Below, one piece after another: positions 1-53,873 of a stretch of 53,873 nucleotides of DNA. The position numbers and the translations under genes are program-made. Each line of letters begins with the position of its first letter. Positions within the stretch are counted from its first letter, which is position 1. The DNA comes from a virus, in the IMG/VR virus record IMGVR_UViG_3300033553_000840, positions 1 to 53,873 of that record; one strand, written 5' to 3'. The notes beneath the pieces are model-generated. The model saw only the letters and a program-made list of their open reading frames with translations. It did not search any database and was not told where the DNA came from.

Positions 1-462
1 TCAGCCTCCCATCACTTCGAAGAGTGAGAGTTGCCCTTCCTTTTTCAGATCTTCCTCTTTTTTCTTCTTCTCCTCTTCCTGACGTTCAATGGCTTTCTGT
101 TGCCTTTCAGCTTCTTTCCTGGCTTTTTCCTCTTCCGCTTTCTTCTCTGCTTCCTCTTTTCGTTTCCGTTCCTCTTCCATGGCTTTCTGTTCCAGGGCAA
201 CGTCGTCCAGCTGGTAGTAGTCAATGGCCATTTGGAACACTTCCTGGTCTGGGATCCAGCCGGATCCTGTTACTCGCTTTTTGACCTCTTTATCAACGTG
301 GTTGATGCATTTGGTCAGGGTTTTGTGTTCTTGCATCACCAGGGCGGCGAAGGTCTCGTCTGTGTCGGCCATGGTGATCAGGTGCTGGGCTATGGGTGCC
401 ACGGGCATGGTTGGGTTTTGTACGCTTGTCTTTTCTGTTTTCATCTTTTCGGCAGCGGTCAT
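1..462 (-). CDS. PcfK-like protein, Cas9 inhibitor AcrIIA9 family (phage A)
   Basis: 153-residue protein whose stop codon lies at the window edge. The N-terminal half (APIAQHLI, the MQEHKTLTKC stretch, AIDYYQLDD) matches what I recall of the PcfK-like family, which NCBI also names AcrIIA9; the C-terminal third is a charged Lys/Glu coiled coil ending in LSLFEVMGG. A near-identical protein is at 48591-49052. In phage B it is followed by a PcfJ-like gene, so the same is expected left of this window. AcrIIA9 members bind and inhibit type II-A Cas9; whether this member does so is inference. It is the promoter-distal visible gene of the leftward early operon. Confidence 0.8.
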   Translation of the reverse strand: MTAAEKMKTEKTSVQNPTMPVAPIAQHLITMADTDETFAALVMQEHKTLTKCINHVDKEVKKRVTGSGWIPDQEVFQMAIDYYQLDDVALEQKAMEEERKRKEEAEKKAEEEKARKEAERQQKAIERQEEEKKKKEEDLKKEGQLSLFEVMGG

Positions 463-468
463 CGTTCT

Positions 469-681
469 TCACCTCTTTCTCTCTTTGTAAACCCTTGTTA
501 CGTCCAGTTCTTCCACGACGACCAAGGGCTTCGATCCTTCCTTTCTAAATTCTGGAGGGACTATTCGGGTCATTACGTAATGTTTATGTACTTCCGTTTC
601 TTCTGCATCAATGTTCAGTATGCTAAACTTGTCCGCTGGGTAGTCGTCCTCTAATGTGGTTTTACAGTACACTTTTAACAT
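469..681 (-). CDS. Conserved small phage protein
   Basis: 70-residue acidic/basic mixed protein of unknown function, starting MLKVYCKTTLEDDYPAD. Its counterpart in phage B (49059-49271) differs at one residue, far closer than the other shared genes, so this block was exchanged recently or is under strong constraint. It sits directly upstream of the PcfK-like gene in both phages (6-bp gap), which suggests cotranslation and perhaps a shared role. Confidence 0.75.
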   Translation of the reverse strand: MLKVYCKTTLEDDYPADKFSILNIDAEETEVHKHYVMTRIVPPEFRKEGSKPLVVVEELDVTRVYKERKR

Positions 682-703
682 GGGCAGGCCTCCTTATCAG
701 CTT

Positions 704-1360
704 TTATAAAGCAAAACGGTGGTTTCCAATGTCAGTGACGGTCTGGCGGGTCCTGATCCAGTGGCCACGGCTGACGATGCGTGGGTTGTAAAAATACAAT
801 GCATTTTCTTCGATGATGCGGTGGCCTTTCAGTGCGTCTGCCACTGCCTGGCGTGCTGTGTCACTGGGTGTGATGGTGTTGATGATGCCTTTGGCCACCG
901 GGCAAAACTGACCAGGTTGGAGGATAACAGCTTTGATGGTGTCAGGGAATGCTGGGCTTAGTGTACGGTCAATGACCACGTTGGCCACTGCCAGCTGGCC
1001 TTCATAGCTTTCTCCCTGGGCTTCTGCTGTGACTAAACGTTCCAGAAGTTCAAGTTCTTCGTCAGTGACAGTGACATCTGGGCGCATTGAATCAAACTTG
1101 TAGATCAAGTCATTAACCTCCTGGATGCGCCGGAGTAAAGTCTCTTCCAGGATCTCTTTCTGATGCTGCAGGTTTTCAACCTCAAGCTGAAGTCGGGCAA
1201 CATCTTCTCGTTGCTCCTGCAGTAGTGCTTTATATTCGTTTTTTAAGGTGGTGTTGATGGCCAATGATAAGGCCAGGATGGTAAGAATAAGAAGGAAATA
1301 CGGACCTGTTCCGTGCCACCAGGGGCGACGGTTAAAGAATTGTGGCTTTTCTACTCTCAT
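704..1360 (-). CDS. Membrane-anchored SleB-type cell wall hydrolase
   Basis: About 218 residues from the ATG preceded by GGAGGG. An N-terminal membrane segment (after RRPWWHGTGPYF) is followed by a coiled coil and a C-terminal Hydrolase_2/SleB-like domain: RLVTAEAQGESYEGQLAVA, then PGQFCPVA and the closing HWIRTR...IGNHRFAL motif. SleB-type enzymes are lytic transglycosylases or amidase-like hydrolases of cortex or peptidoglycan. It lies in the early operon, not with the holin and endolysin, so a role in entry, membrane-tethered wall remodelling or host interference is as likely as lysis. Phage B has a diverged copy at 50451-51110. Confidence 0.8.
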   Translation of the reverse strand: MRVEKPQFFNRRPWWHGTGPYFLLILTILALSLAINTTLKNEYKALLQEQREDVARLQLEVENLQHQKEILEETLLRRIQEVNDLIYKFDSMRPDVTVTDEELELLERLVTAEAQGESYEGQLAVANVVIDRTLSPAFPDTIKAVILQPGQFCPVAKGIINTITPSDTARQAVADALKGHRIIEENALYFYNPRIVSRGHWIRTRQTVTDIGNHRFAL

Positions 1361-1389
1361 TGGCGTGCCCTCCTTTGTTGTGGTATAAT
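1360..1389 (+). promoter_or_regulatory. Putative promoter opposing the early operon
   Basis: TTGGCG (1360-1365), 18-bp spacer, TATAAT (1384-1389) with the extended -10 TGG directly before it. It faces right, opposite to all flanking genes, and overlaps the start codon and ribosome binding site of the hydrolase gene. The same arrangement occurs in phage B at 51111-51140, with TTGTGRTATAAT shared. Confidence 0.45.
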
Positions 1390-1395
1390 TAGGTA

Positions 1396-1465
1396 TCAAA
1401 GTGTTACATGTTTTGTTTCACGATCCTCGTCAGTTGCAGCTGGCGGGGATCATTCTATTTCGTCA
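1396..1465 (+). ncRNA. Candidate short RNA with 12-bp hairpin
   Basis: Downstream of the promoter at 1360-1389 a U-rich leader leads into a hairpin at 1422-1451: GATCCTCGTCAG, loop TTGCAG, CTGGCGGGGATC. All 12 pairs form only as plus-strand RNA because two are G-U; on the minus strand they would be A-C mismatches. Phage B has a hairpin with different sequence at the same 38-bp distance from TATAAT. The hairpin covers the stop codon of the minus-strand gene 1450-1617. Start and end are estimates. Confidence 0.35.
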
Positions 1466-1617
1466 AGTTCTCGTATTAACAATTCCAATAGTTCAGATGT
1501 GTTAAGATTAGCCTCAATTGATGCGTCTTCAAATTTCTTGTTTATAATTAAAGTTTCCAATTCTTTGATCGATTCTTTCAGATCTGACAGCGCTTCCAGG
1601 CTTTTTTTTCTTTTCAC
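1450..1617 (-). CDS. Small charged protein
   Basis: 55 residues from a GTG start preceded by GGGGAGG (9-nt spacing). Helical, charged, rich in Glu/Lys/Leu, probably a coiled coil (SLEALSDLKESIKELE). The start overlaps the stop of the upstream gene by one base (TAGTG), which indicates coupled translation. The positional equivalent in phage B is 51201-51401, whose C-terminus is similar (KKLDETE against RELDEIE). Function unknown. Confidence 0.55.
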   Translation of the reverse strand: MKRKKSLEALSDLKESIKELETLIINKKFEDASIEANLNTSELLELLIRELDEIE

Positions 1618-1793
1618 TACTTAAACCTCCCCATCAAAATATCCAAGATGCTTCTACGTTTTTTATCTCTTAACTTACACTTTGGATCTGCATCACAGTG
1701 GTCTTCTTTTGATGCCTTGCAGCCTGGTTTCCATTGATAGAATGAACTCCACTGGCGTATTGCATAAGGGCATATGTCGTTGTGTTTTGGCAT
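1617..1793 (-). CDS. Small Cys-containing protein
   Basis: 58 residues, ATG preceded by GAGAGGAGG. Starts MPKHNDICPYAIRQWSSFYQ and contains a cysteine series (GCKASKEDHCDADPKCK) that could bind a metal such as zinc, followed by a basic C-terminus. Unknown function; position in the early operon is the only context. No equivalent seen in phage B. Confidence 0.6.
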   Translation of the reverse strand: MPKHNDICPYAIRQWSSFYQWKPGCKASKEDHCDADPKCKLRDKKRRSILDILMGRFK

Positions 1794-1808
1794 TGTCTAT
1801 GCCTCCTC

Positions 1809-1889
1809 TCATTGTTTTGAGTAGTAGCACACAGTTGCGGCCATGATGCTAACGATTAGCACTGCGATCATCAGTGCCAGGAATAACAT
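1809..1889 (-). CDS. 26-residue single-span membrane peptide
   Basis: ATG with AAAGGAG at good spacing opens a 26-codon frame that is one hydrophobic helix (LFLALMIAVLIVSIMAATV) with a short polar tail. It overlaps the 3' end of the upstream gene (1849-2295) by 41 bp. Phage B has a different single-span protein (51690-51887) in the same slot, which supports a real membrane gene here. Function unknown. Confidence 0.5.
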   Translation of the reverse strand: MLFLALMIAVLIVSIMAATVCYYSKQ

Positions 1890-2295
1890 TTGATACGCTC
1901 CTTTCCCTGGGTCTTTTCCTGTTTAAGAGTATTTTCTCCAGCTGATCATTTGTGTACTGTCCTGCCCTGCTGGTTTCGGGTGGCAGGTGAAACCCTGTCT
2001 TGTTGGCCGTATTTGTAGTTTTAGGTGCTTCTGATGGCGTGTAATTTTTGTCCAGGTAATCGATGTAACCGCTGATAAAGAATGTACTGCCGTACTGGTA
2101 GGCCAGTTGAAATCCTCCCGCCCTTTTTTGTTGAACCTCTTCCACGTATCTTTGGATAGCTCTGGCCATGTGATCACAACCAATCCGGTGCAGCTCTTTC
2201 TTGCGCTCTGTTTTGATTTTGCCTTTGCCCTTTTTTTCCGGGTACAATTTCCAAAGTTTTTCAAATGTCTGCTCATAGGGCTTTTGTTCTTGCAT
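1849..2295 (-). CDS. Replisome organizer-like phage protein
   Basis: 148 residues from the ATG (MQEQKPYEQTF) preceded by GGAGGGAG. The segment FEKLWKLYPEKKGKGKIKT followed by a helical region and FQLAYQYGSTFFISGYIDYLD resembles the C-terminal domain of phage replication initiator/replisome organizer proteins that begin F-x-x-x-W-x-x-Y-P-x-K. The short length and absence of a winged-helix origin-binding domain suggest a helicase-loading or accessory role; this is inference. Phage B copy: 51892-52305. Confidence 0.55.
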   Translation of the reverse strand: MQEQKPYEQTFEKLWKLYPEKKGKGKIKTERKKELHRIGCDHMARAIQRYVEEVQQKRAGGFQLAYQYGSTFFISGYIDYLDKNYTPSEAPKTTNTANKTGFHLPPETSRAGQYTNDQLEKILLNRKRPRERSVSNVIPGTDDRSANR

Positions 2296-2309
2296 GCTCT
2301 CCCTCCTTA

Positions 2310-2477
2310 TTATGTGATCCACACACCCATGGCTTCCAACCGTCCAGGGTATATCTGGTCGTTGTCATGCATCTTTCTTAGCTTCCAGTTGAAAATTACA
2401 ATGGCTTTAGGGTATGGTCTTGTGTAGATTCTTCTTGGTCTGGCTGGTGTTCGTGCATTGGCTTTTTTTCTTGGCAC
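2310..2477 (-). CDS. Small basic protein
   Basis: 55 residues from a GTG start (after GAGAGGTGATCAA). The first 25 residues are very basic (PRKKANARTPARPRRIYTRP), then AIVIFNWKLRK and a mixed tail. Nucleic-acid binding is plausible from composition only. The longer in-frame ATG at 2525 lies inside the neighbouring gene, so the GTG start is preferred. Confidence 0.55.
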   Translation of the reverse strand: MPRKKANARTPARPRRIYTRPYPKAIVIFNWKLRKMHDNDQIYPGRLEAMGVWIT

Positions 2478-2481
2478 TTGA

Positions 2482-2703
2482 TCACCTCTCTGCTGTCCTC
2501 CTCTTCTTCCTTTGCTTCTCTGCATCTTTAAGTGGTGCCCAGTAAATCGGATCTTTGCCCCAAAATCTTAAATGAATTACAGGTACTCTTTGTCCGGCGT
2601 GCTTAACAAACATTCCCTTGCCATCTTTTCGAAGAATCCGCAACACATGTTTTTCATTGTTTGAGTCAGAAATCATGATGAGCTTTCCTACATTTTTGTC
2701 CAT
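2482..2703 (-). CDS. Small conserved early protein
   Basis: 73 residues with a GGGAGG site upstream. Starts MDKNVGKLIMISDSNNEK. Phage B carries what looks like a truncated relative (52320-52388, IGKLTMITDEEG). The central part (GMFVKHAGQRVPVIHLRFWG) looks like a small beta-rich fold. Function unknown. Confidence 0.65.
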   Translation of the reverse strand: MDKNVGKLIMISDSNNEKHVLRILRKDGKGMFVKHAGQRVPVIHLRFWGKDPIYWAPLKDAEKQRKKRRTAER

Positions 2704-2715
2704 GGCTGCCTCCCA

Positions 2716-2907
2716 TTACTGGCTCCTCTTCTTCATTTCCTCTTCCCTCATTTTGGCAACTACTTCCTGTGTGGTCATGCCTGTAAGCAGTAGGCAATAT
2801 CCTTCGGCCAGTTCATCGTCGGGGATCTCTTTGGTACCGCTTTTCCATCGGCAGATTTCTTTTCCTGTCTTACGGTCAAACTTTACGGTGGTTAAATCCA
2901 TTAACAC
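2716..2907 (-). CDS. Small early protein
   Basis: 63 residues from a GTG start, 7 nt after GGAGG. Sequence VKFDRKTGKEICRWKSGTKE then a helical acidic tail ending MREEEMKKRSQ. No family recognised. It lies between the antirepressor gene and the gene at 2482-2703, with short gaps, as part of the same operon. Confidence 0.6.
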   Translation of the reverse strand: MLMDLTTVKFDRKTGKEICRWKSGTKEIPDDELAEGYCLLLTGMTTQEVVAKMREEEMKKRSQ

Positions 2908-2918
2908 GGTACTGCCTC

Positions 2919-3623
2919 CTATCTGGCCACGGCCTGTTCTTCCTCTTCCACCAGTTTCTTGATAATGTACAGCTGGCCTGATCCGGTCACTCTGGTTGTT
3001 CGGTGGGTGAAGGTACCTTTTGATGTTTCCACAACGCCTTCTGTTACTTCAAAATATCCCCGTTCAATAAAGCGCTGATATGGTTCGGTCTTTCCTCTGA
3101 AGATCATGCCCCAGTCCCGTAGTTTCTGCCACAGTCGTTTTTCTCCAATTCTGATTCCGTCTTTGGAAGCCAACTTGGCTACTTCTCTCACCAGTAGGGT
3201 GTTTTCACTTGCGGCAATTTGCTTTTGGAACCTTTCTGCACTTTTAAGCTTTTGAGTCAGATTGTTGATGGTTCGGTCTGACATTTGAAGTGCTCTCGCC
3301 ATTACCATTTCCGGTGAATTCCATGCCTTTTCAACTTCAATAAAATATTGCCTGATTTCGTGGGATTTCGGTCCACCGGAGATCATACACAGATGTTTTG
3401 CAGCTTCCAGAGTGAGAACATAGTCTGTGCCTGGCCGTCCTCCGGTACTTTCCTCCAAAATTGGGGTAAAGTCATTCCCCTCGATGAACTCAATTTTTTC
3501 CACCTGGTATCTAAACCATGCTGAGAAATCTTTTCTGATGCCCAGTTTTTCATGCAATTCTTTTGCGCTCACCAGCTGCTCATTCTGCTCTTTGTCAAAA
3601 CTCACTTTGATCAGTTCGCCCAT
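2919..3623 (-). CDS. Antirepressor, AntA/AntB domain plus KilA-C
   Basis: 234 residues from the ATG after GGAAGGAG. The N-terminal part (VSAKELHEKLGIRKDFSAWF, LEESTGGRPGTDYVLTLEAAKH) is an AntA/AntB antirepressor domain. The C-terminal 110 residues (LLVREVAKLASKDGIRIGEK, LWQKLRDWGMIFRG, RTTRVTGSGQLYIIKKL) are a phage KilAC/ANT domain. Such proteins relieve CI repression or modulate early expression. Phage B has a partner with the same C-terminal type but a Rha N-terminus (53133-53873), a typical domain swap between related phages. Confidence 0.88.
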   Translation of the reverse strand: MGELIKVSFDKEQNEQLVSAKELHEKLGIRKDFSAWFRYQVEKIEFIEGNDFTPILEESTGGRPGTDYVLTLEAAKHLCMISGGPKSHEIRQYFIEVEKAWNSPEMVMARALQMSDRTINNLTQKLKSAERFQKQIAASENTLLVREVAKLASKDGIRIGEKRLWQKLRDWGMIFRGKTEPYQRFIERGYFEVTEGVVETSKGTFTHRTTRVTGSGQLYIIKKLVEEEEQAVAR

Positions 3624-3624
3624 T

Positions 3625-3825
3625 TCACTGCTCCTTCCCAATAACCATGGTTACACCTAGTGCTTTTAAAACCTTATGTGCTGATTCAAGACTTGGTTCT
3701 CGTTGGCCACTTTCCCAGTAGGTGATGGCTCTTCCAGATATTCCAGCCTTCTTTCCAAGCGCATTAGCACTTAAACCTTTTTTTATTCGTTCATTTTGAA
3801 CTATTTTTGTAAATTTATCATTCAT
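3625..3825 (-). CDS. XRE-family transcriptional regulator
   Basis: 66 residues from the ATG after AGAGGTG. A single helix-turn-helix domain: ERIKKGLSANALGKKAGISG then RAITYWESGQREPSLESAHK. It is separated from the antirepressor ATG by only one base pair, so they are cotranscribed. Probably a second small repressor controlling its own early operon or the divergent genes starting at 3909. Confidence 0.8.
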   Translation of the reverse strand: MNDKFTKIVQNERIKKGLSANALGKKAGISGRAITYWESGQREPSLESAHKVLKALGVTMVIGKEQ

Positions 3826-3908
3826 TAGGATTGACACCTCTTTAACTTTCATATACTATATGTTGTAGGAACAGTTGTTTATGACTCAACATAGAGGGGG
3901 TGATCGTT

Positions 3909-4046
3909 ATGGTTAAGAATAAGAAACAGACTTCTTCTAAAGCAGCCAGTGCCGCTTCAGACGTTTTGCGTGATAAACGTACTAGTAAAAAATCGAAAAC
4001 GGCTGCAGCTAGTGCTTTAGCTCAAAAATCATCTAAGAAGAAATAG
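3909..4046 (+). CDS. Lys/Ala/Ser-rich 45-residue peptide
   Basis: ATG with GAGGGGGTGAT upstream; 45 codons. The product is built of Lys, Ala and Ser (KKQTSSKAASAASDVLRDKR then SKKSKTAAASALAQKS). I recall similar short KxxSxKxAS...LRDKxxS...AASALxQ peptides in genomic islands of unrelated bacteria, but cannot confirm. It is transcribed against the surrounding early operon, with 4080-4304 downstream, so it looks like an inserted moron unit. Function unknown. Confidence 0.7.
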   Translation: MVKNKKQTSSKAASAASDVLRDKRTSKKSKTAAASALAQKSSKKK

Positions 4047-4079
4047 AGGCTTGTAGTTATATTTATGGAGGTGTGAAGT

Positions 4080-4304
4080 ATGTGGAATGTTGCTATCCAG
4101 CTTAAATCAAGTTCTGTGATCACTATCAACGGATTAACTTCTATCAAATATGTTGGTGTAAATGAGTCCATACTTTCTGGTGATAAAATTTCAGAATTTG
4201 TTCTTCCGCCTGGTGGAGTTCTTACTTTTGTATCAGAGAATGAAATAAGTACATTGTCCGCTAAAGAGATCCAGTTTGTTAATCTGTCAAAGAATGAGTT
4301 TTAG
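4080..4304 (+). CDS. Small beta-rich hypothetical protein
   Basis: 74 residues, ATG after GGAGGTGTGA. Alternating hydrophobic pattern (IQLKSSSVITINGLTSIKYV, FVLPPGGVLTFVSENEI) suggests a small all-beta protein. Second gene of the two-gene plus-strand moron. Its stop overlaps the end of the convergent gene 4301-4693 by 4 bp. Confidence 0.65.
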   Translation: MWNVAIQLKSSSVITINGLTSIKYVGVNESILSGDKISEFVLPPGGVLTFVSENEISTLSAKEIQFVNLSKNEF

Positions 4305-4693
4305 TCTTGTTTTTTTTCTGATCCTGAGTGCTTAGTCAGTTTATGATCGATTAGTTCCAACGGGCTAAAAATCTTGATAAGGTCCGGCATGATTTTCAAT
4401 GCTTCTTCTGACGCTTGTTCACTGTTCATCATTGTTTGCTCGATAAACCTTGCTACGATTACTTTCAGGTTGACAGGCTGCTCCTGAACTCGCCCTTCAT
4501 GGGCAGCCAGTTCCTCTTCCAGATTGTCGATGTATCTGTTTTTGGTTTGTACATATTTGGTCAGATTTTCGATCTGCTTGTCCTTATCCTTGATCTGCTC
4601 CACAAGGGCATCAATCGTGTTTCTAATTTCTGGTATGTCTGCGGTGTTAATGGTTACAGTTAATTCTCTTAAGTCTCGTTTTGATTCACTCAT
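4301..4693 (-). CDS. Coiled-coil hypothetical protein
   Basis: 130 residues. Residues 20-70 form a long coiled coil (DALVEQIKDKDKQIENLTKY and further heptads); the C-terminal part is helical and acidic, ending in HSGSEKKQD. No recognised family. It is isolated between plus-strand genes, with its promoter probably in 4694-4758. Confidence 0.6.
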   Translation of the reverse strand: MSESKRDLRELTVTINTADIPEIRNTIDALVEQIKDKDKQIENLTKYVQTKNRYIDNLEEELAAHEGRVQEQPVNLKVIVARFIEQTMMNSEQASEEALKIMPDLIKIFSPLELIDHKLTKHSGSEKKQD

Positions 4694-4758
4694 TTTTATC
4701 CTCCTCTTCCGTTTTTAAAATAGTGAATGATATACTGTTATGTAAAGGGGGCGATACC

Positions 4759-5088
4759 ATGTTGGATAAACAATCAAAGAAAGTGCTTAACGTTTTAATT
4801 TCATTAGCTGATGAGCGTAATCTTGTGGTTTCACTTGAGAAACTTTATGATCGAGTACCGAAAAAACATGCCATTGATTCAATCTATTACCTGTCAAGAA
4901 AGGAGTATCTTGTCGTTTTTCCTGGTGAAGATGAACCTGGCGGTGTTCAAGTTCTTTACGAGGGCTTGCACCACAGCAATTTTAACTGGCTTGAATTAAA
5001 GTCTTTCATTATTCGAAGCGTGACAACTCCTATTTTTATTTCAGCTGTTACTGCTTTAATCACTCTACATATCAAAGGCCTCTTCTAA
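4759..5088 (+). CDS. Winged-helix-like membrane-tethered protein
   Basis: 109 residues from the ATG after AAAGGGGGCGAT. The first 75 residues look like a small winged helix (VLNVLISLADERNLVVSLEK, IDSIYYLSRKEYLVVFPGED). The C-terminus is one hydrophobic segment (TTPIFISAVTALITLHIKGL). It converges with and overlaps by 17 bp the gene 5072-5404, which also ends in a membrane segment. Candidate superinfection-exclusion or regulatory pair; inference only. Confidence 0.6.
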   Translation: MLDKQSKKVLNVLISLADERNLVVSLEKLYDRVPKKHAIDSIYYLSRKEYLVVFPGEDEPGGVQVLYEGLHHSNFNWLELKSFIIRSVTTPIFISAVTALITLHIKGLF

Positions 5089-5404
5089 CAGCAATCAACT
5101 CTATGATCAGTATTGTTGTTATTATGCTAAGCACTATTGGTAGTAATATTTCTAATATTTTTTTGTCGATCTCACGTACTTTTTTTTCATCCATGATTTC
5201 TCTAACCTCCCGGCTTCTCTCTTTTCGGTGCTCATTGTTATAGTGAGCCTGCAGTACACTTAATGGCGTTTCTTTAAGATATTCGACTGAGTACATATGC
5301 CAGGTCGGGAAAGTCATGATTTGATATTTACTAATGTCTACTGCATTGATGCTTTTCAACCATTCGATCTGTTCAGGTTCCAATTGATCTTTGAATTGAT
5401 CCAT
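5072..5404 (-). CDS. Small membrane-anchored hypothetical protein
   Basis: 110 residues from the ATG preceded by AAAGGAG (MDQFKDQLEPEQIEWLKSIN). Soluble helical N-terminus, charged linker (EVREIMDEKKVREIDKK), C-terminal membrane helix (ILLPIVLSIITTILIIELIA) and positive tail VRRGL, giving an N-in or tail-anchored topology. Unknown function; lies just downstream of the Cro-like gene, where exclusion proteins are often found. Confidence 0.6.
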   Translation of the reverse strand: MDQFKDQLEPEQIEWLKSINAVDISKYQIMTFPTWHMYSVEYLKETPLSVLQAHYNNEHRKERSREVREIMDEKKVREIDKKILEILLPIVLSIITTILIIELIAVRRGL

Positions 5405-5465
5405 CTGGCCATCTCCTTTCAGTCCCTCTTCCACGTTTTTATTTTTGGTTATTACACAATATATA

Positions 5466-5483
5466 AGTCGCGATTATGCGACT
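5466..5483. promoter_or_regulatory. Operator-like palindrome AGTCGC-N6-GCGACT
   Basis: Perfect inverted repeat AGTCGC GATTAT GCGACT overlapping the stop codon of the Cro-like gene. The same arms with a different centre occur at 5716-5733, so the pair bracket the gene. Likely binding sites for the Cro-like protein or CI. Confidence 0.6.
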
Positions 5484-5692
5484 ATATCGTTAAAAAAAAT
5501 CACCATAGCTTCTTCTTGAGTGAGTTTTAATATCTCAACTAGTTTATTTGCTTCACCAATAGAAAAATTTATACCATCATTCTTCATTTTCCGATGAAAA
5601 GTACTGTTATCGATACCTATCATATTTGCTGTTTTTTCAATGGTTAAACCGTTTTCAGCAATTTTACCCTTTAATTTCATCACATTCGCCAT
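5474..5692 (-). CDS. Cro-like regulator
   Basis: 72 residues with a helix-turn-helix: ENGLTIEKTANMIGIDNSTF then HRKMKNDGINFSIGEANKLV. First gene of the leftward early operon, divergent from the CI gene; its promoter is at 5742-5769 and its start has AGGAGG upstream. This is the standard Cro position in Firmicutes phages. It probably binds the AGTCGC palindromes at 5466 and 5716. Confidence 0.8.
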   Translation of the reverse strand: MANVMKLKGKIAENGLTIEKTANMIGIDNSTFHRKMKNDGINFSIGEANKLVEILKLTQEEAMVIFFNDIVA

Positions 5693-5715
5693 GCATATTA
5701 CCTCCTTTATTTATT

Positions 5716-5733
5716 AGTCGCTTTTATGCGACT
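5716..5733. promoter_or_regulatory. Operator-like palindrome at the early promoter
   Basis: AGTCGC TTTTAT GCGACT, perfect arms identical to those at 5466-5483. It sits immediately downstream of the predicted start site of the leftward early promoter, where a bound repressor would block initiation or clearance. Confidence 0.65.
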
Positions 5734-5741
5734 TTTATTCT

Positions 5742-5769
5742 ATTATACATGTTCAATTTTTTCTGTCAA
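5742..5769 (-). promoter_or_regulatory. Leftward early promoter, sigma-A consensus
   Basis: On the minus strand TTGACA (5764-5769), 16-bp spacer, TATAAT (5742-5747): both hexamers are perfect matches. It would start transcription near 5735, upstream of the Cro-like gene, and drive the whole early operon of phage A. Confidence 0.8.
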
Positions 5770-5818
5770 TAGATTTTGTCTTAATTATGCGTTTTTTTAT
5801 ATCTTTTTTGTTTTATAT

Positions 5819-5836
5819 TATTGCATATGTGCAATA
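5819..5836. promoter_or_regulatory. Second palindrome upstream of CI
   Basis: TATTGCA TATG TGCAATA, perfect 7-bp arms, 36 bp before the CI start codon and just ahead of a TATAAT at 5839. It has no similarity to the AGTCGC operators, so it may be the autoregulatory CI site. Confidence 0.45.
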
Positions 5837-5871
5837 TATATAATATTCTAAAGATATTAGGAGGTGATAGT

Positions 5872-6513
5872 ATGGCTTCACTTGTAGCTCAACGCATAAA
5901 AGATAGAAGAAAAGAACTAGGTTATAGCGCAGAATATTTAGCCGATAAGCTTGGCATCAACAGATCAACTGTTTATAGGTATGAAGCTGGTGAAATTGAT
6001 AGTGTTGATGTACGTGTCGCGTACGAATATTCAAGAATTCTTGGAGTTTCAATAGGTTACCTTATGGGGTGGACTGATGATAAATATGATTATAAAGAAG
6101 ATCTTTCGCAGCCTAATTCTCATTTTAATGCAGTATGTATACCTTTACTCGGAACAATAGCAGCAGGGTTGCCTATACTAGCAGAAGAAAACATCGAAGA
6201 TCACTTTTACATAGATGCCCGGATGAAGGCTGATTTTGCATTGCGAATTAAAGGAGATAGCATGATTGATGCTGGTATCTTTGAAAATGACGTGGTGTTT
6301 CTGAAACGTCAAGATGATCTTGAGAATGGGCAGATTGGCGCTGTTCTTGTTGAGGATGAAGCCACTCTGAAAAAGTTTTACCGAGATGGCAGTACCATTG
6401 TGCTTCAGTCTGAAAATGACAAATACCGCCCAATCATCCTGACCAATGGCAATGTGCGCATACTGGGCAAGCTGGTGGCGGTATTGAATTTTAAGGACAC
6501 TACTATAATTTAG
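5872..6513 (+). CDS. CI-like repressor with LexA-type peptidase domain
   Basis: 213 residues from the ATG after AGGAGGTGAT. N-terminal XRE helix-turn-helix (RRKELGYSAEYLADKLGINR, STVYRYEAGE). The C-terminal S24 peptidase domain has the Ala-Gly cleavage site in GTIAAGLPIL, the catalytic serine in IKGDSMIDAG and the lysine in ATLKKF. RecA-stimulated self-cleavage would induce the prophage under DNA damage. First gene of the rightward lysogeny operon, divergent from the Cro-like gene. Confidence 0.92.
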   Translation: MASLVAQRIKDRRKELGYSAEYLADKLGINRSTVYRYEAGEIDSVDVRVAYEYSRILGVSIGYLMGWTDDKYDYKEDLSQPNSHFNAVCIPLLGTIAAGLPILAEENIEDHFYIDARMKADFALRIKGDSMIDAGIFENDVVFLKRQDDLENGQIGAVLVEDEATLKKFYRDGSTIVLQSENDKYRPIILTNGNVRILGKLVAVLNFKDTTII

Positions 6514-6524
6514 GGGGCGATCAT

Positions 6525-6995
6525 GTGACTGCTGATGAACTGTATTCTCAGATAAAGAACATGTTCAATGATATTGGATTGAAACTAGAACCTGGCGAAC
6601 TTTCTCTGAAGAAAAACGCCACTGACTATTCAATTAAGATCCTTAAAAATGTTGGATTTAAGATTAAGAAAGGCAACCGTGATCACTTTCTAATAAGAAA
6701 AATTCCAGGCTATAATCTTCCGGATAGATACAAGGTTGATTCATTGAAATCCTTTCCTTTGTACCATCGAGTCTGGCTTGTATTTGATGAAGATCTATCC
6801 GATTTAAAGAAATACCTCTTACAGATGTACATAAGTGCCCTTCCAGATGATGATGTATTTGGTTGCTGCAATGAATTTAAGGTGTGCAGTGATAATATGG
6901 CATGCTTGAAAAATCTAAAGTTCTCCGCCCGGTGTATGTATAAAGTTAATCTCGAAGCTGGCCGAATATTCTATGGAATTAATCGGAACATTTAG
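6525..6995 (+). CDS. Hypothetical protein downstream of CI
   Basis: 156 residues from a GTG start after AGGGGGCGAT, 11 bp after the CI stop. Begins TADELYSQIKNMFNDIGLKL; the middle has basic stretches (KIKKGNRDHFLIRK) and YHRVWLVFDEDL; two cysteine pairs lie near the C-terminus. I do not recognise a family; it is not an obvious ImmA peptidase since no HExxH is present. Probably cotranscribed with CI and expressed in the lysogen. Confidence 0.65.
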   Translation: MTADELYSQIKNMFNDIGLKLEPGELSLKKNATDYSIKILKNVGFKIKKGNRDHFLIRKIPGYNLPDRYKVDSLKSFPLYHRVWLVFDEDLSDLKKYLLQMYISALPDDDVFGCCNEFKVCSDNMACLKNLKFSARCMYKVNLEAGRIFYGINRNI

Positions 6996-7010
6996 CGGAG
7001 GTGAATCTTT

Positions 7011-7946
7011 ATGTCTTTGAATTTTGTGGCTCTTGATTTTGAAACTGCCAGTTATAGACGGAGAAACAGTGCTTGTTCCATTGGAATTGTTGTCCATTCG
7101 AATGGATCTGTTTATGAAAAGCATTCTCTGATTAGACCTGAACCATTGCGTTTTGATCCATTTAACATTGAACTGCACGGCATTACCCCAGACATGGTTA
7201 AAGATGCACCTACTTTTGGTGAATTATGGCCAGAATTCGAAATCTATCTGAAGAATAATATTGTTGTAGCTCATAATGCCGCTTTTGATTTTAGTGTTAT
7301 TCGGTATTCACTTGCTCAATATAAAATTGAATCCCCAATCATCAACTATTTTTGCACTTGTTCTCTTTCAAAAAGAGCACTTCCGGGGCTGATTAACTAT
7401 AAATTACCCACAGTAGCACATTCATTGAATATCAGTTGTAAACATCATGATGCGTTGGAAGATGCGCGCACTGCTGCAGGTATCATTAATAGTTTATTAC
7501 ATAAAAATAAAGTGGAATCTATTGAATCTCTCGCCGAGTTATATAAAATTTCGATCGGTCAAATTCACCCGGACGGCTACACTCCATGTAGTATGGCTCA
7601 GGCAATTAAGAGAAAAAAGAAATATATAAACTATTCTAAACTGATGCCTCATTCTAATGAAATTGATGAAGATAATTTTTTCTATAATAAAAACGTTGTA
7701 TTTACAGGAACCCTTAGTGGTTACACCAGGAAGGAAGCTGCACAAATAATTGTAGATATAGGCGGCACCGTCGGAAACACAGTTACATGTAATACTGATT
7801 ATCTTATTGTTGGCGAACAGGATTATTCGAGGTTTTCTGATGGTAAGATGAGTAGTAAAATGAAGAAGACTCTCGAGTTGTCACAAAATGGTAAAGATGT
7901 TCAAATCATAACTGAAAGTGATTTTATGGAGAATGTGTTGGCTTAA
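7011..7946 (+). CDS. DEDDh 3'-5' exonuclease with C-terminal BRCT domain
   Basis: 311 residues, ATG after GGAGGTGA. N-terminal DnaQ-like exonuclease: Exo I in FVALDFETAS, Exo II in VVAHNAAFDFSVI, Exo III in CKHHDALEDARTAA. The C-terminus (from about 220) is a BRCT domain: VVFTGTLSGYTRKEAAQII, VTCNTDYLIVGE. Such proteins resemble stand-alone DNA polymerase III epsilon homologues. In a prophage lysogeny operon next to two HEPN-type proteins, it is a candidate defence or DNA-end-sensing nuclease; that role is inference. Confidence 0.85.
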   Translation: MSLNFVALDFETASYRRRNSACSIGIVVHSNGSVYEKHSLIRPEPLRFDPFNIELHGITPDMVKDAPTFGELWPEFEIYLKNNIVVAHNAAFDFSVIRYSLAQYKIESPIINYFCTCSLSKRALPGLINYKLPTVAHSLNISCKHHDALEDARTAAGIINSLLHKNKVESIESLAELYKISIGQIHPDGYTPCSMAQAIKRKKKYINYSKLMPHSNEIDEDNFFYNKNVVFTGTLSGYTRKEAAQIIVDIGGTVGNTVTCNTDYLIVGEQDYSRFSDGKMSSKMKKTLELSQNGKDVQIITESDFMENVLA

Positions 7947-7967
7947 TTAGAAATAGGAGGTGCTATA

Positions 7968-8627
7968 TTGGAAGTCGACAAAGATACTAAATGGATTCAC
8001 TGCAATTCTTGTAATCGCTCAACAGAACATGTATTAGTTTCTGAGTATAGCCGAAACAAAGATCAAAACATCGGTGAAGATTATAATCCATTTATTATTA
8101 CTGAAACCTTTAGCTGGTTCGTATGGGAGTGCAATGGATGTAAAGTACTGACTGGAGAATCAAGCTATTCTTTCTCAGAAGATTATGATTGGCTGGGTAA
8201 TCCTGTAGAAGATATCAATTTTTATCCAGAGCGCAAAAAGGAGTATCATCCAGTAAAACAGTTTAATGAAATACCTGAAAAGCTTGAAGGATTGTACAAC
8301 GAAGTAGTTCTTGCCTATAATAATTCATGTGGAATATTGGCAGCAATTGGTCTTCGTTCACTGCTAGAAGGTATATGTGTTGATAAGGGTGTTACAGCAG
8401 ATAACATTCAGAAAAAAATTGATAAAATGAATTTTATTCCTGATAGTATTCGCAATAACCTTCATGCTTTTCGGTTTCTTGGTAATGACGCTGCCCATGA
8501 ACTTATTATTCCGGATAAAAAAGACCTCCAAATGGCTATTTTTGTAATCGAAGACATTCTTAATATTGTTTATGATCTTGATTACAAGAGTAAATTAATT
8601 TTTGATAAGTTCAATCGCAAGGCTTAA
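7968..8627 (+). CDS. DUF4145 (HEPN-like) protein with zinc finger
   Basis: 219 residues from a TTG start 7 nt after AGGAGG. An N-terminal treble-clef-like zinc site (HCNSCNRSTEH and WECNGCKVL) precedes an all-helical DUF4145 domain (SCGILAAIGLRSLLEGICVD, FLGNDAAHELIIPDKKDLQM). DUF4145 belongs to the HEPN-like superfamily and recurs in anti-phage and restriction contexts. Expected to act with the adjacent exonuclease (7011-7946), from which it is separated by 21 bp. Confidence 0.8.
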   Translation: MEVDKDTKWIHCNSCNRSTEHVLVSEYSRNKDQNIGEDYNPFIITETFSWFVWECNGCKVLTGESSYSFSEDYDWLGNPVEDINFYPERKKEYHPVKQFNEIPEKLEGLYNEVVLAYNNSCGILAAIGLRSLLEGICVDKGVTADNIQKKIDKMNFIPDSIRNNLHAFRFLGNDAAHELIIPDKKDLQMAIFVIEDILNIVYDLDYKSKLIFDKFNRKA

Positions 8628-8669
8628 ATAATTATTCATCAATAAGTAATAAGACAAAGGAGATGAAAT

Positions 8670-9050
8670 ATGATGATACAAGAGGAAATTAGGGTTATTG
8701 CTATACCCGATGAATACACTGTATATGTCAACAGCGGTTCTGAAAATAAACTACTTAAAAGAGGCCATATTCTTCTGATCGTAGAAATTGGAAAAGAGCT
8801 CTTTGATGTTGATGGAACTTCACTTGGAAATGCTATGCGATCAAAAGAAGAAGTTGAAGTCCTCCAGATCTATCCTAAATATTCCGTATGTAAAAAAAGA
8901 GAAAAAACTATCACATCATACGATAAGATACTATCAAATGCAGGAAAAACAACATATTCCAAATTGAATATAGGCAAATCAAATATTGTACCAATTTTTT
9001 CTGATAATGTTTCACCAGTTGAAGTTGGTGATTTGGTCATTATTAAGTAA
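8670..9050 (+). CDS. Beta-rich hypothetical protein
   Basis: 126 residues; tandem ATG codons at 8670 and 8673 behind AAAGGAGATG. Sequence alternates hydrophobic strands (EIRVIAIPDEYTVYVNSG, HILLIVEIGKELFDVDG) and ends VSPVEVGDLVIIK, reminiscent of small barrel domains. Not recognised. Last gene before the abiF RNA promoter, so probably the third member of the exonuclease/DUF4145 operon. Confidence 0.65.
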   Translation: MMIQEEIRVIAIPDEYTVYVNSGSENKLLKRGHILLIVEIGKELFDVDGTSLGNAMRSKEEVEVLQIYPKYSVCKKREKTITSYDKILSNAGKTTYSKLNIGKSNIVPIFSDNVSPVEVGDLVIIK

Positions 9051-9064
9051 TTTGTAAATTTTTG

Positions 9065-9093
9065 TTGAATATTGTTCACAAATAGGGTAATAT
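9065..9093 (+). promoter_or_regulatory. Promoter of the abiF-type RNA
   Basis: TTGAAT (9065-9070), 17-bp spacer, TAATAT (9088-9093), placed directly ahead of the structured RNA and 98 bp before the AbiF start codon. Each hexamer matches consensus at four of six positions. Confidence 0.5.
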
Positions 9094-9099
9094 ATAGGT

Positions 9100-9191
9100 A
9101 CAGGAGCTAGCAACTAAGGCTAGCCATTGGTCGGGCTTTATCGACTAGAGAGAGACCTCTATTACCCTTTCGGGTAAGGAGGTCTCTTTAT
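9100..9191 (+). ncRNA. abiF-type structured RNA
   Basis: Region between the promoter and the AbiF-like gene with several helices: GCTAGC-aactaag-GCTAGC, GTCG...CGAC, and a long closing hairpin AGAGACCTC...GAGGTCTCT containing TTACCC-TTTC-GGGTAA, followed by TTATTT. Weinberg and colleagues described an abiF RNA motif upstream of Abi_2 genes; position and architecture fit that class. The 3' arm of the last hairpin contains AAGGAGG (9176-9182), the Shine-Dalgarno of the downstream gene, so the RNA can both terminate transcription and hide the ribosome site. Confidence 0.7.
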
Positions 9192-10223
9192 TTGTCCCCA
9201 ATTTACGATAAACCATTTAAAACATTCCATGAACAAATAGCGCTGATGCAAAGCAGGGGCGTTATTGTCAATGAAAACTCCCGGACTTTTGAGATACTCA
9301 GCTCTATCTCTTATTTTTCGCTGATGAATGGTTACAAAAACACTTTTTTAAAGAGTCCAAACGATGATATTTTTATTGACGGAACAACGTTTGAGATGAT
9401 TTACCAAATATATCTTCTGGACTCCTCCATTGCCAGCATTCTACTCAAATACATTCTTATCGTAGAGCGCTCTTTAAAAACAAAAATTGCTTATCGTGTA
9501 TCCCAAGGTTATGACGTACATCATTCAAAATATTTGGATCCAAACAATTATTCTATAAGGCCTGCTCATAAACGTAAAAGGAATGAGCTGTTCAGTTATT
9601 TGTACAATTTTTGCACTAAACCGTACAGAAACACCATTTCTTATTATTATTGCAAAAATAAAAATCATGTGCCACCTTGGATTGTTGTCAATGACATTAC
9701 TTTTAACAAAACAATTGACTGGTATGAAATAATGAAAGCTGCTGACAAAACCTACATATGCCAAAATATGATTCCTTACGGAGATCCCAGTATTAATATA
9801 GCTGACAAAAAAGAATTTTTTATTAATGCACTGCATCTTCTTCATGCTTATCGTAATTCGATAGCGCATGGTAATAAAATTTTTTCTCCCCATATCCGTT
9901 CATTGTTGCCTAAGCGTCCGCTTTTCTTATTAGTCGATGATTCCAGCATTCTTTCAAAAAATGAATATAATGCTGGTTTGGGCCAGAAAGATTTATTTGC
10001 AGTATTTGTTTCGTTGATACTCTTAGTAAATAATATGGATTTAATACGTTCGTTTTTCTTGGACTTATCATATGTGCTAGATGATTACACTGATGAGATG
10101 ATTATGAACAGAACTTATTTTGAACTATTGGGACTTCCAAATGATATTATGGATAGACTGCTTCTTCTTTCCTCTAAAAAAGCTACTTTTTTGAATGACT
10201 ATCCATGTGAAGTAGATTTATAA
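9192..10223 (+). CDS. abiF: Abi_2 / AbiF-like abortive infection HEPN protein
   Basis: 343 residues from a TTG start, 9 nt after AAGGAGG. The opening (KPFKTFHEQIALMQSRGVIV then SISYFSLMNGY) is the Abi_2 (PF07751) signature. A HEPN RNase motif R-x4-H is at residues 221-226 (RNSIAH). Family members stop phage growth, probably by RNA cleavage, and are paired with a structured RNA as here. It is the penultimate gene of the lysogeny operon, between DUF4145/exonuclease cargo and the integrase. The ribosome site lies in the RNA hairpin, implying RNA-controlled expression. Confidence 0.85.
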   Translation: MSPIYDKPFKTFHEQIALMQSRGVIVNENSRTFEILSSISYFSLMNGYKNTFLKSPNDDIFIDGTTFEMIYQIYLLDSSIASILLKYILIVERSLKTKIAYRVSQGYDVHHSKYLDPNNYSIRPAHKRKRNELFSYLYNFCTKPYRNTISYYYCKNKNHVPPWIVVNDITFNKTIDWYEIMKAADKTYICQNMIPYGDPSINIADKKEFFINALHLLHAYRNSIAHGNKIFSPHIRSLLPKRPLFLLVDDSSILSKNEYNAGLGQKDLFAVFVSLILLVNNMDLIRSFFLDLSYVLDDYTDEMIMNRTYFELLGLPNDIMDRLLLLSSKKATFLNDYPCEVDL

Positions 10224-10265
10224 ACCTCTCGTTTAATTTTTTAAGTTGCAGAAAGGACGAATTTT

Positions 10266-12083
10266 ATGAACGCTGTAATCTATGCTCGATACAGTAGCGA
10301 TAACCAGCGGGAAGAATCCATCGATGCACAGGTGCGTGCAATTAAAAAGTATGCGCAGCATCATAGCATGAAAATCATCCATATTTACACCGATGAAGCC
10401 AAAACTGCCACCACGGACATGCGCCCAGGTTTTCAGCAGATGATGAAAGACGCTGAAGACGGGCGTTTTTCCGGTGTGCTTGTTCATAAGCTGGACCGCT
10501 TCGCAAGGAACCGGTATGATTCAGCATTCTATAAACGGCATCTTAAGGTCAATGGTGTTAAGGTGTACTCTGTGCTTGAGAACATTGATGACAGCCCTGA
10601 GAGTATCATTCTGGAAAGTCTGCTGGAAGGGATGGCGGAGTATTACAGCCTTAATTTGGCCAGGGAAGTAATGAAAGGGTTGAGTGAAACAGCCTATCAG
10701 TGTAAGCACACTGGTGGCACTCCTCCCCTTGGGTATGACATTGCACCTGATAAGACTTATGAGCTTAATCTTTTTGAGGCTGAGGCTGTGCGGATCATCT
10801 TCTCCATGTATCTGGAGGGCCATGGTTATGGTGCCATTATCGACAAACTGAATGAGCGTGGTCATAAAACCAAGCTTGGTCGGGCATTTGGGAAGAACAG
10901 CATTCATGACATTTTGAAGAATGAAAAGTATTCGGGGGTTTTTGTTTTCAATAAGACACAACGTAAGGTTGAGGGTAAGCGGAATGGTCATCTGCAGAAG
11001 CCTGACGAAGAAATCATCCGAGTTCCCGGAGGGTGTCCGGCTATTATCACGCCTGAAATGTTTGAAAGGGTGAAAAGAAAAATGGAAGAGAACAAGCATC
11101 GTACAGGGCAGTACAAATCTAAGCGGGTTTATATTCTTTCCGGATTAGTCTTGTGTGGCAAGTGCGGATCGGCCATGGTTGGTAAGCATGCGCGTTCCGG
11201 CAGGAATAAAACTGATTACTCTTATTATGAATGCAACGCAAGGCGCAATAAGCGCACCTGTGATGCGAAACCTATCAGTAAACCCTTCGTGGAAGACCTG
11301 GTGATTGATTTTCTTTATGATAATCTTTTTTCTGATGATGCCATTGGCCCGGCCAGCGATAAGATTTATGAAGATATTCAGAAGTCTTCTCAGCAAGTTC
11401 CGGATGAAGTTAAACAATTTCAGGACCAGCTGAAGGATGCTGATGCAAAAGTTGAGAGTATGCTTCAGTCTGTCATGGATGGAATGTATCACCCGTCAAT
11501 GAAAATTAAGATGAAAGAGTTGGAAGAAAAACAGATTGCCTTGCAGCGAAGGCTGGATGAGGCGGCCAAGATTGACCGGAACCTTTCTTTTACACGGGAC
11601 CAGATTTATCATTTTCTTTCCTTGTATCAGGACATTAAGAACTTCTCTGATCTAAAAAAGAAAAATGCTGTCAATCTGTTTGTTGATAATATTATTGTAA
11701 ATGAAGATGATGTGCATTTGTCGGTGGTTACGCGGCCAGACGCTAAGGGACCGCTCAAAAAAGCAAGAACTACCGGCGAGGACACCGGTAGTTGGGATTT
11801 GTTGGTGGAGACGACCCTTCACCCACAGAGGTACAAAATAGCATACATCTTCACTTGCGGCTTGTTGTGCCGATTGTTTTTTATCGTCACTCTATCGCAT
11901 CTGTATAGTTTTTTATTAGGCTCCCTGTATGGGGGCCTTTTTTTTGCGCAAAAAAATAAAGCCACCCCGAAGGGTGGCGGTGGCCAGGCAGTGAAAGGAG
12001 TAACACTTCTGGCCCTGGCTGGCTATTTAGGGTTCTGCAGCTTTCTTTTCTCTTTTCTCCCGTGCCTTTGTAATTTCTTCTAG
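10266..12083 (+). CDS. int: Large serine recombinase (integrase), C-terminus altered at attachment site
   Basis: 605 codons, ATG after AGAAAGGACG. Resolvase domain with catalytic Ser10 (IYARYSSDNQREES) and RFARNR; Recombinase domain (GGTPPLGYDI, LGRAFGKNSIHDILKNEKYS); zinc ribbon (LCGKCGSAM ... YYECNARR); coiled coil around 380-460. The recognisable family ends near residue 505. The remaining 100 codons are hydrophobic and unrelated (IAYIFTCGLLCRLFFIVTL) and run across an intrinsic terminator at 11918-11945 without a stop. The likely cause is that attP lies in the 3' end of the gene and integration replaced its stop codon. Ends the rightward operon of phage A. Confidence 0.9.
   Translation: MNAVIYARYSSDNQREESIDAQVRAIKKYAQHHSMKIIHIYTDEAKTATTDMRPGFQQMMKDAEDGRFSGVLVHKLDRFARNRYDSAFYKRHLKVNGVKVYSVLENIDDSPESIILESLLEGMAEYYSLNLAREVMKGLSETAYQCKHTGGTPPLGYDIAPDKTYELNLFEAEAVRIIFSMYLEGHGYGAIIDKLNERGHKTKLGRAFGKNSIHDILKNEKYSGVFVFNKTQRKVEGKRNGHLQKPDEEIIRVPGGCPAIITPEMFERVKRKMEENKHRTGQYKSKRVYILSGLVLCGKCGSAMVGKHARSGRNKTDYSYYECNARRNKRTCDAKPISKPFVEDLVIDFLYDNLFSDDAIGPASDKIYEDIQKSSQQVPDEVKQFQDQLKDADAKVESMLQSVMDGMYHPSMKIKMKELEEKQIALQRRLDEAAKIDRNLSFTRDQIYHFLSLYQDIKNFSDLKKKNAVNLFVDNIIVNEDDVHLSVVTRPDAKGPLKKARTTGEDTGSWDLLVETTLHPQRYKIAYIFTCGLLCRLFFIVTLSHLYSFLLGSLYGGLFFAQKNKATPKGGGGQAVKGVTLLALAGYLGFCSFLFSFLPCLCNFF
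11918..11945 (+). terminator. Intrinsic terminator after the integrase
   Basis: AGGCTCCC, loop TGTAT, GGGGGCCT, then seven T. An 8-bp stem with one G-U pair. It ends rightward transcription but lies inside the open integrase frame, so the transcript would have no stop codon. Confidence 0.8.
11946..11978 (-). terminator. Intrinsic terminator of the phage B late operon
   Basis: On the minus strand GCCACCC TTCG GGGTGGC (11961-11978) followed by TTTATTTTTTT. A 7-bp stem with a UUCG tetraloop. It lies 49 bp downstream of the holin gene stop and marks the end of phage B late transcription. Confidence 0.85.
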
Positions 12084-12392
12084 GCTTGCATTATAAATAC
12101 CTCTTACAATGGCTTCCATTCTTTCTTTGTCTAGTACAATACCCAGTCTCTTTGCTTCTGCATGTGCCCATTCGACTGCTTCCGTTCTTCTCTTTTCTCC
12201 TTTTCCATCACCAATAAACTTGTCTTCAGCTAGGTTGACGGCCGTCCATGCTATTTCCCTGAGTTCCGTCATTTCAAACTTTTTGCCCAGTATCTTTCCA
12301 AAGAACCTTGCTATGAAATATAGGACAAATACTATGATAAGTCCTATTGCATATCCTAGGTTCTCCATGGCTGCAATCATTATATTTTCCAT
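12027..12392 (-). CDS. LLH-family phage holin
   Basis: 121 residues, ATG after AGGAGGGC. One N-terminal membrane segment (NLGYAIGLIIVFVLYFIARF) followed by a soluble helical domain (FIGDGKGEKRRTEAVEWAHA, ERMEAIVRGIYNASLEEI) and a charged tail: the pattern of the phage holin LLH family. It makes membrane holes that release the endolysin encoded just upstream (12403-12768). Last gene of the B late operon. Confidence 0.88.
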   Translation of the reverse strand: MENIMIAAMENLGYAIGLIIVFVLYFIARFFGKILGKKFEMTELREIAWTAVNLAEDKFIGDGKGEKRRTEAVEWAHAEAKRLGIVLDKERMEAIVRGIYNASLEEITKAREKREKKAAEP

Positions 12393-12402
12393 ATATGCCC
12401 TC

Positions 12403-12768
12403 CTATCCGTTCCATCTTACGCGACCAGCGCGAGTGTCCAAGTGAGTAAACGTGTTGTAGATACCTATGCCACCAAACCCGATCTTTTCTGCTGCAGCTG
12501 CCACTTGCCTGGGAGTCATCCCGTTAACGCGTATATCAACGGCTTTACCCAGTAAATGTTGACTTTTGGGCGAACCTCCTACAGCAGTGTTTCTCTGTGG
12601 ACAACGGAAAGCACTGTTAATGATTATCGGCTTGTTTATAGCATCACGCAGCTGCTGAAGCTTTGCCAGCAATACCTCATCCAACATGACGTGATTGTGC
12701 GCCTGTCCAGATCCTGTGCACTGAAACTCATGCAAACTAAAATTCTTCGCTATCTGAATTTTGTTCAT
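12403..12768 (-). CDS. Peptidase M15 endolysin
   Basis: 121 residues from the ATG after GGGAGGTGG. M15_3/VanY-type D-Ala-D-Ala carboxypeptidase-like zinc peptidase: FSLHEFQC, INSAFRCPQRN, then the zinc motif SQHLLGKAVDI and the closing FTHLDTR. The whole protein is the catalytic domain, with no wall-binding module. Acts as the lysis endopeptidase on peptidoglycan stem peptides, together with the LLH holin downstream. Confidence 0.88.
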   Translation of the reverse strand: MNKIQIAKNFSLHEFQCTGSGQAHNHVMLDEVLLAKLQQLRDAINKPIIINSAFRCPQRNTAVGGSPKSQHLLGKAVDIRVNGMTPRQVAAAAEKIGFGGIGIYNTFTHLDTRAGRVRWNG

Positions 12769-13018
12769 AATTTCCACCTCCCTTCCTTATCTTTATTTCA
12801 TTCTCTGCTTGTGCTTTTTTCATATACCATATAATGGCCAGTATCACTTCTAACCCGATCACTGACACCAGTATCTGAAGAGTGGCAGAATCTTGGTTTT
12901 TTATGACAAAAAAAACAGCCAAAGTCAGAATGACGTTTGCCCATACAAAAAGCCATATGAGTATTTTTTTGCTGAATTCAAGCTTTTCGACTACTACTCT
13001 TTTGCTCAGTTCAATCAC
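12737..13018 (-). CDS. Two-span membrane protein of the lysis cassette
   Basis: 93 residues from a GTG start overlapping the stop of the upstream gene (ATGTGA). Two membrane segments (ILIWLFVWANVILTLAVFFV and ILVSVIGLEVILAIIWYM) and a charged C-terminus. Could be a second holin, antiholin or spanin-like accessory; its place between the XhlA-like protein and endolysin supports a lysis role. Its 3' end overlaps the endolysin start by 32 bp. Confidence 0.7.
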   Translation of the reverse strand: MIELSKRVVVEKLEFSKKILIWLFVWANVILTLAVFFVIKNQDSATLQILVSVIGLEVILAIIWYMKKAQAENEIKIRKGGGNYEQNSDSEEF

Positions 13019-13353
13019 ATCCCCTCCGAAACATCTTTCCGTGGGTGTTCCCTTCTTTCGCCGCTGATTGCTTTAATGTGTTCATCTATCCTTTTGTGTG
13101 CAGATTTTGCAGACTCTTCCACTCTGATTACTCTCTCAATTAATCCATTCACACAGATAGTCAGTGTTGTAAGTTCCTTACTCACCCTATCTATTGCCAC
13201 TATGATATACTCGATATCTTTTCGAATTCCTGTTGCTTCGCTGCCTTGCTCATAATAGTCTTTTTTAAGTCCTATTCTGTATCCAAGGTACCCGAGTATG
13301 ATTCCTGATATCGTGCCAGTGACTCCTATCGCCGTTAGAATGTTTACTTCCAT
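13015..13353 (-). CDS. XhlA-like membrane protein
   Basis: 112 residues, ATG after AGGAGGTGACAGG. A short N-terminal membrane segment (ILTAIGVTGTISGIILGYLG) followed by a long coiled coil (DRVSKELTTLTICVNGLIER, VEESAKSAHKRIDEHIKAI). Resembles hemolysin XhlA-type lysis accessory proteins, although XhlA usually has a C-terminal anchor, so the family assignment is tentative. Confidence 0.6.
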   Translation of the reverse strand: MEVNILTAIGVTGTISGIILGYLGYRIGLKKDYYEQGSEATGIRKDIEYIIVAIDRVSKELTTLTICVNGLIERVIRVEESAKSAHKRIDEHIKAISGERREHPRKDVSEGM

Positions 13354-13357
13354 CCTG

Positions 13358-13525
13358 TCACCTCCTGAAGTTTTCGCATTTCATACACTTTCTGCATCCA
13401 CAGTCCCAGGACGGCTTTCGTTGTGATAATTCATTTTCTTCCAGCTCCTGCCTGTCCTCAATCAAGCTCATCATTTCCTGTTCAAGTTGATCCAACAGCT
13501 TTCTGATTTTATTGAATCGCTGCAT
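13358..13525 (-). CDS. Small coiled-coil protein with Cys cluster
   Basis: 55 residues. Starts with TAATG overlap on the upstream gene and ends in AGGAGGTGA, which doubles as the ribosome site of the next gene. N-terminal coiled coil (IRKLLDQLEQEMMSLIEDR), C-terminal WDCGCRKCMKCENF, a possible metal site. The double overlap is good evidence that it is translated. Function unknown. Confidence 0.65.
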   Translation of the reverse strand: MQRFNKIRKLLDQLEQEMMSLIEDRQELEENELSQRKPSWDCGCRKCMKCENFRR

Positions 13526-13989
13526 TAAGCTGCCTCTGGTTCCCAGTACCTATTATACGGCTCGTCGCCGTCAGGCACGGTTGTGTTGGCAGGTATCTTC
13601 GAGGTCCATACCTTGCCTTTGTAAGTAACTTGCTCTCCCACTGCATAGGCGTTATGCCCGCCCGTAGGTTGCGTCCATTCAGGGATCACACCGACGGGTG
13701 CATGAGATTTGAAAAGGGCCGGCACTGTGTCAGGCGTCCAGTCGGCCTGTGATGTATGGGCCTGTACGGTTTCGTACAGTGCACCGTGGTAGGCAGCAAT
13801 ATCTCCGACTTTGTAGTTGGTGTCTGGCGCCCAGGCTGGATAGATGCCGACCAATTGTGCCATTTCTTCAGGGGTGAGCTCTGATGTTTTGATCAGGTTT
13901 CTGGTTGCGATTTGGCCTGCTGTGCGGGATGCTGCTCTTTCCTGGTTAAAGACAATGGCTCTTTGCAGTCTTTCTTCGTGGGTTAACAT
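13525..13989 (-). CDS. Tail-associated protein with two chitin-binding-like modules
   Basis: 154 residues. The N-terminal 50 (AIVFNQERAASRTAGQIATR) are helical and XkdW/tail-fibre-accessory like. They are followed by two CBM5/12-type modules: YKVGDIAAYHGALYETVQAH and YAVGEQVTYKGKVWTSKIPA with conserved Trp residues. It lies right after the DGR cassette, so it may be a second carbohydrate-recognising tip protein or chaperone for the diversified protein. Confidence 0.7.
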   Translation of the reverse strand: MLTHEERLQRAIVFNQERAASRTAGQIATRNLIKTSELTPEEMAQLVGIYPAWAPDTNYKVGDIAAYHGALYETVQAHTSQADWTPDTVPALFKSHAPVGVIPEWTQPTGGHNAYAVGEQVTYKGKVWTSKIPANTTVPDGDEPYNRYWEPEAA

Positions 13990-14270
13990 TATACTTCACC
14001 TCCTGTTGGTTGTCCTAGCATGGTGTCAATCACTTCTTGCAGGCGCTGGTTTTCCTGTTCCAGGGCATTTATGCGTTGTTCTTGTTGTAGTTTTTGCCAT
14101 TCCTCTTTGGTGTACTGAGTTTCGTCGTAGGTGTACCAGGTGGATTCATTTTCCTGGTCGTCAGTTCTGGTTTCTTCTTGAATGTTTTCTCTTGCATAAA
14201 CGGTTGTCGGGCTTGTGGTTTCGTCAACTGGCAATGGCTGTTCTGTGCTTTCGGAGCGGTATGTTTTCAT
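13989..14270 (-). CDS. Tail accessory protein with C-terminal coiled coil
   Basis: 93 residues; start lies inside the 3' end of the reverse transcriptase gene (47-bp overlap) with GAGGGGAG upstream. Low-complexity acidic N-terminus (STEQPLPVDETTSPTTVYAR), aromatic centre (WYTYDETQYTKEEW) and coiled coil (INALEQENQRLQEVIDTML). Similar small proteins follow tail fibre genes in Firmicutes phages. It is not like the four-helix Avd accessory protein of DGRs, although its position would allow it. Confidence 0.55.
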   Translation of the reverse strand: MKTYRSESTEQPLPVDETTSPTTVYARENIQEETRTDDQENESTWYTYDETQYTKEEWQKLQQEQRINALEQENQRLQEVIDTMLGQPTGGEV

Positions 14271-15321
14271 TTCGACTAATCTCCCCTCTTGAATATTGTC
14301 TTATAATGGCTTTCATGGCTTTGATCGACACATAAGGCACTACTCTTGTTTTAAATACCTTGTACGTCTGTGAGTGTTTTATCCATCCCAGATAACTGAT
14401 AATTGCGGCCGCATCTTTGAATGTGGCTTTTCCTTTGTTGTAGATGCGCTTTGCTTTACGTGTGATGCGCAACATCAGGCTTTTTCTTAATATTGTTTTG
14501 TGCCTGAAAAACCTGAATCCCATAAAATCCAGCGCTCTTGCATCTAGCTTAAATACCTGCCAGTTTTTCTTGATTTTGAGGTTCATTTTTTCCAGGTACC
14601 CCATGATCATGCGCACGGCTTTGTGTAGTTTTCTTTTGTTGGGCCCAAACAGAATCATATCGTCCATATACCTCATGTAGTACTTTATTTTCAGCACTTG
14701 TTTTATGAGGTGGTCCAGCTTTTGCAAAATGAAATTAGCCAGCCATTGGCTTGTTAAATATCCGATTGGCAGGCCTTTTGGGTAGCTGTCTATGATGGTG
14801 TCCAGGAGCCACAACATTTTAGGGTCTTTGATGATGGTTCTGATACTGGCCTTGGCCAGGGTGTGCGTAACTGATTCATAAAATTTTGTGATGTCTAATT
14901 TTGCACTGTATTTAGTGTTTTTCCTGTCTTTTCTGATCCACTTTTCAAGTTTTGGTTTTCCAAAATGCGGTCCTCTGCCCGGCATGCTTCCGCAGGAGTA
15001 GGCATATGCACCTTTTTCTATAACTGGCTGTAATTGTAGTACCAGTGCCCAGTGTATGATTTGGTCTGGATAAAAATCGATTTTTGTAACTTTCCGCTGT
15101 TTCTGTCCCGCTCCTTCTCTAATAAAGGATTCCTTGTATGGGCATGGTTTGTATGTGCCGGTGACCAGCATTTTATGAATTTGGTATGCGTGTTTTTCAA
15201 CGTCTGCCAATACTTCCTGGACTTCTTTTCTATCTTTCTTGTCTTCAGCTGCTCGGTAAATTGCAGCTGTTATGTTTTGCATTGATATTGTTCTTTCAAA
15301 TATGTGTTTTTCCGTCTTCAT
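14224..15321 (-). CDS. DGR reverse transcriptase
   Basis: 365 residues, ATG after AAAGGACATCGTGG. Retroviral-type RT fold with palm motifs: LDITKFYESV (142-151, first catalytic Asp), GLPIGYLTSQ (183-192, the DGR variant of the RT motif with SQ) and YMDD (218-221). The C-terminus has the basic thumb region (ALDFMGFRFFRHKT...). It makes error-prone cDNA from the TR RNA, miscopying adenines, and the cDNA replaces VR in the tail gene. Gene order VR, TR, RT on one strand matches known DGRs. No Avd gene lies between VR and RT. Confidence 0.93.
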   Translation of the reverse strand: MKTEKHIFERTISMQNITAAIYRAAEDKKDRKEVQEVLADVEKHAYQIHKMLVTGTYKPCPYKESFIREGAGQKQRKVTKIDFYPDQIIHWALVLQLQPVIEKGAYAYSCGSMPGRGPHFGKPKLEKWIRKDRKNTKYSAKLDITKFYESVTHTLAKASIRTIIKDPKMLWLLDTIIDSYPKGLPIGYLTSQWLANFILQKLDHLIKQVLKIKYYMRYMDDMILFGPNKRKLHKAVRMIMGYLEKMNLKIKKNWQVFKLDARALDFMGFRFFRHKTILRKSLMLRITRKAKRIYNKGKATFKDAAAIISYLGWIKHSQTYKVFKTRVVPYVSIKAMKAIIRQYSRGEISRNENIPLRKHRTAIAS

Positions 15322-15330
15322 CCACGATGT

Positions 15331-15471
15331 CCTTTCTTATGGCCTATGGGTGGTTCGAATTCGCATGAACCTACTTGACCCATCCAGTTTCGGCTTAATT
15401 TTTACCTAGGGGTAAGGAATATGGCACACCATCGTTCGAGATGATTTTTGTTACTTTTCCATAAGAATGGA
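15331..15471 (-). other. DGR RNA spacer closed by TR/RBS inverted repeat
   Basis: On the minus-strand RNA the bases directly after TR (TTCTTATGG, 15467-15459) are the perfect complement of CCATAAGAA (15342-15334), just ahead of the RT start. Across one A-A mismatch the pairing continues: TCC at the TR end (15471-15469) with GGA (15333 side, 15332-15330), the core of the RT Shine-Dalgarno. The 116-nt spacer is thus a closed domain. A 14-nt copy of TR (15353-15366) lies within it. Confidence 0.6.
15353..15366. repeat. 14-bp copy of a TR segment in the spacer
   Basis: GTTCGAATTCGCAT is identical to 15487-15500 inside the TR. It contains the self-complementary CGAATTCG, so the RNA copies in TR and spacer can pair with each other. 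Confidence 0.75.
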
Positions 15472-15576
15472 GAGCGACGCGCCAATGTTCGAATTCGCAT
15501 TGGAGAGCGGATTGTTCAGATTCACCGTGCCGGCCCCGCAAAGAGAGCCATTGTTACGATTGCCACTGACAAGCGC
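15469..15576 (-). repeat. DGR template repeat (TR)
   Basis: 108 bp in the noncoding gap between the tail gene and the RT gene, 218 bp from and parallel to VR. Of 108 aligned positions 94 are identical. Read on the minus strand it has AAT/AAC codons at the sites that vary in VR (for example AATCGTAACAAT against GCTCGTGGCTAT). The 3' end is GC-rich (GGCGCGTCGCTCTCC), as expected of the IMH* part, after which TR and VR diverge. It has 21 adenines on the transcribed strand, 12 of them changed in VR. Confidence 0.92.
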
Positions 15577-15600
15577 TGCGCATGTGTGCCATATCCCTAT

Positions 15601-15665
15601 ATATGATTTTGATTTATTGTTGATGTGTAATTCTTTCCGGGGGCTGGCTGCCCCCTTGCCCCCGC
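15601..15665 (-). other. Hairpin just downstream of VR
   Basis: GGGGGC TGGCT GCCCCC at 15639-15655, a perfect 6-bp stem, 11 bp past the tail gene stop. On the minus strand no T-tract follows, so it is not an ordinary terminator. In the Bordetella phage DGR a hairpin/cruciform directly after VR stimulates retrohoming; the position fits. Confidence 0.7.
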
Positions 15666-17408
15666 TTAACTGGTCTTCTCAAGGAAGGAGAGCGACGCGC
15701 CAAAGTTCGAAGTCGCAAGGGAGAGCGGATTGGACACCGTCACCGTGCCGGCCCCGCAAAGAGAGCCATAGCCACGAGCGCCACTGACAAGCGCCCACTT
15801 TATAGTGCCTCCAACTGCGTACCAAAGTCCGCATGTATAGTACGTTGTTGCTGATGCACCGTTTGTGTCCGGGATGAATCCTAAATCTTCAACGATTTTT
15901 GCATCACGCAGATACCCGCCTGATCCGCCTGTTGGAAATACGCCGGTAGGTGTGTAGCCGGCGGGCATTACATTTTCGTCTGGTGTCGCTGGTTGCAGGT
16001 ATGGCGGTGTTTTTCTGACGTGTATTTCTCCATTCAGTGCCAGGAGCATGCCGCTCATTCTTTCCCAGTAGTTACCCCAGTAGTTTTCGATGTAGAACAC
16101 TTTTACCGCCTGGGTTGTAGTGCTGTAACCGTGGAATTGGCCTTTTCCTTTCAGGGCTCCTGGTGCTATGTAAACACCTGAATCGCTGTTCCCGTTTCCA
16201 AATGTCAATTGATCTGCTGTTGTTTTGCCTATGAGCCATAGCAGGTAAGTGATGTAGTCTCGTTGCGATTTGTAACCTATATGCCATCCAATCCCGTTTT
16301 CTTCCGCTCTTTCGATTTCTATTTGTCCTGTTTGACTGGCCATGACCGCACCCGTTGCCAGTGACCGAAGACGTGGCGCTACATACGATCCGTCAAACAT
16401 TGCTTTGTACATGTAATCCTGTATGTTTCCATTTTCGTCAGTAAATGCATGGGCGTGGTAGCTTGAATCGTACTGCACGTTTGAAAAAACAATATACTCA
16501 TGTGTTGCGTCTTCCCATTCTTTTATCCATAACCGTTTGAACTGGCTCATTGCATTTCCTGCAAAGGCTGTGCTTCCGATGTCCGAGGCTGTTCCGTCGG
16601 CTTTTTTTGTTTGATCGTTTCGGTCTAGTCGGTAGGCGACGGTACCATCGTAGTTTAGCATGACGGGGGTGTTTATCCATTCGCAGAAGCCTCTCCATGA
16701 TCCGTAATTAAATTCGTCTGCTGAATAGTTCATGCCGGCCGGGATCATGCCTACAGCGTCGTATAGGTATTCCACCCGTGTAAAGGGGTTCGAGTCGTTT
16801 TTGTCGATTTTTATGCCGTATCGGAATGTGCCAGGTGTGCCGGCGCTGATAATGCCATTTTCGTCAATAGTGATGGTGTTTCCGTCTACTTTTACGTGGC
16901 CTAGGGCTGCGTCTGTTGCTTTATCGTTTTTGTGCACATTAAAATCTTGTTGCGTTACATATATTCCCGATTCCACTGTTATGCTTACATTTTCCGCTTC
17001 CCCAATTGTTGTCGTAATATTGTGTATCGATTCAATCACTGTTGATCCTTGATCTGCAGGTAAGTAGTCTGCAAATGCCCCAGCATTTGTATAGCAATAT
17101 AGTATTTCTCCTTCGTCTGGGTCATTTGCAAATATGCCAATTTCTCTCACAAAAAATCCCTCTGCAAGATCTTCATTTGTTACATATATTCTTATTCTTA
17201 CTGTTCCATCTCCAATCACTGACATATCTCCTATGTCCAGTGTTTTTTTCTCACTTATGAGCACGTTCAAATCTTTTATTTCCTGTTCTGGTTCCAGTGT
17301 TCCGTCACCTATGCCAGATCTAGTGAACTGCAGTTGTGTTCCTATTTGGGCTTTTGCCTGTAATGCTAATCCCTTATTTGTTAGTTGAATGTTCGGAAAA
17401 TCCGCCAA
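15666..17408 (-). CDS. DGR-diversified tail (receptor-binding) protein
   Basis: 580 residues. The N-terminus (NIQLTNKGLALQAKAQIGTQ, LQFTRSGIGDG) is the phage tail-collar/fibre attachment type found downstream of gpI. The C-terminus from about 480 has the DGR target pattern: GGSGGYLRDAKIVEDLGFIP, TTYYTCGLWYAVGG and the variable segment ALVSGARGYGSLCGAG to ASLSF, expected to form a C-type lectin fold. VR covers the last codons to 10 before the stop. The protein probably sits at the tail tip or fibre end and binds the host surface, with ligand contacts diversified by the DGR. Confidence 0.9.
   Translation of the reverse strand: MADFPNIQLTNKGLALQAKAQIGTQLQFTRSGIGDGTLEPEQEIKDLNVLISEKKTLDIGDMSVIGDGTVRIRIYVTNEDLAEGFFVREIGIFANDPDEGEILYCYTNAGAFADYLPADQGSTVIESIHNITTTIGEAENVSITVESGIYVTQQDFNVHKNDKATDAALGHVKVDGNTITIDENGIISAGTPGTFRYGIKIDKNDSNPFTRVEYLYDAVGMIPAGMNYSADEFNYGSWRGFCEWINTPVMLNYDGTVAYRLDRNDQTKKADGTASDIGSTAFAGNAMSQFKRLWIKEWEDATHEYIVFSNVQYDSSYHAHAFTDENGNIQDYMYKAMFDGSYVAPRLRSLATGAVMASQTGQIEIERAEENGIGWHIGYKSQRDYITYLLWLIGKTTADQLTFGNGNSDSGVYIAPGALKGKGQFHGYSTTTQAVKVFYIENYWGNYWERMSGMLLALNGEIHVRKTPPYLQPATPDENVMPAGYTPTGVFPTGGSGGYLRDAKIVEDLGFIPDTNGASATTYYTCGLWYAVGGTIKWALVSGARGYGSLCGAGTVTVSNPLSLATSNFGASLSFLEKTS
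15687..15794 (-). repeat. DGR variable repeat (VR)
   Basis: Last part of the tail gene, aligned without gaps to TR (+218). Differences: 12 at TR adenines and two adjacent ones (15737, 15738) at a T and a C. Changed codons, TR to VR: AAT-GCT, AAC-GGC, AAT-TAT, AATCTG-ACGGTG, AAC-TCC, AAT-CTT, AAT-ACT, ATT-TTT. Replaced residues are spread over the predicted ligand surface, which shows that the cassette has been active. Confidence 0.92.
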
Positions 17409-17421
17409 CTTGCTCCCTCCT

Positions 17422-18060
17422 TTAGGTTATAAATATTTCATTAACTACCTGTATGCATCCCGCTTTATTTAGTTTTGCCTTTGTTTCACCTGCGGCTATA
17501 TCTATTCCAGATGTAACCACCGTTCCCTTCATGTGTCCTAGAGCAATGTTTAACTCCATTTCTTTTGTTTTTTCGATGAATATTTTTTCCAGCCAACTCC
17601 TTAAATTTTTTACTGTATTTATTAATTTTACTATTTGTTCAATCCTTTCTTCACTATATGCCAGGGCATCTGTTTTAACCATAAAACTGTATGGTTCTCC
17701 TTCATACTCAAACCATTCAATTATCTCTCCGTTTCCGAAAACATCTTGAATTATTTGCTGAACGGCATAGGGTGTTCCTTTGGTGTACTTTTTCAGATAA
17801 CCCGATTTCACCAGCCTTCTCTTTGTTTCAATCGGAAAAGCTGTATCATAGAAATCAATTCGCATTTGTATTGCCAGGTGATCCAGTATAATTCCCGGGG
17901 CACTGTCAATGTCTGTCATGACCATTACCAGACCCACTTTCTGAGCAATTTCCTGAAACTCCTTGTCTGCAGCAGCTGATGCTGCTATTATATCCGGATC
18001 TGATCTTAGATTTTCCGGAAGCAATTCAAGAAGTGTGACGGTTTTGGTTGTTTTACTCAT
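17422..18060 (-). CDS. Phage tail protein I (P2 gpI-like)
   Basis: About 212 residues from the ATG (SKTTKTVTLLELLPENLRSD), overlapping the end of the gpJ gene. Tail_P2_I features: an N-terminal LLPENLRSDP, then ILDHLAIQMRIDFYD and GTPYAVQQIIQDVFG, a conserved baseplate wedge pattern. It links baseplate to the fibre encoded next (15666-17408). C-terminus AGCIQVVNEIFIT. Confidence 0.85.
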   Translation of the reverse strand: MSKTTKTVTLLELLPENLRSDPDIIAASAAADKEFQEIAQKVGLVMVMTDIDSAPGIILDHLAIQMRIDFYDTAFPIETKRRLVKSGYLKKYTKGTPYAVQQIIQDVFGNGEIIEWFEYEGEPYSFMVKTDALAYSEERIEQIVKLINTVKNLRSWLEKIFIEKTKEMELNIALGHMKGTVVTSGIDIAAGETKAKLNKAGCIQVVNEIFIT

Positions 18061-19204
18061 CTTCCAGACCCCCATACGCTGCATCAATCGTGGTTTCTTT
18101 TGCCACTTCCGTTTCTCCAATCACAGTAAATACAGGGCTTGTTATTTCCACACGTTTCGCTCCCGCCTGTACTATTCTGGCGCTCAGCTCTGATGGGTTT
18201 ATGTCTCTTCCAATCCTTATCTTTTGCCAGGTGACATATTCGCTTATGGCCAGGTTTATGGCGTCTTGTATTTCCACCACTCTTGATTCGTTTTGTTTTC
18301 CGATGTAGTAGGTTAGTTCGATTGCGTAGTCTACCTGGTCCGGAGCACCTACTTGTAAATTATCCGTTAACGGCCTTCTATTTGATGCGCTTAGGTAGTT
18401 TGTTATCTCGGTGATCAGTGAGCTGTCTGGGATGGATCCGTCTGATAGGATGAATCGAATGTCAACAACTCCCGGATCGGGTGAACTTGGTTTTACATCA
18501 CCTATCGCTGAGCTGTACTGCTTAGCGAAAAACACATAGGCATCTCCCGGACCGGCCACTGAAAACGACTCCGGTTTCAAGTAGATTCGCTCTCTTAGTG
18601 ATACATCGTCTTCTGCAGCTTCACCGCCTTGTGATGTGGTGGTGTTGGCCACTGATGCAATGCCGGCCACTGGGTTTACCAGCGTGCTTATCTGTCCTGG
18701 TGTAAACCCATTACCTGCTGTGCCCAGGGTTCTGCAAATACTTTGCACATCGATGTATTCTTCTGCTTCTTCTATTTCTGCATAGACCGTTGTTTCAAAA
18801 AAAATACCGTTTCCTGGGGTTGTTAATGTTCCTGCAGGTATCGGTATGGTTGTGCCTTCCTGTGATTTTGTAAACCTTACAGTTGTAACAGCTGCCGATG
18901 GTCCGTTTCTTCCTTCTCCCACTATGGCTCCCAGATTTTCCAAATAACTTCCTTCAGAATACCTGAGCAGGTTTTGTTTTGCTGCGTAGTCTATCTGCTG
19001 AAGCAATCCGTATTCTCTTAGAGCCTGTGCATAAATCCATATTCTTACCGGGTCTCCTGGTGACAGGGTTTTTCTCACACCCGTTGACTCGAAATAGACC
19101 TCTTCATACTCTGCCACCATTTGAGACAACATTGTTTGTACATCCTTATTCACAAAGTTAATTTCCGGCAAGCTTCTGAAGGCTCTTATTGATTCGTTAG
19201 ACAC
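18053..19204 (-). CDS. Baseplate J family protein (P2 gpJ-like)
   Basis: 383 residues. Baseplate_J wedge protein: LSPGDPVRIWIYAQALREYG, PIPAGTLTTPGNGIFFETT, RIYLKPESFSVAGPGDAYVF and DIRFILSDGSIPDSSLITEI. It forms the outer baseplate wedge of contractile tails and changes conformation at infection. It overlaps gpW upstream and gpI downstream by 8 bp each, the typical W-J-I order. Confidence 0.92.
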   Translation of the reverse strand: MSNESIRAFRSLPEINFVNKDVQTMLSQMVAEYEEVYFESTGVRKTLSPGDPVRIWIYAQALREYGLLQQIDYAAKQNLLRYSEGSYLENLGAIVGEGRNGPSAAVTTVRFTKSQEGTTIPIPAGTLTTPGNGIFFETTVYAEIEEAEEYIDVQSICRTLGTAGNGFTPGQISTLVNPVAGIASVANTTTSQGGEAAEDDVSLRERIYLKPESFSVAGPGDAYVFFAKQYSSAIGDVKPSSPDPGVVDIRFILSDGSIPDSSLITEITNYLSASNRRPLTDNLQVGAPDQVDYAIELTYYIGKQNESRVVEIQDAINLAISEYVTWQKIRIGRDINPSELSARIVQAGAKRVEITSPVFTVIGETEVAKETTIDAAYGGLEDE

Positions 19205-19496
19205 CTATGATCACCACCTTTGGGTATAATTTTCCCTGCAAGGCATCTGTCTCGAAGGTTACTTCTGATACTCTTGCTCTTGATTCGTAACGTTTTATTT
19301 GTTCTGTATACTCCACTACCAGTCTTCCTTTAGCCTCTTCCAGCGGAAGATCTAAAACATCGATATTTATGCCAAAGTTTCTATCCAGCGGCACTGATCC
19401 TCTTGCCGTGGTTATGATCGTTCTGACATTTTGCACAATCTCTTCGGCTCCGGAAGCGTCGAAAATAATTTCAGCTGCATTCAGGTTAATTTCCAT
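19197..19496 (-). CDS. gpW/gp25-family baseplate protein
   Basis: 99 residues. GPW_gp25 family: IVQNVRTIITTARGSVPLDR, NFGINIDVLDLPL, AKGRLVVEYTEQIKRYESRA and VSEVTFETDALQGKLYPKV. The EPR-like core is represented by GSVPLDRNFGI. It is the inner baseplate wedge component that starts sheath assembly. Confidence 0.9.
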   Translation of the reverse strand: MEINLNAAEIIFDASGAEEIVQNVRTIITTARGSVPLDRNFGINIDVLDLPLEEAKGRLVVEYTEQIKRYESRARVSEVTFETDALQGKLYPKVVIIGV

Positions 19497-19500
19497 GGTA

Positions 19501-20169
19501 TCAATCCACCCTTATATACTGGTTGTATACGTAAGCCGTCCCGCCTCCGTACTCTATTTCAAGCCAATTACCAGAACTTCCTACAATGGTTATTTGTGTG
19601 CCATTTGTCAGCGTTCCTATAGGTGCATGTGACATCCCTGGCCCTGGTCGCACATTAAGCACCGATGCAGTTACGGTTCCTGTTTTTGTTTCAGACTGTG
19701 TTTCCTGTACTGGCGATGCCATAGGTGGTGGCGGTGCTGGTGCAGGTTTCCATAGAACCAATCCCTCTTCCTCTTCAACGTCCTCTTTCAGGCTTAGTTC
19801 CAGGGTTAAACTGTACACTTGTCCACGGTCAAGCACTACATTTAACGCTTTTGACATGCTTTCAATCACCCATTTACCTTCTCCCTGTGGCTTATTTCCG
19901 ATCACCAGGGTATGGGCTTCACCTTTTTTCAAAATCTCGTGCAAATTCTCATACTCTTTCATGGGGTTTACACCATTACTGGCATTCAGATCAATGTTAA
20001 AGGTCACAATATCAAGTTCCGTTCCCATAAATTCCAGTTGTGGCTTTCGCAGTATCAGGCGGTGTTCTGCGAAATTTGCGAATGATTCACGACTGTAATT
20101 TCTAAACGTTAGTATTCGCCTGTCTGATGTTCTAAAGGTTATTGGTCCAAAAAATCCTATTGTTGCCAT
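19501..20169 (-). CDS. P2 gpU-like tail protein fused to a bacterial SH3 domain
   Basis: 222 residues. N-terminal 125 are Phage_P2_GpU-like (RTSDRRILTFRNYSRESFAN, EHRLILRKPQLEFMGTELD), the tail terminator/tip protein. A proline-rich linker (APAPPPPMASP) leads to a C-terminal SH3_3 domain (VLNVRPGPGMSHAPIGTLTN, VGSSGNWLEIEYGGG). SH3 domains usually bind peptidoglycan or cell wall polymers, so this tail component may touch the wall during penetration. Confidence 0.85.
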   Translation of the reverse strand: MATIGFFGPITFRTSDRRILTFRNYSRESFANFAEHRLILRKPQLEFMGTELDIVTFNIDLNASNGVNPMKEYENLHEILKKGEAHTLVIGNKPQGEGKWVIESMSKALNVVLDRGQVYSLTLELSLKEDVEEEEGLVLWKPAPAPPPPMASPVQETQSETKTGTVTASVLNVRPGPGMSHAPIGTLTNGTQITIVGSSGNWLEIEYGGGTAYVYNQYIRVD

Positions 20170-20183
20170 GGTATATCACCGCC

Positions 20184-20708
20184 TTAAAATGGTTTTTCTG
20201 TGGGTACGGATGGTGTTATACTTCCTACTGCTGTTATATTGCCCTCTGCATGTATATTTCCATCCACTTTCACGTCACTATCAACAATAAGGCCCTGGTT
20301 TATCCTCGTGCTTCCTTCCACTGTCAGATTACCTGTTATGGTCACGTCTCCCATGAGCCTAATGTTTTGTGCTGAAATGGTGAAGGTCTTTGTCTGGCTG
20401 TCATACTTTAAGTATGATTCATTCCAGAAATGCTTATAGTACAGCTTTTTTCCCCATTCAACAGGTTTTACCATTTGGCTGAAGAACTTTCCTATGCACA
20501 CACCTTGCGATGTGCCTGTGCCCAGGAAAATGCAAAACACTGAATCCCCAGGTTCCGGCATCATATACTCGAATGCCATCATGGGTATTTCTCCTGACGT
20601 TGTGTTTTCTTTGTCCTTAAAGGTCACTCTGACTTTACCGGCCTGATAGTTCACGCTTGATACCGTGGCCACCCTGAAAAGGTTTTTAATGATTCTCAGC
20701 GCGTCCAT
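20184..20708 (-). CDS. Baseplate assembly protein V (spike)
   Basis: 174 residues. P2 gpV-like spike: N-terminal OB-like domain (VATVSSVNYQAGKVRVTFKD, MMPEPGDSVFCIFLGTG) and a C-terminal beta-helix built of short repeats (MGDVTITGNLTVEGSTRI, VDSDVKVDGNIHAEGN). Forms the membrane-piercing tip. Its start overlaps the stop of gpD by one base. Confidence 0.9.
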   Translation of the reverse strand: MDALRIIKNLFRVATVSSVNYQAGKVRVTFKDKENTTSGEIPMMAFEYMMPEPGDSVFCIFLGTGTSQGVCIGKFFSQMVKPVEWGKKLYYKHFWNESYLKYDSQTKTFTISAQNIRLMGDVTITGNLTVEGSTRINQGLIVDSDVKVDGNIHAEGNITAVGSITPSVPTEKPF

Positions 20709-21757
20709 CAGTACCCCTCCAATACTTTGTGAGATGCAAAATTAGTTGTCGATTTTTGACCAACGCTGTGATCAACTGCATCAATAAAATACTTTCCGTT
20801 GAATTTTCCAAATCCAGTTATAATGACATTGATCCCTGCCATGATGTCCAGGTTCATTGGCAGATTTCCACCGAGTACAGTTTCGTACTTGTTCGCTTCA
20901 CGTAGCTTTGATTGTGCTATTATTTCAGCCTCTGCAATGCTATAAACTGTTTCATTCACTCTCAGTATTTTGTTTCCTGTCCTACCTGGTGCCCTGAAAG
21001 TATATGTGTAGGTTTCTTCTGTGTCTGGTAGTGAGTATGTCACTTCACAGGCATCATAAACGCCGGCCGTACTGGTTCTGGCTTCCCATGATGAATCAAT
21101 GTTCGTTTCATCAATGGTGAGCGTCACTGGCTTCATTGTCTTTTCATCCACTTTTTGTGGTGGGTTTTTCGCTTCCAGTTCCATTTCCCTGTACAGTACA
21201 ATGTGATCCCGGTATACTTTCATGGCCATCCCATAACGCTTCGCAACTTCAAACAGAAAGCCTGCGTCCGGTTTTTGGGCCTGTTCAATAAAATTTATCA
21301 CTGGATTAAAGGCTGATTCATACTTCAATTTCAATCCATTTGCGCTGGCTATTGCCTTGCCAATTTCTTTAAGGGTGGCCATCTCAAAAGTGCGCGAGTG
21401 TTCCGTTTCCATAAAATCTTCATTCGATGGGATTGATAGCCCCTGGATGGTTGCAGTAATCGGCCGGCCTCTAAACTCCGGCTCATCAATAATAAAATTG
21501 CCACAGAAAAACCTTTTTTCCCGGTCTTCCTTTTCCCAGTTTTTTGTGACAATGGACGCCATGATGGTATCCCCTTTTTCAGGAAACCAGTCTCCCATCC
21601 ATTTTTTCTTACTGTCTTTGACTTCAATGGCTAGACTGTCCGCCTCACCTGATGCTTTTTCAGAATAGGTGAGGCTTATCAGATCTTGCGCAATGTCGGC
21701 GGTAATGTTTTTGTTTTGGTAGAAGATGTCTACTGACGTTCTTCTTATTTCTTTCAT
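20708..21757 (-). CDS. P2 gpD-like late control / tail hub protein
   Basis: 349 residues from the ATG after GGAGGCGATAG. Phage_GPD family: RRTSVDIFYQNKNITADIAQ, DLISLTYSEKASGEADSLAI, GFLFEVAKRYGMAMKVYRD, and the closing FDAVDHSVGQKSTTNF-type end (YFIDAVDHSVG). It is the hub on which the spike sits, connecting to the tube. Confidence 0.9.
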   Translation of the reverse strand: MKEIRRTSVDIFYQNKNITADIAQDLISLTYSEKASGEADSLAIEVKDSKKKWMGDWFPEKGDTIMASIVTKNWEKEDREKRFFCGNFIIDEPEFRGRPITATIQGLSIPSNEDFMETEHSRTFEMATLKEIGKAIASANGLKLKYESAFNPVINFIEQAQKPDAGFLFEVAKRYGMAMKVYRDHIVLYREMELEAKNPPQKVDEKTMKPVTLTIDETNIDSSWEARTSTAGVYDACEVTYSLPDTEETYTYTFRAPGRTGNKILRVNETVYSIAEAEIIAQSKLREANKYETVLGGNLPMNLDIMAGINVIITGFGKFNGKYFIDAVDHSVGQKSTTNFASHKVLEGY

Positions 21758-21758
21758 G

Positions 21759-21968
21759 CTATCGCCTCCATGGCGGTATGTTTTCAATAGTGCTGCCTTG
21801 CGAGGGGGCAATTTCCGGAATTTTGATGGTGATCCCTCCGCTGAACACTACTTTGTCGATGTGGTTTGGGTTAGCTTCCATTAACTCCCTGATCCGGAAT
21901 ACTGACCCCATTTCCCGGTGTGCTATCAAATCGAAAGTATCTCCCGATACTGTGGTGTAATTTCTCAT
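21759..21968 (-). CDS. Tail protein X (LysM-like)
   Basis: 69 residues, ATG preceded by GGAGG. Phage_tail_X pattern: YTTVSGDTFDLIAHREMG and ELMEANPNHIDKVVFSGGIT. Small LysM-like fold thought to cap or stabilise the hub. Sits between tape measure and gpD as in P2-type tails. Confidence 0.88.
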   Translation of the reverse strand: MRNYTTVSGDTFDLIAHREMGSVFRIRELMEANPNHIDKVVFSGGITIKIPEIAPSQGSTIENIPPWRR

Positions 21969-21979
21969 GGCCAGCCTCC

Positions 21980-24220
21980 TTACTGTGCGAAGGTTACCCG
22001 CCTTCTTTTTCGCTTGAACTTTTCATAGTTGCTGGTGAACCGTTTGAACGATTCTTTTTCTGCCTCTTCGATTACCTTTTTATCTGCATTGCCTTGGATG
22101 ATAAACTGTGGACTATAGTGTATTGTGTCTCCACCATCTCTTGGTGGTATCCCCAGCAGGCTTTCAAGGCGTGACAGTGGCAAAATGGCTTCCTGCTCTT
22201 TTCCTTCTCCAATCATTGAGAGAGTCGGCCCAGTTGTAATTCCACCCTTTTCAAGCATTGGAATTTTAGGCAGTGTAACCTCTGGTATTTTTGGTATTGA
22301 GAAGGTTTTTCCACCCAGGCCCGGTACCCATTCAGGTATGCTGATTGATGGTATTTTTCCAATGATCTTTCCTACTCCGTTTAGCATTTTTTCATATGCT
22401 GTGATCACTGCATTTGCATAACCAATAATGCCATTCACTGGTCCTTTGATGCCATTTTTAATGCCTTCCCATATAGGGCCGGCTTTGCTTTTTATCCAGT
22501 CCCAGTTTTTGTATAGCAGCATCCCTATTGCAATAGCTGCCCCTATGGCCAACACTACTATTCCGATAGGTGATGTGACAAAGGCCATTGCCAGTCCAAA
22601 TGCTTTTGCGGCTCCTGCAGCTGCCAGCTGCGCTAATGCAATTCCTTTTGTAACCACTGTTGCTGTCAGCATTGCGCCTTTATACACAGCCATGGAAGCT
22701 ACAACTCCCATTACAATTGGTCCTATGACGTTCCAATTGCTTTTGATGAAATTGTATACATCTTTTGCTTTTTCATGCATTTCTACCATAATTTCAATTG
22801 CCTTTGGGATGCCCTCGGTTCCAATCCATTCAATAATTGGCTTGGCGGCCTCGAACCCATTTTCAAGCATTGATGCTGCTATCTGTATTTTTTCATCCAG
22901 GTTTTCCACCTGTGGAATGTTTTTAGATATTGCATCTCTTATGGCATTAAAACTGTCTACTCCTGTATCCTTCAGCCAAATTGCGCTGTTTCTTATGATG
23001 TCAATGATAGGAGAGAGTACTTGTAGCCTCTCTTTAAACCTGTTGGCCACCGGACCTGCTTTATCAAACATTTCCATTGCATAGCTGAGTCCATCCACGA
23101 TTAATGGCAAGGCTTTGTTTCCGATGTTAATTGCCGCCACATTTACATATTGCTTTATTCTTCCCATGGCTGCTTTTGCCGTGCGCTGTTTTGTTTCGAA
23201 TGCCGATTCAGTTGCTCCCAGAGCCTCTTTCATGGCGTTCGTTTTCTCTGCAAAGTTTTCTGCCTGGGCTCCTGTCAATGCCAATACTGCACTGGTTGCT
23301 TCTGCTGATCCAAACAGGTTCGACAATGCAACTTCGTCACCATTTACTGAGTCTTTCAGTCTTTTCAGCATTCCGTCCAAGCCTTCAGATTCAAGTGCAG
23401 CCATTCCGTTTGCATAACCAAGTTTTTGCAACTGAGCTTCCATGTTCTTTGTTGGTTTTAAGAATGATTGCATTGTTGCTCTAAGCTGCGTGGTTACTTC
23501 AGCTGTTCCACCTGTTACCCCCGTCAGTGTAGCCATAGCTCCGAAAAGTTCTTCCTGCTCAATTCTTAATGTTGAAGCGAACGGAATGACTTTTCCCATA
23601 TTTGCTGCCAGCTCAGGGAAGGTTGTCTGTCCAAGTTTAACAGTTTGAAATGCCAGGTCAGATACTTTTTTCACTGCCTCTGTGCTTGTGTCTCCATATC
23701 CTTTCGTGACAGCTGAAAGCAGGTTTACGCTGTCTGCTACAGTCGCGTTTCCTGCCATGGCTGATTTTGCGGCTGTTTCCAATATTCCCATGTTGTCTTT
23801 TGTATCTCCAAAGGCAGAAACCACCTGGTATAGTCCATCTGTAAGCATTTCTGTTTCGTTTCCGGTTAATTTGGCAAGGTTTTTCACGCCTGATTCCATG
23901 GTTTTCAGTGATGCTTGTACATCTCCATCAAGCAGGGTGGCAACGTTGGCCATCTGATCCTGGAATCCCACAGCTGCGTCAATAGCAGTTTTGAACGTTC
24001 TAAATCCCACATAAGATAGGGCGGCTACTCCGAGCGCCTTCATGGCCCCCGTTAATGATCCAAATGTCTTTTGCAAAAGGCCCGCCTGTTTTCCGGAGTT
24101 TTTCATGTTTTTATCGAATCCCTTGAAATTCTTGGCGGTGTTTGCAAAGGCTTTTTGCATTGAAGGATCTAACTTAGCTGCCATTTTAAACGCTATTTCG
24201 TATTGTTTTGCAACACTCAT
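21980..24220 (-). CDS. Tail tape measure protein
   Basis: 746 residues, TP901-type. N-terminal helical core with PSMQKAFANTAKNFKGFDKN, then a long alanine-rich helical body (DSVNLLSAVTKGYGDTSTEA, GGTAEVTTQLRATMQSF) and hydrophobic segments near 500-560 (IVMGVVASMAVYKGAM, TSPIGIVVLAIGAAIAIGML), and a Gly/Pro-rich tail with MIGEGKEQEAILPLSRLESL. It sets tail length and is ejected with DNA. The start ATG overlaps the stop of the frameshifted chaperone (ATGA). Confidence 0.93.
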   Translation of the reverse strand: MSVAKQYEIAFKMAAKLDPSMQKAFANTAKNFKGFDKNMKNSGKQAGLLQKTFGSLTGAMKALGVAALSYVGFRTFKTAIDAAVGFQDQMANVATLLDGDVQASLKTMESGVKNLAKLTGNETEMLTDGLYQVVSAFGDTKDNMGILETAAKSAMAGNATVADSVNLLSAVTKGYGDTSTEAVKKVSDLAFQTVKLGQTTFPELAANMGKVIPFASTLRIEQEELFGAMATLTGVTGGTAEVTTQLRATMQSFLKPTKNMEAQLQKLGYANGMAALESEGLDGMLKRLKDSVNGDEVALSNLFGSAEATSAVLALTGAQAENFAEKTNAMKEALGATESAFETKQRTAKAAMGRIKQYVNVAAINIGNKALPLIVDGLSYAMEMFDKAGPVANRFKERLQVLSPIIDIIRNSAIWLKDTGVDSFNAIRDAISKNIPQVENLDEKIQIAASMLENGFEAAKPIIEWIGTEGIPKAIEIMVEMHEKAKDVYNFIKSNWNVIGPIVMGVVASMAVYKGAMLTATVVTKGIALAQLAAAGAAKAFGLAMAFVTSPIGIVVLAIGAAIAIGMLLYKNWDWIKSKAGPIWEGIKNGIKGPVNGIIGYANAVITAYEKMLNGVGKIIGKIPSISIPEWVPGLGGKTFSIPKIPEVTLPKIPMLEKGGITTGPTLSMIGEGKEQEAILPLSRLESLLGIPPRDGGDTIHYSPQFIIQGNADKKVIEEAEKESFKRFTSNYEKFKRKRRRVTFAQ

Positions 24221-24692
24221 TTTTTGTTCACCGCCTCTACCTCCTCAATTATTTCGGATAGGTTCAACAGCGACATTTTATTCAGGTATTCCAAATTTGT
24301 ATAAGTGCACATAGATAAACGGACACACACTTTTGACAGCATGCGCCCGTCGATCCTTGATCTATACCTGAATTCAACTTCTTCTATTAACCCTACCCGT
24401 TCAAAAAACCCATAACGATATTCTTGATTTTTGTGCCATCTTTGGCCGGCAGCTTATCAAAGAACTCAACGGGTTTTCCTGTCACCTGCGATGCAATAAA
24501 GCAGGTGTATGCCACGCTGCTTTCGTTCATGATGGAAAAGTTACCGGATCTGGCCATCATGTTTTCAGCTGTTTTCAGCTGTTCAGTTGTTAGGTCTTCA
24601 ATGGGTGACATATCCAGTTCCTTATACTCTTTTCCTTCAAATGTGTACGGTTTACTTAGCGGAATCATGTAGTCACTTTTCTTTGCGCTCAT
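24217..24692 (-). CDS. Tail assembly chaperone, -1 frameshift product (E+E'-like)
   Basis: Fusion of the gpE-like frame with a -1 frame reached at GGGTTTT (24405-24411). After the slip the new frame encodes about 62 residues (FERVGLIEEVEFRYRSRIDG and further) and stops at TGA overlapping the tape measure ATG. Total about 158 residues from the ATG at 24692. The two chaperone forms recruit tube subunits to the tape measure in lambda- and P2-type tails. Confidence 0.75.
24393..24692 (-). CDS. Tail assembly chaperone (P2 gpE-like)
   Basis: 99 residues from the ATG 9 nt after AAAGGAG (a GTG 3 nt after it is an alternative). MIPLSKPYTFEGKEYKELDM and IEDLTTEQLKTAENMMARSG are typical of the short chaperone of contractile-tail phages. 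Located between tube and tape measure genes, where all such phages carry the frameshift pair. Confidence 0.85.
   Translation of the reverse strand: MSAKKSDYMIPLSKPYTFEGKEYKELDMSPIEDLTTEQLKTAENMMARSGNFSIMNESSVAYTCFIASQVTGKPVEFFDKLPAKDGTKIKNIVMGFLNG
24405..24411 (-). promoter_or_regulatory. Programmed -1 frameshift slippery site
   Basis: Minus-strand heptamer G GGT TTT in the zero frame, an X XXY YYZ slippery sequence, four codons before the chaperone stop. Shifting opens a frame that ends exactly at the tape measure start. Confidence 0.75.
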
Positions 24693-24725
24693 CTTCACAC
24701 GCTCCTTTCCGATTGGTATTGTTGT

Positions 24726-25241
24726 TTAGATGAGGTTTCTTACTTCCTGCAGCATGTCTTCTCCGTCAACCACAAAGATGAAGTTTAGCTTGTCGATTTC
24801 CAAAAGTGTTCGTCCCTCTTCCTCGATCTTCATGTACACCACTTCAATCTGGTTGTTGGATTCCGTTTGCCTGCCCACGCCCAGGGTTCCCAGAGCCATA
24901 CCTTTTGGCATGCCTCTGACGGTTATTTTTAATCCTCTGGTCCTCACTTCACCTGCGGCCACGTCGAAGCTTTGTTGTGCTGCTCTCAGCACAATTGACC
25001 GACCTTTGTTTTTCATGAGGTTGAAAGACTTCTGCATCAGTGTGCGGAAAGGAATCTCCATTGTCATGGAGCCTGTGTGGCCTGGTGTTGGTGATTCATA
25101 CTCACCAGCAATGCCGGCACCCGAGATGGTGTCAGTCATGAGCTCCACAGATGGCAGGGTGACTTCTGCCGCTACGCCCACGAGCTTTTCAGCGTCGTCA
25201 TAGACGTTATAGTTCACCACTTTTTCAGGGATTGGATTCAT
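24726..25241 (-). CDS. Major tail tube protein (gpFII-like)
   Basis: 171 residues. Phage_tube family: IPEKVVNYNVYDDAEKLVGV, AEVTLPSVELMTDTISGAGI, GEYESPTPGHTGSMTMEIPF. Forms the inner tube of the contractile tail. It follows the sheath gene with a 3-bp gap. Confidence 0.92.
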   Translation of the reverse strand: MNPIPEKVVNYNVYDDAEKLVGVAAEVTLPSVELMTDTISGAGIAGEYESPTPGHTGSMTMEIPFRTLMQKSFNLMKNKGRSIVLRAAQQSFDVAAGEVRTRGLKITVRGMPKGMALGTLGVGRQTESNNQIEVVYMKIEEEGRTLLEIDKLNFIFVVDGEDMLQEVRNLI

Positions 25242-25244
25242 TCT

Positions 25245-26693
25245 TTATACACCTCCAAGGGCTTCTTCAAGTAGTGTTGGGTCAAATTCCAGCACGTTTA
25301 CAATGTCTTCTGCTGGTATAAACGCTGCAATACGCTGAATGAATACGATTCTTCCATCCAGTATTTGTGTGATTGGGTTCATGTCTTTTCTAAACTCGAT
25401 CACTGCGCCGGCTAGCTGTCCACGCGCTTTAAATCCGTTGGCTCTTATGTTTTCTGAGTCAACAGCGTTCTCAATGAGTCGGTAATTGGTCGGATCGTCC
25501 ACTTTTTGGAAGTATGTCAAAATGAAGGTGTTTCCCCACCAGCTGAACATTCTTCTGATTGGCAACCAACTGTCTTTCGGGTCTGAGTTTCCTGGATAAG
25601 CTGCTGTTCTATTGCCCCATGTTCTCCATCCGTTGATATTGATGGCGGTTGTTACCCCTGCACCGTTTAGGAAATTGCCCTGCATTTGATCCAGGTACAC
25701 TTCTTCTCCATTAGCCACCATGCCAGTGATTGGGATGGTTTTATTCGATGGAGACACGTAAGGCACATCATCATTCTGTGCGTCTGTGCGTGCGATCACG
25801 GCTGCCATTACTGCGCTGTACCAGTATTCACGTTCACCAATCACAACTTTAGGCCACAGGGCAAAAGTATCTTCACTCACGTAGCTGTTGTTGTTTTTCC
25901 ATTCCGGCACGTCCTGGTAACTTGTGACTGTGTCACTGTCAATGTCCAGCAGATTTGTGCATCGGAACACGCCATTGATGTTTTGGCTTTTTGCCGCAAT
26001 CACTGATGCCACTTCCGGGTCCTGGCTCCAACCAGGGGCCAGAATCTGCCCTGGTACAATGCCCAGTCGCGGGTATACCTGCGTGATGTTTTCAAGTCCT
26101 GTGTACAGGTTGTTGACTACATCATAACCACCGATAATGTCCGCATTTGTGATTTGTTCAGGTGCCAGTCGTGAAAAGTCCACCTGAAGTTCTTCCACAG
26201 TAGTTAAAATGTCTCCATCCAGTACTGTTACCAGTACGTGACCGTCTTTGTTGAAGGCGGCTGTGTAGTCTTCGTCTTTTGTATGGGTTGTTGCCCCATC
26301 TGCGCTTTTTACCACCAGGGTATCAAGCATAATTCCTTCGGTTTCCACGATGCCTTTTCCGTTTTCCATCAACAATGTTTGTGCTGTCACTGCTTCAGTG
26401 TGTTCGTCCGGATCCAATACGTTGATAAAAATAACCGGTGCCACGCCAATGCGTCTGAAAGATGCGTCCATGCTCTGGCACAGTGTAAACTTATCCCAAT
26501 CATCACTGTAGCCAAGCTGGGCAATGGCTTCTGCCCATGAGAAGGCAACTACCGGCTTGTTCACCACTCGTTCAATGTCTGTTGATAAATTGACGGGAGC
26601 TGTCCCCACAACCACCTGCACACCTGCATTTGATACAATGGGAGGCGTGATAGACGTCGGGTTCTCCTGAATTCGTACTCCATGGTTGTACAT
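25245..26693 (-). CDS. Tail sheath protein (gpFI-like)
   Basis: 482 residues. N-terminus HGVRIQENPTSITPPIVSNA then VQVVVGTAPVNL, central NRTAAYPGNSDPKDSWLPIR and the C-terminal sheath domain (FSWWGNTFILTYFQKVDDPT, VDSENIRANGFKARGQLAGA). The presence of sheath and tube genes defines B as a contractile-tailed phage. Confidence 0.95.
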   Translation of the reverse strand: MYNHGVRIQENPTSITPPIVSNAGVQVVVGTAPVNLSTDIERVVNKPVVAFSWAEAIAQLGYSDDWDKFTLCQSMDASFRRIGVAPVIFINVLDPDEHTEAVTAQTLLMENGKGIVETEGIMLDTLVVKSADGATTHTKDEDYTAAFNKDGHVLVTVLDGDILTTVEELQVDFSRLAPEQITNADIIGGYDVVNNLYTGLENITQVYPRLGIVPGQILAPGWSQDPEVASVIAAKSQNINGVFRCTNLLDIDSDTVTSYQDVPEWKNNNSYVSEDTFALWPKVVIGEREYWYSAVMAAVIARTDAQNDDVPYVSPSNKTIPITGMVANGEEVYLDQMQGNFLNGAGVTTAININGWRTWGNRTAAYPGNSDPKDSWLPIRRMFSWWGNTFILTYFQKVDDPTNYRLIENAVDSENIRANGFKARGQLAGAVIEFRKDMNPITQILDGRIVFIQRIAAFIPAEDIVNVLEFDPTLLEEALGGV

Positions 26694-26696
26694 TGA

Positions 26697-26963
26697 TTAT
26701 TTTCCCCCTTCCTTAATGGCTTCCAGGGCTTTTTTGTACAGAGTGTGTTCCCTGGAACCTTGTTCTTTCATGCTTTTCATTACTTCCGAAAGCTTAGCCG
26801 GCGGCACAAGCATTCCTTTGAACCATTTGTGCTGTTTTGTCAAATCTTTTAAGGCCGGCGGTAACCCATTTCTGAACGTGCTGTACTGCAGCACGCTTTT
26901 CATGCTTGGTCCCCAGTAAATAACTGTTGCTTGTTGCTTAGTGGTTTTTTTTCGTATGGCCAT
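26697..26963 (-). CDS. Small basic tail-region protein
   Basis: 88 residues from the ATG (AIRKKTTKQQATVIYWGPSM) which follows GGAAGGGATG and overlaps the upstream stop by one base. Contains NGLPPALKDLTKQHKWFKGM and a Lys-rich helical C-terminus. Such a gene lies before the sheath in related phages; role unknown. Confidence 0.7.
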   Translation of the reverse strand: MAIRKKTTKQQATVIYWGPSMKSVLQYSTFRNGLPPALKDLTKQHKWFKGMLVPPAKLSEVMKSMKEQGSREHTLYKKALEAIKEGGK

Positions 26964-27442
26964 TAGATCATCCCTTCCACATCTTCTCTTAGTGCTGATG
27001 GCAGCTCCCACATGGTTTCAATGGCTCCGAAAAAATAGGGGAATGTATCATCGTCCGGGAATGCCCAGCGTATGGGCAGTTGTAACGAGAACCTTTTCCC
27101 CACCACCTGGTTACGCATAATGTCCTGATAAATCTTTTGTAGTATGCCGGCGGTATGTTGAAAACCCTGGTAACTGTCTTCATCGTCATAGGCCGCTGCC
27201 AATAGCAGCACGGTTGCCGTGTTGTCTGTGTCCTGCTCACCTTCCATGAGCTTTATGAGCACATAAGGGTACAGGCTTTCATCTGCCTTGTCTTTTTTAG
27301 GCAGGTGCTGTTTATAAATTTTTATGGCAGTGTTTTTATCCTCTTCCACTGCCTGCTGGTGGTGTGGGTCTGGTATCTGGTAGTTTTCCAGACACTTTGT
27401 AACCCTTTTTTCCAGTTCTTCCTGCAGTTCGACTGGTATCAT
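26963..27442 (-). CDS. Tail completion-like protein
   Basis: 159 residues, alpha/beta mixed: YVLIKLMEGEQDTDNTATVL, VVGKRFSLQLPIRWAFPDDD. Position between the gpZ-like minor tail protein and the sheath is that of tail terminator/completion proteins, but I do not recognise the family with confidence. Confidence 0.65.
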   Translation of the reverse strand: MIPVELQEELEKRVTKCLENYQIPDPHHQQAVEEDKNTAIKIYKQHLPKKDKADESLYPYVLIKLMEGEQDTDNTATVLLLAAAYDDEDSYQGFQHTAGILQKIYQDIMRNQVVGKRFSLQLPIRWAFPDDDTFPYFFGAIETMWELPSALREDVEGMI

Positions 27443-27477
27443 GGGCTTTACCCTCTTTCCTCTTGCTGCTTTTTCAG

Positions 27478-28080
27478 TTAACTCTTTTTCAATATGCGGT
27501 CAATTTCATGGTCCAGACGCTTCTGAAATGTGTTCGTAGCCTCTTCCATGATGTTTTCTCTTACCTCTTCGTTGTTGATCATTGAGGGTATTGTTGGTCC
27601 AAAAAGGCGCTCAACAGGCAAACGTGTTTTTCCTGTACGCCTGAAAGCCATCACTGCTGATGATCCGTCTTTTTTTCTTTTTACAAAGTCAGTGACAAAG
27701 GCTCTTTCCATTTCTTTTGTTTCGCCTTTTTTGATGGTTACGTTGAACAATTTTCGCCTGCGCTGCTGTTCACTGGCTGTTCCTGGCTTAATTTTGAACC
27801 TATCCAGTGGTATAGGGCCGCCTCTTGTTTTTACTGTGATTGTCAGGTCCTGAAAAGTGGCTTTTTTCGGTTTTCCTATAGCTTCCTGGATATGAGAGGC
27901 TTTTATGACATACCTCTGTCTTACCTCTTTTTTGATGTTGCTCTGAATGTTTTGCGCCGTTCTGTTCAGCGCATTTCGTATAACATTTGGTGTTTTATGC
28001 CAGAATTTACCCAGCCTTTTTTCAACATTTGCTACCAGCTGTTCTTTTGTTTCTGTTTCTGTTACGCGAATGTCGATCAT
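27478..28080 (-). CDS. Minor tail protein Z family
   Basis: 200 residues. Lambda gpZ/PF06763-like: WHKTPNVIRNALNRTAQNIQ, VRQRYVIKASHIQEAI, TITVKTRGGPIPLDRFKI and RLPVERLFGPTIPSM. Connects the tail to the head-tail joining complex. Its start overlaps the stop of 28077-28409 by 4 bp. Confidence 0.82.
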   Translation of the reverse strand: MIDIRVTETETKEQLVANVEKRLGKFWHKTPNVIRNALNRTAQNIQSNIKKEVRQRYVIKASHIQEAIGKPKKATFQDLTITVKTRGGPIPLDRFKIKPGTASEQQRRRKLFNVTIKKGETKEMERAFVTDFVKRKKDGSSAVMAFRRTGKTRLPVERLFGPTIPSMINNEEVRENIMEEATNTFQKRLDHEIDRILKKS

Positions 28081-28409
28081 GTCTGGTACCTCTCAATGGT
28101 AATGGTGTATATGAGGCTCCCTTCTGTTACTTCTGCCACCCGGTAGGGTTTTCCATTAAATTTCATGTGCTGGCCTTCGAAGGGTTCTTCCGTTAGCTGG
28201 TCTTTTCTGGCAATGAATATGATCTCACTTGATTTTAGGCCGATGCCTTCACTTACGAACATACCGGCTTTCTGCATTTTTCGTTCTTTCATGGCTTCCG
28301 TGTCAATGACAACATCTATTTCAACGCCATTCACCGCAATACTGTCAGACATTTCATCGTCGTTGAAAAAGGTGTCCAGGTCTTTCACCATCTGCTCTTT
28401 AAGATTCAA
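28077..28409 (-). CDS. Head-tail joining protein
   Basis: 110 residues. An N-terminal helix (LKEQMVKDLDTFFNDDEMSD) and a beta domain (INGVEIDVVIDTE-like, IFIARKDQLTEEPFEGQHMK, GSLIYTITIERY). This matches Gifsy/lambda-type head-tail stabilising proteins and the gene order after the capsid. Overlaps 28399-28758 by 11 bp. Confidence 0.7.
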   Translation of the reverse strand: MNLKEQMVKDLDTFFNDDEMSDSIAVNGVEIDVVIDTEAMKERKMQKAGMFVSEGIGLKSSEIIFIARKDQLTEEPFEGQHMKFNGKPYRVAEVTEGSLIYTITIERYQT

Positions 28410-28758
28410 TTTCCCTCACCCTTTCCTCAAGGGCTTTCACTGCTCCCACTCGTGTAGTGGGTGAATTTTCTTCATTTTTCAGCATGGCTTTGATTACTTT
28501 AACATCCGTAATTGTGCTGATGCGCTTTTTAATTTCATTGATGGTTTTAGCTGATACGTCTGGAATTTCAGGTGCGTTCACCGTCTCTTTTCCCGGTTTT
28601 TCAGCTTTTTCCGGCTCCTTTACAGGTTGCAAAGGTAATGCGACGCCCAGGTTAATCAGGCGCCGCACATCATTTTCGGATAGGTTTTCAATTGTTTTTC
28701 CTGCTGAGTATTCCTGTCCGTTATGCCGGATGCTGCCGCTGATCACTTTCACTTTCAT
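28399..28758 (-). CDS. Head completion-region protein
   Basis: 119 residues from the ATG behind AAAGGGTGATTGCC. N-terminus KVISGSIRHNGQEYSAGKTI then LSENDVRRLINLGVA is the DUF/Phage adaptor-like small domain seen after capsid genes; the C-terminal half is a helical, acidic region after a Pro/Lys/Glu linker. Role inferred from position only. Confidence 0.65.
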   Translation of the reverse strand: MKVKVISGSIRHNGQEYSAGKTIENLSENDVRRLINLGVALPLQPVKEPEKAEKPGKETVNAPEIPDVSAKTINEIKKRISTITDVKVIKAMLKNEENSPTTRVGAVKALEERVREIES

Positions 28759-28780
28759 GGCAATCACCCTTTCATTTCCT

Positions 28781-29821
28781 CTACAGGACAGTGGCCACCA
28801 ACCATGAATCAATTTCATCCGGAACAGGCAGTGGTTTTGAGTACATTGTCAAGAACCTGGCTGCAGGTTTCTTTTCAATGCGTGTGTCTGGTACTCTTGT
28901 TGATTCAACAGTGAAGAAGGCTTCTGTCTTCTGGTCAATCAGGGTTACAGCACCATAGTTCATGGTGTAGTTCGCATCAGAGCTTGCCAGCGCCAATGTT
29001 TTTTCAGGCACCAGCTTTTTGGTGGTTGGTTCTGCTGGATTGGTGAAATCATCCAGATACACGCCGTCGTACTGGTAAATATCCATTCCCAGTTTGTTGA
29101 TTCGGCCAATGTATTTCGCGCCATTTGGCAGATCTTTGGGGTTGATAATTCCCAGCTCAATGCGGCGATTGTCCAGCATTTCTTTCACTTTTGCATGGCT
29201 GATAAATACTTTTACAACGTCAGTTGACATGATGCACATGTCTGCGTTAACGAGGCCTTTTACCCGTACTTCGTCCTGCCATACTTCCAGGTCGTTGAGC
29301 GGATCACTGCCCTCATCACTCCATAAATCCGTGCCGCTGAGTGTCTTTTTGTTTGTAAACTGGAAATCAATCTCTTCGTTTATTCCTTCACCAATGACAT
29401 GCAGTTTTCCGGTGAACAGAACCTGGGCGCACATAAATTCTTCACGCCGTGTGATCATTTCATTCAGTTCACGAAAATCTTCCCCCATTTTTTTAGCGGC
29501 TCTTTGTTCAGGCGACATGCCGCTGTAAGGGTTTTCGCCTGCCATACGTTTCAACAGGTCTTCTGCTCTCGTGGGCAGTTCGGGCGCCACTGTTGGTGGC
29601 GTGTATTCCTTTGTTTGGTACCCACGGTTTTCAACCGTCTTGCTTCCAATTCGTGGGTGCACAAAAGGCGCCATGCGCCGGCTTCCCTTTTTCACATCAA
29701 CTTCAACACTTTCAGTCACGAAGGTTTTTTCGTTTGTGAAAAATGTTGATTTGATGAAAGTGTGTACAGGTGCCATTCTTTCAACTGCAGCCATCATGGT
29801 TTTTGGTGCAAAAATGTTCAT
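28781..29821 (-). CDS. Major capsid protein (lambda gpE family)
   Basis: 346 residues. Phage_cap_E features: AAVERMAPVHTFIKSTFFTN, VDVKKGSRRMAPFVHPRIGS, TREEFMCAQVL-type helix (ITRREEFMCAQVLFTGKLHV), FISHAKVKEMLDNRRIELG. HK97-fold shell protein. Works with the gpD-like decoration protein and ClpP-type protease encoded upstream. Confidence 0.93.
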   Translation of the reverse strand: MNIFAPKTMMAAVERMAPVHTFIKSTFFTNEKTFVTESVEVDVKKGSRRMAPFVHPRIGSKTVENRGYQTKEYTPPTVAPELPTRAEDLLKRMAGENPYSGMSPEQRAAKKMGEDFRELNEMITRREEFMCAQVLFTGKLHVIGEGINEEIDFQFTNKKTLSGTDLWSDEGSDPLNDLEVWQDEVRVKGLVNADMCIMSTDVVKVFISHAKVKEMLDNRRIELGIINPKDLPNGAKYIGRINKLGMDIYQYDGVYLDDFTNPAEPTTKKLVPEKTLALASSDANYTMNYGAVTLIDQKTEAFFTVESTRVPDTRIEKKPAARFLTMYSKPLPVPDEIDSWLVATVL

Positions 29822-29852
29822 GTATTAATTCCTCCCATCTCTTTGGTTGTGG

Positions 29853-30212
29853 TTATGCCTTTACGGCAAGTTTCAAGAAAATTCCCAGCTTGCGCAGGGC
29901 CAGTTTGTAGTCGGCCAGGTCTTCACCATCAGGGATGATGATTTTATCCTGGTTGAATTCGCCGGTTAAAAACACAACGGATTCCTTTGTTTCTGCTGCT
30001 TCTGTTGTAACGGGAGCAGCCATGATGCCATATGCTTTTGTCGGGTCTATGGTTTCTCCGGATGGTGCCACTGCGTTTCCGCTGGCGTCCAGTTCAACCA
30101 CTTGACCAAGTACCAGTTCCTGTGATGCTGCCACGGTGATGCTTTCTGTCACCACTGGTTGTACACTTCCTGCAAACAGATTTTCATATTCCATGTTTCC
30201 CAATACTCTCAT
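29853..30212 (-). CDS. Head decoration protein (lambda gpD family)
   Basis: 119 residues, ATG after GGGAGGTGCC and overlapping the protease stop (TAATG). Sequence QPVVTESITVAASQELVLGQ and PTKAYGIMAAPVTTEAAETK fit the HDPD family. Stabilises the expanded capsid. Confidence 0.85.
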   Translation of the reverse strand: MRVLGNMEYENLFAGSVQPVVTESITVAASQELVLGQVVELDASGNAVAPSGETIDPTKAYGIMAAPVTTEAAETKESVVFLTGEFNQDKIIIPDGEDLADYKLALRKLGIFLKLAVKA

Positions 30213-30577
30213 TACTTGGCACCTCCCTTTTTGTTGGCTCCTTCAACGATTGCATTTACAATTTCATCCTCTTGCTGCTTGTCTTCCTCGGGTGTCGATC
30301 CTTTGACATCGTTCAACTGTTCTGCATCCTTGTTAGTGGCATTAAGGACCTGTTGACCTTTTTCTTTTTGTGCTTTGATGATGTTCATGGCCAATTGCTC
30401 AGCTGAGATGGGCTCGGTAAATTTTGCCGCTTCCACCATTTTTTCTGATCCTGCCACGGCCACGTCTTCAATTGCTTTGATTCTGTCGCGTTCTTTTGCC
30501 TGTGCTGTTTCCGCTGCTTCCTGCTCGATTTGTGCACACAAATCAGGGTGAGCCGCTTTCAATTCTTCTAATGTCAT
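30212..30577 (-). CDS. Nested capsid scaffold protein
   Basis: Internal in-frame ATG (residue 237 of the protease) preceded by TAGGAGGGAAAAAT, a strong ribosome site with proper spacing inside the coding region. Would give 121 residues, helical and acidic, like Nu3-type scaffolds produced from within the protease gene. Confidence 0.65.
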   Translation of the reverse strand: MTLEELKAAHPDLCAQIEQEAAETAQAKERDRIKAIEDVAVAGSEKMVEAAKFTEPISAEQLAMNIIKAQKEKGQQVLNATNKDAEQLNDVKGSTPEEDKQQEDEIVNAIVEGANKKGGAK

Positions 30578-31285
30578 ATTTTTCCCTCCTACCTCGTTTT
30601 TTACAGCAGATATATTTTCAGGCTCCGGCTTTTTTTCCGGTGCTCTTGCTGCTACTTCTTCAATCGGTGGTTTTTTGCTGAATTTTGTTAAGTCGAACTC
30701 GATGCCTGCCGCTACCAGCTTTTTACCACTAGCAACCATAGCCACAGGTTCAAGCAGTGTATCTGCAAAACCCTCTTCCACCGCTTCCTTGCCAGTCATC
30801 CATGTTTCGTCTTCCATCATTTTGTCCAACTCTGCTTCTGTCTTTCCTGTTTTTTCCTTGTATGCGGCTATGAGGGTAATTTCTACCTTTTCAAGCATTT
30901 CTGCCGCTTTAATGAGTTCTTTTGCATCTCCCCAGGCAACTGTAGCAGGGTTGTGTATCATGATCATGCTGTTTTCATGCACTTGTATTTCATCGGCCCC
31001 TGTTATGATGTAGCTGGCTGCAGATGCGGCTATGCCTTCAACAATGGCTACCACTCTAGCGCTGTGATCATAGAGCATGTTTCTGATTGCAGCTGCCTGA
31101 AAAACGCTTCCTCCATAGCTGTTAACGCGTACTTTTATGGTTTCAACATCTCCCAGTGCTTTAAGTTTTTTGTCAAAGTCTGATGCGGTTACATCACTCT
31201 CATCCCATTTCCAGTCGGTAATGTCTCCGTATATCAGTATTTCACCTTCTTTTTCTGACAGGTTCTTAATTTCCCACCAATTCAT
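30212..31285 (-). CDS. ClpP-type head maturation protease with C-terminal scaffold
   Basis: 357 residues. S14 protease domain: VRVNSYGGSVFQAAAIRNML, catalytic Ser88 in VEGIAASAASY and His111 in MIMIHNPATVAWGD, followed by ETWMTGKEAVEEGFAD. From about 205 a charged Pro/Glu/Lys linker leads to a helical scaffold-like region (LEELKAAHPDLCAQIEQEA). As in lambda C/Nu3, the scaffold can also be made separately from an internal start (30577). Confidence 0.9.
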   Translation of the reverse strand: MNWWEIKNLSEKEGEILIYGDITDWKWDESDVTASDFDKKLKALGDVETIKVRVNSYGGSVFQAAAIRNMLYDHSARVVAIVEGIAASAASYIITGADEIQVHENSMIMIHNPATVAWGDAKELIKAAEMLEKVEITLIAAYKEKTGKTEAELDKMMEDETWMTGKEAVEEGFADTLLEPVAMVASGKKLVAAGIEFDLTKFSKKPPIEEVAARAPEKKPEPENISAVKNEVGGKNMTLEELKAAHPDLCAQIEQEAAETAQAKERDRIKAIEDVAVAGSEKMVEAAKFTEPISAEQLAMNIIKAQKEKGQQVLNATNKDAEQLNDVKGSTPEEDKQQEDEIVNAIVEGANKKGGAK

Positions 31286-32798
31286 CAGCGATCAGGCCTC
31301 CTTCCTTCATCATCTTTTCTTCATTTTTTCTCTGTCTGACGTTTTTCTTAAAATCTCCGCCTGTCAGCTCAACGGTCTCACGCTCTCTTGTCGAGAACGC
31401 TTCCTGCACACGTCTTGCAGCTGCGTTCACCTCCTTCAGCGGGTCGAGCTGGCCTTGTGAAGGACCGTTCCATTCAGCTGCGCAGTACGCTTCCCTTACG
31501 AGTGGGTCTGTTAAGAACCCTGGTGCACTTATTCGGCCTTTTGCTACCGCTTCAGTGAGCCATTCTTCGTAAATTGGCTGACAGAAATCTGATGCCATCC
31601 ATGACCGGCGCATTTTAAACATTTTCCATGCTTCCAACATTGCCGCTCTGGAAGCAGAGTAACTTGCTGTGAAATGTTTCAGCAGCATTTCATAGGGCAG
31701 CTCCAAGGCCGATCCAATTTGCCGGCAAACGGCTGTAACAAATCCGTCAAAGGCGGTATTTGGTCTAAGCGGGTTTGCTTCTTTTATGTCTTCCCCCTCT
31801 GCCAGGGCAATCATGGTGCCATTGCCTAGCTGGTAACTGTTTTCATCACCCTCTATCCTGTCTTCTTCTGGTATTCCTTCGCCCATAGGTGATTCTTCAG
31901 GTGTTTTTGATGTTATGAATATGGTGTACATTCCTGTAACAACAGCGGCCATCAGCTCCGCTTCTGAGTAGCGAGAAAGTTGTTTTAACGACTCAATGAC
32001 CGGCGACAGTATTGGCACCCCTCTACGCTGTTCCGGACGTTCAGATTCCATTAGGTGTATCACATTTTGCCGGCCGGATAGCTCACCGAACTTATCGATT
32101 TTTGTCCATTTGTTTTCTTTTCCGTTGTAAATACTCGATCCGGGGTGTTTGTCTGCAATGTGGTAGGCCACCACTTCTCCGTTTTCATTGATTTCAACGC
32201 CGTTTATTACCTTTCCATACTCTGTTTTTCCTGGTGGCGTGCACACTCTGTCTGCTTCAATGATGTTTATGCGCAGGTCATAAACACAGTTTTTGCGTGG
32301 TATCACCGGCAACAGCGCAAAACAATCACCTGACATCATCCACGACAAAAATGCCAGCTGCTGCAGCTCGTAAAAATTGTTCATGCGCTGGGCATCACAA
32401 TGCACCTTGCTTGACCAATGCCTGAATTCTCTCTCGGTTTTGATTGACCATTCTTCTGCTTCTTCCTGTGTCATTTTTAAAAATTCATAGTCTATCTGCG
32501 GGTTTACCTTTAACCCTGGGCCTATTACGTTTGTCCGGATGGTTTTCAGGGCTCCGGTGGCCAACGGCGCACCCATATAGAGGTCCCTTGACCGCTCCCG
32601 CAGGGTCGGGATATGTGTTTCCACGTCTTCAAGCACTGATCCGGTGTTTGTTAGCCAACCCATCAAGCTCTTTTTTCGACCGCTTGCACCGTGATCGCCG
32701 TAACCCTGGTTAAATATTTCAAGTTTTTTTCTGGCCAGCTGTCTTTTAAGTGCTCTTTCTGGTGCTATTTGTGTATAGATTTTGTCTAAAACGTTCAA
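31266..32798 (-). CDS. Portal protein (lambda gpB family)
   Basis: 510 residues. Phage_portal_2 features: LYMGAPLATGALKTIRTNVI, GPGLKVNPQIDYEFL, WIKTEREFRHWSS-type segment (EWSIKTEREFRHWSSKVHCD), IIEADRVCTPPG and LELPYEMLLKHFTASYSASR. Dodecameric DNA gate. Overlaps the protease start by 20 bp. Confidence 0.93.
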   Translation of the reverse strand: MNVLDKIYTQIAPERALKRQLARKKLEIFNQGYGDHGASGRKKSLMGWLTNTGSVLEDVETHIPTLRERSRDLYMGAPLATGALKTIRTNVIGPGLKVNPQIDYEFLKMTQEEAEEWSIKTEREFRHWSSKVHCDAQRMNNFYELQQLAFLSWMMSGDCFALLPVIPRKNCVYDLRINIIEADRVCTPPGKTEYGKVINGVEINENGEVVAYHIADKHPGSSIYNGKENKWTKIDKFGELSGRQNVIHLMESERPEQRRGVPILSPVIESLKQLSRYSEAELMAAVVTGMYTIFITSKTPEESPMGEGIPEEDRIEGDENSYQLGNGTMIALAEGEDIKEANPLRPNTAFDGFVTAVCRQIGSALELPYEMLLKHFTASYSASRAAMLEAWKMFKMRRSWMASDFCQPIYEEWLTEAVAKGRISAPGFLTDPLVREAYCAAEWNGPSQGQLDPLKEVNAAARRVQEAFSTRERETVELTGGDFKKNVRQRKNEEKMMKEGGLIADELVGN

Positions 32799-32811
32799 CT
32801 TATCTCACCCC

Positions 32812-33039
32812 TTACAGGTCCCTTGGTATGATACGCATTGCTTTTCTTGATTGTTTTCCTCCCAGGCGGTTTACTTCTCCCCTCCAATAGGCAATTTGCT
32901 TTCTTATTTCGCTCAAATCTGCCCTCTGCAGCTGCTTAGGTCCTATTCTGTACATTTGGCCGGTTGATACTGCTATTTCTGCGTCCAGCCATGCTATCAG
33001 GTGTTTTTTTGCTCTTTCCAGTGTGATAATCTCTGACAT
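32812..33039 (-). CDS. DUF6148 / gpW-like head-tail protein
   Basis: 75 residues. LERAKKHLIAWLDAEIAVST then GPKQLQRADLSEIRKQIAYW fits DUF6148, small proteins between terminase and portal, comparable in place and size to lambda gpW. Confidence 0.8.
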   Translation of the reverse strand: MSEIITLERAKKHLIAWLDAEIAVSTGQMYRIGPKQLQRADLSEIRKQIAYWRGEVNRLGGKQSRKAMRIIPRDL

Positions 33040-33049
33040 TTTTTCACCC

Positions 33050-34849
33050 CTAACCGGTTACTCCTTTTGATATCACTCTGCGCCTTTTCTTTTTGCGTGA
33101 TGTTTGCTCATAAATGGCTCCTGTTTTGTTTTCCTCTTTCATTCGTTCAAGGTCCGGGTTTAAAATTTCCAGGGCGGCTGTTGCATAGTTTCTAAGGTCA
33201 AGCGGTTCATTAGGCACACTTGATTTCTTAACCCATTCAATCTTTGGCCGGCCTTTATAGTACTTGATCACTCGTTTTTCAGAACAAAGGCCTTCGAAAT
33301 ATACTGAGTCGTAGCCTTTTTCTTTTTCGATTGGCCAGTGACAGTATCCGGGTTTGTCTTCATATTCAACTTTCAGCCTTGTCATGAGTACTTCTTTTCC
33401 GGCGTCTACCCCCAGGGTGAAAAGAGCTGCTTTCTCCCTGTTGTTTCGCGTGGCTTTACCTACAAATGGCACATCTTTTCCGCCTTTTCCTTTCACTGCG
33501 TATATTCTTCGGTGTTCTCTTGGTTTGCAAAACTTGTATACTTCCTGGGTGTAGTGGCCACCTGAGTCAACGCATACGCATGATATTCGCAACTGATCAC
33601 CTGATTTGTATGAAAATGACTTTTGCAGGTATTCATCCACTTGGTCCCAAAGTGCTTTTTGTGCCGGATCTCCATAAAATATCTGGTATCCGATGCCCCA
33701 TGATGCTTTTCCGGTTCCCCATCCTACCACTTCCACTTCCAGGCGATCATCCTGTACGTCAACTCCTGCTGTAATTAATAAAACGCCATCTGGCAGGTCG
33801 CAATCGTACCTTTCACGGCGTTTCAGCAGGTCTTCTTCAGTTGTTTGTACTCCATCGTCTTCCCATGTTTCTCCCAGAGTGGTGTTTACCCATACTTTCA
33901 GTACTTCAGGGCCTTTCTGTTTTGCATCCCTGAAGTCTTCAATTATATTTTCCCATCTTTCCCATGGTGATGCCAACGCATTCAGGTGAAAGCTTCTTTT
34001 CCCCTGGCATTCCCTTTGCGCCAGCCATTGGCCAGTTTGTTCTTTCCACTCAAACTCCGAAAATCTTTCTTTGCACTTTGCACATTCATGGGTTACGTCT
34101 TCAAATCTTATCTGACTCCACTTTAGTGGTTGCAGGTGTCCGCATTCTGGGCAAGGCAGGTGCCATTGCTCCATGGTTCCGTCTTCATATTCCGCTTCAA
34201 TCCTTGATTCGCCTTTTATTGTAGGGGTCGAAACGTATATCTTTTTTCTGTTCCAGAAGGTCTTTGTTCTTTTTGCCGCCAGTCCCAGGGGGTCCCCTTC
34301 ATCACCTGCGGTGGCCGGAAATCTATCCACTTCATCTGCCAATAATATTCTGATTGGCCTTGATGATAACCCAGCCGGCGAATTTGCTCCTACCAAGGTT
34401 ACATGCCCACCAGGAAACTTCTTGTGCAACAATGTGTTATCTGAATCTCGTGTTTTGTGGTCTTTTACTTTATTTTGCAACGCCGGTGTGTCCCTGATCA
34501 TTGGTGCAAGTCTGTCTTTTGAGAATCCTTCTGCCAGGTCCAGTGTCGGCATGACTAATAGCATTGGTGATGGGTCATAGTCCATGTAGTATCCTATGAT
34601 GTTCAGTACAATCTCAGTCTTTCCAATCTGACTCGAAGTCATGAGCACAATGTTTTCAACTTCCGGATCATTGATACAGTCCATCATTTCACGCTGGTAG
34701 GGTGCCCGGCTTGTTCTCCACCGTCCTGCTTCAGCTGATGATTCCTTCGATAGCCTTCTTTCATTGTCGGCCCACTGACTGATTACAATCTGTGGTGGCG
34801 GCTTCAGTACTTTTACTATTTTCGTGAAAAGTTTTTCAGTCTTGTTCAT
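33050..34849 (-). CDS. Terminase large subunit (GpA family)
   Basis: About 599 residues. ATPase: Walker A in MTSSQIGKTEIVLNIIGYYM, Walker B in IRILLADEVDRFP; a zinc-ribbon (CPECGHLQPLKWSQ ... CAKCKERFSEFEW); nuclease domain with ITAGVDVQDDRLEVEVVGWG, VCVDSGGHYTQEVYKF and APLDLRNYATAALEILN-type end (NEPLDLRNYATAALEIL). Lambda/Mu GpA-type packaging motor, usually cutting at cos. Start ATG at 34849 chosen; a GTG 9 bp upstream is possible. Confidence 0.93.
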   Translation of the reverse strand: MNKTEKLFTKIVKVLKPPPQIVISQWADNERRLSKESSAEAGRWRTSRAPYQREMMDCINDPEVENIVLMTSSQIGKTEIVLNIIGYYMDYDPSPMLLVMPTLDLAEGFSKDRLAPMIRDTPALQNKVKDHKTRDSDNTLLHKKFPGGHVTLVGANSPAGLSSRPIRILLADEVDRFPATAGDEGDPLGLAAKRTKTFWNRKKIYVSTPTIKGESRIEAEYEDGTMEQWHLPCPECGHLQPLKWSQIRFEDVTHECAKCKERFSEFEWKEQTGQWLAQRECQGKRSFHLNALASPWERWENIIEDFRDAKQKGPEVLKVWVNTTLGETWEDDGVQTTEEDLLKRRERYDCDLPDGVLLITAGVDVQDDRLEVEVVGWGTGKASWGIGYQIFYGDPAQKALWDQVDEYLQKSFSYKSGDQLRISCVCVDSGGHYTQEVYKFCKPREHRRIYAVKGKGGKDVPFVGKATRNNREKAALFTLGVDAGKEVLMTRLKVEYEDKPGYCHWPIEKEKGYDSVYFEGLCSEKRVIKYYKGRPKIEWVKKSSVPNEPLDLRNYATAALEILNPDLERMKEENKTGAIYEQTSRKKKRRRVISKGVTG

Positions 34850-35459
34850 CCTTCTCACTCATTTTCTGGTCATTTTCTGATTCTTCTTCATCGTCCTCTT
34901 CCTCGGAGTCTTCATCCTCTTCCACTACATCATCAAAATCAATGTATTTTTCACCCCTGTACATCTTGGGATCATAGTCACTAAATTCTTCCAGGGTTTC
35001 ATATATTTCTTTCTGTATCAAATCCTGGATCACCGCAATTTCATTTCTTGCAATAAGCACCGGTGCCACCTTTGATGGGATGGCCAGTATTTTTGCCCTG
35101 AAGGTTGACAGCATCTTTGTCATAACCTTTTCTACCACTTCAGCTTCGTGCAGACTGCCTTTCATAACGGCCAGTTTTAATTCAGCTGCTTCACGCTTTG
35201 CTGCTTCGTGGAGCATTTTCTCATGATCATATTTTTTCACCAGGTCCATTTCTTCTGCAGAAGCTTCACCGGTGTTTCTCAAATAATCTATGTATCGTCT
35301 CATGGTGTCCATGAGTTCAAATCTTCCATGTCCTACTTTTTCGATGATTCCTTCCTCTGCCATCTGCCTCACCCGGCGATCAGTAACGCCGATCATGGAG
35401 GCTATCGTTTTGGTGTTCACCACCATATTTTCAACTTCATTTTCTTTCCGCTTTTTCAT
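34836..35459 (-). CDS. Terminase small subunit (Nu1-like)
   Basis: About 207 residues from the ATG after AAGGGGAAAGTCGAA. N-terminal winged-helix (VVNTKTIASMIGVTDRRVRQ, MAEEGIIEKVGHGRFELMDT), central coiled coil and a C-terminal domain (MLSTFRAKILAIPSKVAPVL), with a very acidic tail (VVEEDEDSEEEDDEEESEND). Nu1 homologues bind the cos region and recruit GpA. Overlaps the large subunit start. Confidence 0.88.
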   Translation of the reverse strand: MKKRKENEVENMVVNTKTIASMIGVTDRRVRQMAEEGIIEKVGHGRFELMDTMRRYIDYLRNTGEASAEEMDLVKKYDHEKMLHEAAKREAAELKLAVMKGSLHEAEVVEKVMTKMLSTFRAKILAIPSKVAPVLIARNEIAVIQDLIQKEIYETLEEFSDYDPKMYRGEKYIDFDDVVEEDEDSEEEDDEEESENDQKMSEKDEQD

Positions 35460-35642
35460 TTCGACTTTCCCCTTAAAAACATTTTTCATTTCCGTTTTTT
35501 TGATTTGTTTTTTGATGCAAATATTTTTGCTCATTAAGAGGTTGGTTTTTATTTTATTGCCTGTTAAGTTTTGGCAGGAAGTGTCATTAAAATTTTCTCT
35601 GTATCTGGACGACTTCCGGGCTCGTCAGCACCCGCAGAACAG
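35460..35642 (-). other. Noncoding gap before terminase, candidate cos region
   Basis: 183 bp without a convincing gene. Read on the minus strand it has a GC-rich stretch with GCGCGGGTCCTTCTGG followed by GCGGGTGCTGACGAGCCCGG and then an A/T-rich part. Lambda and many lambdoid phages have GGGTCCTT next to cos, upstream of the Nu1-type gene. Placement and resemblance suggest cosQ/cosN/cosB here; the nick position is not visible. Confidence 0.4.
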
Positions 35643-35885
35643 TTATCTCCCAGAAGGACCCGCGCCCGGCGGCTGTATGCAACGTGGCAGAAGGCACACA
35701 AGGGTTATTCCTGCGTCCTTGCTCCATACGCAGTGATAACATGGTGATTCTTCTAGCTGTTTTCTTTTCTTTTCCGATGTTGTTTCTCCCTTGTTCTTTA
35801 TGGATCTTTCAAGGGCCTGTATAAACCTGTTTACTGCCTCTGGATTCTCTAGAACAATGGTATGGGTGATGCTGCTGGTGGCCAT
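35643..35885 (-). CDS. Small Cys-containing protein before terminase
   Basis: 80 residues, ATG after GAGGTGATATC. N-terminus IVLENPEAVNRFIQALERSI (helical), then PCYHCVWSKDAGITLVCLLP and a Pro/Gly-rich end; four cysteines could bind zinc. First gene downstream of the terminator at 35896, thus probably the first gene of the late transcript. Function unknown. Confidence 0.65.
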   Translation of the reverse strand: MATSSITHTIVLENPEAVNRFIQALERSIKNKGETTSEKKRKQLEESPCYHCVWSKDAGITLVCLLPRCIQPPGAGPSGR

Positions 35886-35895
35886 GATATCACCT

Positions 35896-35938
35896 CAAAT
35901 AAAAAACCAGGCCCTCATTTGCTCCGAGGATGCCTGGC
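35896..35938 (-). terminator. Intrinsic terminator at the middle/late boundary
   Basis: Minus strand: CCAGGC ... GCCTGG outer stem (35907-35912 with 35932-35937) and CCTC/GAGG inner stem, followed by TTTTTTATTT. It ends 11 bp before the gene at 35643-35885, so late genes downstream need read-through or antitermination. Confidence 0.6.
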
Positions 35939-36104
35939 TTTTGGTTATGTTGCGTGCCGGCATGGTGGCCGGCACATCGCCCCGTAACCCTGGGACATGG
36001 GAGATATTAGATCACTTCCTGTTCGGATGTGACTTCACCGTTAGTTTTGCTCAATATCATAATAACACGTAAAGTACTCTCCATCCTGCCAACATACTGC
36101 CAAT
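35939..36104. other. Noncoding interval with perfect hairpin
   Basis: No gene between the RinA-like stop and the terminator. It holds GTGCCGGC ATGGTG GCCGGCAC (35954-35975), a perfect 8-bp stem. Together with the terminator it forms a structured leader before the late operon, a plausible late promoter/antitermination region. Confidence 0.5.
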
Positions 36105-36545
36105 TTACTTAACGCCCATGTTCTCCGCCACTTTTTCAACCAGCTCTCTTCTGTATCTGTAACAGGCTCTTTCGCTGCAGGGCATCTCTTTGCATATCTT
36201 TCTTGTGCTGTAATGCAGCTTGTACTTCAGTATGAACAGTTCTCTGTGCGACTCATTCAGCATGTTAAGGCCTTTCTCTATGGCTTGTACTACCTTCTCC
36301 ATATGTAGCACCGAGGCTGTGGAATGCATGCTTATCAGCTGGCAGGCTTTGTTTCCTGTGATATCACTTGTTGAATTCTCTGATCTTCTGCCTGTTACAT
36401 TCCCTTCTGATCCTCCTTCTATGATGTCTGCTCTCAGCTTAACTATTTCTTTCTTGGTAGCTTCGTATAAGTACAGTTCGTGTTCAACAAATCTAAAGGC
36501 GCTTCTGCTTATTTTTTCTCTGTCAACTCTCTCTGATCTATCTAT
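36105..36545 (-). CDS. RinA/ArpU-type late transcription regulator
   Basis: 146 residues if started at an ATA codon (36545), 8 nt after GGGAGG; no ATG, GTG or TTG lies at suitable distance in frame. N-terminus RSERVDREKISRSAFRFVEH; C-terminal sigma-like helix-turn-helix (ESHRELFILKYKLHYSTRKI, CKEMPCSERACYRYRRELVE). Members activate late promoters or replace sigma region 4. It is the last gene before the late operon, the normal place for such a switch. Confidence 0.78.
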   Translation of the reverse strand: MDRSERVDREKISRSAFRFVEHELYLYEATKKEIVKLRADIIEGGSEGNVTGRRSENSTSDITGNKACQLISMHSTASVLHMEKVVQAIEKGLNMLNESHRELFILKYKLHYSTRKICKEMPCSERACYRYRRELVEKVAENMGVK

Positions 36546-36690
36546 GGTGATTACCTCCCTTGGCCTTTTTATTGTCTTTTTTAACCTCTTGCACCTCTTC
36601 CATCTCAAACCCTTGCTTCTCCAACAGCACTTCCGTTTGTTCTGTGTGTGCCTCACACAGTTCCCCTGCGTCCATCCATACCATTGACAT
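36538..36690 (-). CDS. Small acidic protein
   Basis: 50 residues, ATG overlapping the dUTPase stop (TAATG), with AGGAGGAAGG upstream. Mostly Glu/Lys coiled coil (EVLLEKQGFEMEEVQEVKKD) ending GGNHHR. Its 3' end contains the ribosome site of the RinA-like gene and overlaps its start by 8 bp, so translation of the regulator is probably coupled to it. Confidence 0.65.
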   Translation of the reverse strand: MSMVWMDAGELCEAHTEQTEVLLEKQGFEMEEVQEVKKDNKKAKGGNHHR

Positions 36691-37307
36691 TAATATCCTT
36701 CCTCCTGGCGCTCATGGTTTATCCTGTTCTTTTCCAGGTATGCCTTTATGAGATCTCTATAGGTGTACCCATCATACCTTAGTAGTTTGTTGTAGTAGGC
36801 AATGAACTGATCCAGTCCGTACCGTGTCATTGTCTGTTCCTCTTCCACTTCTTCTTTGTGTATCATGCCTACCATTTCGTAGGTGATGGTGGTGCTTTGT
36901 ATGGCTCTCATGTATATCTGGTCTGGCCTGTTATCGGCTATTCTGATGTTGTATCCATCGTGTGGGTCCATGATACTGCTGTCTGGCCTTATCTTAAGGT
37001 CTATGCACAATGACAGGAAGAAGTGAAGCACGTCTGCGTATTCGTGTATAAGCTTCTTTCTGTCTGCCTGTTTGTCTGACCAAAACTTAAAGCGCTTTGA
37101 TTCGTTGTATGCTTCTGACATCTCTACCTGCATGGCCACTATCTTTTTCAGCGTTTCTTCTTTTCCGGCTTTTAGGCCTTTTGTTTTTCTGATGTGATCG
37201 TCGAGTACCTTCTGCATCTTTGTGAGGTTGGTTATTGTTTCGTCTGTTATATTGTCAAGTGACTTTTCTATCTGGTTGGCAATTATGCTTTTCATTGTGT
37301 CTGTCAT
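36690..37307 (-). CDS. Dimeric dUTPase-like (dUTPase_2) protein
   Basis: 205 residues from the ATG after TAGGAGGTCCCCC. All-alpha NTP pyrophosphohydrolase pattern: MQKVLDDHIRKTKGL, EMSEAYNESKRFKFWSDKQ, LIHEYADVLHFFLSLCIDLK with the metal-binding E-x-x-E / E-x-x-D residues. Hydrolyses dUTP or related dNTP to protect phage DNA synthesis. Confidence 0.85.
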   Translation of the reverse strand: MTDTMKSIIANQIEKSLDNITDETITNLTKMQKVLDDHIRKTKGLKAGKEETLKKIVAMQVEMSEAYNESKRFKFWSDKQADRKKLIHEYADVLHFFLSLCIDLKIRPDSSIMDPHDGYNIRIADNRPDQIYMRAIQSTTITYEMVGMIHKEEVEEEQTMTRYGLDQFIAYYNKLLRYDGYTYRDLIKAYLEKNRINHERQEEGY

Positions 37308-37317
37308 GGGGGACCTC

Positions 37318-37725
37318 CTAGGATGGTGTGTCTTCATCTTCCATCATCGTCTGAAATTCTTCCAGTTCTACTCTTTCCTGTTCCTGGTTACTGCCTTTCT
37401 GATCCTCTTTCACGTCATTCTTTGTTGATATGAATTCTACGGAGCTGGCCACTACTTCTGTGATGTATCCTTTCGTTCCGTCTGATTTATCCCAACTTCT
37501 GGGCTGTATTTTTCCAACCACTGCTGCTTGGCTGCCTTTTCTCAGGTAATTGGCGCAGTTTTCTGCTTGTTTCTCCCAAACTACTATGGGAATGAAGTCT
37601 GCTGTTTTATCCTGTCCATACCCTCTGTTAATTGCCAGTGTGAATGTTGCAACGGCTTTTCCTGTGCCTGTGTATCTTAGTTCCGGGTCTTTGGCCAGTC
37701 TTCCGATCAGTGCCACATTGTTCAT
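37318..37725 (-). CDS. ssb: Single-stranded DNA-binding protein
   Basis: 135 residues. OB fold with NNVALIGRLAKDPELRYTGT, VATFTLAINRGYGQDKTADF, PIVVWEKQAENCANYLRKGS and an acidic C-terminal tail (MMEDEDTPS) in place of the DDDIPF tip. Coats single strands in phage replication or recombination, consistent with RecU and HUH protein nearby. Confidence 0.95.
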   Translation of the reverse strand: MNNVALIGRLAKDPELRYTGTGKAVATFTLAINRGYGQDKTADFIPIVVWEKQAENCANYLRKGSQAAVVGKIQPRSWDKSDGTKGYITEVVASSVEFISTKNDVKEDQKGSNQEQERVELEEFQTMMEDEDTPS

Positions 37726-37742
37726 TTTCTCATTCCTTCCGG

Positions 37743-37883
37743 TTATTGATTCTTTTTCGCTATCTTTATGAATCCATTTTCTTTGGCTATTTTCTCAAGT
37801 CTCAATATGGTGTTGGGGCCTATCTTGTTTCCTGTTCCTGACATTGATCTCAGGTGTTTCATAAACTCTTCGACTGATTTCAT
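37743..37883 (-). CDS. Small basic protein
   Basis: 46 residues, ATG after AAAGGGTGAAAAAC. KSVEEFMKHLRSMSGTGNKI then ILRLEKIAKENGFIKIAKKN, helical and basic. Located directly upstream of SSB with 17 bp between. Function unknown. Confidence 0.6.
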   Translation of the reverse strand: MKSVEEFMKHLRSMSGTGNKIGPNTILRLEKIAKENGFIKIAKKNQ

Positions 37884-37924
37884 GTTTTTCACCCTTTCTC
37901 AAAATTAACCTCTGCATCCCTGAT

Positions 37925-37999
37925 TCAGTCAAGATTATCTATTAGTGCTAGAATGAACAAACATACCAATGCAATTAAAATGTAAACTAAGGTTTGCAA
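37925..37999 (-). CDS. 24-residue membrane peptide
   Basis: TTG start 4 nt after GGGGAGG, overlapping the 3' end of the upstream gene. Entirely one hydrophobic helix (QTLVYILIALVCLFILALID). Comparable to small holin-like or regulatory peptides, but nothing more can be said. Confidence 0.45.
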   Translation of the reverse strand: MQTLVYILIALVCLFILALIDNLD

Positions 38000-38157
38000 C
38001 GTACCTCCCCTTTTCTGATGCGGTCTAATAGCCTTTGATACCACCTTTTAGGTTTCCACTCACAGCATATTTCTGTGTACATGAGGTAATAGTTGCCTGT
38101 TGAACAGGGTTCTTTCATTATCGGCCGTTTTCTGTATCTGCAGGTATCGCATGTCAT
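37987..38157 (-). CDS. Small Cys-rich protein
   Basis: 56 residues; its ATG overlaps the stop of the upstream gene (ATGA). Cys-rich (MTCDTCRYRKRP, KEPCSTGNYYLMYTEICCEW), then basic (KRWYQRLLDRIRKGEVRCKP). Likely a zinc-binding nucleic-acid-associated protein. Confidence 0.6.
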   Translation of the reverse strand: MTCDTCRYRKRPIMKEPCSTGNYYLMYTEICCEWKPKRWYQRLLDRIRKGEVRCKP

Positions 38158-38480
38158 GTTATTTTTCCATTCCTCTCATTCCATTTTGCTGCACGATCAA
38201 TTAATAATTGAAAAATACTTTTCTTGTTTTCTCTTGCTTTATTTCCAAGTCTAGTTTTGTCATGAATGCTTCCTTTGTGGATTTCTATTCGAACAAAACC
38301 TATTCTTTCCGCACACTCATCACAAAGTCTCATTTGAAAACCATTTGATTCACCTGCTTTTCCCTGTGGATGAGGAACAGATACTTGAACATTGAGCCTT
38401 ATTGATTGGCTTTCGTATTGATCTTCTGTCATTTCTTTATTGCAGTTGTCACAGTAGCAATTTATGATTGTCTCTTTCAC
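38154..38480 (-). CDS. Zinc-finger hypothetical protein
   Basis: 108 residues from a GTG start after GGAGGAAATAGA. Two CxxC pairs (INCYCDNCNKEM and MRLCDECAERIG) separated by a beta segment (IRLNVQVSVPHPQGKAGE) and a basic helical tail. Resembles small phage proteins that bind zinc; no known partner. Confidence 0.7.
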   Translation of the reverse strand: MKETIINCYCDNCNKEMTEDQYESQSIRLNVQVSVPHPQGKAGESNGFQMRLCDECAERIGFVRIEIHKGSIHDKTRLGNKARENKKSIFQLLIDRAAKWNERNGKIT

Positions 38481-38860
38481 TCTATTTCCTCCCATTCCTC
38501 CGCTAGCCATTCCGGGTACTCCTGATCTCCTGTATGTGTTTTTTTCTTATGCTTCTTGCACGATGGGTTACTACAGTACCAGGTATAGTCTTCACCCTGC
38601 TTTACCGATGACAGCACAACAACTTTATGACCGCAAGCTCCGCACCGTTTACTAAAAAACCAGCTATTCGGTTTATTTTCCACCTGATCAGTGCTTTGCT
38701 TCTTAGTTATTAGACTTTTGAAATTATGATCATCCAAATTCATGAGGTTGTAAATGTCATAAAGACCACTATTTGTCATTATGTGCTTCCAGTACCTGGG
38801 CTGTACTTCAACAAATCCATTGCTCTTTAGCATTTCGATTCTCTTATCTCTATTTTTCAT
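38477..38860 (-). CDS. Zinc-ribbon hypothetical protein
   Basis: 127 residues from the ATG after GGAAGGACAGAAG. N-terminal basic segment (NRDKRIEMLKSNGFVEVQPR), C-terminal zinc ribbon (RCGACGHKVVVL ... YCSNPSCKKHKKK) and acidic end (EWLAEEWEEIE). Function unknown. Confidence 0.7.
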   Translation of the reverse strand: MKNRDKRIEMLKSNGFVEVQPRYWKHIMTNSGLYDIYNLMNLDDHNFKSLITKKQSTDQVENKPNSWFFSKRCGACGHKVVVLSSVKQGEDYTWYCSNPSCKKHKKKTHTGDQEYPEWLAEEWEEIE

Positions 38861-38886
38861 CTTCTGTCCTTCCTGGTGGTTATGAC

Positions 38887-39024
38887 TTAAATCCACCCTT
38901 TACCATGACACTGCGGACACTTAATGGAATAGGTCCAATCAATACCAGCTACCTTGCATATTAACTTTTCTATCTTTTTTCTGCCTTTGCAAGTAGGGCA
39001 ACAATATCTTTTCTTTTCAGGCAT
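38887..39024 (-). CDS. 45-residue zinc-finger protein
   Basis: ATG after AAAGGGTGATT. CxxC pairs in YCCPTCKGRKK and KCPQCHGKGWI, the second like the DnaJ central repeat CxxCxGxG. Function unknown; preceded by the repeated junction motif near 38874. Confidence 0.6.
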   Translation of the reverse strand: MPEKKRYCCPTCKGRKKIEKLICKVAGIDWTYSIKCPQCHGKGWI

Positions 39025-39042
39025 ACCATAATCACCCTTTCC

Positions 39043-39219
39043 TTACATCCCATCATGGCGGTTATATTTTTTAAAGTGTCTCTTCAAACCATATCCTTCG
39101 ATATATACATGCTTAGTTCTAAAGGACCACCCATTCCAGAATGCATAGAGCGACAATATTATTATTAAAATCCCTATAAAATATCCTATTGCCTGTAAGA
39201 TATGATTTATTATTATCAA
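39043..39219 (-). CDS. Small membrane protein
   Basis: 58 residues from a TTG start 10 nt after AAAGGAG. Hydrophobic N-terminus (ILQAIGYFIGILIIILSLYA) and basic tail (FRTKHVYIEGYGLKRHFKKY). One membrane span with the positive side inside. Flanked on both sides by copies of TGGCGGTTAT. Confidence 0.55.
   Translation of the reverse strand: MIIINHILQAIGYFIGILIIILSLYAFWNGWSFRTKHVYIEGYGLKRHFKKYNRHDGM
39056..39065. repeat. Gene-junction decamer TGGCGGTTAT
   Basis: Exact copies at 39056-39065, 39253-39262 and 39493-39502, a variant TGGTGGTTAT at 38874-38883 and a partial one near 39804. Each lies at a boundary between consecutive small minus-strand genes, just upstream of a ribosome site. Confidence 0.6.
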
Positions 39220-39267
39220 GATAGTAATACTCCTTTCGTTTCATTCAGATCATGGCGGTTATGCGTC

Positions 39268-39486
39268 TTAGTGTTTTCCAAGTCTTTTACTGGCGTATTT
39301 CCCTTCCGTACACCAATCTGCTGGTTTTGCAGGAATTCTCTTTTTCCTATAAAACTGGCGACCAAATAGCTTGAAAAAAGGCACATGGTTTATAAAGGTG
39401 TCGCCGGGTTTTGGGTTTCGTGACGAACATTTCTTGTTGTAGATACAGTGTTTGCAATCATAAGCTAAATACACTACCCTCATCAT
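39268..39486 (-). CDS. Small Cys-containing protein
   Basis: 72 residues, ATG after GAAGGGATG. N-terminus VVYLAYDCKHCIYNKKCSSR with four cysteines and a later DWCTEGKY, suggesting a metal site; central aromatic-basic part (FFKLFGRQFYRKKRIPAKPA). Unknown function. Confidence 0.65.
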   Translation of the reverse strand: MMRVVYLAYDCKHCIYNKKCSSRNPKPGDTFINHVPFFKLFGRQFYRKKRIPAKPADWCTEGKYASKRLGKH

Positions 39487-39507
39487 CCCTTCTGGCGGTT
39501 ATGTGAC

Positions 39508-39774
39508 TTACTTAATTCCTGCTTTAGCCTTAATAGCCTCAATTTCTTTATCTAAATTTTGCTTATATCTTTCAAGTTCGGCAATCTTTTCATGAGGACT
39601 TTTAAGAACCCAATTCTCAGCCCACCACAAATGCTTACCTTGTGATTGCAGTTCTTCCAATTCTTCAGGAGAAAACCAAAGATCTTGATAACTGCTGTGA
39701 AGCCACAGATTATCTTGTTTTGCTTTCTCAAAAAGAGGTTCCATGCTTTTCATAATTTGACTTTTGCTATCCAT
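39508..39774 (-). CDS. Hypothetical protein with C-terminal coiled coil
   Basis: 88 residues from the ATG after GAAGGAGGGATTGT. Tryptophan-rich middle (DNLWLHSSYQDLWFSPEELE, KHLWWAENWVL) and a coiled coil (KIAELERYKQNLDKEIEAIK). No family known to me. Confidence 0.65.
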   Translation of the reverse strand: MDSKSQIMKSMEPLFEKAKQDNLWLHSSYQDLWFSPEELEELQSQGKHLWWAENWVLKSPHEKIAELERYKQNLDKEIEAIKAKAGIK

Positions 39775-39814
39775 ACAATCCCTCCTTCGCATCATCCCGA
39801 TACTGGCGGGTGCT

Positions 39815-40027
39815 TCAAATAATCCATTCTTCGCCATTCCAAATACACGCTTTATAATCTCCATCAATAATGCTTTCAGAATTTAGGACAACATCTATTG
39901 TTTTGCCTCTGGGCATCACGTACAGCACAGCTCCCCCCATATCCAGCTTTAATGTTGTATTATTGGGTGCGACTCCCGTTATGCTTGCTTTCGAACCTTT
40001 CAAGCACTTATCACATTTTTTAGCCAT
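39815..40027 (-). CDS. Small beta-rich protein
   Basis: 70 residues from the ATG after GGAAGGGGAAACACATA. CDKCLKGSKASITGVAPNNT then LDMGGAVLYVMPRGKTIDVV, probably a small beta-sandwich with a CxxC at the N-terminus. Unknown. Confidence 0.65.
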   Translation of the reverse strand: MAKKCDKCLKGSKASITGVAPNNTTLKLDMGGAVLYVMPRGKTIDVVLNSESIIDGDYKACIWNGEEWII

Positions 40028-40071
40028 TATGTGTTTCCCCTTCCTATTACGCATTTTCCCGATTAAGCGAA

Positions 40072-40329
40072 TTACTCAACATCGTATTTTAGCTTATTCT
40101 CAACCCATGAATTTCTGTATTTGTGTAATTCCATTAAATTTTTAGGACACTTTTCACCCATATACAAATGTGCTAACGTTGGCAAAGAAAGACATTCCGA
40201 AAAATCATGTTCCTTTCCCATAAATTTTTCGCACTTTAGGCACATAGCTTCAACCTTTTGCCTTATTCGATGTTGCATGTGCAAATTTTCACTCATTCCA
40301 ACATATTTTTTAGGATGTTTATATTCCAT
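40072..40329 (-). CDS. Small Cys-containing hypothetical protein
   Basis: 85 residues from the ATG (EYKHPKKYVGMSENLHMQHR) 9 nt after AGAAAGG. Cys pair in MCLKCEKFMGKEHDFSECLS and CPKNL, possible zinc site. Function unknown; other in-frame ATGs lie up to 81 bp upstream. Confidence 0.6.
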   Translation of the reverse strand: MEYKHPKKYVGMSENLHMQHRIRQKVEAMCLKCEKFMGKEHDFSECLSLPTLAHLYMGEKCPKNLMELHKYRNSWVENKLKYDVE

Positions 40330-40348
40330 TTTGTTCATCCTTTCTGCC

Positions 40349-40636
40349 TTATACTGCACAATCATCTTCAATCCTTTGCCTATTAAGATACACCTTCTCA
40401 AATTCTTCACGTATTACTGCATGTTTGGGCTTAAAAGTCATTCTTGGTATGTCAAAAGTGAGTGGCATCCCATTGTGTGTCATAACAACTTTTACTTCAT
40501 ATGTTCCTGGCCTGTTTGAATAGCACGTAATATTTGTCACATCATAACTCACTTCATTAACCGGAACCTTGAATTTTGGTAAGCCAATGTTCATTATTCT
40601 TTTGGCGAAATATTTTACTTTTTGACTCCACTTCAT
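40349..40636 (-). CDS. Hypothetical protein
   Basis: 95 residues, ATG after AAGGGGTGAAAAA. Basic N-terminus (KWSQKVKYFAKRIMNIGLPK), beta-like centre (VSYDVTNITCYSNRPGTYEV) and DIPRMTFKPKHAVI. Last of the run of small genes before the DUF5131 gene. No family recognised. Confidence 0.65.
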   Translation of the reverse strand: MKWSQKVKYFAKRIMNIGLPKFKVPVNEVSYDVTNITCYSNRPGTYEVKVVMTHNGMPLTFDIPRMTFKPKHAVIREEFEKVYLNRQRIEDDCAV

Positions 40637-40667
40637 TTTTTCACCCCTTATGTTTTTTAAGTTTTTA

Positions 40668-41456
40668 TTAGACTCCTTCCCACGGAAACTCCTGTCTAAA
40701 ATCCTCTTCCATCAAATTTCTGAGTGACTCTTTCATGAAAATTGGCACTTTTCTTTCCTGACACTGGCTTACAATTTCCTCTATCCAGTGCTTTTCTGGC
40801 TTTACTTTTCCTTTTCGGTTTCCTGTTTCTGCTCCAACGATCACCCAGTCTGGCATTTTACCATTTTCAAGTTTTCCGAATGGGGCCATGATTGGTTCGA
40901 TACTTACGAATGTTTTGTATGGTGTGTCCTTCACCCATACGAATTCATCTGATGGCCTGGTGATTGTGGTCCCGAACCAGTAATTTTCTTTCCAAGGGAA
41001 TTTTTTATACTTGTATAAGTTCAGGTATCTCTTTGGGTTCTTGGTTAAGAACATGTATCTGTGGTGAGGTGCTTCATCACATGCTTTGAATACTTCTTTT
41101 ATCCATCCGTCCGGAACCCACTCTCCAAACAGGTCCGCCATGCTGCATACGAATATATTCTGTGGTTTATTTATGTTTTTAGGATGAGTGAGCCGGTATC
41201 TATGGAGTGTTGGTTCAAACTTAAACGGAAAAGGCTCTTTTTTTCCTTGCTTATCATAGGGCTTATCTAAGCAGTGAAGTAATCCTATGCCATTCGGAAT
41301 ATCGTCCGAAAATGCTACGGGTCTATTTTCAGGCAGAAAACCCCAGTTGCTAAACCTTGTGGCAATCTTTCTGGCATAACAGTAATGGCAATCATGCAGA
41401 CATCCTGTCACTGGGTTCCAGGTTATGTCGGCCCAGTCTATCTTTGTTTTGTTCAT
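40668..41456 (-). CDS. DUF5131 (phage Gp37/Gp68-like) radical SAM-type protein
   Basis: 262 residues. Starts TKIDWADITWNPVTGCLHDC; the cysteine set CLHDCHYC resembles a radical-SAM cluster-binding motif. Then FVCSMADLFGEWVPDGWI, YMFLTKNPKRYLNLYKYKKF, NYWFGTTITRPSDEF, SIEPIMAPFG and GAETGNRKGKVKPEKHW, all typical of DUF5131. The family is common in phages and thought to modify a nucleic acid or metabolite, but the substrate is unknown. Confidence 0.88.
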   Translation of the reverse strand: MNKTKIDWADITWNPVTGCLHDCHYCYARKIATRFSNWGFLPENRPVAFSDDIPNGIGLLHCLDKPYDKQGKKEPFPFKFEPTLHRYRLTHPKNINKPQNIFVCSMADLFGEWVPDGWIKEVFKACDEAPHHRYMFLTKNPKRYLNLYKYKKFPWKENYWFGTTITRPSDEFVWVKDTPYKTFVSIEPIMAPFGKLENGKMPDWVIVGAETGNRKGKVKPEKHWIEEIVSQCQERKVPIFMKESLRNLMEEDFRQEFPWEGV

Positions 41457-41635
41457 TTTCGCACCTCTTTCATTTCAGGGTTCATTATGACCATGACCCA
41501 TGCATTAGTGAGTTGTACTATTTCATAGTGCTGACCACATTCGCATTGATATGGCTCCCGTTTTTTTGATGTAGGTGTGTGTAAATACTGTTTGTTGCAT
41601 ACGCAGCATTGGAAATCTACCTTTGCTTCGTTCAT
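41453..41635 (-). CDS. Small zinc-ribbon protein
   Basis: 60 residues; CCVCNKQY and QCECGQHY form a two-pair zinc ribbon. Overlaps DUF5131 start by 4 bp (ATGA) and the upstream gene by 4 bp, so coupled translation is likely. Confidence 0.68.
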   Translation of the reverse strand: MNEAKVDFQCCVCNKQYLHTPTSKKREPYQCECGQHYEIVQLTNAWVMVIMNPEMKEVRK

Positions 41636-41943
41636 TTCTGCACCTCTTCCAGCAAATCTTTTCCAATGATGTCCGGGGATCCCAGGTGTCCGCCCTCTCT
41701 TTCACCTATCAGGCCCTGGCGTGACAGGTGCATGCACATGATCCACACTTCATCCATGGTGTTTTCCAACTTGTCTTTTGGTCGAAGGTACCTGGCCATA
41801 TCTTTCAATGGAAAACCAGATTTCCACATCATGGCCACTTTGTCCAATTCCTGTTTTGTGGCTGCAAGGTTCAGGTCATCACACAGCGGTATCATTTCTT
41901 CTTTTGGCCATCGGTTCTGTACGTCCAGCATTGTGCATGCCAT
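41632..41943 (-). CDS. Hypothetical helical protein
   Basis: 103 residues. LCDDLNLAATKQELDKVAMM then SGFPLKDMARYLRPKDKLEN looks like a helix-turn-helix-type segment; C-terminus HLGSPDIIGKDLLEEVQK. Possibly DNA binding. TAATG overlap with the upstream small gene. Confidence 0.65.
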   Translation of the reverse strand: MACTMLDVQNRWPKEEMIPLCDDLNLAATKQELDKVAMMWKSGFPLKDMARYLRPKDKLENTMDEVWIMCMHLSRQGLIGEREGGHLGSPDIIGKDLLEEVQK

Positions 41944-42056
41944 TAGGCCTCACCTACTTCTTTGGCCATTCGCTTGAACTTTTGGCGTGTGTTGTTCCAA
42001 TCTCTGTTTTTGTACAGCCATTTGATGCATCTTAGGTAATATTTCAGCTTTTTCAT
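41943..42056 (-). CDS. 37-residue basic peptide
   Basis: ATG after CTAGGAGGGAAGCC; KKLKYYLRCIKWLYKNRDWN then TRQKFKRMAKEVGEA. Strongly basic helix. TAATG coupling to the next gene and the good ribosome site support it. Function unknown. Confidence 0.55.
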   Translation of the reverse strand: MKKLKYYLRCIKWLYKNRDWNNTRQKFKRMAKEVGEA

Positions 42057-42066
42057 GGCTTCCCTC

Positions 42067-43689
42067 CTAGTTTGATGCTGCAATCTGCAGCAGGTCTGAT
42101 TTTTGTACGAGATAGTAGTCTTTGTTCTTCAGTGTTTTGTTGTACTCTTTCTGGCCTTCAAATTCTTCCACTGTCTTTTTTTCTTCCGGTGTCATTTGGC
42201 TGTAGGTGGCTTTTCCGTAGTTTGGCGGTAACCATCCTTTTCGCTGAGAGCCAAAAAGGTTGAATTTTTTCAGTAATTCCAGGTCCTTAAACTCAATGTG
42301 TGTTGTGCCTTTTTTATAGAACGTGACTGTGAAATACTTTAGCTCTATTTTCTTTGACTTGCTTTTCTTTTCAGCCTCTTCCAGGGCAGTTCTCAGATCG
42401 TGGTGATCGGTGCGGCCGGCGTCCAGGTAGTTGAATACTTTTTCTATGTCCATGAGTTTTGCTGTGGCTTTGGTTGGCTGCATTGTGCTGCCCCATATGT
42501 CCCTGGCACTTAGTGGGATGATCACTTTTTTATTGATTTTGTAGGCTTTATTTGTGCGCCATCCATTGTATAGGTGGATGTTCTGTGAGTAGTGGTCATA
42601 ATGGTGCTTGCAGGACAGTTCGTCAAACAGGCTGAGTATAGTTTCTTCAACTGATTTTGTCATTTGCTGGGTGATTTGGTTTTTTACTTCCATGATGTTG
42701 AACATGGAAAACTCCAAGTGTGCCAGCTGGTTAATCTTGCTGTTGAACTCATCTCTCATGTTACTGGTGAGCAAGTTGACGAATGTATCTGTTTTGAACA
42801 GGGCTTCCCAGTACTTGTATCTGAGGTTTGTCATGTACCGGTTTATGGTTTCTTTCTTGTTGCCTTCTTTATGGTTTCCGTACTCGTTGACCTGCAGGGA
42901 CAGGATCGGTGAATTAAATTCGTCTTTCATACTTTTGAGCATGTATGGCAGCATGGCGAAATATTCGTTGATTAGCTTTGTGCCGGCAGCTGCTTCGTAC
43001 TTGTACCTGGTAATGATGGCCTGCATTGGGTCTTTGTCTATGACATGGTGTCCCTCTTCCATGGTGCTGGTTGTTCCTGCTTGTGCTTGGTCCAGCTGGT
43101 CGAGTATCAGACTTTCTTCTTCTCTTTCTGGAACGGTGATTTTTACCAGGGCTATTTCCACGTCTGTTTTTCTTTCAGCTTCTGTGAAGGTGTCTTCCAG
43201 GAAGATAACCTCTGCTCCCGTAAGCTTCAGGTGATTTTGTAGTATTTTTCTTAAATTGCTGTGTCTGTTCCTTAATGTTTCTGCATTTAAGATGCATACT
43301 ATCTGACCGCCGGCGTTGATCATGCCGATGGCTTTCATCAAGTGTTTGTCTCCGGCTGAAAATGGCGGGTTCATGACAATGAGGTCGTACTGCTTGTGTG
43401 TTTCGTAAGTGAGAAAATCGTCGTGTACTACCCGGAGGCCTTTACCTCTTAAAATATGGCGTAGGTTTTCTTCTATCTCGATGGTGTCAATGTCATACTG
43501 TTTCTCTTCCTGGTTGTATCCATATCTTCTATGGCCCTGGGCATCTTTCATGCGCTGGTGTATGACTTCTGCTATGTCGCCTTTTCCGGCTGATGGTTCC
43601 AGGGCTGTACCGATGGTTCTAAAATCTATATGGTCTATCATCTTCCTGATCAATGGCATAGGTGTTGGGTAAAATTCAGTGAGGTTCAT
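42067..43689 (-). CDS. N6-adenine-type methyltransferase fold with DUF4942 domain
   Basis: 540 residues. N-terminal SAM-dependent methyltransferase: EFYPTPMPLIRKMIDHIDF, motif I ALEPSAGKGDIAEVI, motif IV VMNPPFSAGDKH. The C-terminal half (ELSCKHHYDHYSQNIHLYNG, WRTNKAYKINKKVIIPL, GWLPPNYGKATYSQMTPEEK) matches DUF4942. NPPF catalytic motif indicates amino-methylation of DNA, probably protection from host restriction or transcription control; the recognition site is unknown. Confidence 0.88.
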   Translation of the reverse strand: MNLTEFYPTPMPLIRKMIDHIDFRTIGTALEPSAGKGDIAEVIHQRMKDAQGHRRYGYNQEEKQYDIDTIEIEENLRHILRGKGLRVVHDDFLTYETHKQYDLIVMNPPFSAGDKHLMKAIGMINAGGQIVCILNAETLRNRHSNLRKILQNHLKLTGAEVIFLEDTFTEAERKTDVEIALVKITVPEREEESLILDQLDQAQAGTTSTMEEGHHVIDKDPMQAIITRYKYEAAAGTKLINEYFAMLPYMLKSMKDEFNSPILSLQVNEYGNHKEGNKKETINRYMTNLRYKYWEALFKTDTFVNLLTSNMRDEFNSKINQLAHLEFSMFNIMEVKNQITQQMTKSVEETILSLFDELSCKHHYDHYSQNIHLYNGWRTNKAYKINKKVIIPLSARDIWGSTMQPTKATAKLMDIEKVFNYLDAGRTDHHDLRTALEEAEKKSKSKKIELKYFTVTFYKKGTTHIEFKDLELLKKFNLFGSQRKGWLPPNYGKATYSQMTPEEKKTVEEFEGQKEYNKTLKNKDYYLVQKSDLLQIAASN

Positions 43690-43707
43690 ATAATCTTCCT
43701 TTCGGAT

Positions 43708-44019
43708 TTACTTTTTATCTGTCTCTGTCTTTTTCTGTAGCTTCTTTGCATTTTTCTTTTGGTTTCTGCGCTGTTTTCTGTTTGGTTTTCTAGCCTGCTG
43801 TGTTTCGTGGATTATGCCGTGATCAAGCAGGGCCATGATGTGTTCTTCGACTTTTTCTTTGTGCTGCACTTCAAATGCGTTCGCTTTTGCTTGCATATAG
43901 TAAGCTGTTGATGGGCTGATGCCTTTCATTGTGCTAATGGCCACTGCATTTACTTTCACCCACAGGCTGAAAGTGTAGTCTCTTTTCATTCTTTCGATTT
44001 TTTCTGGGTTTGTTTGCAT
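43708..44019 (-). CDS. Hypothetical protein with basic tail
   Basis: 103 residues. Helical centre (AVAISTMKGISPSTAYYMQA, VEEHIMALLDHGIIHETQQA) and a very basic C-terminus (RKPNRKQRRNQKKNAKKLQK). Likely nucleic-acid contacting by composition. The 92-bp gap upstream (44020-44111) holds only a ribosome site and a doubtful basic frame. Confidence 0.65.
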   Translation of the reverse strand: MQTNPEKIERMKRDYTFSLWVKVNAVAISTMKGISPSTAYYMQAKANAFEVQHKEKVEEHIMALLDHGIIHETQQARKPNRKQRRNQKKNAKKLQKKTETDKK

Positions 44020-44111
44020 GTTCTCTTCGTGCTCCTTTCAGTTTTTGGGTACGGCCGGCGGTGGCCACTCCCTTTTTCTGCAATTAATTATTCTGTACTT
44101 GCGTTTTTGGG

Positions 44112-44516
44112 TTATACTGTTCGGCTTTGCTTGAAGGTGTCGCCTCTTTCAATCTTTACTTCTTTTTTCGTGTTCACACTGATGGTGCCTTTGGTTCCGC
44201 TGTCTTCGTCTTCAATGCTGGCTTTTCTTATGAGGTCTCTTATGGCGGCTTCTGCCAGCTCCTGCATTAGTTCTATAAATCTTTGGTTTTGTACTGGTTC
44301 TGTGTGTTGGTTCTGCTGGTCCTGTCCAAAGAGTATGTTGATTTGATGATTGGCTTTCTCTATCTTATCTTTGATGCGCTCTTCTTTTCGGAATCCCTGA
44401 CCTTCCGAGCAATCACAGTTTTTCGTTACGGTGTAGTTTCTCTCTTTTTCTGATGGATTGTCTGCTATTTTTGTTTGTCCGCAATAGCTGCATACGCCTG
44501 TCATTTGTTCGCTCAC
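44112..44516 (-). CDS. Zinc-finger hypothetical protein
   Basis: 134 residues from a GTG start after GGAGGAATAAGC. N-terminal CSYCGQTK and NCDCSEG zinc-type cysteines, a helical middle with Gln/Asn-rich segment (LFGQDQQNQHTEPVQNQRFI) and FIELMQELAEAAIRDLIRKA. Resembles small phage proteins near RecU; unknown function. Confidence 0.65.
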   Translation of the reverse strand: MSEQMTGVCSYCGQTKIADNPSEKERNYTVTKNCDCSEGQGFRKEERIKDKIEKANHQINILFGQDQQNQHTEPVQNQRFIELMQELAEAAIRDLIRKASIEDEDSGTKGTISVNTKKEVKIERGDTFKQSRTV

Positions 44517-44532
44517 GCTTATTCCTCCCGTC

Positions 44533-45048
44533 TTAGTCTTCTATTTGCAGGAATCTTATGATTCCGTTTTTATAGGGCACTTTGTAGCCTTTTAGTTCCT
44601 CTTCCATGACGTAGTTTCTTCCAAAGGCCTCTTTCATATTCTTCCAGATCACCCAGGGGATCATGTAGTAATGTTCCAGCCGGAAGGATACGAGTATGTA
44701 GGTGATAGCTCCCATCTGCCGGTAGTTTTCCAGTGACTCTTGCTGTTGTTCTGATACTCTTTTGGATTCTATTCTGTCTTTGTCGGTGTGTTTTGCTTCC
44801 ATGACGATTGTTTGTCCGCCCTTTATGGTTCCTTTGTAGTCTGGCTGGGCTTTTTTTAGAAAACAGCAGATAAACTGAGTGCCTTTTAATGGCCTGATCA
44901 CTTTCATGGGTTCGGGTGTTTTTTCGATAATGGCAATGTTGTGGTTTCGGTACCATCTGCAGCTGCCATCGATGATGGTTTCCATGAGCTGGCCAATCAT
45001 TCTGTTTTGTTTTCCGCGGACTTGGTTCATTGTTTTGGTGTTTGTCAT
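44533..45048 (-). CDS. RecU-like Holliday junction resolvase
   Basis: 171 residues from the ATG after AGAAAGGAACAACC. PD-(D/E)xK nuclease: QPDYKGTIKGGQTIVMEAK carries the D...E-x-K catalytic set; then SEQQQESLENYRQMGAITYI and VSFRLEHYYMIPW, typical RecU. Processes recombination intermediates or branched DNA before packaging. A start at 45081 inside the upstream gene is possible. Confidence 0.82.
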   Translation of the reverse strand: MTNTKTMNQVRGKQNRMIGQLMETIIDGSCRWYRNHNIAIIEKTPEPMKVIRPLKGTQFICCFLKKAQPDYKGTIKGGQTIVMEAKHTDKDRIESKRVSEQQQESLENYRQMGAITYILVSFRLEHYYMIPWVIWKNMKEAFGRNYVMEEELKGYKVPYKNGIIRFLQIED

Positions 45049-45077
45049 TGGTTGGTTGTTCCTTTCTGTTTGTGTCT

Positions 45078-45833
45078 TCATTCGATCTTTCTCATTCTGA
45101 TGTGCAGGTGTTTGGCAGCTGTAACGTCATTTACCGTCACAGTGCAATCGTTTAGGTAATAGCCTGGGTATAATTTGTTGAAAGTGTCTCTATCTCCCTG
45201 GGCTGTGCTAAGATGATCTACTTTTTTGCGGCTGTATTTGTGATCGTTCACGTCTACTCTCGGTTTTTTCAGATTCAGGGATGATGTCCAGCGCTTTTTC
45301 CCTTTCGGATCCTTGGTGATGTACCGGGCTATTCCTTCGTAACCAAATTCATCTGCTTCCAGTCTGTCTGCATTGGCTCTTCCTTTTTGCCAGATTTCTT
45401 CTGCGGTGTCTCTGTCCATGCCTGACATGATGATGTGATGGTGTATGCGCTTTTTTCTTTTACCAGCTGCAGGTTCTTCCTCTTCCTGGTGTTCAATCAC
45501 TGCTATGTATTTGATGTCCGGGAGGCCTTCTTTTTTTCGATGCCTCTTTATTCTCCGGATATAGTTGATCACGTCCTTTCTGGCTTCTTCTTCAGTGGCC
45601 GGCAACTCTCCATCTTTGTAAGTCAGGTGCACTGCCAGGTCTTTGTCAGTAAAATTTGTGTTGATGAGTCTGATCAGGTGTTTTCGTGCGTTTTTTTCGT
45701 TGAGGTTTTTCTGCTTTGGTTTGCTTAGCTTTTCTTTTTTCTTCCTGGGCTCTTTCTGCTGTTTTTTTGTTATTGGGTATATTTCGACTTCGAGCATTTT
45801 ACCGGAGTAAATCTTTTTTTCTCTCCATGGCAT
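45078..45833 (-). CDS. HUH-type replication initiator (rolling-circle Rep, ORF2/G2P-like)
   Basis: 251 residues. Basic linker, then the Rep signatures: motif 1 DLAVHLTYKDGELP, motif 2 KKRIHHHIIMSG (HUH), motif 3 YEGIARYITKDPKG with the nicking tyrosine. Rolling-circle replication-associated proteins nick one strand at an origin and covalently bind the 5' end. In a dsDNA tailed phage it would play the P2 gpA role. The gap upstream holds a candidate origin. Confidence 0.85.
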   Translation of the reverse strand: MPWREKKIYSGKMLEVEIYPITKKQQKEPRKKKEKLSKPKQKNLNEKNARKHLIRLINTNFTDKDLAVHLTYKDGELPATEEEARKDVINYIRRIKRHRKKEGLPDIKYIAVIEHQEEEEPAAGKRKKRIHHHIIMSGMDRDTAEEIWQKGRANADRLEADEFGYEGIARYITKDPKGKKRWTSSLNLKKPRVDVNDHKYSRKKVDHLSTAQGDRDTFNKLYPGYYLNDCTVTVNDVTAAKHLHIRMRKIE

Positions 45834-46052
45834 AGGGCTTTTTCCCTCCTGGTGATTTTGTGCTCTTTTTTTGTATATTTATACTGTTGCTTGGGTTGTG
45901 GTTGAGATCTTAATACCTATTACAAGCGCATAAAGATGGGGGTTTTTTGTTGCTATTTCGCCATTTAGCGCCTGTATTGTGATATAATATTTTTAGGCAT
46001 AGCGGTTTTTATTTTGTTTAAGCGCATGACACTTTTGGGGGTGTTATGCGCT
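45834..46052. other. Candidate replication origin / promoter-hairpin region
   Basis: Gap before the HUH gene. AGCGCATAA occurs at 45925-45933 and inverted within a strong hairpin at 46021-46052 (AGCGCATGACAC, 8-nt loop, GTGTTATGCGCT); the 5' arm repeats AGCGCAT. A plus-strand extended -10, TTGTGATATAAT, ends at 45988, 33 bp before the hairpin. Repeats, hairpin and A/T-rich stretch beside a Rep gene suggest an origin. Confidence 0.4.
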
Positions 46053-46409
46053 CTCTCTTTGTTGGTTGATTTCCTCCTCATATTTTCTGATTCTGACGCT
46101 TACATATGTTTTGTGGAGACTGAATATCTCTCCTATTTGCAAATAAGTCATGCCGCTTCGCCTCATTTCTGCCATCTGCTTGGTTTCTTCTCTGCGTTTC
46201 CTTTTGTTTTCTTCCACTTGTTCTTTGCTGGAGGCTGGTTTGAGGGCTTTTCTATGTTTGTAATTGTCTATCTTCTTAATTGATTGCTGCATCTTTTCTC
46301 TTATTTTCTGTGTCATTTCACCTTCTTCTATCCATTTCATTGCTTGTTCTGGCGTAATTCCGCCAACAATACTCAGGCTCAGGGCATACCAGTTTTCAGC
46401 TGTATCCAT
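46044..46409 (-). CDS. Helix-turn-helix hypothetical protein
   Basis: 121 residues. N-terminal helical SIVGGITPEQAMKWIEEGEM, lysine-rich middle and a C-terminal resolvase/sigma-like helix-turn-helix (MRRSGMTYLQIGEIFSLHKT, YVSVRIRKYEEE). Its stop codon lies inside the hairpin at 46021-46052. Probably DNA binding, perhaps regulating the adjacent Rep gene. Confidence 0.7.
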   Translation of the reverse strand: MDTAENWYALSLSIVGGITPEQAMKWIEEGEMTQKIREKMQQSIKKIDNYKHRKALKPASSKEQVEENKRKRREETKQMAEMRRSGMTYLQIGEIFSLHKTYVSVRIRKYEEEINQQRESA

Positions 46410-46413
46410 GTGA

Positions 46414-46551
46414 TCACCTCTTTAGGTCCTCTTTCAACTCTCTTTTGGCTATTTCAACTGACAGTTTTCTTCTGATGTGGTAAGGCTTGTTTTTTATGAT
46501 GGCCTCTTCCAGTTCTTCCCTCAGGCTGTTGATGTCTTTTATATCTATCAT
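46414..46551 (-). CDS. Small charged protein
   Basis: 45 residues, ATG after GGGAGGAACCCAC. IDIKDINSLREELEEAIIKN then RRKLSVEIAKRELKEDLKR: amphipathic helices. Placed between PcfJ-like and the helix-turn-helix gene with short gaps. Function unknown. Confidence 0.6.
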   Translation of the reverse strand: MIDIKDINSLREELEEAIIKNKPYHIRRKLSVEIAKRELKEDLKR

Positions 46552-46564
46552 GTGGGTTCCTCCC

Positions 46565-48586
46565 TTACATAGCCTCTTTCAGTTTTTCCGGTGGTGCTGC
46601 CAGCTTTTCTTTCTCAAACTTATCGAGCAGCCTTTTAATGACTTTTTCTTGGTCGGTGTCCTTGTTTCTCATACCTCTGCACTGGCGAACCTTTCCGCCG
46701 GCGATCTCCATGGTATAGAAAGGTGTGTCTGGTTCTTCTTTCTTCCGGATGAACAGGATGACACATTCTTTTCTGGCCATGCGTGAAATGTAGTTACTGA
46801 CACAATGGTGTAGTTCCTGGCCTTCTTTGACGAGTTGATCAGCTGATTCCGGTGCGGTGATAATGTACTTGGCGGTTTCCATGGCGTACTTCTCCATGAT
46901 CTGTGGGTACAGCTTTGCAATCTTCTTCTGCTCCCGTCGTTCCCTGGCGGCTTCTGCTTTTTTCCGTTTAACGTCCCAGCGTTTAAAGGTTGTGTCGTGG
47001 GCCTCTTCCAGGTTTCGCGGGAACAATATAAAGTGGTTCGATATGTCATATTTTAGTTTGCTGCAGACTTCTACATAGTCGGTCCAGTTCTGGAATGTTG
47101 TTTCTGTCTTCTCTTTACCATGGGTCTGCTTTTCGATGTAGTTCATAATCTTCACCAGGCCGGCGTGATGGGCTGCTATTTTCAGTATGTCTTCCTCACA
47201 CTGTGTCATGCTGGCCAGGCGCTTTATCTGTTCCGGGACAATCTTCATGCCATAGTGCTTCATGCGCCGGTAAAAGAGCAGTGCATCTCTGCCGCCATCT
47301 ATCTGTTTCAATAAACTTATTTCATCGTTTTTCAGTGAGGTAAACTTGTCTGGTGTGTAGCCAATGCCTCCGCGCTCCATGCAATCGGCAATGTAATAAC
47401 TCAGGCCTCTTTTCACCAGGTATTCCATTTCTCTGTGAATTACGTATACTGCTAAGTACTGATGGATATTAAAAGCAAATTCCGGACGGTGAATGGCGTA
47501 CTTTTCAAGGGCTGAATACTCAAATGGTGTACCATGGAGGGCTTCGCTGATTCCTTCCGGGTAAAGTATGGTTTTGTTGTCGATGTTTCTTTCATATAAT
47601 CCCCTGATGCTGTACTCGCACCATCTGACTTTTCCTGTATTCTTGAATGCCGCCCAATCATAAGTTTCGTATTCTGTGCCATTGTGAATGGTACGCCTTA
47701 TCTCATAGTGCTTTGTGTTGGAAGTGGCCAGTAGTATTCCCTTGTCACCTTTAAAGTCCCGGCATACGTTGAAGAGCCTGACCACAAACTCCGGTTTATC
47801 TTGTTTCTTTGTGGTGGTGGTTGGCAGCATGGGCTGGATCAGCGCCACGGTTCGCCATTCGCTCCACCTTCTGGCTCTCATTTTGCCGGCGGCCTTGTAG
47901 GTGATGGTGCTTTCACAGCTGGGGCAGGTACCGCTTTTATCGTGACGGGGTTCTGTAACAATCACGTCTTGACCGCACCAAGTACAGTGGCCATTCATTT
48001 GCTTCCTGCCTTTCCGGTAGTGGTACACGATGTACCGGCTGGATAATAGGGCCTGTTCTTCCACCCATGGTGTGAAATTCTCCGGGATGGGTGGCACCCG
48101 GTTCATCTGGGCATCGATGGCGTCTGTGATGGCTTTGTGTTTTATGGCCAGTCGTTGTTTCATGATGTCTTCCTGGAGCTTATCAATGGCTTTCAATGGT
48201 TCAGTGGAGCCGGTGAACTCTTCAAGCAGCTGTTGACTTTCAGCGTCAACTACTGCACATTTTCGGGTCCATTCCCAACTTGGGTATCCGGTGACCATGG
48301 ATGATATACTTCCTGTTTTCCATTTCCGATCTTTTATAGTCTGGGAAATGTAGTCTTTTTTGTTGAGGAAAACCCTGAATACTGGGTTTAGATACTCAGG
48401 CTGGTGATGAAGCAGGTTCTCTCTACTGTGAAAGTCCAGCTGCAGCACTTCTTTTTCCGGAGTGAACTGATGGTGCCATGCACAAACGAACCAATCAGGC
48501 TGTGGCGTTCTGATGGCCAACCTCACTAGGTCTTCTGTGGCTGGCCATACGGGTATCTGCCGGAGCTTTTTCTTGTTTAATTTCAT
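46565..48586 (-). CDS. PcfJ-like protein
   Basis: 673 residues. PcfJ domain features: zinc ribbon GHCTWCGQDVIVTEPRHDKS ... CPSCESTITYKAAGK, and near the C-terminus ADQLVKEGQELHHCVSNYIS then CVILFIRKKEEPDTPFYTMEI. The HHCVxxY motif is the PcfJ core. PcfJ comes from conjugative plasmid pCF10 and is widespread in phages; exact role unknown. It follows the PcfK-like gene with 4 bp between, as in pCF10-type elements. Confidence 0.85.
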   Translation of the reverse strand: MKLNKKKLRQIPVWPATEDLVRLAIRTPQPDWFVCAWHHQFTPEKEVLQLDFHSRENLLHHQPEYLNPVFRVFLNKKDYISQTIKDRKWKTGSISSMVTGYPSWEWTRKCAVVDAESQQLLEEFTGSTEPLKAIDKLQEDIMKQRLAIKHKAITDAIDAQMNRVPPIPENFTPWVEEQALLSSRYIVYHYRKGRKQMNGHCTWCGQDVIVTEPRHDKSGTCPSCESTITYKAAGKMRARRWSEWRTVALIQPMLPTTTTKKQDKPEFVVRLFNVCRDFKGDKGILLATSNTKHYEIRRTIHNGTEYETYDWAAFKNTGKVRWCEYSIRGLYERNIDNKTILYPEGISEALHGTPFEYSALEKYAIHRPEFAFNIHQYLAVYVIHREMEYLVKRGLSYYIADCMERGGIGYTPDKFTSLKNDEISLLKQIDGGRDALLFYRRMKHYGMKIVPEQIKRLASMTQCEEDILKIAAHHAGLVKIMNYIEKQTHGKEKTETTFQNWTDYVEVCSKLKYDISNHFILFPRNLEEAHDTTFKRWDVKRKKAEAARERREQKKIAKLYPQIMEKYAMETAKYIITAPESADQLVKEGQELHHCVSNYISRMARKECVILFIRKKEEPDTPFYTMEIAGGKVRQCRGMRNKDTDQEKVIKRLLDKFEKEKLAAPPEKLKEAM

Positions 48587-48590
48587 ATCA

Positions 48591-49052
48591 TCATCCCCCC
48601 ATCACTTCAAACAGTGACAGCTGGCCTTGTTTCTTCAGCTCTTCTTCTTTCTTCTTTCTTTCCTCTTCCTGGCGTTCAATGGCTTTCTGCTGCTTTTCAG
48701 CTTCTCTGCGGGCTTTTTCCTCTTCCGCTTTCTGCTCTGCTTCCTCTTTACGTTTCCGTTCCTCTTCCATGGCTTTCTGTTCCAGGGCAGCGTCGTCCAG
48801 TTGGTAGTAGTCGATGGCCATCTGGTATACGTCCTGGTCGGGGATCCAGCCGGAGCCAGTTACTCTTTTCTTGACCTCTTTCTCAACGTGGGCTATGCAT
48901 TTTGTCAGGGTTTTGTGTTCTTGCATCACCAGGGCGGCGAAGGCCTCGTCTGTGTCGGCCATGGTGATCAGGTGCTGGGCTATGGGTGCCACGGGCATGG
49001 TCTGGTTTTGCACATCTGTCTTTTCTGTTTTCAGCTTTTCGGCAGCGGTCAT
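48591..49052 (-). CDS. PcfK-like protein, Cas9 inhibitor AcrIIA9 family (phage B)
   Basis: 153 residues, near identical to 1-462 (differences such as MKTEKTSVQNP against LKTEKTDVQNQ). N-terminal PcfK core followed by a Lys/Glu coiled coil and GQLSLFEVMGG. Immediately upstream of the PcfJ-like gene. The family includes AcrIIA9, an inhibitor of type II-A Cas9; activity here is inferred from family only. Confidence 0.8.
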   Translation of the reverse strand: MTAAEKLKTEKTDVQNQTMPVAPIAQHLITMADTDEAFAALVMQEHKTLTKCIAHVEKEVKKRVTGSGWIPDQDVYQMAIDYYQLDDAALEQKAMEEERKRKEEAEQKAEEEKARREAEKQQKAIERQEEERKKKEEELKKQGQLSLFEVMGG

Positions 49053-49058
49053 TGTTCT

Positions 49059-49271
49059 TCACCTCTTTCTCTCTTTGTAAACCCTGGTTACGTCCAGTTC
49101 TTCCACGACGACTAAGGGCTTTGATCCTTCCTTTCTAAATTCCGGTGGTACTATTCGGGTCACTACATAATGTTTATGTACTTCCGTTTCTTCTGCATCG
49201 ATGTTGAGGATACTAAACTTGTCCGCTGGGTAGTCGTCCTCTAATGTGGTTTTACAGTAGACTTTCAGCAC
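49059..49271 (-). CDS. Conserved small phage protein (phage B copy)
   Basis: 70 residues, one substitution (Val for Met) from 469-681. In B its 5' end overlaps the gene 49265-49627, whereas in A it is preceded by the hydrolase gene, so the homologous block ends here. Unknown function, always next to PcfK. Confidence 0.75.
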   Translation of the reverse strand: MLKVYCKTTLEDDYPADKFSILNIDAEETEVHKHYVVTRIVPPEFRKEGSKPLVVVEELDVTRVYKERKR

Positions 49272-49627
49272 ATCATCAGCTCTTCCAGGGTGTTTTCTAT
49301 TTCTGCGGCTACTTTTTCATATCGTTTTTCGCCTATGCCCAGGTGCTGGTGGAGTGTGGACTTGATCTTTTTTATGGCTTTTATGGTACTTTCTTTGCCA
49401 TTTTCGTTAGTTTCTTGGGCGTTATTATTACTTTTGGGGCTGTTTTCGGTATGTGGCACGGCTCCAATATTTTTCATATGATCCAGCTGGTCTTCTGCTC
49501 CTGCCTGGTAGATTGATTGTAGAAACGCTTCCATTCGCTGTCGGTCCATTTTTTTAACTTCTTTGTAGATTTTTCTATTGAGCAGTTCTTTTTCCGCTGG
49601 CATTGGTTTGGCTGTCATTTTGTTCAT
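49265..49627 (-). CDS. Hypothetical helical protein
   Basis: 120 residues, ATG after AAGGAGG. KELLNRKIYKEVKKMDRQRM, FLQSIYQAGAEDQLDHMKNI, Asn/Ser-rich linker and HQHLGIGEKRYEKVAAEIEN. All helical. No relative in the visible part of phage A. Confidence 0.65.
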   Translation of the reverse strand: MNKMTAKPMPAEKELLNRKIYKEVKKMDRQRMEAFLQSIYQAGAEDQLDHMKNIGAVPHTENSPKSNNNAQETNENGKESTIKAIKKIKSTLHQHLGIGEKRYEKVAAEIENTLEELMMC

Positions 49628-49639
49628 GGATTGGCCTCC

Positions 49640-50233
49640 TTATGGTTGGATTGATTCGTAAAACGCTTTTGTCTTTTGCTGTTCCACTGCCTCATTTTCC
49701 ATTTTTTCAGCTGCCTGTTTTAGTTCCTTTAGCCATGGTTCTATAATCAGCTTTTGAAATGGATCTTTAACGGTTTGTTCTTTCAGTTTCATGAAGGCTA
49801 TGCGCATTTTCAGTGTTTGTTCATCTACCTTGGGCGTTTTATTTGCTTCTTCGAGTCGATTCTTTAGCAGGCGTGCTTGTCTCTTTAAAAATTCAATTTC
49901 TTCTTGCAGCTTTCGCGTGTCTTCTATGGCTTCAACTTCCTTTTGGGTCGGTTTTATAGGTTGTGCCGATGCTTGTGGTTTATAAGGTGCTGGCTGTTCT
50001 TTCTTTTCTCCCCTGTTGTGTATGTCTGTCTGCTTTGATCTAAACTTCTGGGCCTGCAGCCATTTTTCATAGTCGGTTCTGACTTTTGAATAGTAAAGGC
50101 CGGTGATCTGGCCTGGCCTCATATTCTTCTGCTTTGCAAAGGCTTCCATCTGGTCTGTGAGTGTTGTGTCTGCGTCTTTCGCTTTCATGTGTTCCAGTAA
50201 TTCTTCTGCCAATTTTTCTTTTGGATCTGTCAT
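49640..50233 (-). CDS. Hypothetical coiled-coil protein
   Basis: 197 residues. N-terminal helical domain (EELLEHMKAKDADTTLTDQM, FAKQKNMRPGQITGLYYSKV), Pro/Gln linker, long coiled coil (EIEFLKRQARLLKNRLEEAN) and acidic C-terminus. Could be a replication or structural accessory protein; absent from visible phage A. Confidence 0.65.
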   Translation of the reverse strand: MTDPKEKLAEELLEHMKAKDADTTLTDQMEAFAKQKNMRPGQITGLYYSKVRTDYEKWLQAQKFRSKQTDIHNRGEKKEQPAPYKPQASAQPIKPTQKEVEAIEDTRKLQEEIEFLKRQARLLKNRLEEANKTPKVDEQTLKMRIAFMKLKEQTVKDPFQKLIIEPWLKELKQAAEKMENEAVEQQKTKAFYESIQP

Positions 50234-50430
50234 TGGTCGTTCCTCCCTTTTTCTTCTTTGGTTATTTTAGGTATTTCCATATATATGTGCGCCGTGAGTA
50301 TGCCTATCATAAAGGCCCACCATGATTCATCCGGTGTAAAATATTTGTAAACTTGCGATAATAAAAGTCCAGCGGTAATAACCATTATTTGCAATTTCAG
50401 TTCTTTGTTTTTATCATTTCTTTTTTTCAC
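50230..50430 (-). CDS. Small membrane protein
   Basis: 66 residues from a GTG start after GGAAGGG. Basic N-terminus then a membrane segment (IMVITAGLLLSQVYKYF) and a second hydrophobic stretch (WWAFMIGILTAHIYMEI). Overlaps the downstream gene by 4 bp. Unknown function. Confidence 0.6.
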   Translation of the reverse strand: MKKRNDKNKELKLQIMVITAGLLLSQVYKYFTPDESWWAFMIGILTAHIYMEIPKITKEEKGRNDQ

Positions 50431-50450
50431 TTTTCCCTTCCTTTCATGAT

Positions 50451-51110
50451 CTACAGTGCAAACCTGTGATTACCTATATCGGTGATGGTGGTTCGTGTTC
50501 TGATCCAGTGGCCATGACTCACCACCTTGGGATTATAAAAAAATAGTGCTCCGTCAACTACCTGGTAGCCTTTTAATGCATCTGCCACCGCTTTCCTTGC
50601 TGATTCGTCTGGTTCCATCGAATAAATTGATCCGGTTCTAACAGGGCAAAACTGTCCTGGCTGTGTGATCACTCCGTTTATCGTGGATGGAAATGATTCA
50701 CTAGCCACTCTATTGATCACAACGTTGGCCACTGCCAACATTCCTTCGTAGTCTTCGCCGCGCGCTTCGGCTGTCACCAATTTTTCCAGTAACATGCGTT
50801 CTTCGTCGGTCACTGTAAGATCCGGGCGCATCTGATTAATTTTATCGAGTAGTCCGTTTACTTCTTGGATACGACGAAGAAGGGCCTCTTCCAGAATTTC
50901 CTTCTGGTACTGTAGGTTTTCAGCCTCCAGCTGTAATCGGGCAATTTCTTCGCGCTGGATATCCAACTTTTCTTTATAATCATTTTTTAGGGTTTGATTG
51001 ATGGCCAGAAAGATGGCCAGGGTGGTAAGAAGTATTAGAAAATATGGACCTGTTCCGTGCCACCAAGGGCGACGGGAATCTATAGGTGCTATTGATCTGT
51101 GCAAAGACAT
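50451..51110 (-). CDS. Membrane-anchored SleB-type cell wall hydrolase (phage B)
   Basis: 219 residues, ATG after AAAGGAGG. Same plan as 704-1360: RRPWWHGTGPYFLILLTTLA anchor, coiled coil, then LLEKLVTAEARGEDYEGMLA, GQFCPVRTG and HWIRTRTTITDIGNHRFAL. Compared with phage A it is clearly diverged, unlike the near-identical block left of it. Early-operon position is conserved. Confidence 0.8.
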   Translation of the reverse strand: MSLHRSIAPIDSRRPWWHGTGPYFLILLTTLAIFLAINQTLKNDYKEKLDIQREEIARLQLEAENLQYQKEILEEALLRRIQEVNGLLDKINQMRPDLTVTDEERMLLEKLVTAEARGEDYEGMLAVANVVINRVASESFPSTINGVITQPGQFCPVRTGSIYSMEPDESARKAVADALKGYQVVDGALFFYNPKVVSHGHWIRTRTTITDIGNHRFAL

Positions 51111-51140
51111 TTGTCGTGACCTCCTTTGTTGTGATATAAT
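51111..51140 (+). promoter_or_regulatory. Putative promoter opposing the early operon (phage B)
   Basis: TTGTCG (51111-51116), 18-bp spacer, TATAAT (51135-51140), extended by TGA. Same architecture and location as 1360-1389. Confidence 0.45.
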
Positions 51141-51145
51141 CAAGT

Positions 51146-51215
51146 TACTTAAATGTATTTTTCTTTTTTTATGGTCCCTGTCAGCGGCTACTGGCAGGGA
51201 TCATTCCGTTTCATC
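51146..51215 (+). ncRNA. Candidate short RNA with 12-bp hairpin (phage B)
   Basis: Hairpin 51173-51202: GGTCCCTGTCAG, loop CGGCTA, CTGGCAGGGATC. Two G-U pairs again favour the plus-strand RNA. Sequence differs from the phage A hairpin at several pairs, with compensating changes (for example C-G against T-A), while the 38-bp distance to TATAAT is kept. Confidence 0.35.
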
Positions 51216-51401
51216 CAACTTTTTCAGCATCTCCTTGTATTCTTTAATATTGCTCTTGTGATGAGTTGCTTCTGAACCGGTTACCTCTTCATAGTTCTTT
51301 GCCATTTCTTCCAATCTTTCAATTCGTTCCATAAGAGCAACCCTCACTAATATTTCTTCGTTCATGTCCATTTTGAGTACTTTATTATTTGTCCTGGTCA
51401 T
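51201..51401 (-). CDS. Small coiled-coil protein
   Basis: 66 residues, ATG after GGAGGGAGAACA. Helical: EEILVRVALMERIERLEEMA, KSNIKEYKEMLKKLDETE. Stop codon lies at the end of the hairpin 51173-51202, as for its counterpart 1450-1617 in phage A. Function unknown. Confidence 0.6.
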   Translation of the reverse strand: MTRTNNKVLKMDMNEEILVRVALMERIERLEEMAKNYEEVTGSEATHHKSNIKEYKEMLKKLDETE

Positions 51402-51463
51402 TGTTCTCCCTCCGCTTCGATGATCATGTCCTGCAACTCTTTGGCGTCCAGCGCCACTACCAT
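51398..51463 (-). CDS. 21-residue peptide, coupled
   Basis: ATG overlaps the upstream stop (ATGGTAG) and its stop overlaps the next start (ATGA). Product VVALDAKELQDMIIEAEGEQ. No ribosome site of its own, so only translational coupling supports it; it also carries the GGAGGGAG site of the next gene. Confidence 0.35.
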   Translation of the reverse strand: MVVALDAKELQDMIIEAEGEQ

Positions 51464-51657
51464 GGCATTAGACTGATGGATGCTTCGGCTGAATTGGTTG
51501 CTGATTCTATGATCTTGTTAATGTCTGCATTCGACGTGAATTGGTCTACCAGGCTGTCACCTTTGTACAAAAATACAACGTCTTCTTCTTCTCTTAGCTC
51601 AAACCCATATGGCAGTTCAAATGTTGGTGTAATCGACATACCTAGTTTCGTTGTCAT
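51457..51657 (-). CDS. Small beta/alpha hypothetical protein
   Basis: 66 residues from the ATG after TTAGGAGGATACACT. TKLGMSITPTFELPYGFELR then EEDVVFLYKGDSLVDQFTSN and a helical end. No known family; no relative in visible phage A. Confidence 0.6.
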   Translation of the reverse strand: MTTKLGMSITPTFELPYGFELREEEDVVFLYKGDSLVDQFTSNADINKIIESATNSAEASISLMPW

Positions 51658-51689
51658 AGTGTATCCTCCTAACATTCTGGTGATTATAT

Positions 51690-51887
51690 CTAATGTTTTT
51701 CCACACTTCTTTCAAGACTTTTATGCATCGATCTGCTTCTTAACTGCTCGTGCCGTAAATCAAACTCCAACTCCCATATTTTTTCTTTCTGTTCATTTAT
51801 GATTTTTCGTTGTCCCTCTGCATAACCTAGTGTGAAAATTATTATGAGGACGCAAAGTAGAACAATTAGCTGTAATATTTTATGCAT
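51690..51887 (-). CDS. Small membrane protein with coiled coil
   Basis: 65 residues, ATG after AGGAGGGGTGATTGT. N-terminal membrane segment (ILQLIVLLCVLIIIFTLGYA) followed by a charged coiled coil (INEQKEKIWELEFDLRHEQL). Occupies the same slot as the 26-residue peptide of phage A (1809-1889). Function unknown. Confidence 0.65.
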   Translation of the reverse strand: MHKILQLIVLLCVLIIIFTLGYAEGQRKIINEQKEKIWELEFDLRHEQLRSRSMHKSLERSVEKH

Positions 51888-51891
51888 ACAA

Positions 51892-52305
51892 TCACCCCTC
51901 CTGACTTCTGGGTCTTTTCTTTTTGAGAAGTATTTTTTCTAGTTCCTCATTGGTGTAATCTTTTCCTCGGCTCTCAGGCAGGTGAAACCCTGTTCTAGTA
52001 GCTTTGTGTCCCGGTTGTGATTGGGGTGTGTTTGCTGTGGGCGTGTAATTTTCATCCAGATAGTCTTCATAACCCGATGTCAAAAATGTTGAACCGTACT
52101 GAAAGGCCAGGGGAAATCCTGTTGATCGCTTTTGTTCTACTTCTGTTTTGTAGCGTCCAATTGCCCTGGCCATGTGGTCGTAACCTATTTTGTGTAGTTG
52201 TTTTTTTCTGTCGGTTTTGATTTTTCCTTTTCCCTTTTTCTCTGGGTAAATTTTCCATATTCGCTCGAAGGTTTCTTCATAATGCTTTAACTCTTTTTCT
52301 GCCAT
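51892..52305 (-). CDS. Replisome organizer-like phage protein (phage B)
   Basis: 137 residues, ATG after AGGAGGGAGACA. FERIWKIYPEKKGKGKIKTD, YDHMARAIGRYKTEVEQKRS, FPLAFQYGSTFLTSGYEDYL. Clear relative of 1849-2295. Resembles the C-terminal helicase-loading part of phage replication initiators; no origin-binding domain. Confidence 0.55.
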   Translation of the reverse strand: MAEKELKHYEETFERIWKIYPEKKGKGKIKTDRKKQLHKIGYDHMARAIGRYKTEVEQKRSTGFPLAFQYGSTFLTSGYEDYLDENYTPTANTPQSQPGHKATRTGFHLPESRGKDYTNEELEKILLKKKRPRSQEG

Positions 52306-52319
52306 TGTCTCCCTCCTGT

Positions 52320-52388
52320 TTACTTTCTTCCTTCTTCGTCTGTGATCATGGTTAGTTTTCCTATTTGCTTGTTCCTGGGCTCATTCAC
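52320..52388 (-). CDS. Truncated relative of the 2482-2703 protein
   Basis: GTG after AGGAGGACAGCGGATC, 22 codons (NEPRNKQIGKLTMITDEEGR). IGKLTMITD matches VGKLIMISD of the 73-residue phage A protein, after which the frame stops. Probably a decayed remnant with a working ribosome site. Confidence 0.4.
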   Translation of the reverse strand: MNEPRNKQIGKLTMITDEEGRK

Positions 52389-52899
52389 GATCCGCTGTCC
52401 TCCTGGCTTTCTGTATTCTGTTTTCCATGGTGCTACTTGTCAATCTGCCTATTTCTGCGAAGATCTTTAAAGCGTCTTCTGTACTTATCAAATTTGGTGT
52501 TGAATATGCAATTTTCAGTACTGGTGCTTTTGTGTAAAGGTCTGGTCTGCATATTGGACATGCGCACTCTTTCTGCTGTACACTTTCCTCTTGCTCTTTA
52601 ATTCTGGCTTCTTCCTCTTCCGTCAGGTCCTCTTCCTGCTGTCCCTCTTTCATTTTTTCTTGTTCTTCGATGTACTTTTCTATGGCCAGGTGGAATCTGT
52701 TACTATCTGGCATACTTTCATATCTTTTATCCAGGCTATCTGCTATTCTTTTTATGCTTACTACTGCATCTTCCAGTTCTTTTGATGTTGATTTATTCAT
52801 CCTTACAATTTCGTGCAACATTTCCTGAGTTTCGATTTGCTTTTTTTCTAGTTTTTCTAACCTTCTGCAGACATTGCGTCTTCTTTTTTGTTTTGGCAT
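52381..52899 (-). CDS. Coiled-coil hypothetical protein with zinc-like CxC site
   Basis: 172 residues from the ATG overlapping the upstream stop (TAATG). Basic start (PKQKRRRNVCRRLEKLEKKQ), long coiled coil, acidic segment (EEDLTEEEEARIKEQEESVQ), QKECACPICRPD and a C-terminal helical part (STEDALKIFAEIGRLTSSTM). Function unknown. Confidence 0.65.
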   Translation of the reverse strand: MPKQKRRRNVCRRLEKLEKKQIETQEMLHEIVRMNKSTSKELEDAVVSIKRIADSLDKRYESMPDSNRFHLAIEKYIEEQEKMKEGQQEEDLTEEEEARIKEQEESVQQKECACPICRPDLYTKAPVLKIAYSTPNLISTEDALKIFAEIGRLTSSTMENRIQKARRTADRE

Positions 52900-53117
52900 T
52901 ATACGGCCTCTCTTTCCTTCAGTTGGTTTCTTTTCTTGTGGTTTATCTGGACGATATCTTTTATAACCTCTTCCAGGCCCTTGCCGGTGATCAGCTTGCA
53001 ATGGTTATCAAGGGCCTGGTGTGTGCCTGTAATTTCTTCCTGTGGCTCCATTCTTTCTTCTTTCAATAATTCGCCGGTTTTTCTGCTGTAGGTTTTTCGC
53101 ATTATGCCAACCTGCAT
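52899..53117 (-). CDS. Small hypothetical early protein
   Basis: 72 residues from the ATG after AAAGGGTGAACGCC (GTG three codons upstream is an alternative). MRKTYSRKTGELLKEERMEP and KGLEEVIKDIVQINHKKRNQ, helical and charged. Directly follows the antirepressor gene. Function unknown. Confidence 0.6.
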   Translation of the reverse strand: MQVGIMRKTYSRKTGELLKEERMEPQEEITGTHQALDNHCKLITGKGLEEVIKDIVQINHKKRNQLKEREAV

Positions 53118-53132
53118 GGCGTTCACCCTTTC

Positions 53133-53873
53133 CTATACTGCTTCTACTTCATCCCGCTCGATCATGGGTAGAGTGTCATTTTCTTTTAAGAGGTTATACA
53201 GGAATAAGCGGCCTTTTTGAGTCCATTTGGTGTGCATTGTTACGTCTGGCCGGCCATCTGTCCTGGTAATGTCGATGGTTTCTGAGTGGGTGTAGCCTTT
53301 ACCATGATGTTTGCTGTATAGCAGCCATTGCCCTGATTGCTTATATTGCACTCCCAGTTGATGGAGCATTCGGTTCATGGCCGTTGCACTCATGCCGTAG
53401 TCTTTTGATATCTGTTGCATGGTCACTGTGCCTTTGCTTTTCAGAATTTTATCTGTGTAATCGGCTTTTGGCTTTAATTCGCCTATCACCTGGTGGGCTA
53501 CCGTGACTTGTTTTTCCAGTTCTTCCTGCCTTTTGGCCAGTTGATACAGAAATTGGCTGGTGATCTGTGGCGGCTGTTTTTCCATTTCTTCAATTTTCAT
53601 GATGAGTTTTCTTCTGGCCACTGCGTCGTACCTGGCTGCCAGCTGCAGGGCTCCTGCTTTTGTCAGAATGTAGCAGGGTTGAACTTTGTTTTGGTTGTTA
53701 GCATATGACGACGGCTGAAAAATTAGCTGTCCTCCCAGTTCTGCTTTTTTCAACTTTTCCATTTCATCCCTTATGTCAGCGAGAACATTCTTGTGCTCTT
53801 TTCCAAAGTGATGTGCTATCATTCTACTGTCTAGTTTCACTTCTCCGTTTTCTATTCTGATCAGTTCGTTCAT
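53133..53873 (-). CDS. Rha-domain antirepressor with KilA-C
   Basis: 246 residues starting exactly at the window edge. N-terminal Rha regulatory domain: GEVKLDSRMIAHHFGKEHKN, VLADIRDEMEKLKKAELGGQ, PCYILTKAGALQLAARYDAV. C-terminal KilAC/ANT domain: KGTVTMQQISKDYGMSATAM, LGVQYKQSGQWLLYSKHHGK. Related in plan to the phage A antirepressor but with a different N-terminus. Early regulator of phage B; CI and Cro would lie beyond the right edge. Confidence 0.9.
   Translation of the reverse strand: MNELIRIENGEVKLDSRMIAHHFGKEHKNVLADIRDEMEKLKKAELGGQLIFQPSSYANNQNKVQPCYILTKAGALQLAARYDAVARRKLIMKIEEMEKQPPQITSQFLYQLAKRQEELEKQVTVAHQVIGELKPKADYTDKILKSKGTVTMQQISKDYGMSATAMNRMLHQLGVQYKQSGQWLLYSKHHGKGYTHSETIDITRTDGRPDVTMHTKWTQKGRLFLYNLLKENDTLPMIERDEVEAV

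What the first reader, a model, noticed from the sequence alone, without database searches (positions are those of the whole stretch)
9065..10223. abiF RNA-AbiF unit with the ribosome site buried in the RNA hairpin
A promoter, a multi-helix RNA and an Abi_2 protein with the HEPN motif RNSIAH. The last hairpin contains the perfect AAGGAGG of the TTG-initiated gene, and is followed by T-rich sequence. The RNA therefore may act as attenuator, ribosome switch and partner RNA of the HEPN protein at once.
Basis: partly seen in the sequence, partly recalled or inferred. Interest (0 to 1): 0.7.

Follow-up and report, generated by a model that had tools for sequence, protein, structure and literature searches.

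The report
Toxin switch hidden in its promoter
A prophage carries an RNA-cleaving defence toxin behind a small RNA, and the start signal of that RNA is itself complementary to the hairpin that silences the toxin, which suggests the toxin is made only when transcription arrives from the gene next door.

Summary
In detail: 9192-10223 encodes an Abi_2/AbiF HEPN protein (RNSIAH, TTG start) behind a promoter, a three-hairpin RNA, and a last hairpin whose 3' arm is the Shine-Dalgarno sequence. Rfam's abiF model does not match; this is an AbiF unit with a different RNA class.

(1) Loci closest to the window share the ribosome site buried in the hairpin (mean P(unpaired) 0.05, n=22, against 0.41, n=64). 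(2) In the same clade the promoter's -10 region (P, 9084-9092) is complementary to the 5' arm and loop of that hairpin (X, 9160-9168). The pairing co-varies between loci (own 9.4 against others 6.0, z 7.4), was confirmed on 14 fresh loci (10.1 against 6.6, z 7.1), and is absent from 42 other fresh AbiF loci (z 0.6). (3) A conserved ~130-aa gene (window 8670-9050) precedes the unit and runs into the -35 box.

Best model: RNA started at the local promoter lacks P, terminates and serves as antitoxin; RNA reading in from the partner gene carries P, which delays the hairpin and lets toxin mRNA through. The architecture is shown; the function is inferred. New variant of a known kind.

The parts
8670..9050 (+). 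partner gene, 126 aa, unknown function (phrog_27728; weak FlgT_C-like beta-barrel)
   Evidence: homologous gene upstream of AbiF in 34 of 125 non-redundant loci, all on one side of the AbiF tree; PHROG E 2e-6; AF2 pLDDT 87, Foldseek to FlgT E 2.7e-4
9065..9070 (+). -35 hexamer TTGAAT, 14 nt after the partner gene's stop codon
   Evidence: position and spacing conserved in relatives; in 13 of 30 partner-bearing loci the partner's TGA stop lies inside the -35 hexamer
9088..9093 (+). -10 hexamer TAATAT
   Evidence: 17-nt spacer from -35; homologue L002 has TATAAT there
9084..9092 (+). P arm AGGGTAATA (overlaps -10), proposed antiterminator arm
   Evidence: perfect 9-nt complement of 9160-9168, one of the two inverted repeats listed for 9060-9200; co-varies across the clade
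9101..9191 (+). AbiF-associated RNA / 5' leader (transcription start inferred about 7 nt after -10)
   Evidence: fold z -4.7 for 9095-9200; start inferred, not measured
9104..9125 (+). hairpin 1, among the 14 aligned RNAs found only in the window and its 70% homologue L060 (same as L002)
9127..9148 (+). hairpin 2, the clade's conserved motif (consensus AAUGGUCG..loop..UGACUAGCGA)
   Evidence: 14-sequence consensus, 3 pairs with changes on both sides
9150..9188 (+). terminator-like hairpin, 17 pairs, one bulged A in the 5' arm
   Evidence: -25.5 kcal/mol alone
9160..9168 (+). X arm TATTACCCT in 5' arm and loop; pairs with P perfectly, with its own 3' arm only around a bulge
9176..9182 (+). Shine-Dalgarno AAGGAGG inside the hairpin's 3' arm
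9192..10223 (+). abiF-like toxin gene, TTG start, 343 aa
   Evidence: profile of 13 relatives matches PbAbiF 8VZ6 E 3.8e-13
9852..9869 (+). HEPN catalytic motif RNSIAH

Best explanation
A prophage AbiF-type RNA/toxin unit with an origin-of-transcription switch. The local promoter starts an RNA just downstream of P; it folds into the motif hairpin plus a terminator whose 3' arm is the toxin's ribosome site, so it mostly stops there and, by homology to RCd22 and PbAbiFr, holds AbiF inactive. Transcripts that come in from the partner gene contain P (the -10 region). P pairs with the 5' arm and loop of the terminator as soon as these emerge, which delays the terminator and uncovers part of the ribosome site, so toxin mRNA is made only from read-in transcription. 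Shown here: protein family, hairpin, buried ribosome site, P:X complementarity under selection, partner gene running into the promoter. Inferred: the local start site, read-in transcription, actual antitermination, and RNA binding to the protein.
For: P:X complementarity, own against other loci: 13 discovery loci 9.38 against 6.01, z 7.4, p 2e-5, peaking on the -10 and gone by -24 and +24; 14 fresh loci 10.07 against 6.57, z 7.1. Fixed-register test z 5.1, with A-T/G-C/C-G swaps on both sides. Controls in 30 loci: terminator region z 11.1, motif region z -0.5, upstream gene end z 0.3, AbiF coding z -1.9, same-sense similarity only z 2.6; loop alone z 4.9, 3' arm z -3.4. Truncated read-in transcripts pair X with P at probability 0.41-1.00 in 30 of 30. 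In a growing-chain fold the own P delays the terminator by 5.3 nt against 2.0 with swapped P, own greater in 29 of 30 loci. Partner gene ends at -4 to +14 nt from -35 in 29 of 30; partner presence goes with P:X (20 of 34 against 5 of 91, Fisher 5e-10). The scan lists no terminator-like site between 5734 and 10400. Buried SD 0.05 (n=22) against 0.41 (n=64). C. difficile precedent: terminator plus antitoxin RNA, read-through mRNA (PMC12373285, passages).
Against: At equilibrium the full-length read-in transcript still folds into the terminator: mean SD P(unpaired) 0.055 against 0.052, so the switch must be kinetic or need a factor. The lower terminator stem could form with P:X in place (a pseudoknot the program cannot model). 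The nearest homologue L002 has only a weak Watson-Crick P:X (score 6, p 0.31) and depends on G-U pairs. The window promoter is weak (8 of 12). In 10 clade loci no SD of 5 nt or more lies within 18 nt of the start. P:X is not unique to this clade (L046, L048, L054, L057, L023 at p<=0.05 without the partner). No transcript data.
Confidence: 0.5

Rival explanations
1. Plain AbiF RNA antitoxin unit. The RNA terminates at a strong hairpin and the buried ribosome site gives a second lock; P:X has no regulatory role in cis.
For: C. difficile AbiF works this way (PMC12373285); the terminator dominates at equilibrium in both transcripts.
Against: Does not explain co-varying P:X restricted to the -10 and to the 5' arm plus loop.
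Confidence: 0.2
2. The antitoxin RNA acts in trans: the exposed loop and 5' arm of its terminator pair with P in read-in toxin mRNA and mark it for cleavage or block it.
For: Loop bases (with one neighbour on each side) are complementary to P (z 4.9); local RNA is expected in excess.
Against: The same partner lies in cis at far higher local concentration; no separate target found (P and X each occur once in the window).
Confidence: 0.12
3. P and X are two half-sites or mirrored promoters at the DNA level (a repressor operator, or an antisense promoter in the hairpin).
For: P overlaps the -10, a usual operator position (recalled).
Against: P occurs once in the window; the minus strand has no -35 above background (2.4 against 2.55) and T at position 6 of the mirrored -10 in 15 of 30; P:X lengths and registers differ between loci.
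Confidence: 0.08
4. A toxin-translation thermosensor or phage-protein-activated leader, as in AbiD1, with P:X only incidental.
For: AbiD1 of Lactococcus has a terminator, a structured ribosome site, and activation by phage Orf1 and by cold (PMC2661086, abstract and passages).
Against: In AbiD1 the ribosome site lies after the terminator in a separate weak stem; P:X unexplained.
Confidence: 0.1

Closest known systems
AbiF-RCd22 of Clostridioides difficile prophage phi027/phiC2 (PMC12373285; outline, sections 6 and 13 part 1, and passages read)
   Same: Prophage Abi_2/HEPN toxin; promoter, ncRNA, terminator, toxin in one transcript; RNA represses by premature termination and by binding the protein.
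   Different: RCd22 has two abiF motifs in tandem (paper; one search shows the repeat in phiC2, one scored match) and a separate ribosome site after the terminator; protein about 25% identical. Here the motif differs, is single, the ribosome site is in the terminator, and a partner gene precedes.
PbAbiF-PbAbiFr (PDB 8VZ6; Zilberzwige-Tal et al. 2025, not read, known from PMC12737573 and PMC12373285 passages)
   Same: Homologous protein (E 3.8e-13); HEPN toxin held by its ncRNA.
   Different: No promoter-terminator pairing mentioned in the passages seen.
AbiD1 of Lactococcus lactis (PMC2661086; abstract and passages)
   Same: Short terminated leader transcript, sequestered ribosome site, toxin from read-through.
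   Different: Sequestering stem is separate from the terminator; activation by phage Orf1 and cold.
Read-in control of IS10/IS50 transposase mRNA (recalled, no call)
   Same: The mRNA folds differently depending on whether transcription starts inside or upstream.
   Different: There, read-in transcripts hide the ribosome site; here they are predicted to expose it.

Membership tests
Abi_2 / AbiD-AbiF protein family | Abi_2 domain above the Pfam cut-off | tested here: met
   123.3 bits against 25.6
Abi_2 / AbiD-AbiF protein family | HEPN R-x4-H motif | tested here: met
   RNSIAH, invariant R, N, A, H in 13 relatives
Abi_2 / AbiD-AbiF protein family | RNase toxicity | not testable with these tools
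   needs expression
Rfam abiF RNA (RF03085) | match to the covariance model | tested here: not met
   no match at gathering or up to E=10; phiC2 positive control 37.6 bits
Type III-like RNA-toxin pair | RNA gene ahead of toxin, co-directional, with terminator between | tested here: met
   the terminator is a prediction with one bulge, not listed by the simple scan
Type III-like RNA-toxin pair | tandem RNA repeats | tested here: not met
   no direct repeats in 9060-9200; phiC2 shows one
Type III-like RNA-toxin pair | RNA neutralises toxin by binding | not testable with these tools
   needs experiment
Transcription attenuator | two mutually exclusive structures, antiterminator and terminator | tested here: met
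   X is shared by P:X and by the terminator
Transcription attenuator | antiterminator lowers termination | not testable with these tools
   growing-chain fold suggests a delay; at equilibrium no effect

The most novel reading that the evidence does not exclude
The AbiF-RNA complex is naturally RNA-guided. The loop and 5' arm of the antitoxin RNA's terminator act as a guide against any transcript crossing the unit's own -10 region, so AbiF or its RNA silences read-in toxin mRNA in trans, a self-targeting forerunner of Cas13 guiding.
Probability: 0.07. Interest if true: 0.92.

Novelty: new variant of a known kind. Interest (0 to 1): 0.66.

Why it matters
AbiF is the proposed ancestor of Cas13, and how its toxic HEPN nuclease is kept off, and what turns it on, is open. 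A -10 element conserved as a base-pairing arm would be a compact way to make one RNA unit give antitoxin from its own promoter and toxin from read-in transcription. It predicts that the unit senses transcription of the neighbouring prophage gene, which is directly testable with reporter fusions, and it names a partner gene that the papers read here do not mention.

Tried and rejected
Leader peptide: an ATG in the motif is in frame and open with abiF in only 5 of 18 loci examined (L002, L085, L163, L068, L035), about chance; rejected. Antisense promoter in X: no -35 signal. Repeated operator: P and X occur once each in the window. P merely resembling the 3' arm: same-sense similarity much weaker than complementarity. 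Rfam abiF: no match. First protein scans of viral and genome contigs with the window protein found nothing; an alignment was needed. Partner family as a general phage gene: among 6 phage records with it, 5 carry AbiF next to it (two of them the same phage, iA2) and Funu1 does not; among 3 of 391 class genomes with it, 2 carry AbiF and G438 does not. Literature: no paper in the library holds both 'AbiF' and 'antitermination'; searches found no description of a promoter doubling as antiterminator. Searches for the IS10/IS200 precedents gave nothing usable.

Choices that affect counts: the discovery clade was cut at >160 bits after looking; the validation cut was >=150 bits, written before the new loci were scored. 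The 30-locus set is 13 discovery loci, 13 of 14 validation loci, and L099, L100, L102, L103, which were added; L087 was left out because an N-terminal extension puts its RNA further upstream (one search shows that it has the same layout). Near-copies were dropped by shared 10-mers (39 of 164 placed loci excluded, two of them as too short; 3 of 167 loci were not placed). In one search, 39 of 125 loci lacked a clear SD and were not scored; its 22 'clade' loci (>=140 bits) include L101, which is not in the clade. The 14 loci are a subgroup picked after seeing its pairing register; two of them (L002, L064) were anchored at a wrong place and kept. One search's tree is a quick one; the P:X label there used p<=0.03 and needs 14 changes, so P:X by that strict label is patchy even inside the clade.

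Full report
1. What is there. The window protein at 9192-10223 is an Abi_2 protein, called AbiD by PADLOC, with the HEPN motif RNSIAH at residues 221-226. The RNA ahead of it folds into three hairpins, z -4.7 against shuffles. The last hairpin carries AAGGAGG (9176-9182) in its 3' arm, 9 nt before the TTG start, and a T-rich tail. The gene lies in a co-directional run of repressor, exonuclease-like gene, DUF4145 gene, 126-aa gene, abiF and serine recombinase. The scan finds no terminator-like site between 5734 and 10400; because the abiF hairpin itself is missed for its bulge, that absence is weak evidence.

2. Not Rfam abiF, but the same kind of unit. RF03085 does not match the window at gathering score or 8900-9500 up to E=10. 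Of 20 loci given to only phiC2 matched (37.6 bits); the control alignment is. The clade's own motif is AAUGGUCG..loop..UGACUAGCGA, seen in 14 aligned RNAs, with three pairs changed on both sides. The protein clade matches PbAbiF, 8VZ6, at E 3.8e-13.

3. Buried ribosome site. Of 125 non-redundant AbiF loci, 86 had an exact SD of at least 5 nt within 18 nt of the start. SD P(unpaired) averaged 0.05 in the 22 loci with >=140 bits to the window protein and 0.41 in the other 64 (Mann-Whitney 4e-10). Non-ATG starts: 12 of 22 against 7 of 64. Ten clade loci had no such SD because the purine run of the arm lies further from the start; there the role of the arm as SD is less sure.

4. The promoter pairs with the terminator. 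Reading the relatives side by side suggested that the -10 region is complementary to the hairpin. A test scored the best ungapped complementarity between the -10 region and the RNA of the same locus against that of other loci. All 69 loci: 6.81 against 5.50, z 9.8. Clade, 13 loci: 9.38 against 6.01, z 7.4; the signal sits on the -10 and is gone at -24 and +24. The remaining 56 loci of that set also show a weaker signal (6.21 against 5.55, z 4.5), so it is not wholly confined to the clade. The same code on fresh loci from genome and viral contigs: 14 loci >=150 bits, 10.07 against 6.57, z 7.1, p 2e-5; 42 loci below, 5.26 against 5.17, z 0.6. In a fixed register whose anchor was chosen without looking at the flanks, 8 flanking positions pair in 6.0 against 4.6, z 5.1, with both-side changes at most positions (14 loci). 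In 30 clade loci P matches the terminator region (z 11.1), not the motif hairpin (z -0.5); the end of the upstream gene does not match the RNA (z 0.3), nor P the AbiF coding sequence (z -1.9); same-sense similarity is weak (z 2.6). P matches the 5' arm plus loop (z 11.1), the loop with one neighbour each side (z 4.9) and not the 3' arm (z -3.4). In the window an independent repeat search lists 9084-9092 / 9160-9168, 9 of 9. X pairs with P without a bulge, but with its own 3' arm only around a bulged A. Per-locus p for the window is 0.016; L002, its nearest relative, has a weak Watson-Crick match (p 0.31).

5. The partner gene. In 30 of 32 loci examined the gene ahead of the promoter belongs to one family; its stop codon lies -4 to +14 nt from the -35 in 29 of these 30 and inside the -35 hexamer in 13. 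A profile finds it in 34 of 125 loci (30 of them used to build it); P:X at p<=0.05 occurs in 20 of 34 with it and 5 of 91 without (Fisher 5e-10). It is phrog_27728, unknown function, weakly FlgT_C-like, a predicted beta-barrel (pLDDT 87; best PDB match a flagellar LPHT ring, then FlgT itself, E 2.7e-4 and 4e-3, TM 0.50 and 0.48).

6. How it probably works. A transcript from the local promoter has no P. A read-in transcript has it: truncated at the end of X, it pairs X with P at probability 0.41-1.00 in 30 of 30 loci. In a growing-chain fold the own P delays the terminator by 5.3 nt on average, a swapped P by 2.0, own greater than the swapped mean in 29 of 30 (Wilcoxon 2e-6). But the complete read-in transcript folds back to the terminator at equilibrium (SD P(unpaired) 0.055). 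So the switch would have to be kinetic, as in classical attenuators (recalled), or helped by a factor, for which the partner protein is a candidate (inference). The antitoxin part rests on homology to RCd22 (PMC12373285, passages) and PbAbiFr (PMC12737573, passages).

7. Tree. P:X loci cluster: 16 of 18 lie under one fork of 32 loci (SH-aLRT 91, below the starred level) which holds the window; L037 and L057 lie outside. With the strict label the tree needs 14 changes against 17.0 in shuffles, so the clustering, though beyond most shuffles (3 of 500 as low), is not clean.

8. Verdict. The unit is a new variant of the AbiF RNA-toxin pair with an apparent origin-of-transcription switch. Complementarity under selection I hold at about 0.95; the cis-antiterminator mechanism at 0.5.

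Noticed in passing
window 15333-15414 (-), 14224-15321 (-), 15666-17408 (-): Rfam RT-18 RNA (60.8 bits) lies just ahead of a 365-aa reverse-transcriptase-like ORF and close to a tail-fibre-like ORF; the two ORF labels are recalled from their sequences, not searched.
   Followed up: no
L060 724-965 and 3064-3335: Two group I introns (73.7 and 69.8 bits) flank the partner-abiF unit in the 70% homologue's prophage, one of them directly after abiF.
   Followed up: no
L057 (S. pneumoniae phage IPP16): A distant AbiF without the partner gene has a 12-nt P:X match and GGGGGAG within the hairpin before a TTG start: an apparently separate origin of the same layout.
   Followed up: partly
L087, oriented upstream of abiF: AbiF with an acidic N-terminal extension; the RNA lies further upstream and keeps the SD in the hairpin and a complementary -10 region.
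   Followed up: partly
window 7011-7946: RNase_T exonuclease fused to BRCT, with PADLOC PDC-S48 similarity, in the same operon-like run.
   Followed up: no
window 7968-8627: DUF4145 protein with weak PADLOC PD-T7-4 similarity (E 5.9e-7), between the exonuclease and the partner gene.
   Followed up: no
L168 2495-2977 (Fusobacterium phage Funu1); L172 1501-1869: Partner-family genes without a listed AbiF directly behind them.
   Followed up: partly

Follow-up and report, generated by a model that had tools for sequence, protein, structure and literature searches.

The accessory protein Avd is present in most, though not all, diversity-generating retroelements (DGRs), and the DGR of Bordetella phage BPP-1 (mtd-avd-TR-brt) needs it. 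Homing in BPP-1 also needs a hairpin or cruciform, and the published hairpins have stems of 7–10 bp and four-nucleotide GRNA loops (PMC3240598). Roux et al. found that alignments of template repeat (TR) and variable repeat (VR) overwhelmingly have at least 75% of their mismatches facing adenines (PMC8144416). A DGR has been published for Faecalibacterium phage FP_Epona (MG711462); of the Faecalibacterium phages studied by Cornuault et al., only two had Avd, and the authors proposed that a different small protein might serve in the rest (PMC5883640).

Here we analyse a viral stretch of 53,873 nucleotides (the window). We are highly confident that positions 14224–17408 of the window hold a complete phage-type DGR, carried by a myovirus-type prophage. 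A preliminary description made from the letters alone had placed target, VR, TR and reverse transcriptase (RT) in canonical order on one strand; this order holds, and the coordinates and counts given there were right apart from small differences in repeat trimming. All parts, including a hairpin after the VR and a spacer RNA, lie on the minus strand (Table 1). The reading as a complete DGR follows from these parts and their order together with intact RT motifs, adenine bias, target fold, hairpin and spacer RNA. The element is real and is an ordinary member of a well-described family.

Table 1. Features of the DGR cassette, in window coordinates
Feature	Position	Strand	Description
Target gene	15666..17408	-	580 aa, TTG start; tail-collar-fibre-like, with a C-terminal C-type-lectin-type (DGR variable protein) fold
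VR, variable repeat	15681..15794	-	114 bp, in frame (frame 0), ends 5 codons before stop
GC hairpin	15639..15655	-	GGGGGC-AGCCA-GCCCCC, after VR and stop codon
TR, template repeat	15463..15576	-	114 bp; 22 A; nine AAY codons in VR frame
Structured spacer RNA	15333..15414	-	Rfam RT-18 (RF03021), between TR and RT
DGR reverse transcriptase	14224..15321	-	365 aa; IGYLTSQ (aa 186) and YMDD (aa 218) intact
Small ORF	13989..14270	-	93 aa, overlaps RT 3' end; PHROG 20201

Repeat pair, reverse transcriptase and tail-protein target

The TR/VR pair is the sole long repeat between 13 and 19 kb, is unique in the host genome assembly, and has copies that are 86% identical. The upstream copy is taken as the VR because of where it ends in the 580-aa ORF. 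Of the geometry first described, a 108-bp VR with a parallel TR 218 bp downstream, the parallel arrangement stands; the repeat measures 114 bp, and the 218 bp are the start-to-start offset, leaving a gap of 104 bp. The two copies differ at 16 positions over 114 bp, and 13 of these mismatches fall on TR adenines, against a background of only 22 adenines among the 114 TR bases (hypergeometric p = 5e-9). When the VR is treated as the template instead, 0/16 mismatches fall on A. The earlier count of 12/14 over 108 bp is the same comparison trimmed at the 3' end. Seven of the nine AAY codons are changed in the VR frame, from N to A, G, Y, T, S, L and T. This directional bias shows past mutagenic retrohoming, as the preliminary description had claimed. 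Three mismatches lie outside adenines, namely an adjacent T>G and C>G and one T>C in the end region of the repeats, and we count these against the DGR model.

RT searches led to 118 loci with related RTs, 96 of which carry an adenine-biased repeat pair near the RT; in most of the 96, the TR ends 110–130 bp before the RT start and the VR lies upstream of the TR. The preliminary description held that mismatches not biased to adenine in related copies would speak against a DGR; 73 non-redundant pairs have 1240 mismatches in all, and 1175 of these (95%) face TR adenines. The window's share (81%) is a little lower because of its three non-adenine changes, and lies within the usual range of at least 75% (PMC8144416).

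The RT matches the RVT_1 domain (E 3.6e-16), and its best solved relative is 8ub7 (E 9e-28), which we take to be the BPP-1 bRT complex. Its reading frame is open, and its IGxxxSQ and YMDD motifs align with those of BPP-1 bRT taken directly from the BPP-1 record, in agreement with the DGR-type RT first proposed. An altogether different origin, in which a chance or ordinary gene duplication happens to sit beside an RT of retron, DRT or group II type, can be set aside with near certainty. Weak matches to generic RT and defence profiles point in that direction, but those to DRT, retron and group II profiles fall far below the NCBIfam cut-offs. The DGR-specific IGxxxSQ motif, the best match to BPP-1 bRT and the fold of the target all argue against it as well, and the one-sided adenine bias, repeated across the 73 non-redundant pairs, refutes it.

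The comparison of loci also brought out several departures from the usual layout. At about 5760–5890 of L096 (Pumilibacter muris NZ_CALPCN010000002.1), the repeat copy at the place of the TR no longer has its adenines, retaining one AAY codon where the TR of its sister locus L095 has 11; the L096 RT is open, and the template has apparently been overwritten by mutated sequence. One TR serves two tandem VRs in L012, and L034 has two paralogous targets whose VRs are about 3.4 kb apart, the second being the upstream one. The targets of L109, L112 and L113 are about 43% identical to the window's and their RTs only about 31%; exchange of targets and RTs among cassettes seems to take place. In L115 and L116, from two MAGs, the start of the best RT match is some 570 bp more distant from TR and VR than usual, and the first search matched these RTs in weaker pieces, which suggests a split or frameshifted RT.

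The target gene directly follows the Tail_P2_I and Baseplate_J genes, and its product matches the tail protein family PHROG 5302 (E 3.6e-85). Its N-terminal region is tail-collar-fibre-like, with a Pfam tail-fibre match that is below cut-off. A sequence search of the C-terminal region against the PDB gave no match, and the fold search alone was successful. An AlphaFold model of residues 186–580, built with a 23-sequence alignment, has a mean pLDDT of 91.8. Searched against 350,542 PDB chains, the C-terminal fold matched only three chains below E = 0.001, all of them Thermus aquaticus TaqVP (best E 6e-11), and the next five matches are Mtd variants. The whole-chain TM of 0.45–0.49 is modest and below 0.5, and therefore indicates the same fold class as TaqVP and Mtd rather than a near copy. 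The C-type-lectin-like end first ascribed to this tail gene is thus matched by TaqVP and then Mtd at the top of the search, and the fold prediction put forward as a check on it yields a confident model with a DGR variable protein fold. The VR spans the last strands and loops of this model.

Post-VR hairpin and spacer RNA

We regard the GC hairpin that follows the VR as a probable target-recognition hairpin or cruciform. With a 6-bp stem and a 5-nt loop, it is slightly outside the published dimensions (PMC3240598). When the strand is folded alone, the predicted DNA minimum is an alternative 7-bp stem with a larger loop at the same place. A GC hairpin follows the VR within 60 nt at 41 of 70 non-redundant loci and follows the TR at 1/70, and 16 of 1400 random segments (1.1%) contain one; this agrees with the hairpin or cruciform that BPP-1 requires for homing (PMC3240598). 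The four-base loops in relatives read GRNA in 0/25 cases, and the five-base loops are mostly GGYCA-like.

The spacer between TR and RT matches Rfam RT-18 over the whole model (1–84 of 84) with 60.8 bits, against a gathering score of 41.3. RT-18 occupies the same place in 36 of the 42 relatives scanned, and a separately made spacer alignment has compensatory changes in 5/7 predicted pairs. We accordingly take RT-18 to be the spacer RNA of the DGRs in this clade. Our literature search found no paper describing RT-18.

Accessory factors and the small open reading frame

The bAvd profile (PF22296) has no match in the window's own genome, an assembly that is 75% complete, or in the records of 50 relatives, many of which are fragments, though avd would be expected close to the cassette. 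The same profile found Avd in the positive control, BPP-1 (2e-37), and also in the genomes of two loci with distant RTs (L118 and L119). From these negatives the clade appears to be without Avd. An Avd inside the cassette was ruled out: only ~90 bp separate the stop codon from the TR, and PF22296 is negative there. Given the need for Avd in BPP-1, its absence is counted against the DGR model; because Avd-less DGRs have been published (PMC5883640), it is not an excluding feature.

A missing Avd or other factor would also fit a spent element, in which homing took place in the past and has now stopped, leaving the VR frozen. We consider this unlikely. Avd is nowhere in the assembly, incomplete as that is, the three non-adenine mismatches hint at some drift, and L096 is an example of template loss within this clade. 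The RT, however, is open with all motifs present, the TR is still rich in AAY codons, and the hairpin and spacer RNA are intact; moreover, the whole clade lacks Avd and yet has strong and varied adenine bias. No VR variants of the same phage were found by a pattern scan of viral contigs, and we count against the DGR model this lack of variants that would show current activity. Present-day activity of the element is suggested by analogy with BPP-1.

The small ORF that overlaps the 3' end of the RT probably encodes a tail-fibre assembly chaperone for the variable protein. This reading comes from its longer relatives, in which a matching N-terminal part is fused to Phage_tail_APC or XkdX. The window protein has no Pfam match, including PF16778; since the PF16778 domain is seen only in longer relatives (for example in L010 and L114), the chaperone role is a likely function rather than a family assignment. 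BPP-1 bbp4 was rejected as a homologue (E 0.25).

Alternatively, the product of this ORF just behind the RT might stand in for Avd throughout the clade, as an accessory factor that helps cDNA synthesis or homing, a proposal that we regard as improbable. The ORF is closely linked to DGRs. A profile of the small ORF has five matches in 196 genomes of the class, all directly after a DGR RT: four adjoin an RT found by our search, and the fifth (L143) has both an RT and a homologous target as neighbours. Matches in annotated phages (Epona, MT835666 and Butyrivibrio phages) are likewise all beside, and after, DGR RTs, and the independently built PHROG 20201 profile found only DGR loci in 291 genomes. 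Against a substitute for Avd stand the fusions to Phage_tail_APC or XkdX, the clear profile matches in only 47 of 108 related loci, the different-looking small ORFs at the same place in other loci, and a presence that tracks the RT clade less well than it does the type of target protein (25/26 loci with a window-type target). Because the window-type target is itself seen only with DGRs, linkage alone leaves room for a homing role of the small ORF. The fuller proposal, that an Avd-less clade with RT-18 spacer RNA and non-GRNA loops uses a different accessory factor, namely the RT-overlapping small protein, is if anything slightly less probable, and we favour the tail chaperone.

Proposed mechanism, prophage context and comparison with known systems

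We propose that the RT copies a transcript spanning the TR and the RT-18 spacer RNA into cDNA and would misincorporate opposite template adenines as it does so; cDNA priming within the spacer is suggested by what happens in BPP-1. Through mutagenic retrohoming, the mutated cDNA would then take the place of the VR in the 3' end of the tail gene, guided by the common 3' end of TR and VR and by the GC hairpin after the VR, while the TR would persist as the master copy. As the expected outcome, Asn (AAY) codons would change at random within what is probably the ligand-binding face of a C-type-lectin-type tail protein, and the phage population would thereby sample new receptor-binding tips. BPP-1, the fold and the position in the tail suggest that this protein binds a receptor and that its diversification may retarget the phage; the diversified tip is probably the part of the tail protein that grips the host.

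The 92-kb contig that carries the DGR has head, tail sheath, tape measure, portal and terminase genes. Just past the window lie a repressor and a serine integrase, followed by host genes such as that for phosphoglycerate kinase. A second repressor–integrase module is located at 5821–12083 of the window, and its integrase is 56% identical to the first. Modules of repressor and serine integrase thus flank the phage genes on both sides (window 5821–12083 and L131 403–3548), and there are probably two adjacent prophages. The DGR prophage probably runs from ~12.1 to 57.5 kb of the contig and adjoins a second prophage. Its att sites were not found; a shared att core after the two integrases was considered, and the 13-bp match obtained was not convincing. 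Between the repressor and integrase of the window module are genes on the plus strand for a DUF4145 protein (7968–8627) and an Abi_2 abortive-infection-like protein (9192–10223), possibly superinfection defence cargo. A CBM5/12 carbohydrate-binding protein is encoded after the DGR (13525–13989, minus strand); a similar protein has the same place in several relatives, and in L034 one lies beside the upstream target. Judging by the named relatives, the host bacterium probably belongs to the Clostridia. None of the few genus or family relatives examined showed the RT.

The locus is a further example of a tropism-type DGR in a tailed prophage, complete and apparently used. The clade comparison brings together strong adenine bias without Avd, Rfam RT-18 in the position of the BPP-1 spacer RNA, and hairpin loops at odds with the published GRNA rule, and this set of loci makes the homing of Avd-less DGRs testable.

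Compared with BPP-1, the window has the same order of target, TR and RT, a VR at the 3' end of a tail gene, adenine mutagenesis, a post-VR GC hairpin, a spacer RNA at the same place, a homologous RT and a target of the same fold class as Mtd. It differs in having no Avd gene, RT-18 instead of the Phage_DGR spacer RNA, an AGCCA hairpin loop instead of GRNA, and a target that also has a tail-collar-like N-terminus. Epona shares the gene order (baseplate J, Tail_P2_I, tail-collar fibre, Mtd-like protein, RT and a small ORF of the same family) and the lack of Avd, whereas its two tail parts are separate genes that form one gene in the window, its RT is 34% identical to the window's, and its spacer RNA is RT-4. 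In the Butyrivibrio phages Arawn, Idris and Closwp03, the RT is 44% and the C-terminal region of the target 36% identical to the window's, and the order and small ORF are the same, but the N-terminus of the target is not common with the window; Closwp03 also has no RT-18 match above cut-off. Finally, TaqVP (5vf4) is the best fold match to the C-terminal region of the target, over about 385 columns, and at a TM of about 0.45–0.49 and 15% identity it has the same fold class in another domain arrangement.

Follow-up and report, generated by a model that had tools for sequence, protein, structure and literature searches.

In the 53,873-nucleotide virus record IMGVR_UViG_3300033553_000840, analysed at its full length and referred to here as the window, the 3' end of the template repeat (TR) of a diversity-generating retroelement (DGR) is complementary to a segment ahead of the reverse transcriptase (RT) gene. 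This pairing, termed b:b', is conserved in dozens of related phage DGRs, as judged by sequence comparison, and its RT-proximal arm b' is probably the primer arm for cDNA synthesis, relocated in this clade to the ribosome-binding site of the RT gene. A second helix, a:a' (15598-15584 with 15429-15415), which was missed in the original prediction, brackets the TR. Both helices are supported by covariation, and together they can form a pseudoknot around the TR. The DGR, the RT-18 motif and self-priming in BPP-1 are already known.

The elements of the locus (Table 1) are arranged on the minus strand in the order phage tail gene ending in the variable repeat (VR), TR, 141-nt spacer and RT gene. In the best ungapped aligned stretch of the two repeats 13 of the 15 differences fall at TR adenines, and the element is therefore a DGR. 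Its RT is of the DGR type with a YxDD motif (YMDD in translation), and the relatives of this RT are phage DGR RTs; the region most likely encodes the template RNA of the DGR of an RT-18-type prophage. Neither the genome of the window, which is 75% complete, nor any of 11 clade genomes gave a match to Avd (NF033474) over the cut-off, and the best score of the Avd model among the genomes examined, seen in one of them, was 78.2 against a cut-off of 80 bits. The 3' end of the RT gene, a location of Avd in some DGR phages, is overlapped in the window by an acidic 93-aa ORF (13989-14270; phrog_20201, unknown function) that matches no Avd model. An ORF just downstream of the RT in the prophage tail module (13525-13989) encodes a chitin-type carbohydrate-binding module (PF02839, 9.6e-18). 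Two further candidates were recognised by eye only, an Abi_2-type abortive infection protein (ORF 9192-10223) and, adjoining it, a large serine recombinase-like ORF (10266-12083).

Table 1. Features of the DGR locus in the window.
Feature	Position	Strand	Remarks
DGR reverse transcriptase	14224..15321	-	365 aa, YMDD motif; PF00078 3.6e-16, phrog_1423 2.3e-103
A + GGA: mismatched A (candidate primer terminus) and Shine-Dalgarno bases	15330..15333	-	From sequence; VR complementary to the A
Rfam RT-18 RNA (RF03021), structured spacer core	15333..15414	-	60.8 bits, gathering score 41.3
Arm b' (CCATAAGAA), putative primer arm preceding RT gene	15334..15342	-	Pairs with b
Arm a' (GTGTGCCATATTCCT), directly 5' of first RT-18 hairpin	15415..15429	-	Pairs with a
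Arm b (TTCTTATGG), TR 3' end (IMH*-like)	15459..15467	-	Pairs with b'
TR	15463..15576	-	114-nt copy of VR, 86% identical
TR adenine opposing spacer A 15333	15468	-	VR has T at 15686
TCC, outer three pairs of b past the A-A mismatch	15469..15471	-	From sequence
Arm a (AGGGATATGGCACAC), just 5' of TR	15584..15598	-	Pairs with a'; inverted repeat I2
Target gene, phage tail fibre-like protein	15666..17408	-	580 aa; phrog_5302 tail protein 3.6e-85
VR, 3' end of target gene	15681..15794	-	TR/VR comparison

The pairing between the TR end and the segment preceding the RT gene is present as originally described: on the minus strand, 5'-TCC A TTCTTATGG-3' (15471-15459) faces 5'-CCATAAGAA A GGA-3' (15342-15330), giving a duplex of 9 bp, an A-A mismatch and 3 bp with an energy of -14.0 kcal/mol. 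It was returned as inverted repeat I1 by the repeat search, and an equal score was reached in four of 2000 dinucleotide shuffles of both segments. The additional TCC/GGA pairs that had been noted past the mismatch, reaching the Shine-Dalgarno GGA, also exist in the window. Among the homologous loci they recur in L034, L039, L041, L090 and L093, and overall they are not conserved above chance, with two to three outer pairs in 18 of 48 loci, approximately the chance level. Arm b had been placed directly after the TR; it does lie at the TR end, but its first four to five bases are within the TR/VR homology, which extends to 15463. When the segment from the TR end to the RT start is folded alone, the nine b:b' pairs have probabilities of 0.91-0.99. 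Including 15598-15584 abolishes them in a nested fold, since they are crossed by a:a', which is the stronger helix. Owing to this crossing, folding the entire stretch into one nested structure was not accepted as a test. A local hairpin at the TR end (UCCAU-UCUU-AUGGA, -4.7 kcal/mol) competes in the window, yet is not conserved.

To follow the pairing in other DGRs, relatives of the RT were taken from viral and genomic contigs, TRs were identified by their adenine-specific mismatch to VR, and the arms were then read. Across 65 dereplicated homologous DGRs each arm pairs far better with its own partner than with those of other loci (z about 12; 9.3 after thinning to RTs less than 65% identical and 5.9 at less than 55%), although related loci are not independent of one another in these or the other covariation and signature statistics. 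The pairing also withstood the comparison of substitutions on one arm with those on the other. In fixed register 91.2% of b:b' cells remain paired, against 73.3% when shuffled, and compensatory double changes occur at eight of the nine pairs; when the b' partner is slid by one to three columns, at most 57% of cells are paired. These cells were counted on an arms-only alignment with artificial linkers, and the fixed registers were picked by pairing, which makes the comparison across loci the cleaner evidence. Whole-spacer alignment with MAFFT misregistered the arms by at least one base and was left out of the pair counts. Examples of b/b' combinations from homologues are TTTCATTAG/CTAATGAGA, TTGTTGC/GCAACAA, TCTTGAATC/GATTCAAGA and TTCTATCC/GGATAGAA; the AAGA/UCUU core is nearly invariant, and the poorly fitting loci are L097, L136, L138 and a few others. 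An unbiased window scan places the partner of the TR end at -30..0 relative to the RT start and the partner of the pre-TR segment about 75-120 nt upstream of it, and within the RT-18 clade no further spacer window covaries with the TR end. The hankyphage clade is represented by six dereplicated loci, too few for a covariation test. Closure of the spacer into a domain by b:b', as first proposed, is well supported by this covariation.

Helix a:a' has a duplex energy of -24.5 kcal/mol and covaries with z 18.6 over 61 loci, compared with 0.4 to 2.6 for control pairings, with double changes at all 14 of 14 pairs. It is also found in the BPP-1 clade (z 8.2) and the cr10 clade (z 6.4), where a' again stands directly before the first spacer hairpin. 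In most loci the TR, when delimited by VR homology, begins approximately 3 nt after a and extends approximately 5 nt into b. The order a-TR-b-a'-b' means that the two helices cross, as in a pseudoknot, and as they occupy different bases they can coexist in that form or alternate. Outside the central papers on the BPP-1 RNA and the RT-N motifs, the literature examined holds no description of a TR-flanking pseudoknot in RT-18 or RT-17 DGRs.

The RT-18 covariance model scores above its gathering score in the window spacer and in 14 of the 20 homologous loci searched; a covariance-model search with Phage_DGR (RF03022) gave no match in the window at E values up to 1. The Rfam RT-18 model ends short of both TR-flanking helices. 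Its first b' base (15342) lies at the edge of the closing stem, and b' (CCATAAGAA) appears as an unpaired tail because its partner is outside the model, in the TR. A 14-nt sequence, ATGCGAATTCGAAC (minus strand; 15353-15366 and 15487-15500), is repeated exactly in the TR and in the spacer's RT-18 hairpin, whereas the other 64 homologous loci share at most 9 nt; this repeat, which includes the palindrome GAATTC, might mediate a loop-loop contact or be the result of conversion or chance.

The assignment of b' as a primer arm draws on its relationship to VR. Adenine-specific TR/VR differences reach up to arm b, and fixed TR/VR differences lie just outside it. At the first base outside b:b', VR is complementary to b' and TR is mismatched in 52 of 61 loci (permuted b': mean 31.6, maximum 42); as registers were picked by TR:b' pairing, the TR mismatch is there by construction, but the VR match to b' is not. 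VR tracks the changes in b', with A to T 38 times and G to C 13 times (Fisher p 7e-9 for A to T versus G to C). The related group of DGRs with RT-17-type spacers behaves likewise, with 28 of 37 loci showing complementarity of VR to b' at the TR mismatch (mean 14.1 and maximum 23 on permutation; p 3e-5). In the window TR reads TCC-A-TTCTT, VR TCC-T-TCCTT and the complement of the spacer TCC-T-TTCTT. The literature examined, the central BPP-1 RNA papers apart, contains no mention of VR:primer complementarity.

The same signature occurs at the established primer of BPP-1, in which an internal spacer adenine primes at IMH* (PMC12875486). In this phage the VR sequence TGACCACCT is the exact complement of the spacer sequence AGGTGGTCA, which ends at Sp position 56. 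We take the BPP-1 primer adenine to be Sp position 56 (SpA56), in agreement with our own count. In 35 relatives of BPP-1, with the register set by the spacer adenine and a CTGTG motif and not by pairing, VR matches the spacer at frequencies of 0.83-0.91 over the seven positions up to the primer adenine and 0.00-0.09 over the three past it, and the TRs of this clade carry mismatches to the spacer inside the VR-complementary stretch. The point at which VR switches from following the spacer to following TR is thus the primer end in BPP-1; in the RT-18 clade this point is the base after b' and sometimes also the next, and in the window the primer end could lie anywhere from 15333 to 15330.

We consider it likely that the TR is bracketed by the pseudoknot, that b:b' serves as a template-primer duplex and that cDNA primed from b' favours VR. 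The duplex would most likely present the template to its primer; the RNA would end, or be opened, at the adenine that directly follows b' (15333), and RT would extend this RNA end into the TR, so that the mutagenised cDNA would carry b' at its 5' end. This b' RNA would be complementary to the 3' end of VR across one or two positions at which TR is mismatched, a complementarity that is present in the sequences. If the b' RNA stays on the cDNA it may aid in finding VR, while the mismatch would discourage return to TR, and a resulting preference for VR over TR in transfer would account for the fixed difference between IMH* and IMH. As b' adjoins the ribosome-binding site of the RT gene, the RT leader might also be lost or masked in a transcript that serves as template.

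It is rather unlikely, though the most serious of the alternatives, that b:b' is a structural closing helix that docks RT and holds the TR end, with priming elsewhere. Covariation shows only that the pairing matters, and the near-invariant AAGA/UCUU core is what would be expected of a protein-binding element; such a helix nevertheless leaves unexplained why VR, located in another gene, is complementary to b' exactly where TR is not, and why the same signature is found at the BPP-1 primer. That b:b' acts mainly as a translational switch, hiding the RT ribosome-binding site, seems improbable to us. The end of b' lies a median of 10 nt from the RT start and no more than 20 nt from it in 60 of 65 loci, and the Shine-Dalgarno GGA of the window is paired with TCC, but b' is 28 to approximately 48 nt upstream of the start codon in L078, L133 and Lactobacillus phage LBR48, the last of which has a separate AGGAGG, and complementarity to VR is not required of a switch. 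Least credible, to the point that we give it hardly any weight, is the reading in which b' owes its conservation solely to a role as Shine-Dalgarno-like leader and matches the TR end by coincidence. The purine-rich AAGAAAGG-like sequence ahead of the start codon might suggest as much; the own-versus-cross pairing (z 12, with flat controls), the double changes at eight of nine b:b' pairs and the absence of a b' match at the same place in the BPP-1 clade speak against it, and as a sole explanation the leader is refuted by the covariation.

The coupling of RT translation to the state of the TR RNA, also part of the original prediction, is possible, in that pairing or priming at b' may limit translation; the position of b' allows this in most members, although it is not universal. 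The RT-18-like DGR of phage LBR48 (L226, 1-821), in which the TR-end partner TAAGGA lies about 48 nt before an RT start with its own AGGAGG, is a natural case of such a partner without ribosome-binding-site overlap. If b' is the primer arm, its location at the RT leader would raise a conflict between use of the same transcript as template and its translation into RT.

If b' is indeed the primer arm, the primer sites of the large RT-17 and RT-18 groups could be located from sequence, the long-noted IMH/IMH* difference would be simply explained, and the stretch of RNA required for laboratory reconstruction of non-Bordetella DGRs would be defined as running from the pre-TR arm to the base after b'. 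We offer more tentatively, and as something that may well not hold, a general rule for DGRs whereby the primer RNA at the 5' end of the mutagenised cDNA complements the 3' end of VR and TR is deliberately mismatched, so steering the product to VR. If this were true, the primer RNA itself would direct the product off TR and onto VR, giving the meaning of IMH versus IMH*, and the primer site of any DGR would be readable from sequence alone; in RT-17 and RT-18 systems, with the primer relocated to the RT ribosome-binding site, every priming event would remove an RT mRNA leader, a built-in brake.

To our knowledge, Bordetella BPP-1 is the only DGR system in which the priming of reverse transcription has been worked out in detail. 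The RT-17 (RF03020) spacers of cr10-like DGRs share the order seen in the window, including a:a'; their b:b' ahead of the RT (z 1.9-5.4, varying with the windows compared) is shorter, mostly of 4-8 bp, and has a UGCU:AGCA core in place of the UCUU:AAGA core of RT-18. BPP-1 (Rfam Phage_DGR RF03022) resembles the window in having the TR followed by a structured spacer and then the RT gene, and in BPP-1 IMH* pairs with a spacer arm that ends at the primer adenine and to which VR is complementary. In contrast to the window, BPP-1 carries Avd between VR and TR. Its primer arm precedes a' in a nested a-b-b'-a' order, whereas in RT-18 and RT-17 DGRs it sits at the spacer's 3' end; a search of the BPP-1 clade for a segment beside the RT that pairs with the TR end gave none, and no BPP-1-type primer arm before a' is seen in the RT-18 clade, where the TR-end partner is at the RT start. 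The suggestion that the TR end is presented for priming as in Bordetella is supported indirectly, through the VR:b' signature and its counterpart at the BPP-1 primer; because the BPP-1 primer arm precedes a', the analogy is functional rather than positional.
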